This document shows, in pieces, positions 1 to 20,856 of a stretch of DNA of 20,856 nucleotides (its first letter is position 1; every line of letters starts with the position of its first letter). The translations under genes and the position numbers were made by a program. Below the pieces are notes generated by a model. The model searched no databases. It worked only from the letters and a program-made list of their open reading frames with translations, and was not told where the DNA came from. The DNA is from a virus, in IMG/VR virus record IMGVR_UViG_3300050123_000071, positions 1 through 20,856 of that record. One strand, given 5' to 3'.

Positions 1-1000
1 CATCTCTTTCTTCAGGATAATAGCCTTTATCAGTAAGTAATTTTCTAGCAGTGTCATAAAGACCTAAATCAAGAATAGGCTTAAGATGAGATCTTAAATC
101 CGCTCCAGATTGTTCTAAATCTTTATAAGTGCCATTTAATGCACGTCCTATCATATTTTGAAGTCTTGGTGCCGACATTGCTTTATCAACATTGACCAAT
201 GAATTTTTAAACTTTTTAGCTTCTACAGCTAAGAATCTATTGATTTCAGCTTCACTTTTTCCCTTAGCTGCTTCTTCTTCACCTTTCTTCTGAAATATGG
301 TTTCCTGTTCAGGTGTAGTATTAGGATGAACTTTCTTCAATTCTTCTACTGCTCTTTGACCATATTCTTTTTGTGAACTAACTCTTTGTTTTCTTTCGTT
401 TTCTACAGTTTGATTATGTTGTTTTTTATCTTGTTCATTTGCATTAACCTGTGTCATTGCCTCTTGTGGTGTTGTCGGTATGCCGGCATCTGTTAATTGT
501 TTTGCTAATCTTTTAGCTTCAGGAATCTTTTGAGTAGGAGTTAAAAGAGGTTCTATTTGTCCAGCAGTAGCAGGTTGAGGAAGATTACCAGGTGCTTGTT
601 GAGATCCAACATTAGAAGGAAAGAATTGTCCTTGTTGCTGATGTTGTTGTTGATTTAAGAAATTAGGAAGCTGTTGTCCTTGTGTTGCTTGCCCAGGTTG
701 CTCACCAGGTAATTGAACATCTTGAGATCTTTTAGCTTTTCCTTGTTTAAGAAATTGCTCTGCCAATCCTGATCTTTCAAGATTAGGATTAAGAGTATAT
801 GCTTTAGCAATTGCAGGAAGCATTTTGCTTATATCCCCATTAGCTTCCGTTAATGCTTTTTGTAATTGGTCTATTGCGCTTAAACCCTGCTGACGTTGAT
901 ATCTATTCTCAAGCAATTGAGGAGTGTTTCTTCCCAAGTTTGTCATTGCATCACCAATAGATTGCCATCTAGATCTATTAGGAGGTAAAATAGAAACCAT
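1..1000 (-). CDS. Probable virion/DNA-ejection protein, Gln-rich (partial, C-terminus outside window)
   Basis: The frame is open from an ATG at 1000 to the window edge (333 codons, no stop), so the C-terminus is missing. The start is supported by an AAGGAAG ribosome site about 8 bases upstream, and it lies only one base past the stop of the preceding gene. The protein begins MVSILPPNRSRWQSIGDAM and is mainly helical in composition. A Gln/Pro-rich low-complexity stretch at about residues 95-150 (runs such as NQQQHQQQGQ) is followed by a charged Lys/Glu-rich segment at about 185-270. No enzyme motif is visible. As the last gene after the tail genes, next to another Gln-rich protein, it fits an internal virion or ejection protein of a short-tailed phage. 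That role is inferred from position and composition, not from a recognised family. Confidence 0.7.
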   Translation of the reverse strand, partial: MVSILPPNRSRWQSIGDAMTNLGRNTPQLLENRYQRQQGLSAIDQLQKALTEANGDISKMLPAIAKAYTLNPNLERSGLAEQFLKQGKAKRSQDVQLPGEQPGQATQGQQLPNFLNQQQHQQQGQFFPSNVGSQQAPGNLPQPATAGQIEPLLTPTQKIPEAKRLAKQLTDAGIPTTPQEAMTQVNANEQDKKQHNQTVENERKQRVSSQKEYGQRAVEELKKVHPNTTPEQETIFQKKGEEEAAKGKSEAEINRFLAVEAKKFKNSLVNVDKAMSAPRLQNMIGRALNGTYKDLEQSGADLRSHLKPILDLGLYDTARKLLTDKGYYPEERD

Positions 1001-1001
1001 T

Positions 1002-1535
1002 CTAGAAACTTCCTTGCTGATACACGTTTTGAGTTGGTGTAAGAGCTTGTTGATATAAATTCATTAGGTTAGAGAAAGGCTGTTGAGCGTACTGCATAGA
1101 TTGATTAACGCCTTGTTGCTGCATTCCGCCTCTCATTGCTGCCATGTTAGTCTGTAAATTGCTTCCTTCACGACCTAATTGATTACGGAAGGCTGTCGAT
1201 CCGAGTGATCCGCCACTTCCTTGGGCTCCAAAGCGATTTGCTAATTCTGGAATCGTATTTTCTTCGAAGTTTCTTTGCATCGGAGCTTCCATGTTCTTGA
1301 AGAAATCTTGATCATTAAATAGGCTATGCAGCCAATCCTGGCCTTGGGTGTAATTTTGATTTTGAGTAATATCTTGGGCGCCACCCTTCATTCCTTTAAT
1401 AGATTGAAGAATATCATCAATACCACCCAATTGATTCTTATTAAATGTAGATCCCATCTTGCCTTTATTTCCTGTAAAAGCTGATAGCAAAGGCCCTATA
1501 GCTGACAGTATAGCTGAAATAGTAGCAGGATCCAT
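1002..1535 (-). CDS. Small virion/ejection-like protein, 177 aa
   Basis: The start ATG at 1535 follows a GAGG ribosome site. The N-terminus (MDPATISAILSAIGPLLSAF) is hydrophobic and could be a membrane-interacting helix; it has no cleavage site or upstream charge, so it is not a classical signal peptide. The middle and C-terminus are rich in Gln, Asn, Gly and Met (for example MAAMRGGMQQQGVNQSM), a composition common in small ejection and tail proteins of podoviruses. The partial ejection-like gene starts one base beyond its stop, so the two are probably co-translated. I do not recognise a specific family; the role is inferred from context. It lies just downstream (in minus-strand order) of an oppositely oriented homing endonuclease gene. 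Confidence 0.75.
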   Translation of the reverse strand: MDPATISAILSAIGPLLSAFTGNKGKMGSTFNKNQLGGIDDILQSIKGMKGGAQDITQNQNYTQGQDWLHSLFNDQDFFKNMEAPMQRNFEENTIPELANRFGAQGSGGSLGSTAFRNQLGREGSNLQTNMAAMRGGMQQQGVNQSMQYAQQPFSNLMNLYQQALTPTQNVYQQGSF

Positions 1536-1560
1536 ATAACCTCATCATTTTTTCTTTACG

Positions 1561-1590
1561 TTACCATTTAATCATTTTTTACGATATAAT
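1561..1590 (+). promoter_or_regulatory. Plus-strand sigma70-type promoter for the HNH gene
   Basis: A perfect TATAAT is at 1585-1590, with a 4/6 match to the -35 box (TTACCA, 1561-1566) at 18-base spacing. Transcription would begin near 1597, directly at the folded leader (1599-1646) of the plus-strand HNH gene. It would make that gene independent of the minus-strand late operon and antisense to it. The call rests on consensus match and placement; AT-rich DNA makes chance matches possible. Confidence 0.5.
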
Positions 1591-1598
1591 GTTTATTA

Positions 1599-1646
1599 AT
1601 ATGTCTAGGGGGCACCCGAAGAGCGTTACTCTGACGTCTGACATAT
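1599..1646 (+). promoter_or_regulatory. Folded 5' leader element (7-bp stem enclosing two hairpins)
   Basis: ATATGTC (1599-1605) is perfectly complementary to GACATAT (1640-1646). Inside are a GGG/CCC hairpin (1608-1617) and an AGAG/CTCT hairpin (1620-1632, loop CGTTA). The element starts almost exactly at the predicted transcription start and ends about 30 bases before the preferred HNH start codon. A 5'-end stabilising or translation-control structure is plausible. Its function is inferred; the pairings are read directly from the sequence. Confidence 0.5.
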
Positions 1647-1675
1647 CATTTCACAGAGATAACATAAGAGGTGTT

Positions 1676-2443
1676 ATGAAAGTCATTTGTAATAATTGTA
1701 ATATTACTTTTCAAAAAAAACCACATCGTATTTTAAGAAGTAAAACTCATTTTTGTACTCCTTTATGTCATAAGAATTACAAACAAAAGAATTCAACGAA
1801 AATTGAAATTGAATGTTCTTTTTGTGGTAAAAAACATTTTAAATCTCCAAGTGACATAAATAGGAATTATAAAAACTTTTGTTCACAAAAATGCATGGGA
1901 TCAAAAATAATTTTACAATGTATAAAATGTAATAAAGATTTCAGAAAAGCATCATTTCATGAAAATCATGGAATGTGTCGATCATGTTATATAAAAGATT
2001 TTTATAAAAAAAATCCTGAAAAATTAAATAAAACGAGATATAGAAATAGAATGCGACAAAGAGTAATTAATGGAACACCTATTGATATTCCAGTACAATC
2101 AAGAAATACTCAAGGTTATTTATGTAGTAAAGGATACAAAATTGTATATAAAGATATTATTGAAAATTCCTGGAAAGATGGAAGAATATATGAGCATGTT
2201 TATGTTATGAGTAAACATTTAGGAAGACCATTAGCTGAAAAAGAAACAGTACATCATAAAAATGGAATTAAAGATGACAATAGAATAGAAAACTTAGAAT
2301 TATGGAGTTCCAATCATCCCCCAGGTCAGAGAGTAATAGATAAAATTAAATTTTATAAAGAATTTATAAAACAATATGAAAATGAAATGGATAAATTAGA
2401 TCCCATCTCTCACATAATTCAAAATGATAAAGCCTTGATATGA
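1676..2443 (+). CDS. HNH homing endonuclease with six Cys pairs (free-standing, plus strand)
   Basis: This is a 255-residue protein from the ATG at 1676 (MKVICNNC...), preceded by an AAGAGG ribosome site. An ATG at 1589 is in frame, but it would overlap the promoter -10 box and add a leader that looks non-coding. Six Cys pairs (about residues 5/8, 27/31, 47/50, 68/73, 82/85 and 101/104) suggest three zinc knuckles for DNA binding. The C-terminal HNH nuclease domain has HH at about 193-194 and the signature VHHKNG, DDNR, ENLELW. It closely resembles the HNH protein at 10030-10563 over this domain. Such proteins cut intron- or gene-specific sites to spread their own gene. It is the only large gene on the plus strand, and its last 48 bases overlap the end of the convergent 167-residue gene. 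Confidence 0.88.
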   Translation: MKVICNNCNITFQKKPHRILRSKTHFCTPLCHKNYKQKNSTKIEIECSFCGKKHFKSPSDINRNYKNFCSQKCMGSKIILQCIKCNKDFRKASFHENHGMCRSCYIKDFYKKNPEKLNKTRYRNRMRQRVINGTPIDIPVQSRNTQGYLCSKGYKIVYKDIIENSWKDGRIYEHVYVMSKHLGRPLAEKETVHHKNGIKDDNRIENLELWSSNHPPGQRVIDKIKFYKEFIKQYENEMDKLDPISHIIQNDKALI

Positions 2444-2899
2444 TGCAGTTGTTCCATTAGTAGTAATTATTATTTGTGTGTCGGAAACTGTAAATTGAAT
2501 TCTTGCGTCTCCTTGAGAGAAAAAACTAAAATATATTCCATCATTTGCGCCTACTTTAGTGCAAGGAAGATTAGCAGTTCCATACACAAGAGACATAACG
2601 AATTGAGAATTAATATTTTTAATTAAAAGTGGAATTGTTTGAGGAATAAAACTTGTAATTCTAACTATTGATTGATAACCGTTTCGAATTTTTTTAGGAG
2701 TATCATAAGAAAATTTAGCTCCCGAGAAATTTTCGACATCTTGGGTAAATGCTCCTATCATTTTATCATTTACAACATTGCTTATATCACTAAGATTATC
2801 GTCTAAGAATATTTGAAGACGTTCGTAATCTTCGGGGATATTATAAGTAGTTGGTAAGAATGGGGTAAAGAGTTCATTTGGATTAGGCGTAGAAGTCAT
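2396..2899 (-). CDS. Conserved phage structural protein, 167 aa, unknown function
   Basis: The start ATG at 2899 overlaps the stop of the 929-residue tail gene (TAATG), indicating translational coupling. The N-terminal half is helical and charged (EDYERLQIFLDDNLSDISNV); the C-terminal half is beta-rich (ARIQFTVSDTQIIITTNGTT). There is no signal peptide, membrane segment or catalytic motif. Its place directly after the large tail protein suggests a tail fibre, tail tip or attachment component, but I do not recognise a named family. Its final codons overlap the 3' end of the convergent HNH gene by 48 bases. Confidence 0.8.
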   Translation of the reverse strand: MTSTPNPNELFTPFLPTTYNIPEDYERLQIFLDDNLSDISNVVNDKMIGAFTQDVENFSGAKFSYDTPKKIRNGYQSIVRITSFIPQTIPLLIKNINSQFVMSLVYGTANLPCTKVGANDGIYFSFFSQGDARIQFTVSDTQIIITTNGTTASYQGFIILNYVRDGI

Positions 2900-5688
2900 T
2901 AAACCAGTCTTCCTCCCTTCCTTAAGCCAAAAATCATAGAAAGCAATTGTATGTCCGATTGATTAATAGCATTGACAGCCATTTGCTGATCTGAAAAAGT
3001 TATTTGAGCTTGAATAGTTTGAGCAACAACATCGGCGTAAAGTCTAAAAATAGTTTCATCTCCTTGCCCAAATTGATATGGATTAACGCTTGTTAAAACA
3101 ATATTTGATAAAAGATTATCTGATAAAGGTGTGTTTCCAGGTTCATTACTTGAATCCATAAAAATATTTGTTGTGAATTGTCCTGATGTCGTACTGTCCA
3201 TGTAAAAGTCTATTTTACTAAGTCTTGCTCTCTGATCTTGACCTAGGAAATTGAAGAATTTAGTTTGTATATCAATCCCACTAATTCTAGCAATCTGACC
3301 ACCACCAGTATAAGTACCAGTTATATTAACAAGAGAAAGTCCTTGTAATGTGTCTAATGAGACAACACGGATGTAAACAGTTGTTGAGAGAATGGCAGGT
3401 GTAAAGGAAAGGCTAATAGCACCTGTTGAATAATTAATAGTTCCTGTTCCTAATAAATTAGCTTCAACTAAAATTCCATTAGCTCGAGGATCTTTAAATG
3501 ATAAAGCGCCTATATCAATCTGTGCTGATCCTGCTAAGATATTATTGTATCCAATGGTATAAGCATAAGAAGTTCCTACGGCATTACCGCCATTTATAGG
3601 TTTAAATTCCTGTAAAGTGAAGGTGTTGGCATTAAGTGTTGAATCAACAACTTTAAAGTTTCTTCCATTTAATGAAACCCCATCATCAGAAGTTGATCCT
3701 GTAACTCCTGTTAATGTTACCCACATCTGATCAAATAGATTATGATTAGTACTAGTAAAAGTAGCAGGGGATCCTGCGGCTCCTGCGGTAATATTGGCGA
3801 TAGATAACGAAGGATCATTCTTCATACCATTAGTTTCTAATTCAAAAACATATCCCTGTTGATTTCCTGCTACAATTTCCTCTGAGTTTGATTCTGAAAC
3901 ACCACTATCCCAGGATATATTTGTATATGAAGACCAAGCATCTGGAAGATCTCCCCATGTTTTTCCCGGAGTAGATTCATATTGATATCCAAAGCAAGTA
4001 AAGGAATCATCAAATAAAGCCCAATTTTTAGTATCATAGTTAAAAACTAGCACTTGATCAGGGAAAGTGCCATTTGGGTTTGTTGATCTGCCAAATGTCC
4101 AATAATTGAGTTTAGTTTTAAAAGTACGGATACCATACACTCTTTGAAGCCCCTGATTTGCTTGTCTTATGTTAAAGAATTGATCCGGTATCTTCTCATC
4201 AAAACGTGATGTATCATTACCGTCACTTATGACTATACCTCTATTTCCTATAGCCATAAGGCCTTTATCAAAAACTATGGTACTAAAAGTACAATCAGCT
4301 CCTAACTCAACATTAATTCTCTCCCAAATGAATGGATTCTGAGCATTGTTAACAAATCTAAGACGCCATGTTGAACGTTCAAAGTAAACAATAAGAATAT
4401 CTCTTATAAATTCAGCGCCTACAATGACTTCTGATGTTGGGGCATCATTAGCTCCACCTCTACCAAACAAATCGTCCCTTGCTGCGTTAAAATCAATTCC
4501 TTGAAGATTTGGATTCTGTGGAACAGGAAAAGAATAATAAGGAGTACCAATTTGCGTCCACCTAGCTCTATTTCCAAAGTTATTTGTACCTTGATCATTG
4601 CCTTCTGTTGTATTAAGAAATACAAGATATCCACGATAAGGAAAGATCATTAATGCTCCTGCTAAAGCAGCAGTTCCATTAAGAGGGGGATTGTAGTTAG
4701 CCCAGCCTGTACCATTCTGAAGAATACCATAATATCTTATTCCATCCTGACCACTCACAGTTTTAAAAGCATCTAATACCATGCCCGTAGTAGGAACTCC
4801 ATTAGCGAACATAAATGTTGCAGTAGCATTTTGAGCTTCTACAGTAAAGGAAGTTCCAGGAACAATAATTGCAGTTACAATTGCATAAATGAGATTATTT
4901 ACTGCCGGTACACCTGTAATGTTAAGGAAATAGACAAAGTCATTAACAGCAACAGTGTTTCCCGGAGCTGTTACGTTAACGGTTGCTGTATTTCCTACAC
5001 CTGCACTTCCCGCAAATAAAGTTACTATCCAGCCATTTAATCCAGGTTTTGAATTAGTGACCCAAAAAGCATCAGCGTAATTTGTTGTAAAAAAGAACTG
5101 TGAATCTGTACCGCTCCATGTTACAGGCATAATAGAAGGCAATAAAAAAAAATTAGTACCATTCCATGTATAAGCATTGATAGTATCAAATCCTATAAAT
5201 GCCTGAACTCCAATAGCAAAGCCTTCTTTGGTCTTAAGACCCATGACAGGTAATCCGGTAGCATAACCAAAAGTCCCTGTTATTGTATCTCCTGCTCCAC
5301 CTGTAATAGTTAAAGCACCCGTCATATAATTGATTGTTCCTGTTCCACCTAACGAACCTATCAATATCCCATCTTTATTTGGGTCTGTGTAAATTTGTGC
5401 TTGGTTGACATCCGTGATATTGATAGTACCAGGAATAATGCGATATGATGTTGAAAGACCAAAGGCTGTTAATAGATTTATAGAACCACCTGCTAAAACA
5501 GTACCTCCAGGAATTGTAAAAACAACTTGAAGTTGTCCTAATAGTCTATACCCTTCTCTACGAATAATTCTTCCACGGAATTGAAAAGCATTTAATAGAT
5601 TATCAAAGGAATCTTCCGGAGTAGCAAAAGGCTTTATGTCTTTGCGTAATCCATCTTTGATAGGGCCAATCATAAAGTTTGATGTCAT
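2899..5688 (-). CDS. Large tail/stabilisation protein, P22 gp10-like tail hub candidate, 929 aa
   Basis: This is the largest gene in the window. The N-terminus (DGLRKDIKPFATPEDSFDNLLNAFQFRGRI) resembles phage tail-hub/stabilisation proteins that begin by binding the connector. Residues about 425-560 carry the pattern typical of that family: ERSTWRLRF, then an aromatic segment, GADC, FDKGLMAIGNRGIVISDG and later YDTKNWALFD, consistent with beta-propeller blades. Two modules containing GTINYxTG (about 84-147 and 715-778) and two FCCH-like beta modules (about 218-285 and 630-697) are inserted around this core. The C-terminus (FGLRKGGRLV) is compact. The protein is likely a virion tail component sealing the portal channel and carrying fibre-binding domains. 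The gp10 assignment is by motif and context only. It starts 7 bases after the 221-residue gene. Confidence 0.75.
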   Translation of the reverse strand: MTSNFMIGPIKDGLRKDIKPFATPEDSFDNLLNAFQFRGRIIRREGYRLLGQLQVVFTIPGGTVLAGGSINLLTAFGLSTSYRIIPGTINITDVNQAQIYTDPNKDGILIGSLGGTGTINYMTGALTITGGAGDTITGTFGYATGLPVMGLKTKEGFAIGVQAFIGFDTINAYTWNGTNFFLLPSIMPVTWSGTDSQFFFTTNYADAFWVTNSKPGLNGWIVTLFAGSAGVGNTATVNVTAPGNTVAVNDFVYFLNITGVPAVNNLIYAIVTAIIVPGTSFTVEAQNATATFMFANGVPTTGMVLDAFKTVSGQDGIRYYGILQNGTGWANYNPPLNGTAALAGALMIFPYRGYLVFLNTTEGNDQGTNNFGNRARWTQIGTPYYSFPVPQNPNLQGIDFNAARDDLFGRGGANDAPTSEVIVGAEFIRDILIVYFERSTWRLRFVNNAQNPFIWERINVELGADCTFSTIVFDKGLMAIGNRGIVISDGNDTSRFDEKIPDQFFNIRQANQGLQRVYGIRTFKTKLNYWTFGRSTNPNGTFPDQVLVFNYDTKNWALFDDSFTCFGYQYESTPGKTWGDLPDAWSSYTNISWDSGVSESNSEEIVAGNQQGYVFELETNGMKNDPSLSIANITAGAAGSPATFTSTNHNLFDQMWVTLTGVTGSTSDDGVSLNGRNFKVVDSTLNANTFTLQEFKPINGGNAVGTSYAYTIGYNNILAGSAQIDIGALSFKDPRANGILVEANLLGTGTINYSTGAISLSFTPAILSTTVYIRVVSLDTLQGLSLVNITGTYTGGGQIARISGIDIQTKFFNFLGQDQRARLSKIDFYMDSTTSGQFTTNIFMDSSNEPGNTPLSDNLLSNIVLTSVNPYQFGQGDETIFRLYADVVAQTIQAQITFSDQQMAVNAINQSDIQLLSMIFGLRKGGRLV

Positions 5689-5695
5689 ACATTTC

Positions 5696-6361
5696 CTATG
5701 GAGTGCATATCGCTATCCAGGTGAAAGAATAAGGTATTGGAGGGCCATTTGCATTTCCAAATGAATTTATAGTAAATTGATTTGCGGCAATAATATTTGT
5801 TTTCACATCAAAAGGCGTTGGATTTCCTATACTTGTTACTGTATTAGGAGCAGCTATAGCAACTAATATTCTACCCGGCGTAGGTATTAATGTAATAGTA
5901 TCTACTATTTTAACATTAGTTACTGTATTTCCTGAATCAACGCCAAAATAAACAACATAAGCCCCGGTTCCATTAGGAGCGGTCATTCCGGGAAGAAAAC
6001 TTTGATATATAGGCCCTGCGACATTTACCGTAGGATATGTGAGTTGAATTGGAACGTTAGGGGAATTAGTAGTATCGGTATTATTAGGTAAGAATTTAGG
6101 TATACTAATAAATAATTCAGGCTGTAATCCTGCTGCTGTTGAATTAGCACTTTTACAAAATAAAATAGTTTCATTGCCGATTACACTAGGGTCACCTTGC
6201 TGTGAAAGTATTACAGCTTCATGATCTCCTTGGAATATCTTATTAAGAGCAGTATGATTTATTTTAAAGAAATTAGAAAATTGTAAAAAGTTATTTTGTA
6301 TTGTTCCTACATCTAACTTTGGACTTGGCCCTTGATCAGGTTTCGTTTGGTTATAACTCAT
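5696..6361 (-). CDS. Structural protein, third member of a triplicated family, 221 aa
   Basis: It shares an N-terminal pattern with the next two genes: a short Pro/Asp lead, a helix of the form I..NF..(x4)F..NH..L, then a short loop with H and a segment ending Q. This is followed by the beta signature P(I/E)QLTYP and a (F/L)(L/I)(P/A)G...(V/I)VYFG strand. Here the motifs read IQNNFLQFSNFFKINHTAL, VPIQLTYP and AYVVYFG. ATGA overlaps the end of the 201-residue gene, and no clear Shine-Dalgarno is seen, so translation probably depends on reinitiation. The family is probably a tail fibre, tail collar or head decoration protein. Function is not established from sequence alone. Confidence 0.75.
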   Translation of the reverse strand: MSYNQTKPDQGPSPKLDVGTIQNNFLQFSNFFKINHTALNKIFQGDHEAVILSQQGDPSVIGNETILFCKSANSTAAGLQPELFISIPKFLPNNTDTTNSPNVPIQLTYPTVNVAGPIYQSFLPGMTAPNGTGAYVVYFGVDSGNTVTNVKIVDTITLIPTPGRILVAIAAPNTVTSIGNPTPFDVKTNIIAANQFTINSFGNANGPPIPYSFTWIAICTP

Positions 6362-6963
6362 ATATTCGCCAGAATTATATAGAAAGATGGTGGGGCAATT
6401 TGATTAACGCCTACAGCATTTGTAACTTGCATACTAGAAAATAAACCATTATTGCCGGGGTTTAAATCAATTTTAGGTTTATATACCGGTGCTGCACCTA
6501 TAGGCCCCGAGGGACAAAATGATATGCCGAAGATAGTCTTAGCAATGCCGGGATATAAAAATAAAGTATTATTAGGCAATTGAGTAAAGCTGCCAAAGTA
6601 CACTAATATCCTTCCGGGAAGGAAGGTAAAGAATGGTATTTGTCCATTCTGTGGTGCAACAGAATAAATTTGATAATTAGAATATTGAAATTCTTGCCCA
6701 TTACCTTGATATCTTAAGAATAACTGATCTGTTTGATCAGGAGCGTTTTTAGTATATGCAGATATTTCATTTAAAACTGTTTGAAATGCAGCTCCTTGTT
6801 GCACTAATTCTACAATAGAATGATTACCAGCTCCCGCACCTACTGCTAAAGAAATATGATTAACAAGAAAAGCATTAAATAAAGTTGCAAAATTACTTAA
6901 GATTTCAGGTTGGCTTGTTGCTAGTGGATCGCTTGGAAGTTCAGGTACATTTGGATTCCACAT
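6358..6963 (-). CDS. Structural protein, second member of the triplicated family, 201 aa
   Basis: It is homologous to its neighbours on both sides: SDPLATSQPEILSNFATLF followed by FLVNHISLAVGAGAGNHSIV, then LFLRYQGN and ILVYFGSF. The QLTYP element is replaced here by a diverged YSNYQIYS segment, so this is the most diverged copy in that strand. The gene starts 2 bases after the stop of the 189-residue gene and ends overlapping (ATGA) the start of the 221-residue gene. No signal peptide or membrane segment is seen. It is likely a virion protein of the tail or neck. The three copies could form a hetero-oligomer or different fibre parts; that is inference. Confidence 0.75.
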   Translation of the reverse strand: MWNPNVPELPSDPLATSQPEILSNFATLFNAFLVNHISLAVGAGAGNHSIVELVQQGAAFQTVLNEISAYTKNAPDQTDQLFLRYQGNGQEFQYSNYQIYSVAPQNGQIPFFTFLPGRILVYFGSFTQLPNNTLFLYPGIAKTIFGISFCPSGPIGAAPVYKPKIDLNPGNNGLFSSMQVTNAVGVNQIAPPSFYIILANI

Positions 6964-6965
6964 GT

Positions 6966-7535
6966 TTAGAGGCCAATAGCTAGATAATAGATATCTAAGC
7001 TTCCTGTTGCAAAAGGAGCGTATTTTATTGTAAATGATGTACCTGCGATAGCTGTTGCCGCTGCTTCATCGATATGATTAACAGTTGTTGAGCTAGCTAC
7101 TATTAAGTCTACAAATATCAATTGTGTTCCAGGTGATAAAGTTACAACTTGCCCATTAGTAGGGGCTTTAATAAATCCTCCATAGACAATAAACGGCCCG
7201 GCTATAAAGCTATACTGAGTAAGGGTATTATCAGCTTTAATAGATGGATATGTGAGTTGTATCGGAGTTTGGCTATTATTATGCCTAAAGAATAATTCAG
7301 GAATAGCACTTACAAGCTTATTATATAACGCTGTCTGTGTTGAAGAAGTTGCAGGATCAGCAATCTGAGGACGGAATGATAGAAGGTTATGCTTTCCTAA
7401 AGTTGATGCATCAGCTGCTAGACTTACATGATTATCACCAAATGCAGCATTGATCGCCTGAAAGTTAGCTTTAATTTGATTAGCTGATTGAAGTAATGGG
7501 TCTGTAATAAGTGGTATTGCGCTATTAAAACTCAT
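6966..7535 (-). CDS. Structural protein, first member of the triplicated family, 189 aa
   Basis: This is the shortest and most regular copy: ITDPLLQSANQIKANFQAIN, then FGDNHVSLAADASTLGKHN, LFFRHNNSQTPIQLTYP, and IAGPFIVYGGFI. The (L/V)xxNFxxhxxxFxxNHhxL...GxH pattern recurs in many small virion proteins of uncultured phages, as far as I recall, but I cannot name a characterised member. The start overlaps the end of the 455-residue gene by ATGA, with a strong AGGAGG site upstream. Expression is therefore both Shine-Dalgarno driven and coupled, suggesting high output compared with the two downstream copies. Confidence 0.78.
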   Translation of the reverse strand: MSFNSAIPLITDPLLQSANQIKANFQAINAAFGDNHVSLAADASTLGKHNLLSFRPQIADPATSSTQTALYNKLVSAIPELFFRHNNSQTPIQLTYPSIKADNTLTQYSFIAGPFIVYGGFIKAPTNGQVVTLSPGTQLIFVDLIVASSTTVNHIDEAAATAIAGTSFTIKYAPFATGSLDIYYLAIGL

Positions 7536-8899
7536 GAGCTAATACCTCCTGAGTATTCAGATCCGTAGAAATAGCCTGCTAAAGGCCTTCCTGGCTGACT
7601 AAAGATAGTACTAGCTCTCTGACTACCCATCTGTCTTAATGTGCGCCTCTGAGCTAATTGTAATTGTTCCTGAAATACATTCTTTAATGCAGCCTCACCT
7701 TCAGGATCAGGAAAATCAGCATATATAAGCATTCCTGCCCCTGAACAAATAAATAAATACCATTCATCAAGCTCAGGTGCTTGATTATTAGCAATCAACT
7801 GTGTTGGTTGCTGACTTATCTGAAACTCTACTTGATACACTTGTTGCGGACATGGACGGAAAGTAATCTGTTGGTTATAGAATAATACATCTGTCGGTCT
7901 TGATGATTGATAAGGCACTACACTAGCATAAATAATATCACCTGCCGGAATTACTCCAACAAAAGGAGCAAAAGAATAAGCACCGGTTAAGTAATTCACT
8001 GTTCCAACAACATTCCCTTCTTTATCAACCAAATTACCAATATTATTATTAGGTTGAGGAATATCCGATATTGAATAATTAAAACCTGTATTATCAAAAG
8101 TAGAAATAATCACAGCCGCTTCTGTAACATTTCCGTTAATATCAAGTTGTGCCCTTAAGAAAGGAAATGGAGGAATAACTCCTGTGTAAGTAGTTACCTT
8201 TCCTGTCCCTATATTAATTTGTTGATTAACACTAAGTTTAGGCCATCGATTATAAAATATTGTCTTATCATGATAATATCTAAGTAAATATCCTTGGCAA
8301 TAAGCAGGTGGTGTAATCTGAATATTACCGGGAGGGTTAAAATTATTAGGCGTAGAATAAGCAAAAGATGCTGTTGAAGCAATACCCGCTCCCGCTGTAT
8401 GTGTTACTACAATATTTCCATTATTATAATTAATAGTAGCGCTATTACCTACTATAGGACTTGTCATTAACCCATTACCTTGATCTGTTAAAACAATAGG
8501 CGTTCCTGTAGCAATAGTAATTATAACACTTCCAGGAACAATTAAAGCACCAATAGGAGGAACTACAGCAGGAACATAGGTAGAATATATGTTAAAAGAC
8601 CAAGGAGAAGCACCACTATTTCCTATCGATGCAGTAATTTTACTTATAATAGTAGGTATTGGATTCGGCAATCCTTGCTGATAAACAAAGTCATAAGTAT
8701 CTACGTTAGGAACTGTGGTAAATACATAAGGTTTTGTTAGCTTTAGATTCTTAAAATGCAATGGGAATTGCAAAGTCATAAAGAGATTTAGATAATAATT
8801 AATCTGAGTTGTTGACATCTGCGCCTCAGAATAACGCGCTGTCATCCTACGTGTAGTATTCTGCATCTGAGTTAAAGAGACTAATTGAGTAAAACTCAT
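7532..8899 (-). CDS. Head-tail connector/tail accessory-like protein, 455 aa
   Basis: The N-terminal part (about 1-75) is helical with a Gln/Thr-rich lead, then a beta-containing KPYVFTTVPNVDTYDF segment. Two copies of a beta module with (T/V)(I/V)NYxxGxhxx follow (about 120-183 and 255-330). The same module occurs twice in the 929-residue tail protein. The C-terminal 100 residues are helical (DEWYLFICSGAGMLIYADF...EQLQLAQRRTLRQM), a pattern I associate with P22 gp4-type adaptor/neck proteins that bind the portal. Placement between capsid-proximal and tail genes supports a connector or neck role, with moderate certainty. The ATGA overlap with the 136-residue gene shows tight coupling. Confidence 0.72.
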   Translation of the reverse strand: MSFTQLVSLTQMQNTTRRMTARYSEAQMSTTQINYYLNLFMTLQFPLHFKNLKLTKPYVFTTVPNVDTYDFVYQQGLPNPIPTIISKITASIGNSGASPWSFNIYSTYVPAVVPPIGALIVPGSVIITIATGTPIVLTDQGNGLMTSPIVGNSATINYNNGNIVVTHTAGAGIASTASFAYSTPNNFNPPGNIQITPPAYCQGYLLRYYHDKTIFYNRWPKLSVNQQINIGTGKVTTYTGVIPPFPFLRAQLDINGNVTEAAVIISTFDNTGFNYSISDIPQPNNNIGNLVDKEGNVVGTVNYLTGAYSFAPFVGVIPAGDIIYASVVPYQSSRPTDVLFYNQQITFRPCPQQVYQVEFQISQQPTQLIANNQAPELDEWYLFICSGAGMLIYADFPDPEGEAALKNVFQEQLQLAQRRTLRQMGSQRASTIFSQPGRPLAGYFYGSEYSGGISS

Positions 8900-9306
8900 G
8901 ACGTTAATCCTTGATTAAATATTACTCCTTCAAAACTATCCTGATTTCCAAAAGGCAATGGCTGAGGCTGTAAATAAGAACCTGATGCTACGGGGAAAGT
9001 AGTAGGAGGAGTGTAAGCATTAGGTAAAGGAGAAGGGTAAGCAAAAGGAGTAAAATTAGAAGCATCAATGTTAATTGTTAAAGTTGTCGGTGTTAATTGT
9101 GTGACTTGTCCAGTGATAGAATTCAATTGCTGCATTCCGAATATAGAAGGTATCAAGAAGCCTATAATCATTCCTAACACATAACCATGATTGTTAATTG
9201 TTGTAATGATCATAGGATTTGTTTGGGTAATTGTTGATATAATTTGCCATGTCATATTCTCAGTCACGATTTGTTGGCTATAACCCGGATAGAGAGTGAC
9301 TGACAT
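8896..9306 (-). CDS. Small structural protein with FCCH-like module, 136 aa
   Basis: A GAGG ribosome site precedes the ATG at 9306. Residues about 24-85 match the second module of the 382-residue protein upstream. Both contain I..IT(Q/N)TNPM(I/L)IT, then a Gly-turn, (F/D)IPSIFG(M/I)(P/Q)QL, and LT(I/V)NI(D/N)(A/S)(S/T)NF. Both also end with PLP(F/Y)GNQD-type residues before the C-terminus (PLPFGNQD here, PLAYGNQD there). This indicates duplication from a common ancestor. Such small beta modules (similar to the FCCH fold found in some phage tail proteins) are commonly used for surface display or inter-subunit contacts. It is probably a virion decoration or neck component; the precise role is unknown. 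Confidence 0.75.
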   Translation of the reverse strand: MSVTLYPGYSQQIVTENMTWQIISTITQTNPMIITTINNHGYVLGMIIGFLIPSIFGMQQLNSITGQVTQLTPTTLTINIDASNFTPFAYPSPLPNAYTPPTTFPVASGSYLQPQPLPFGNQDSFEGVIFNQGLTS

Positions 9307-9312
9307 ATTACC

Positions 9313-10026
9313 TCAATAGCTCAAAGGCACAAAGGCGAACTTCTTATTATGTGTTAAAACTTCAGAAACTTGACTATTTTCACCAATTTTATCTGAAGGA
9401 ACTAATTCCCCTGACTTCTGAACAAATTGAGGTGTATAATAGCATGGATTATTATCATCACCGCCATTGATTTGATCGGCAAAACCACGCTTGATAGTAT
9501 AAACTTGACCATCATAGAATTCTTTCCAACCAACAGGATCATCAGCATGTTTTAAATAAGTCAATTTCTCCATCTTTCCTGGTGCTCTTCTATTGATAAA
9601 CTTCCCTGTAACCATCTCATTATCATGGGCTTTTTGTTTAGCTATAATCTCTTGACCTGCCGAATTTCTTGATTGAGTGGTCAATTGCTTCTTAACAATA
9701 AGCAATTCCTCTTCATCAATTTCTCTAGAAGTAATAAACTTAGGCGAGCCATTCTTCTGTTCTAATTGCTTCTTCATTGTTTCAACTTCAAGGCGAAGTT
9801 TATCAATTTCTGTAAGCTCTTTCTCTCTCTTCATCTCTGCGATTTCAATACGTAATCTTTCTACTTCACTCATTTCAGGAGATAATGCTTTTGCATCACT
9901 AATATTTATCACTTCTTCGAATGTAATTTCAGATGGATTAGTGATTTGTTCAGAAACTTTATCTAACATGATTACCTCTGGTTTTTCTTTAGACATTATA
10001 GTTTTAATTTTTTTTTGTCTTGGCAT
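9313..10026 (-). CDS. Coiled-coil virion-associated protein, 237 aa, unknown function
   Basis: The gene starts 4 bases beyond the HNH stop. The first ATG (MPRQKKIKTI) has an AAAAAGAG site upstream; a second in-frame ATG (MSKEKPEVIML) is possible. Residues about 53-92 form a strong heptad-like coiled coil (EVERLRIEIAEMKREKELTE then a second similar repeat). The C-terminal half is a compact globular region with aromatic residues (WKEFYDGQVYTIKRGFAD) and a conserved-looking NPCYYTPQF. No catalytic motif is seen. Its place after the capsid and 382-residue genes suggests a capsid- or neck-associated protein. The HNH gene sits between it and its upstream partner, so the ancestral pair was probably adjacent. 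Confidence 0.72.
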   Translation of the reverse strand: MPRQKKIKTIMSKEKPEVIMLDKVSEQITNPSEITFEEVINISDAKALSPEMSEVERLRIEIAEMKREKELTEIDKLRLEVETMKKQLEQKNGSPKFITSREIDEEELLIVKKQLTTQSRNSAGQEIIAKQKAHDNEMVTGKFINRRAPGKMEKLTYLKHADDPVGWKEFYDGQVYTIKRGFADQINGGDDNNPCYYTPQFVQKSGELVPSDKIGENSQVSEVLTHNKKFAFVPLSY

Positions 10027-10029
10027 ATT

Positions 10030-10563
10030 TCACACTCTTTTTATCACTTCATAACCGTATTCTTCTAATAAAGATTTAGCCCATGTAATTTTATCTTCAA
10101 GTCGTGATCCCGGTGGTTGTCCTTTTTTCCACAACTCTAGATTTTCTAATCTATTATCATCACGAATTCCATTTTTATGATGAACAGTTTCATCTATTTT
10201 TAAACGACGCCCTAAATGTTCTGCCATTACTAAAATATGCTCAAATACTCTTCCATCTTTTCTTGATGCAAAATGTTTTTTTCTACATAAAGAAATATAT
10301 CCATGTTTATTTTTATATCCTTTACCAATTCCAATTTTAACAACTTCTCCAATGGGTATATCCAGAGGAATTCCTTTTTTAATTCTATAACGAATTCTAG
10401 TTCTTTCATTATCTTTTTTTAAAGGATCGTTTTTATTTCTTAATCTGCAATGTGCATTCATACATAATTTACACCAACATCCATATCCATCTTTATTTCG
10501 TTTATGAAATGTAAATTCTTCTAAATTTTTGCTTATTTTACACTTTGTACAAATTTTCATCAT
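10030..10563 (-). CDS. HNH homing endonuclease (free-standing, co-directional)
   Basis: This is a 177-residue protein whose N-terminus has Cys pairs at 5/8 and 31/34 (CTKC, CKLC), a likely zinc knuckle, followed by a basic linker. The C-terminal HNH domain has HH at about 128-129 and the VHHKNG, DDNR, ENLELW signature. It is strongly similar to the plus-strand HNH protein (both contain EH(I/V), LGR, HHKNGI, NLELW, PPG and RLEDKI/RVIDKI), so they are paralogous selfish genes. Two tandem ATGs occur; GGAG lies 3 bases before the first and 6 before the second (10560), so the second is the better start. It sits between the 382- and 237-residue virion genes, and its start is buried in a 12-bp hairpin. 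Confidence 0.88.
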
Positions 10564-10591
10564 ATACTCCTTTTTTAAGGGAGTATATGAT
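10559..10591 (-). promoter_or_regulatory. RNA hairpin occluding the HNH ribosome site and start codon
   Basis: A perfect 12-bp inverted repeat (ATCATATACTCC, 10559-10570, and GGAGTATATGAT, 10580-10591) with a 9-base loop. In the minus-strand transcript the 3' arm contains the GGAG ribosome site and both candidate start codons, so long transcripts from upstream would hide them. Comparable hairpins upstream of phage T4 homing endonuclease genes limit translation from read-through RNA; the extension to this gene is inference. Confidence 0.75.
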
Positions 10592-10639
10592 ATACGGATA
10601 TTATTAGCAATATATAAGATATATAAAGCTATCTATTTC

Positions 10640-11788
10640 CTAAATCTGAGGATACTGTTGTGTCGACGTCAAAGCTCTCCATTCCCATACATCTACTGTA
10701 GTACCTACAATACCACCTGTTGTTGCAGAATTCGTCCCATCTCCAGCACCTACTATGATTCCATTAACGGCTTGGTTTTGACGAGCAAAACTAAGCACAT
10801 CTTGGTTTCCATAAGCTAAAGGACTAGGAAGAACACTATATGCAGCTAAATTATTGGTATTACCTTCTCCACGAGGGATAAGGAATGGGAAAGTATATGG
10901 ATAAGCAGTTGATGCCACCCAGCCATTAGTTCCACCAAACACACCAAAATTTGTGCTATTGATATTCACAGTCAATGATTGAACGCCTACAGCATTATTC
11001 ACAGCTACAACAGTGGCTTCAACAGGAAGACCTGAGTAGATAGGTGATAATTGAGGAATACCAAAAATTGATGGAATATCAAATGTTACAACATCGCCAA
11101 CATCATACCTTTGTGCCACTAAAAGAGTGATCAACATAGGATTTGTGTTAGTGATAGCTGCAATAACTCTAATTTCAGGATAATATAAAGCTCTAGGAGG
11201 TAAATATGACGACCCGACTTTAATAACCGAGAAAGTTGAAGTTGTTGCACCAACACTATCTAATAATGTTGTGAACGTTGTGGTTGAACCCACAGCAATA
11301 ACAGTCATTAAAAGACCGCCGAATTGAGGCGCGCTTGGCAAGTTATAAATCCTAACTATATCACCAACAGCAAAACCATGAGGCGCGCTTGTTGTGAATA
11401 CAGTTGTGTTTAAAGTTGCAGTAGCAGGATTGGTTATTGCTACCGTTCCTGTTGTAAAAGAAGCTCCTGCAATAACAGGATTAACAGGTGGATTTGCCGC
11501 ATTAAAGTAAGTAATACCATTAATTACCGCATATCCATTGTTCATTGGCGCTAGAATACCTGATACAGTACCATTCTCAATAATTTGAGCTGTACCTTGA
11601 TTCATGTAATCGCACCAAAATGCTTCAACGATTCTTGTTGAAGTCAAAGCACCTGCTACTGATCCTACTGCTACACCACTACGTGTTAAGTTTTTAATTC
11701 TAAACTCACTTACATAGTTATGTATTGGAATAAATAAAGGAGTAGAAGCTACATTAGTAACTAAACCAGTACAAATTTGCGTACTCAT
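10640..11788 (-). CDS. Major structural protein downstream of capsid, 382 aa, FCCH-like modules
   Basis: A strong AAGGAGGT ribosome site lies just before the ATG at 11788, and the gene follows the capsid gene by 11 bases. The protein is beta-rich with two FCCH-like modules. One covers about residues 120-185 (FTTSAPHGFAVGDIVRIYNL); the second covers about 205-275 (ITNTNPMLITLLVAQRYDVG then DIPSIFGIPQL), the latter shared with the 136-residue protein. A Gly/Thr-rich stretch near 345-365 precedes a C-terminal VWEWRALTS. No catalytic or transmembrane features are visible. The position and strong ribosome site suggest an abundant virion protein such as a capsid decoration, cement or head-fibre protein; this is inference. 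Confidence 0.8.
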   Translation of the reverse strand: MSTQICTGLVTNVASTPLFIPIHNYVSEFRIKNLTRSGVAVGSVAGALTSTRIVEAFWCDYMNQGTAQIIENGTVSGILAPMNNGYAVINGITYFNAANPPVNPVIAGASFTTGTVAITNPATATLNTTVFTTSAPHGFAVGDIVRIYNLPSAPQFGGLLMTVIAVGSTTTFTTLLDSVGATTSTFSVIKVGSSYLPPRALYYPEIRVIAAITNTNPMLITLLVAQRYDVGDVVTFDIPSIFGIPQLSPIYSGLPVEATVVAVNNAVGVQSLTVNINSTNFGVFGGTNGWVASTAYPYTFPFLIPRGEGNTNNLAAYSVLPSPLAYGNQDVLSFARQNQAVNGIIVGAGDGTNSATTGGIVGTTVDVWEWRALTSTQQYPQI

Positions 11789-11799
11789 ATTCTACCTCC

Positions 11800-12447
11800 T
11801 TATATTGCCACTGCAAGAGTGCAGCGTAGGTTTATGATCCAAGAGGTGTTCGTTGTATTGAACACTTGCGCCATCTTCCATCCTGCTGTTTGATAAAGTC
11901 TCAAACGTGGAGATGCAATTTCTGGCGGTGCATAGATGAATTGAGCGGAATAACCGTCCAAGTCCACCATGTCATAAGATTCTTGTCCTGGTATGAAGAT
12001 ATTATAGACATCTGCTCCAAGAGCTGATGCGCCTACAGATATACTTCCTACTGATGACAATAAGAATCTTAAGTTACGAATGTTACCCCACTCCGCCATC
12101 AAGATATTATCTTGATTTGGATAGTCGGCAACGTTCTTGAATCCAACCATTTGGTCAAGATCAGCACTAAGATTAGTATGACCTAAACCGAAATAGCATG
12201 TTCTTACCGGAGCTGTACCGAATCGGTTTTCACCTTGGATCAAGTCCATGATAAATTGCGCGTTAGCAGTTCTGAGCAATCTAACAGCTTTAGACGCATC
12301 TAAAGGCGCTATATTACTAGGGCTATCTCCATTTGTTCCCGACGTACAAAAAATAGGTGGCGCTGAGCCTTCCATCATTGAACGGGCGAGTTGATCCTCG
12401 GTTTCACGCAAGGATTGGCCAAGCACTGACACTGCACTGTTTAATAC
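11800..12447 (-). CDS. Major capsid protein, exon 2 (C-terminal 215 residues)
   Basis: Read in frame from the 3' splice site, the exon begins VLNSAVSVLGQSLRETEDQL and continues to a stop at 11800. It would normally be called as a separate gene from a GTG at 12432, but there is no ribosome site there, the frame is closed upstream by a stop inside the intron, and the protein then lacks its whole N-terminal domain. Joined to exon 1 (last residue Pro105), it gives a 320-residue protein with the motif EDP-VLNSAVSVLGQSL. This matches the DPxhxxAxxhLGxxh region of N4-gp56-like, HK97-fold capsid proteins. The C-terminal part is beta-rich (YNIFIPGQESYDMVDLDGYS, WKMAQVFNTTNTSWIINL). It forms the icosahedral shell. 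Confidence 0.85.
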   Translation of the reverse strand, partial: VLNSAVSVLGQSLRETEDQLARSMMEGSAPPIFCTSGTNGDSPSNIAPLDASKAVRLLRTANAQFIMDLIQGENRFGTAPVRTCYFGLGHTNLSADLDQMVGFKNVADYPNQDNILMAEWGNIRNLRFLLSSVGSISVGASALGADVYNIFIPGQESYDMVDLDGYSAQFIYAPPEIASPRLRLYQTAGWKMAQVFNTTNTSWIINLRCTLAVAI

Positions 12448-13637
12448 CGTTTGTTACTCACCTCTCGGTGGGAATGATCATTTCTGCCATTCTCCAGACC
12501 TTTCGTTGTCTGGGCCGGACTATCGCATCCCATTGCTGGGTCTCTGGACTTAGTCTCTCACGCTGCACGCTTACGCTGCTTGCGCCCTGTCGCCATGCCT
12601 TTCAGTTTAGGCTTCCAAGTCAATCACCGGAGATTTATAGACCCCATATTTGTTTAACTGCTTAATCTTTTGGTGACATTCTTCACGGAATGCCATTTCT
12701 TCAAGTGGTACACCATGTATGCAACATTTAGTGTTTTTCCAATTCTGACAGAACTCCAAAAGCGTTTTTGCTTGTTCATGTTTAACTTTTAGATAAGGTA
12801 AAATATTTTCAATAAATGGAATCACTTCCAATTTTTTACCTATTGCCAATCTGAAACAGATACCATTTGAACAAGCTTTAACTTTATTAGCTTGTAACTG
12901 ACCATAATTACAATTTTTAGAAATATATCCTAGTGCTTTGGGATCAACCATATCCATACTGATAATTGGTGTGTACCTTTGCCCATAAGGATATTTCTGT
13001 TTCTTTATTGAAAAGGAACCGTCCGATTCTACAATCCCAGCTACATAAGACCAAAAAATAGGATCTAATGTATTTTTTGCTGGTCTTTTAGCAGATTGAA
13101 TCCCTTCAAATACCCTGCAATCATTAAATTCAGCCATTTTCAAATACTGCTTCTCTCTTTCAAGTAACACATCGTCGGATACTAAATATCCTCTAATAAA
13201 CTTGAAATTTAGACAAAAATCTAAAAGAAATTCAGCTCTCTCTTTTTTTAACACCAAATATTTATTGAGTTTTTGCAAAGCTGATGAAACATTTTCAATA
13301 CTTCTTAATCTCCAAAGATAAAATGTTTGCTTGTATCTCTTATCTTTTTTGGGATCAATCGTAAAATATGTTCCACCAAATTTCTCAACAATCAATTTAA
13401 TGATATGTTCTTTTTGAAATCCGAATTGCAGAATTGGATAATATAAAGGAGATCGACTAGCATTTTTTAGTTTTTGAAGACTAAAGCTACCGTCACCATC
13501 CATTAATCCAGCTATATAACTCATCAATATTTCCTCTTCCATGATCCACTCCAAGTTAATTGTTCTTGAATATGATATCACGAAGTGTGTTTAAAGAGCA
13601 AGTGAACAACTTAAGCAGCAATTAACATTTTCTCTCT
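12448..13637 (-). ncRNA. Group I intron in the major capsid gene, containing a LAGLIDADG endonuclease gene
   Basis: The 1190-base insert separates two in-frame capsid exons. Predicted 5' site: after CCT (13638), so the last exon base is U. Predicted 3' site: after G at 12448 (ACG|GTA), the expected terminal guanosine. The 3' half shows a group I core in order: GACTA (12555-12551) pairing with TAGTC (12522-12518) as P7; CCCA/TGGG with a GCAA loop (12540-12529) as P8; CCAGAC/GTCTGG (12513-12494) as P9; CACC/GGTG with a GAGA loop (12470-12459) as a P9-type hairpin. P7 is flanked by the usual AGAGACUA and GAUAGUCC sequences. P1-P6 and the guide sequence were not resolved by eye; a GCTGC (13619-13615) near the 5' end could pair with a GCAGC just before P7. 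Splice sites are predicted from the protein joining. Confidence 0.85.
12607..13542 (-). CDS. Intron-encoded double-motif LAGLIDADG homing endonuclease
   Basis: This is a 311-residue protein from the ATG at 13542, which follows a GGAG ribosome site; an in-frame ATG at 13581 would start in the intron 5' segment and lacks one. Two LAGLIDADG motifs mark a single-chain enzyme: SYIAGLMDGDGSF at about residues 7-20 and SYVAGIVESDGSF at about 164-177, each with the acidic residue used for metal binding. The beta-sheet saddle segments between and after them (for example QTFYLWRLRSIENV, ICFRLAIG) fit DNA contacts. It would cut intronless capsid alleles and spread the intron. The gene lies wholly inside the group I intron and ends 159 bases before the 3' splice site. 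Confidence 0.93.
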   Translation of the reverse strand: MEEEILMSYIAGLMDGDGSFSLQKLKNASRSPLYYPILQFGFQKEHIIKLIVEKFGGTYFTIDPKKDKRYKQTFYLWRLRSIENVSSALQKLNKYLVLKKERAEFLLDFCLNFKFIRGYLVSDDVLLEREKQYLKMAEFNDCRVFEGIQSAKRPAKNTLDPIFWSYVAGIVESDGSFSIKKQKYPYGQRYTPIISMDMVDPKALGYISKNCNYGQLQANKVKACSNGICFRLAIGKKLEVIPFIENILPYLKVKHEQAKTLLEFCQNWKNTKCCIHGVPLEEMAFREECHQKIKQLNKYGVYKSPVIDLEA

Positions 13638-13952
13638 AGGGTCTTCATTAATTAACATTACCTGTTCTTGTAGTATTAGGTAAGTTCCATACCAGTCGAT
13701 CCGCGCATCAATATCCAAGGCGGTCAGTTGTTGCGCTGGTGGATCTACAATTCCATTACCCAAAGGTATTGGAGCTGTCTGTAGGTTTTTATATCTACGT
13801 CTACGTAGAATATCACCTGCTTGTTGATCCATACTTATTGGGTAGCCCATTGTAGTATGAATCAAATCAGGCATAGGACGAGCCAATAACTTCATGCTAA
13901 GCTGCTGTTGCACGCCTGGCGGAAGTATATTGGTGGTTGTTGGTCCGCTCAT
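13638..13952 (-). CDS. Major capsid protein, exon 1 (N-terminal 105 residues)
   Basis: The ATG at 13952 lies 26 bases after the stop of the scaffold-like gene, with GGAG upstream in a hairpin loop. The residues contain a Pro-rich lead, a segment RRRRYKNLQTAPIPLGNGIV, and DARIDWYGTYLILQEQVMLI leading to NEDP at the splice site. These are typical of the N-arm, E-loop and spine-helix region of N4-gp56-like capsid proteins (QxLxxxxIxxxIxxYGxYxxxxE... DP). If translated unspliced it would add eight intron-coded residues (REKMLIAA) and stop, giving a 113-residue dead-end fragment. The complete capsid product therefore depends on splicing to exon 2 at 12447. Confidence 0.85.
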
Positions 13953-13973
13953 GTCTTAACTCCATGTTAAGAC
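13953..13973 (-). promoter_or_regulatory. Hairpin immediately before the capsid start codon
   Basis: GTCTTAAC and GTTAAGAC (8-bp perfect arms) enclose a 5-base loop. In the minus-strand transcript the loop reads AUGGA and the GGAG ribosome site spans loop and stem, ending directly at the AUG of exon 1. It could present or occlude the site and tune capsid yield; a coat-protein or ribosome-linked control is possible but unproven. Confidence 0.6.
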
Positions 13974-13978
13974 GAAGA

Positions 13979-14704
13979 CTATCTGCGTGCTGCTGCTGTT
14001 GTCTCAGCCCAAAGAGCATTACGCTGCTCTTTAGTCATTTTTGAATTGGAAGTAGCTTGTGCCGCTGCTGATATTGCTTCGGATCTTACACCTAGGCTTC
14101 CTAGCTTTGGCTTGCCTTCCTTTTCATCAACTCTTTGCTGTTCCTGTGAGATTGGTTTACTTTTCGTTGTCTGTGAAGCTTTATCAGCTTGATAGGCAGC
14201 GCTCTTTTTAATGAGATTATACACTTTTCTCAAAGGATTTTTTGCAGTTTCAACAGCCTCACGATTGTCTTCGTCCGATTTAATATATTTTTCAATATTC
14301 TCGGCCGTGACGACATCTTTAAAATCAGCAAATTCTTGTGCAGTCTCTAAAATCTGAAGCTTTTGATCCTTTTCAACTAGTTTACGCTCATAATCCGACA
14401 TTTTCTTATTCATCGTATTAAAAGCTTTAACAAGATTCTTTCCTTCTACGAATTCCTCTTGTCCTAATTGGTTATAATCATAGTCTTCTTCTTGAGGTGT
14501 ATGTTGTTTAGCTTGCATTTGCGCTTGCATCTGCAATTGTTTCTCATACATCTCACGTTCTTTTTGAGACTGCCATAGCTGACGTTCAAGGTCTTCTTTG
14601 GCTTTGCGAAGCTCAGCAAAACTTTCTTGCGGAGACTTCTTATCATGGGTTGTTGCAGCCTGATCGACCACCTCAGGAACTTGGGTCTCTTCTGGTAAAC
14701 TCAT
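13979..14704 (-). CDS. Scaffolding protein candidate, 241 aa
   Basis: The protein is strongly charged and helical with few hydrophobic clusters. Residues about 27-65 (coiled coil: ELRKAKEDLERQLWQSQKER) and 85-120 form heptad-like stretches, and a Gln/Met-rich part (MQAQMQAKQ) lies between. The C-terminus is basic and Ala-rich (KMTKEQRNALWAETTAAARR), the type of helix-loop-helix used to bind coat protein in P22-like scaffolds. Position directly before the major capsid gene agrees with that. It would guide procapsid assembly inside the shell and then leave or be cleaved. A divergent promoter and a palindrome lie upstream, so it is likely the first gene of the capsid operon. Confidence 0.8.
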   Translation of the reverse strand: MSLPEETQVPEVVDQAATTHDKKSPQESFAELRKAKEDLERQLWQSQKEREMYEKQLQMQAQMQAKQHTPQEEDYDYNQLGQEEFVEGKNLVKAFNTMNKKMSDYERKLVEKDQKLQILETAQEFADFKDVVTAENIEKYIKSDEDNREAVETAKNPLRKVYNLIKKSAAYQADKASQTTKSKPISQEQQRVDEKEGKPKLGSLGVRSEAISAAAQATSNSKMTKEQRNALWAETTAAARR

Positions 14705-14749
14705 GCTTTTCCTTTGAGATTGGCGATATCTCTTTATTGCGCCGAATGA

Positions 14750-14770
14750 AATAAATCATTATGATTTATT
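14750..14770. repeat. 21-bp palindrome (10-bp arms) between divergent promoters
   Basis: AATAAATCAT and ATGATTTATT are separated by one T. For minus-strand transcription it lies just downstream of the -10 box, about +5 to +25, and it would also lie upstream of the plus-strand -10 box. This is the geometry of an operator for a dimeric regulator or of a leader hairpin. No regulator candidate is obvious in the window. Confidence 0.6.
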
Positions 14771-14777
14771 ACTGTGA

Positions 14778-14806
14778 TATATAATTAAAATTCAAATAAT
14801 AAACAA
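14778..14806 (-). promoter_or_regulatory. Minus-strand promoter for the scaffold-capsid operon
   Basis: On the minus strand TTGTTT (14806-14801) and TATATA (14783-14778) are separated by exactly 17 bases. The site is in an intergenic gap upstream of the scaffold start (14704). The match to sigma70 consensus is 4/6 at -35 and 4-5/6 at -10. The plus-strand -10 (TATAAT, 14780-14785) overlaps the same bases, making the two directions mutually exclusive or co-regulated. Confidence 0.5.
14780..14785 (+). promoter_or_regulatory. Plus-strand -10 box for the 60-residue ORF
   Basis: A perfect TATAAT lies 30 bases upstream of the ATG at 14816. No good -35 hexamer at standard spacing is visible; the upstream position is occupied by the palindrome at 14750-14770, where an activator or repressor might bind. 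It overlaps the minus-strand -10 box. Confidence 0.4.
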
Positions 14807-14815
14807 CTTAAAATT

Positions 14816-14998
14816 ATGAATGATAATATTGAACCCTTTGCTTATATGCTAGCTACTGAAAAGATGATCAATATGATAGCAGTATTAGAGCAGAATCTAG
14901 AGTTCTTTGATGAATATAAGATCGTGCCTGATGAAGCAGTAAAGAAGATATTACTACCACTGATAGAACAAATGAAGAAATGGGCTGAAACTAAGTAA
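14816..14998 (+). CDS. Small acidic helical ORF on the plus strand, 60 aa, unknown
   Basis: The ATG at 14816 lies about 30 bases downstream of a perfect TATAAT (14780-14785), and no convincing ribosome site precedes it. The product (MNDNIEPFAYMLATEKMINM...LLPLIEQMKKWAETK) is predicted helical and amphipathic with no Cys, no signal peptide and no known motif. It overlaps the convergent 165-residue gene by 8 bases, so it is not simply a shadow of another gene; most of its length covers otherwise empty DNA. Being read against the virion operon suggests a regulatory, early or lysis-timing role, but nothing in the sequence proves this. Confidence 0.55.
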   Translation: MNDNIEPFAYMLATEKMINMIAVLEQNLEFFDEYKIVPDEAVKKILLPLIEQMKKWAETK

Positions 14999-15488
14999 TA
15001 CCCACTATTTTATTCTCTTTAAATCTCTCGCCAATCTTTGTATCTACAAGATAATCACTAGCAGTTTCTAAAGTATCTTTAGTATATTTCCTAAGCATTC
15101 TTACATAATTTACATCGAATTCATTTGGATGGGCTAGAATATGATTAACTATTTCTTGCTTTGGAATACACCATTCGAAAGTAACCTTACCGCCATCATT
15201 TACAGACCATAGATAATGATCATTACCTTGATAGGGTGATGGTCTGGTTCGTCGGCATTGAGGATATATGTGTAATGCATTCTGTGCATAAGGTTCTTTT
15301 TGTATCCATATATGGATATAGTACTTACCTGTGACACCTTTCTCATGATTCTTCTGTACGGCATCTTCAATGATGTCTTTGAAGCGTGTCATTATGGCTT
15401 CTGATGTTTCACCCACCTCTTGGCAATCATTCTTTGCTCTAGCTTCAAGCATTAATGCGCCGTAAGTCTTATCTGAATTTTTCACCAT
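14991..15488 (-). CDS. Hypothetical phage protein, 165 aa, unknown function
   Basis: The sequence is a mixed alpha/beta soluble protein with a central strand-rich part (KYYIHIWIQKEPYAQNALHI, DHYLWSVNDGGKVTFEWCIP) and charged helical ends. There is no zinc motif despite two Cys, and no HNH, LAGLIDADG or catalytic signature. It follows a cluster of very small ORFs after the portal gene and precedes the scaffold promoter, a position where accessory assembly or regulatory proteins occur. The start at 15488 is ATG with weak ribosome-site character. Real coding is supported by a long codon-consistent frame and by tight spacing to its neighbour (3 bases after the 44-residue ORF). Confidence 0.75.
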   Translation of the reverse strand: MVKNSDKTYGALMLEARAKNDCQEVGETSEAIMTRFKDIIEDAVQKNHEKGVTGKYYIHIWIQKEPYAQNALHIYPQCRRTRPSPYQGNDHYLWSVNDGGKVTFEWCIPKQEIVNHILAHPNEFDVNYVRMLRKYTKDTLETASDYLVDTKIGERFKENKIVGIT

Positions 15489-15491
15489 GAA

Positions 15492-15626
15492 TTAACGCAC
15501 CATCTTAGAACTATTGATCAAAGCACGATTAGAATGTGTTGATCCTTGTGATGGCTTGGTTACATAGCCTGATTGAGCTTTACGAAGATTGGGGAGCTTC
15601 TTGATCTTAGGAGGGATCATTGTCAT
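15492..15626 (-). CDS. Small basic ORF, 44 aa, unknown
   Basis: The reading frame MTMIPPKIKKLPNLRKAQSG ... NSSKMVR is basic and rich in Lys, Arg and Ser with no predicted membrane helix. An in-frame ATG at 15620 is an alternative start. It ends 3 bases before the 165-residue gene and starts 3 bases after the 50-residue ORF. Support comes from operon-like packing; no homology is recognised and no strong ribosome site is seen. It might be a small DNA- or capsid-binding peptide, which is speculation. Confidence 0.5.
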   Translation of the reverse strand: MTMIPPKIKKLPNLRKAQSGYVTKPSQGSTHSNRALINSSKMVR

Positions 15627-15629
15627 ACA

Positions 15630-15782
15630 TCAGCCATCTTTATGTTTATGCATATGTTGAGCTGCTTTAGCTAGATCAAATTTAGAATGTTTTTGATGAG
15701 CAGTCTTCTTTTTCTTAGGATGTTTTATCATCATCTCTTTCAAATCATATTCACCATGTGATTTTGAATGATGTTCTTTCAT
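15630..15782 (-). CDS. Small Lys/His-rich ORF, 50 aa, unknown
   Basis: The product is markedly basic: MKEHHSKSHGEYDLKEMM followed by KHPKKKKTAHQKHSKFDL and ending QHMHKHKDG. About a third of its residues are Lys or His. The ATG overlaps the stop of the 54-residue ORF (ATGA), and GGAAAGAG lies upstream as a ribosome site. Such small polycationic proteins in virion operons may neutralise DNA or act as packaged factors; here this is inference. Translational coupling makes it likely to be real. Confidence 0.62.
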   Translation of the reverse strand: MKEHHSKSHGEYDLKEMMIKHPKKKKTAHQKHSKFDLAKAAQHMHKHKDG

Positions 15783-15943
15783 CTCTTTCCGCCCTGTCTA
15801 TTAAAAGATTTCTCTAAAGGTAATCCAGGTTTACCGCCTGGAGCCTGAAATCTAGGTACAACTTTATTCATTTCCGCAGCTTTAGGCACATGCTTAGGTA
15901 CTGCTGGATCTGGGTTGTCAGGTAATATTCTAATTCTAGACAT
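15779..15943 (-). CDS. Small ORF, 54 aa, Pro-rich, unknown
   Basis: The protein MSRIRILPDNPDPAVPKHVP ... FNRQGGKR is Pro-, Lys- and Arg-rich, and likely largely unfolded. AAGGATAA precedes the ATG at 15943. Its stop overlaps the start of the next small gene (ATGA). It follows the portal/70-residue pair by a gap that holds only the inverted-repeat element at 15962-16010. No family is recognised. A minor head-protein or assembly factor role is plausible from context only. Confidence 0.6.
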   Translation of the reverse strand: MSRIRILPDNPDPAVPKHVPKAAEMNKVVPRFQAPGGKPGLPLEKSFNRQGGKR

Positions 15944-15961
15944 AATTTATCCTTGTAAGAT

Positions 15962-16010
15962 GAAGGCATGTGAGTTGTATCACGTATTACACGGGCTAAG
16001 CCTTGCCTTC
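15962..16010. repeat. 49-base cloverleaf-like inverted-repeat element
   Basis: GAAGGCA (15962-15968) pairs perfectly with TGCCTTC (16004-16010). Between them three short hairpins can form on the plus strand: GTGA/TCAC (15970-15983), CGT/ACG (15983-15993, sharing one base with the previous) and GGC/GCC (15994-16002). It lies alone in the gap between two minus-strand genes. It is too short for a tRNA and lacks a T-loop. It could be an RNA processing site, attenuator or small mobile remnant; strand of action is unknown. Confidence 0.5.
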
Positions 16011-16017
16011 GAAAATG

Positions 16018-16230
16018 TTATTTATTCGCCATCTTTTCACGAGTATAGTGCTTATTAGCTAATGATCTGTCATCAGAGCGGTCTATTTTCTCTCTGATCT
16101 TTTCATAGCTATTTGAAGCACCTGCTGGTGGCTTAGGATCTACGTTTTCTTTAATCTTTGAATAATGAGCGCCTTTATCGCCGCTTCCATCGTTACCACC
16201 GCTTGAGGTGTTTTTATGACTATGGCCCAT
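16018..16230 (-). CDS. Small hydrophilic protein after portal, 70 aa, unknown
   Basis: The gene overlaps the last 11 bases of the portal gene, so it is probably co-translated with it. The product is Gly/Ser/Lys/Asp-rich at first (MGHSHKNTSSGGNDGSGDKG) and then has two related helices, HYSKIKENVD and SYEKIREKID, implying an internal repeat of about 25 residues. It has no hydrophobic core, so it is likely disordered with helical recognition segments. An accessory portal or assembly factor is possible. No family is recognised. Confidence 0.68.
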   Translation of the reverse strand: MGHSHKNTSSGGNDGSGDKGAHYSKIKENVDPKPPAGASNSYEKIREKIDRSDDRSLANKHYTREKMANK

Positions 16231-18250
16231 TGGACTTTCCTTGTTGTTGGATTAAATTATCATCTTGTCTTTTTTGAATATTTTCTATCAAGTTAAATAC
16301 TTTAACAAAATCTTCAACATGCATCGATTCCACTTCCTTAGCTGCCTTTACCATATCTAATGTTGCTGAGGCCTTTTCATGTTGAGACTTGTTATGTGCT
16401 GTCGCTATCTGGAATTGTTCTAGATGACCCTTCTGTGTGCGCTCTTCTGCTAACGCTCTATCAGACATAGCTTTAGATTGAAGGGATTCATTGATAATCT
16501 GTTGATTCTCCATTTGAAGCTTAGCCATTTGCTCTTGTTGTTGTTGCTGTCCTTGTTGTTGCTTTTGAATAGATTCCATAAGCTTGTCTTTATCTTGGAT
16601 ATCAAGGTCTTTAAGCAGCTCTTCTGGTGGAATAGGAAAGCCATCTTTCCATAGGAAGTATTTTTGACGGAAAGCTAGCTGCTTTGTTGTATCGGTAAGA
16701 GGAGCATTAGCAACAACAGCATCGTACTTTTGGAATGACTTATCACGGAATTCATTAGAAGGTTCTTCTTCTATCATTCGTTTGATTTTGCCGAGAGTAT
16801 AATTCTTTTGTATCATCGCCCAATGTAGTCTACCCGCGTTTCTCTGGGAAAGATCCAAGTTGTCGAAGAGCTCTTGTAATGTAGTAAGAGCAGCACCTTG
16901 CCTAAGTTGTTCGGTAATACCAACATCTGAATCTTCCGCCTGGCCGAGTAATTCGGGTGTGACTCCGGCATTTGACTGTATATCCTCTTTTAAAAATTGC
17001 GTTACTTGGAAGTTTGAAGGATTTATATTAGCCCCAGGCTTATCATTTAAAGATTGGAGACGTCCTTTCTTAAAGAAACGTACTTTTCCTGGGCCGACTT
17101 TAAACGCGTCTGCATCATCAATAAGAGCATCTTCTTCGACATCGACGCCAGAAAATTGAGCGGCCAATAAATCCATTTCGAGCTGTTTACGGTAATTGTA
17201 AAGATACTGCGGATCACGGATGTTCCTGATAATACCTTGATATCTATAGCTATAGTTATTATTTGCAAGATCGTGATAACCAACGAAAGGAGTGAAAGGA
17301 TAAAAATCGATACCCAATGGATTGGGGCCATCATAAAAGCAAATATTGTTAACAATGATCGCAAGATGCACTGTAGGAACTTTTTCCTTAACAACAACAA
17401 TATGAGGAAATTTAGCTTTAAGAGCTGCCATTTCTTCTTTATCAAACTCCACCTCTGTGCTTTCGTAAGTTTCAGGATCTACGATGAAAATAGCCATACG
17501 CTCTGTAAGGTACCAATACTCATCATAAGCTAAGAAACCTTTACGTCTGATGTTGTATTGCTGAGGCATAAAGGTAAATTTAGTATCGAAATAGGCTTGG
17601 TCGTTAAGTAAATCAATATCTTTCTCCCTGCCTGGAAGCATCTGCTTAACTTGTTCTTTGTGGAGATATTTACGTGTTCGAATGAATTGACAATCTGATA
17701 AGTCCATCTCACGCCAGAAAGCATCCATCATCACCATATCAGCTGAGAAGCATTCTGTTTTAAGATCACCGCATATTGGATCACGACGATAGTCAATCCA
17801 AGAATGCATCAGGCTTAATCCTGTAATGCCCGCAGCTTCTTTAAAGCAATTGCTAACGGTATTATAGGTATCATCATTAGAATAAGCTCCTTGAAGGACT
17901 TTGGTAGCTTGAGAAGCTGTTTGAGTAGAACTACCATGGACAGGAAGAATTTGAGTAGCTTTGCGATGCTGTCTTTGACGACCGCATACCATGTTAACAA
18001 CAGGCATCGAGACATTGAAGATATACTTCTGATGTTCATAATTAAGACCTGAATAGAGATTAAGAAACCGTTGGTCTCCAAGATAGACCTTGCGATCTAT
18101 AAGCTGCTCCCAAAAGAATAGCTGCCATGCTGATAGATTTTGTTGATAACGTGCATCTGCTTCGGCAACTATGTTAGGTTTACCATCTTGGTAGTTTTTG
18201 GAATACACATTCTGAACAATTTGAGTGCGTTCTAACATTCCGCTTGTCAT
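16220..18250 (-). CDS. Portal protein, P22-like, 676 aa
   Basis: The protein has the length of P22-type portals (about 700 residues). The N-terminal domain contains wing/stem-type residues (YSGLNYEHQKYIFNVSMPVV, NMVCGRQRQHRKATQILPV) and a conserved ADMVMMDAFWREMDLSDC segment. The clip/stem part includes PFTPFVGYHDLANN and QYLYNYRKQLEMDLLAAQFSG. Residues about 560-676 are Gln-rich helical coiled coil, matching the long C-terminal barrel of P22 portal. An AAGG site precedes the ATG at 18250. It forms the dodecameric portal vertex, docks the terminase and is the channel through which DNA enters and exits. It lies 41 bases after the terminase gene. The assignment to the P22 type is by motif and architecture, not a search. 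Confidence 0.9.
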   Translation of the reverse strand: MTSGMLERTQIVQNVYSKNYQDGKPNIVAEADARYQQNLSAWQLFFWEQLIDRKVYLGDQRFLNLYSGLNYEHQKYIFNVSMPVVNMVCGRQRQHRKATQILPVHGSSTQTASQATKVLQGAYSNDDTYNTVSNCFKEAAGITGLSLMHSWIDYRRDPICGDLKTECFSADMVMMDAFWREMDLSDCQFIRTRKYLHKEQVKQMLPGREKDIDLLNDQAYFDTKFTFMPQQYNIRRKGFLAYDEYWYLTERMAIFIVDPETYESTEVEFDKEEMAALKAKFPHIVVVKEKVPTVHLAIIVNNICFYDGPNPLGIDFYPFTPFVGYHDLANNNYSYRYQGIIRNIRDPQYLYNYRKQLEMDLLAAQFSGVDVEEDALIDDADAFKVGPGKVRFFKKGRLQSLNDKPGANINPSNFQVTQFLKEDIQSNAGVTPELLGQAEDSDVGITEQLRQGAALTTLQELFDNLDLSQRNAGRLHWAMIQKNYTLGKIKRMIEEEPSNEFRDKSFQKYDAVVANAPLTDTTKQLAFRQKYFLWKDGFPIPPEELLKDLDIQDKDKLMESIQKQQQGQQQQQEQMAKLQMENQQIINESLQSKAMSDRALAEERTQKGHLEQFQIATAHNKSQHEKASATLDMVKAAKEVESMHVEDFVKVFNLIENIQKRQDDNLIQQQGKSNGP

Positions 18251-18291
18251 AGCATGCCTTTAGTAAAATCTCTTTTATATATTATTATATA

Positions 18292-19653
18292 TTATCTACC
18301 AACAAAAGGATTATTCAACATAATTTGACGAGATGGAATTGATTTAACACCAAAGCCAGTTTGATTCTTAAGCTGATCTAGCTTTTCTTTATTCATGGAG
18401 CCTAGACCTCTACCAAATTGGATTCTAGCATTAGCCATGTAACGTACAGAATCTGCTGCATGGGAAGTCCAGTCATGTACAGGTTGCTCGCCATATGAAT
18501 TTGTTTTCTCATTAAATTTCTTGTGATAATTCTCTAAGCATTTAAGGAGATGTGAGCATTTTGTTTCATCAATAATTGCAATACTGAGAAGTGATCGTGT
18601 AGCTTCAATACCAATTGATATATCTGTTTCTCTTTCCAATACTGTTGTTTTAAGACCTTGTTCGTATGCAACATCTTGTAACGTACGGCCAGTTTGGATG
18701 GATCCACTTCCTGCATCATGAGGCATATAATGAGTGCCGTATGTATAGGGCTTAGATTGTATGACCTTAGCATAATGAGCTATTCCTTCTCCGTTGTTTT
18801 CATAGAAGTCAATGATTCTAATTTCTCCGCCAATTTCTTGCCAAAAAGTAATTGACGTACTATCTCCATATCCAATATCCCATGCTGTATGTACAGGGGA
18901 TCGTGTTTCATATGGGACATTACAAATTCTTCTATCATTTCGTGCTTTTTCAATGAGTTTTCCATAATAAGAGCCTTCGACACCACGGTTAAAGCTGCAA
19001 TAATACTCTTGTTGAATGAGTTCTTCGGATTTACCTTCAGCCCTTAAGTTATTTATATCATCTTCAGTTAAGACATTAGTATCTTTTATAGAAAGAATCT
19101 CACAATACCATTTAGGATTGTTACGAGCCATGTTCACTAAATCGTAAAAATGGTTTTTGCCTCTAGGAGTACTAATAAATAAAGCATACCCTTTATTAAC
19201 ATCCAGGATAGGACTGAGATACTCCCAAGCAACAGGAGATTGTATGGCGTATTCTGAAAAGATGATGATCTTGGGATTTGTGCCAACAAGACTATCAATA
19301 TTATCAGAACCAATAAGTTGATAAAGAGAGCCATTAGTAAATCTTATTTTCATTTCTTGGCCGTTCTTGGACTCTATAACTTCAGGAGGTATATAATCTA
19401 GAAGGCGTTTTGATTCATTGGTGTTGGCATCCCAAATAACTTTCTTAGCTTGATTGTAAGTAGGGAGAATATGGAATGCTGTCCATCCTGGATTGAGAAG
19501 GAGTTGGAATATAGCCCAGTTGAAAGCTAGAATGTCTTTACCAGCTCTACGATGAGCAACAAAGACAGCACGTTTGATACCGCTATTGAGAGCTTTGATT
19601 ATCGGTAATTGGTAAGGTCGGGGCTGAAACGCTAATTCCACTTCCAAGGCCAT
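18292..19653 (-). CDS. terL: Terminase large subunit (packaging ATPase/nuclease), 453 aa
   Basis: The ATPase domain shows the deviant Walker A AHRRAGKD at 33-40, a hydrophobic Walker B strand ending FSEY (Glu134), and the coupling motif ISTPRGKNHF at about 160-169. In Walker B the residue before the Glu is Ser133 rather than Asp. The nuclease domain shows Asp259 in WDIGYGDS, Asp313 in HDAG and the final DWTSHAADSVRY (Asp401). The length is near the usual 450-500. With the small subunit it binds the portal and translocates DNA into the procapsid, cutting concatemers. The start is upstream of the end of the small-subunit gene, overlapping it by 71 bases. Confidence 0.95.
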   Translation of the reverse strand: MALEVELAFQPRPYQLPIIKALNSGIKRAVFVAHRRAGKDILAFNWAIFQLLLNPGWTAFHILPTYNQAKKVIWDANTNESKRLLDYIPPEVIESKNGQEMKIRFTNGSLYQLIGSDNIDSLVGTNPKIIIFSEYAIQSPVAWEYLSPILDVNKGYALFISTPRGKNHFYDLVNMARNNPKWYCEILSIKDTNVLTEDDINNLRAEGKSEELIQQEYYCSFNRGVEGSYYGKLIEKARNDRRICNVPYETRSPVHTAWDIGYGDSTSITFWQEIGGEIRIIDFYENNGEGIAHYAKVIQSKPYTYGTHYMPHDAGSGSIQTGRTLQDVAYEQGLKTTVLERETDISIGIEATRSLLSIAIIDETKCSHLLKCLENYHKKFNEKTNSYGEQPVHDWTSHAADSVRYMANARIQFGRGLGSMNKEKLDQLKNQTGFGVKSIPSRQIMLNNPFVGR

Positions 19654-20050
19654 CTGCTCTCACAATTACATTAGTTATCGGTGGTTTAGTTAATTCTATG
19701 GATTTCTTACGATCTGTGTCTTCGTTAGCTTCTTTATCTTCTCTTTCTGTTAGATCTTGGAAATATGATCTTTGCCATCTTTGGCTAATGCCATCACGTA
19801 CATTAGAATTCTTATCAAGATACTTAAGTCCTATAAGCTTTAAGGCTTGCTCATAATAGGGAATAAACTCTGGACGTTGAATAAAAGTTTTCCATTCTTT
19901 ATAAATATACATTTTTTCTATTGTATACCATTGAGAAAGGTGAAGCATATCAGGATGTTCTTTCACCCATTTAACCATTTCTTCACCTAATGCAATCATA
20001 TCATTCGGAGATAAAGAAACAGTTCTAGGCGCTCCACCAGGATGTACCAT
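19583..20050 (-). CDS. terS: Probable terminase small subunit, 155 aa
   Basis: Position directly before and overlapping the large subunit is the main evidence. The N-terminus is MVHPGGAPRTVSLSPNDMIA; the middle contains helical segments (MVKWVKEHPDMLHLSQWYTI, IYKEWKTFIQRPEFIPYYEQ) consistent with a DNA-recognition/oligomerisation fold like that of other small subunits. The C-terminus after about residue 115 is acidic and low in structure, as often seen for the part that contacts the large subunit. Its ATG overlaps the stop of the preceding 56-residue gene (TAATG). It would select the phage DNA for packaging. The sequence family is too diverged for me to confirm by eye. Confidence 0.7.
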   Translation of the reverse strand: MVHPGGAPRTVSLSPNDMIALGEEMVKWVKEHPDMLHLSQWYTIEKMYIYKEWKTFIQRPEFIPYYEQALKLIGLKYLDKNSNVRDGISQRWQRSYFQDLTEREDKEANEDTDRKKSIELTKPPITNVIVRADGLGSGISVSAPTLPITDNQSSQ

Positions 20051-20220
20051 TATTTAATCTCTATATTTATAGATTTATAATTTTCTCTGTTATGTTTTCT
20101 TAAGCAATCTGTACAAGCATAATAAAGATTAGATGGTGAAAGTTCTTTTGGAGGCTTTATTACAATAAATCTTCTAGCATTACATCTATTACACAAAACT
20201 TGTATTTTTTCTTGTGCCAT
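20050..20220 (-). CDS. Small Cys-pair (zinc-knuckle-like) protein, 56 aa
   Basis: The frame from ATG at 20220 encodes MAQEKIQVLCNRCNARRFIV and later YYACTDCLRKHNRENY. Two CxxC pairs (10/13 and 36/39) separated by 22 residues form a single treble-clef or ribbon-type zinc site; the product is basic. It starts one base after the stop of the 73-residue gene and its stop overlaps the terS start. DNA or RNA binding is likely from the fold type; the specific role is unknown. It may help terminase or transcription control. Confidence 0.72.
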   Translation of the reverse strand: MAQEKIQVLCNRCNARRFIVIKPPKELSPSNLYYACTDCLRKHNRENYKSINIEIK

Positions 20221-20442
20221 TTATTCGCTACATTTCTTCCATTTAAGAACTTTATGCTTATCGCTATACTTTATGCCATCCCAAGCTTGCCCTGACCACC
20301 AACCACGTATAATTTTGTTGTTATCGAGCAATAGGTGATTGAGTACGAAAGCTTCAGGCTTTATAGTTTCAGCATCCACCCATTGTCTTTTTTGGTCAAC
20401 AATTCTTCGATAATGGATATGCTTTGATTTATGTTGATACAT
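20221..20442 (-). CDS. Small basic ORF, 73 aa, unknown
   Basis: The product MYQHKSKHIHYRRIVDQKRQ ... KYSDKHKVLKWKKCSE is basic and Trp/His-rich, with a central GWWSGQAWDGIKYSD. It has no Cys pair, signal or membrane helix. The ATG overlaps the stop of the 71-residue gene (TAATG), and the next gene follows with no gap. Consistent packing supports a real gene; I do not recognise a family. Confidence 0.65.
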   Translation of the reverse strand: MYQHKSKHIHYRRIVDQKRQWVDAETIKPEAFVLNHLLLDNNKIIRGWWSGQAWDGIKYSDKHKVLKWKKCSE

Positions 20443-20657
20443 TATTTTGATGAAGCTTTCTTTTTAGCTGTTGCTGCAAGCTTAGCTCTTTTGTTAGCCC
20501 ATAAAGTATCTTGCTTGGCTTCCCATTGGCTATCTTTTTTATTAGCACCATGCTCATTTAAAGCACGTTTAGCAGCACCTTTAGCTTCTGTCTTGGCGAG
20601 AGTGGAGAATGTTTTCTCTCTTTTGGCTACTTTTAGTAATTCTTGTTTTTCAGACAT
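20442..20657 (-). CDS. Small Lys/Ala-rich ORF, 71 aa, unknown
   Basis: The protein (MSEKQELLKVAKREKTFSTL ... ATAKKKASSK) is Lys- and Ala-rich and predicted mostly helical with a basic C-terminus, a composition seen in small DNA-binding or histone-like phage proteins. It has no recognisable domain. The ATG overlaps the stop of the upstream ORF by a few bases. A plus-strand ORF over the same bases looks like a shadow, because the flanking genes all read on the minus strand. Confidence 0.62.
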   Translation of the reverse strand: MSEKQELLKVAKREKTFSTLAKTEAKGAAKRALNEHGANKKDSQWEAKQDTLWANKRAKLAATAKKKASSK

Positions 20658-20856
20658 GTTTATTTAAATCACTTTTTTGGATTATATCTGAATGTATTTT
20701 ATTAATAATAAATCTTTCATCTCTAGACAATCCAGTTTCGTATGATGAAATGCCATTTTTAAATAATGTATCATCAATCATTGGTTTTTGAAGTAAGTTT
20801 TTGTCACTAAATTCTTTCATAATTAAGGTTCCATTTGCTTTGAGATAAATTGTAAT
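20650..20856 (-). CDS. Partial ORF, minus strand, 68+ residues, unknown (5' end outside window)
   Basis: The frame is open from the window edge to a TGA at 20650-20652. An in-frame ATG occurs at 20820 but has no good ribosome site, so the true start is probably beyond the window. The visible product (KEFSDKNLLQKPMIDD ... RFIINKIHSDIIQKSDLNK) is AT-biased, charged and featureless. Its stop overlaps the start of the next small gene, as in the rest of the operon. No function can be assigned. Confidence 0.55.
   Translation of the reverse strand: MTIYLKANGTLIMKEFSDKNLLQKPMIDDTLFKNGISSYETGLSRDERFIINKIHSDIIQKSDLNKHV

Follow-up and report, generated by a model that had tools for sequence, protein, structure and literature searches.

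The stretch analysed here (the window) spans an entire IMG/VR contig of a soil phage, 20,856 bases long. Positions 11800-13952 on its minus strand very likely hold a single major capsid gene of the N4-gp56 type, interrupted by a 1190-nt group I intron. Comparison with relatives supports this reading; splicing in vivo is inferred.

13638..13952, minus strand: capsid exon 1, 315 nt, residues 1-105 (MSGPTT...NEDP)
12448..13637, minus strand: group I intron, 1190 nt; a U precedes the 5′ splice site and G is the 3′ end
11800..12447, minus strand: capsid exon 2, 648 nt including the stop, residues 106-320 (VLNSAV...LAVAI-stop)

Joined in frame, the exons encode a 320-aa protein with the junction NEDP/VLNSAV. 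The joined protein matches TIGR04387 (N4-gp56) with an E-value of 7.5e-40, whereas the halves alone reach only 2e-11 and 3.6e-21; its score of 137.2 bits against a family cut-off of 60, with residues 5-314 covered, satisfies full-length membership. It also matches PHROG 1357, 'major head protein' (E 8e-28). A viral-contig search returned 79 relatives, and in 14 IMG/VR relatives the capsid gene runs uninterrupted across the junction at 86-90% identity; NEDPVLNSAV is present in all 13 of these intronless relatives whose translations were printed. A preliminary description, made without database searches, had proposed a capsid gene split by a 1190-base group I intron at 12448-13637, with an in-frame EDP-VLN join giving 320 residues and an intron that follows a U, ends in G and carries P7, P8 (GCAA loop) and P9 in its 3′ half. 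All of these claims held, on the evidence of relatives, core and P1/P10, with splicing itself inferred, and intronless homologues do align across residues 105/106, a check that it had suggested.

The intron has a catalytic core and pairings with both exons.

13638..13643, minus strand: P1 exon strand GACCCU; the last base is the splice-site U
12646..12650, minus strand: P10 strand AAUAU; its partner is the start of exon 2, GUAUU (12447-12443)
12640..12645, minus strand: GGGGUC, the internal guide sequence forming the intron strand of P1; it makes the U.G pair at the junction and lies 992 nt away from the 5′ splice site
12489..12635, minus strand: catalytic core P3-P9, as located by the covariance model built without the window (97.2 bits, E 2.2e-23)
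12551..12557, minus strand: P7 5′ strand (G-bulge-GACTA), partner 12517-12522; 100% of cells paired, two pairs covary
12529..12540, minus strand: P8 hairpin CCCA-GCAA-TGGG with a GCAA loop

A P9 helix is present alongside P7 and P8 in the 3′ part of the intron. We aligned 48 related intron cores from diverse phage contigs and tested a structure of 37 pairs, P3/P7 pseudoknot included. Across the alignment 94.3% of cells pair, and changes on both sides of a pair occur in 392 cells (117 ± 9 in shuffles) and in 30 of the 37 pairs, a signal that is lost when partners are slid. P7 is paired in every aligned core and its variable positions covary (A-U, G-C and U-A beside the bulge; A-U to G-C); the window P3 contains one C-A mismatch. 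The conserved P3, P4, P6, P7 and P8 core with its P3/P7 pseudoknot meets the group I criterion in the window; self-splicing with a guanosine cofactor is inferred.

P1 (GACCCU/GGGGUC) is identical in all nine introns at the window's site. P10 (GUAUU/AAUAU) comprises five pairs in the window, where the last base of the intron is the omega G. Over 64 introns of the capsid gene P10 averages 3.7 pairs, versus 0.7 with exon 2 of other sites, and at the window's site the P10 strand varies along with the exon 2 codon (GUA, GUU, GUG). When exon 2 is swapped among same-site introns, P10 drops clearly only at site 315, the window's own (5.0 to 3.4 pairs); at the remaining sites P10 support is at the level of the site only.

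The covariance model used for detection was trained on 32 related introns, with the window and its four closest relatives left out. This held-out model gave 69 matches in 34 intron-bearing loci, every one on the capsid strand, and none in 13 intronless loci (96 kb). It detects no further introns in the window, the next match having an E-value of 0.57. Rfam group I models gave no match beyond chance hits in the window or in ten relatives, at gathering and permissive thresholds; the intron class is recognised only with a purpose-built model. An Rfam match is a detection aid and not a structural requirement for group I membership. The covariance-model match at 12448-13637 that the preliminary description had offered as a check was obtained with our own model and not with Rfam. 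Its expectation that automatic annotation would report truncated capsid genes held, since the class is invisible to Rfam.

An alternative is that the two halves belong to separate genes or represent a broken gene, or that ribosome bypassing or protein splicing, and not RNA splicing, brings them together. In its favour, the halves are distinct ORFs in the DNA. It is contradicted by a group I core with compensatory pairs and by P1 and P10 at both junctions; in addition, the halves are conserved to the same degree as the gene of intact relatives, and no intein-like sequence was seen in the insert. We consider this alternative all but excluded; two genes, inteins and bypassing were each rejected for the window's split on P1/P10 and core covariation. 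We are highly confident that the intron itself (gene, intron, core and P1/P10) is real, its splicing in vivo being an inference.

The P1 loop contains an endonuclease gene, which the preliminary description missed, together with the known capsid introns and the conserved read-through tail described below.

12607..13542, minus strand: LAGLIDADG homing endonuclease ORF, 311 aa, ATG at 13542, motifs AGLMDGDG and AGIVESDG
13549..13555, minus strand: possible Shine-Dalgarno cttGGAG for the endonuclease, by sequence

The ORF matches Pfam LAGLIDADG_1 (E 1.2e-10), and is similar to I-MsoI (E 1e-10) and I-PanMI; five other introns at the window's site encode intact relatives that are 39-66% identical to it. 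Two LAGLIDADG motifs with acidic residues in an intact ORF meet the endonuclease criterion, and cleavage of the intronless allele is inferred. Nearly all of the ORF lies 5′ of the guide sequence and of the complete core (P3-P9), although its last codons (NKYGVYKSPVIDLEA) overlap P1-P3. Because same-site introns without an ORF there (L040, L043 and L062) have P1 loops of just 9-12 nt, we interpret the endonuclease gene as a P1-loop insertion. The preliminary description had implied a ribozyme core split around the ORF; this part failed, being ruled out by the ORF-less relatives. Physarum LSU intron 3 likewise has an endonuclease ORF (I-PpoI) in its P1 region, although I-PpoI differs from the window enzyme in being a His-Cys box enzyme of nuclear rDNA. 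Intron, structure and endonuclease are secure from comparison, with endonuclease activity inferred. The window also contains two freestanding HNH endonuclease genes (10030-10563, minus strand, and 1589-2443, plus strand; Pfam HNH_3, E about 1e-9). Both sit among structural genes, with the 1589-2443 gene in the opposite orientation, and neither lies inside a model-detected intron.

When the capsid frame is continued from exon 1 into the intron, it reaches a short tail that ends in two alanines (stops are written as -stop throughout).

13611..13637, minus strand: read-through tail REKMLIAA-stop, the capsid frame continued into the intron; proposed C-terminal degron of the unspliced product

Among introns that would leave a retained fragment of 87-215 aa, exon-frame read-through ends in AA-stop in 58 of 62, and the other four end in xA-stop (VA or DA). 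The background for AA-stop is 0.36% in dinucleotide shuffles of the same introns and 0.35% when every stop in the loci is counted. Because many of the introns are related by descent, the 58/62 do not represent 62 independent events. At the site that leaves a 36-aa fragment, a stop occurs within two codons in 25 of 26 introns and AA-stop in none of the 26. The residue at position -3 of the 58 AA-stop tails is L in 34, I in 10, M in 6, K in 6, and Q and T in one each. The window's LIAA-stop meets the criterion for an ssrA-like degron, a C-terminal (L/V/I/M)AA or close variant; Clp-dependent degradation is inferred. Alanine codons of the tail vary synonymously (GCT/GCA/GCG/GCC) and the stops are TAA or TAG. 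Each of the three exon phases is represented among introns with the tail, and P1-loop length modulo 3 tracks the phase. The tail lies in L1 if an ORF fills L1 and in L5 otherwise. Several tails resemble the tmRNA tag (AEQYALAA, AEQFALAA, AEQFVLAA and YDYALAA, with AEHYALAA at nt 235 in L049). AA tails occur in N4-gp56 capsids, in P22-type coat genes and in tape-measure-like genes, the last identified by sequence only.

An independent sample was assembled from introns gathered by P7 sequence, pooled with further introns sharing that P7 and not chosen by tail region, which yielded 60 distinct exon-frame tails at least four codons long. AA-stop ends 27 of the 60 and A-stop 40 of the 60, compared with 0/51 and 3/51 in the other two frames (Fisher 2e-9 and 1e-11, respectively). 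For tails of at least 11 codons, P1-loop length modulo 3 equals the exon phase in 42 of 42. This match is in part inherent, since stops in P2-P3 close the other frames.

These data bear on two rival readings of the tail. In the first, the intron is real, but AA-stop merely reflects shared ancestry or constraint on the RNA. Most of the introns are homologous, the conserved GCAGCGTGA in P6/J6-7 itself encodes AA-stop in one frame, and GCNGC codons in L5 are able, by sequence, to pair in a hairpin. Against this, the tail varies in position (L1, L5, P6) and occurs in all three phases, yet it is always in the exon frame, with 0/51 in other frames; introns of the same family at the 36-aa site meet a stop immediately and have no such tail in P4-L5; the alanine codons are synonymously variable; and the read-through tails of two mycobacteriophage introns (below) also end in AA-stop. 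We consider the by-product reading unlikely. In the second, translation of exon 1 into the intron yields a short capsid protein with a use of its own, such as regulating assembly, and the tail is part of its function. The tail is indeed conserved and follows a defined capsid segment, but the last two to three residues are all that is shared by the fragments, which range from 78 to 215 aa and include pieces of unrelated proteins (P22 coat, tape measure, tail protein), and intronless relatives manage without such fragments. This reading appears less plausible still than the first.

Not every intron carries the tail. RNR introns stop immediately without it, and it is absent from the T4 nrdB, T4 nrdD and SPO1 gp31 introns, all three of which were checked; AA-stop as a universal group I rule is ruled out by these RNR, T4 and SPO1 introns. 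An intron in an HK97-like capsid gene, a type assigned by our reading of the sequence, has the tail KPTLH-stop. Some introns in divergent capsid genes, most of them at the same DP site as in the window, have tails VVAFS-stop, EVAIS-stop, YGVS-stop, YGIS-stop or YGTC-stop and not AA-stop (carried by L096, L139, L201, L384, L407, L431, L473 and L503). A second recurring tail class, [LIVF]H-stop (KPTLH, YVH, LVH and ETLH), was observed in L088, L092, L102, L393, L399, L085, L115, L121, L139 and L476.

Capsid introns are already known from Tuc2009 and LittleE, and what is new here is what surrounds the intron, including the conserved read-through tail. In Lactococcus phage Tuc2009 (AF109874; cited in PMC3706429), an ORF-bearing group I intron likewise splits the major head gene, although capsid and host differ and the 55-aa fragment ends in PAWS-stop without an Ala-Ala tail. 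The LittleE capsid intron and the BAKA tail-gene intron, from Cluster J mycobacteriophages, were shown to splice by RT-PCR (PMC3706429). By comparison with intronless Lucky2013, the LittleE capsid exon frame continues WNSVATAAA-stop, and at the published coordinates the BAKA tail-gene exon frame continues LSDDLAAAAA-stop; in the LittleE stretch examined, AA-stop accounts for 12 of 681 stops. These introns resemble the window's in lying in virion genes and in their read-through ends (ATAAA-stop and LAAAAA-stop), on which we found no remark in the relevant sections of PMC3706429. LittleE differs in that its endonuclease ORF is on the opposite strand, and kinship of the LittleE and BAKA introns to the window's family is not shown. 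Other phage group I introns, such as those of T4 nrdB and nrdD and SPO1 DNA polymerase, often have an early in-frame stop after the 5′ splice site, interpreted as protecting folding (review PMC3984707); the T4 and SPO1 introns differ from the window's in sitting in enzyme genes and lacking an AA-stop tail.

In the tmRNA/ssrA system, a C-terminal ...LAA peptide directs incomplete proteins to ClpXP, LAA being a common end of the ssrA tag (PMC9382460), and tags consisting of just Ala-Ala are known (PMC11915505). The window's proposed tag differs in being encoded by the gene's own intron, with no tmRNA or ribosome rescue needed. We found no description of intron-encoded degrons in the open-access literature searched, subscription papers being outside the search.

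In the mechanism we propose, the final ~200 nt of the intron would fold into the core, GACCCU of exon 1 would pair with the guide sequence ~990 nt further downstream to give P1, and self-excision of the intron would join Asp-Pro to Val-Leu-Asn. The LAGLIDADG endonuclease would be made from its own start site within the P1 loop and would presumably copy the intron into empty capsid alleles, an inferred activity. Translation into the unspliced intron is expected because bacterial ribosomes closely trail RNA polymerase, translating RNA during transcription, and truncated subunits should be numerous when the gene that the intron interrupts is an abundant capsid gene. Some ribosomes would run from exon 1 into the intron ahead of splicing and then reach REKMLIAA-stop. 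The C-terminal Ala-Ala would act as an ssrA-like degron through which a host protease (ClpXP or equivalent) would destroy the 105-residue capsid fragment and prevent it from poisoning shell assembly. The contrast between tagged long and untagged short fragments fits disposal of assembly-poisoning pieces. We regard the whole explanation, intron plus AA-stop tail as degron, as likely, with the degron role inferred and degradation not shown; shared ancestry, the RNA-encoded AA-stop in P6 and the intron classes without AA call for caution. If true, a coded degradation tag would explain why as many as four introns are tolerated in one capsid gene, and would provide a rare example of selection on the read-through peptide of an intron. 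The idea is directly testable in cultured mycobacteriophages with introns known to splice.

The 963-nt capsid gene of relatives is interrupted after nt 108, 235, 262, 293, 315 (the window's site), 353, 399, 435, 546 and 645, about ten sites in all. L060 and L049 have four introns each, and many others have two or three. In one relative (L040:2447-2469) a 22-23-nt exon lies between the nt-293 and nt-315 introns.

At nt 262, in about 20 loci, an insertion of 36-51 nt with an in-frame stop is followed by a 31-nt exon, after which comes the nt-293 intron, a complete group I intron. The small exons that spliced alignment with a 150-nt minimum intron had placed between nt 262 and 293 were rejected as false, since the sequences themselves show the 36-51-nt insertions there. 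These 'mini-introns' (for example L029:4262-4345) have a U before and a G at the end, and P1 and P10 only, without a core. They occur at the same place in L028, L030-L035, L039-L041, L044, L045, L052, L054-L057, L065 and L071, and in every close relative examined that has the nt-293 intron; the window has none. Their P1 is perfect (GAUUGGU/GCCAAUC), with a hairpin that presents the 3′ end, and their P10 covaries with the exon (CCGU/ACGG, CCAU/AUGG). Covariation in the insertions amounts to 27 both-side cells, versus 7 in shuffles. The insertion must be removed or bypassed, because the 31-nt exon encodes conserved capsid residues. The simplest mechanism, which we put forward only as a possibility, is that the ribozyme of the nt-293 intron excises the 'mini-intron' too.

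A bolder reading is that virion-gene introns carry protein quality control, with an ssrA-like tag added when translation outruns splicing and stable capsid made only from spliced mRNA, and with a downstream ribozyme removing 'mini-introns'. We lean towards this reading, by a narrow margin.

Same-family introns were also seen in other genes. Roseobacter phage CRP-118 (OR420741; L081:2971-3136) has an unannotated one in a ribonucleotide reductase gene annotated as two genes. Podoviridae ctn9Y15 (MW202674; L082:2682-4197) has another, also unannotated, in a P22-type coat gene annotated as two, with the read-through end LLAA-stop. Tape-measure-like genes contain further examples (L098:4119-4341, L089, L090, L135 and L368), with read-through ends VIAA-stop and GALAA-stop.
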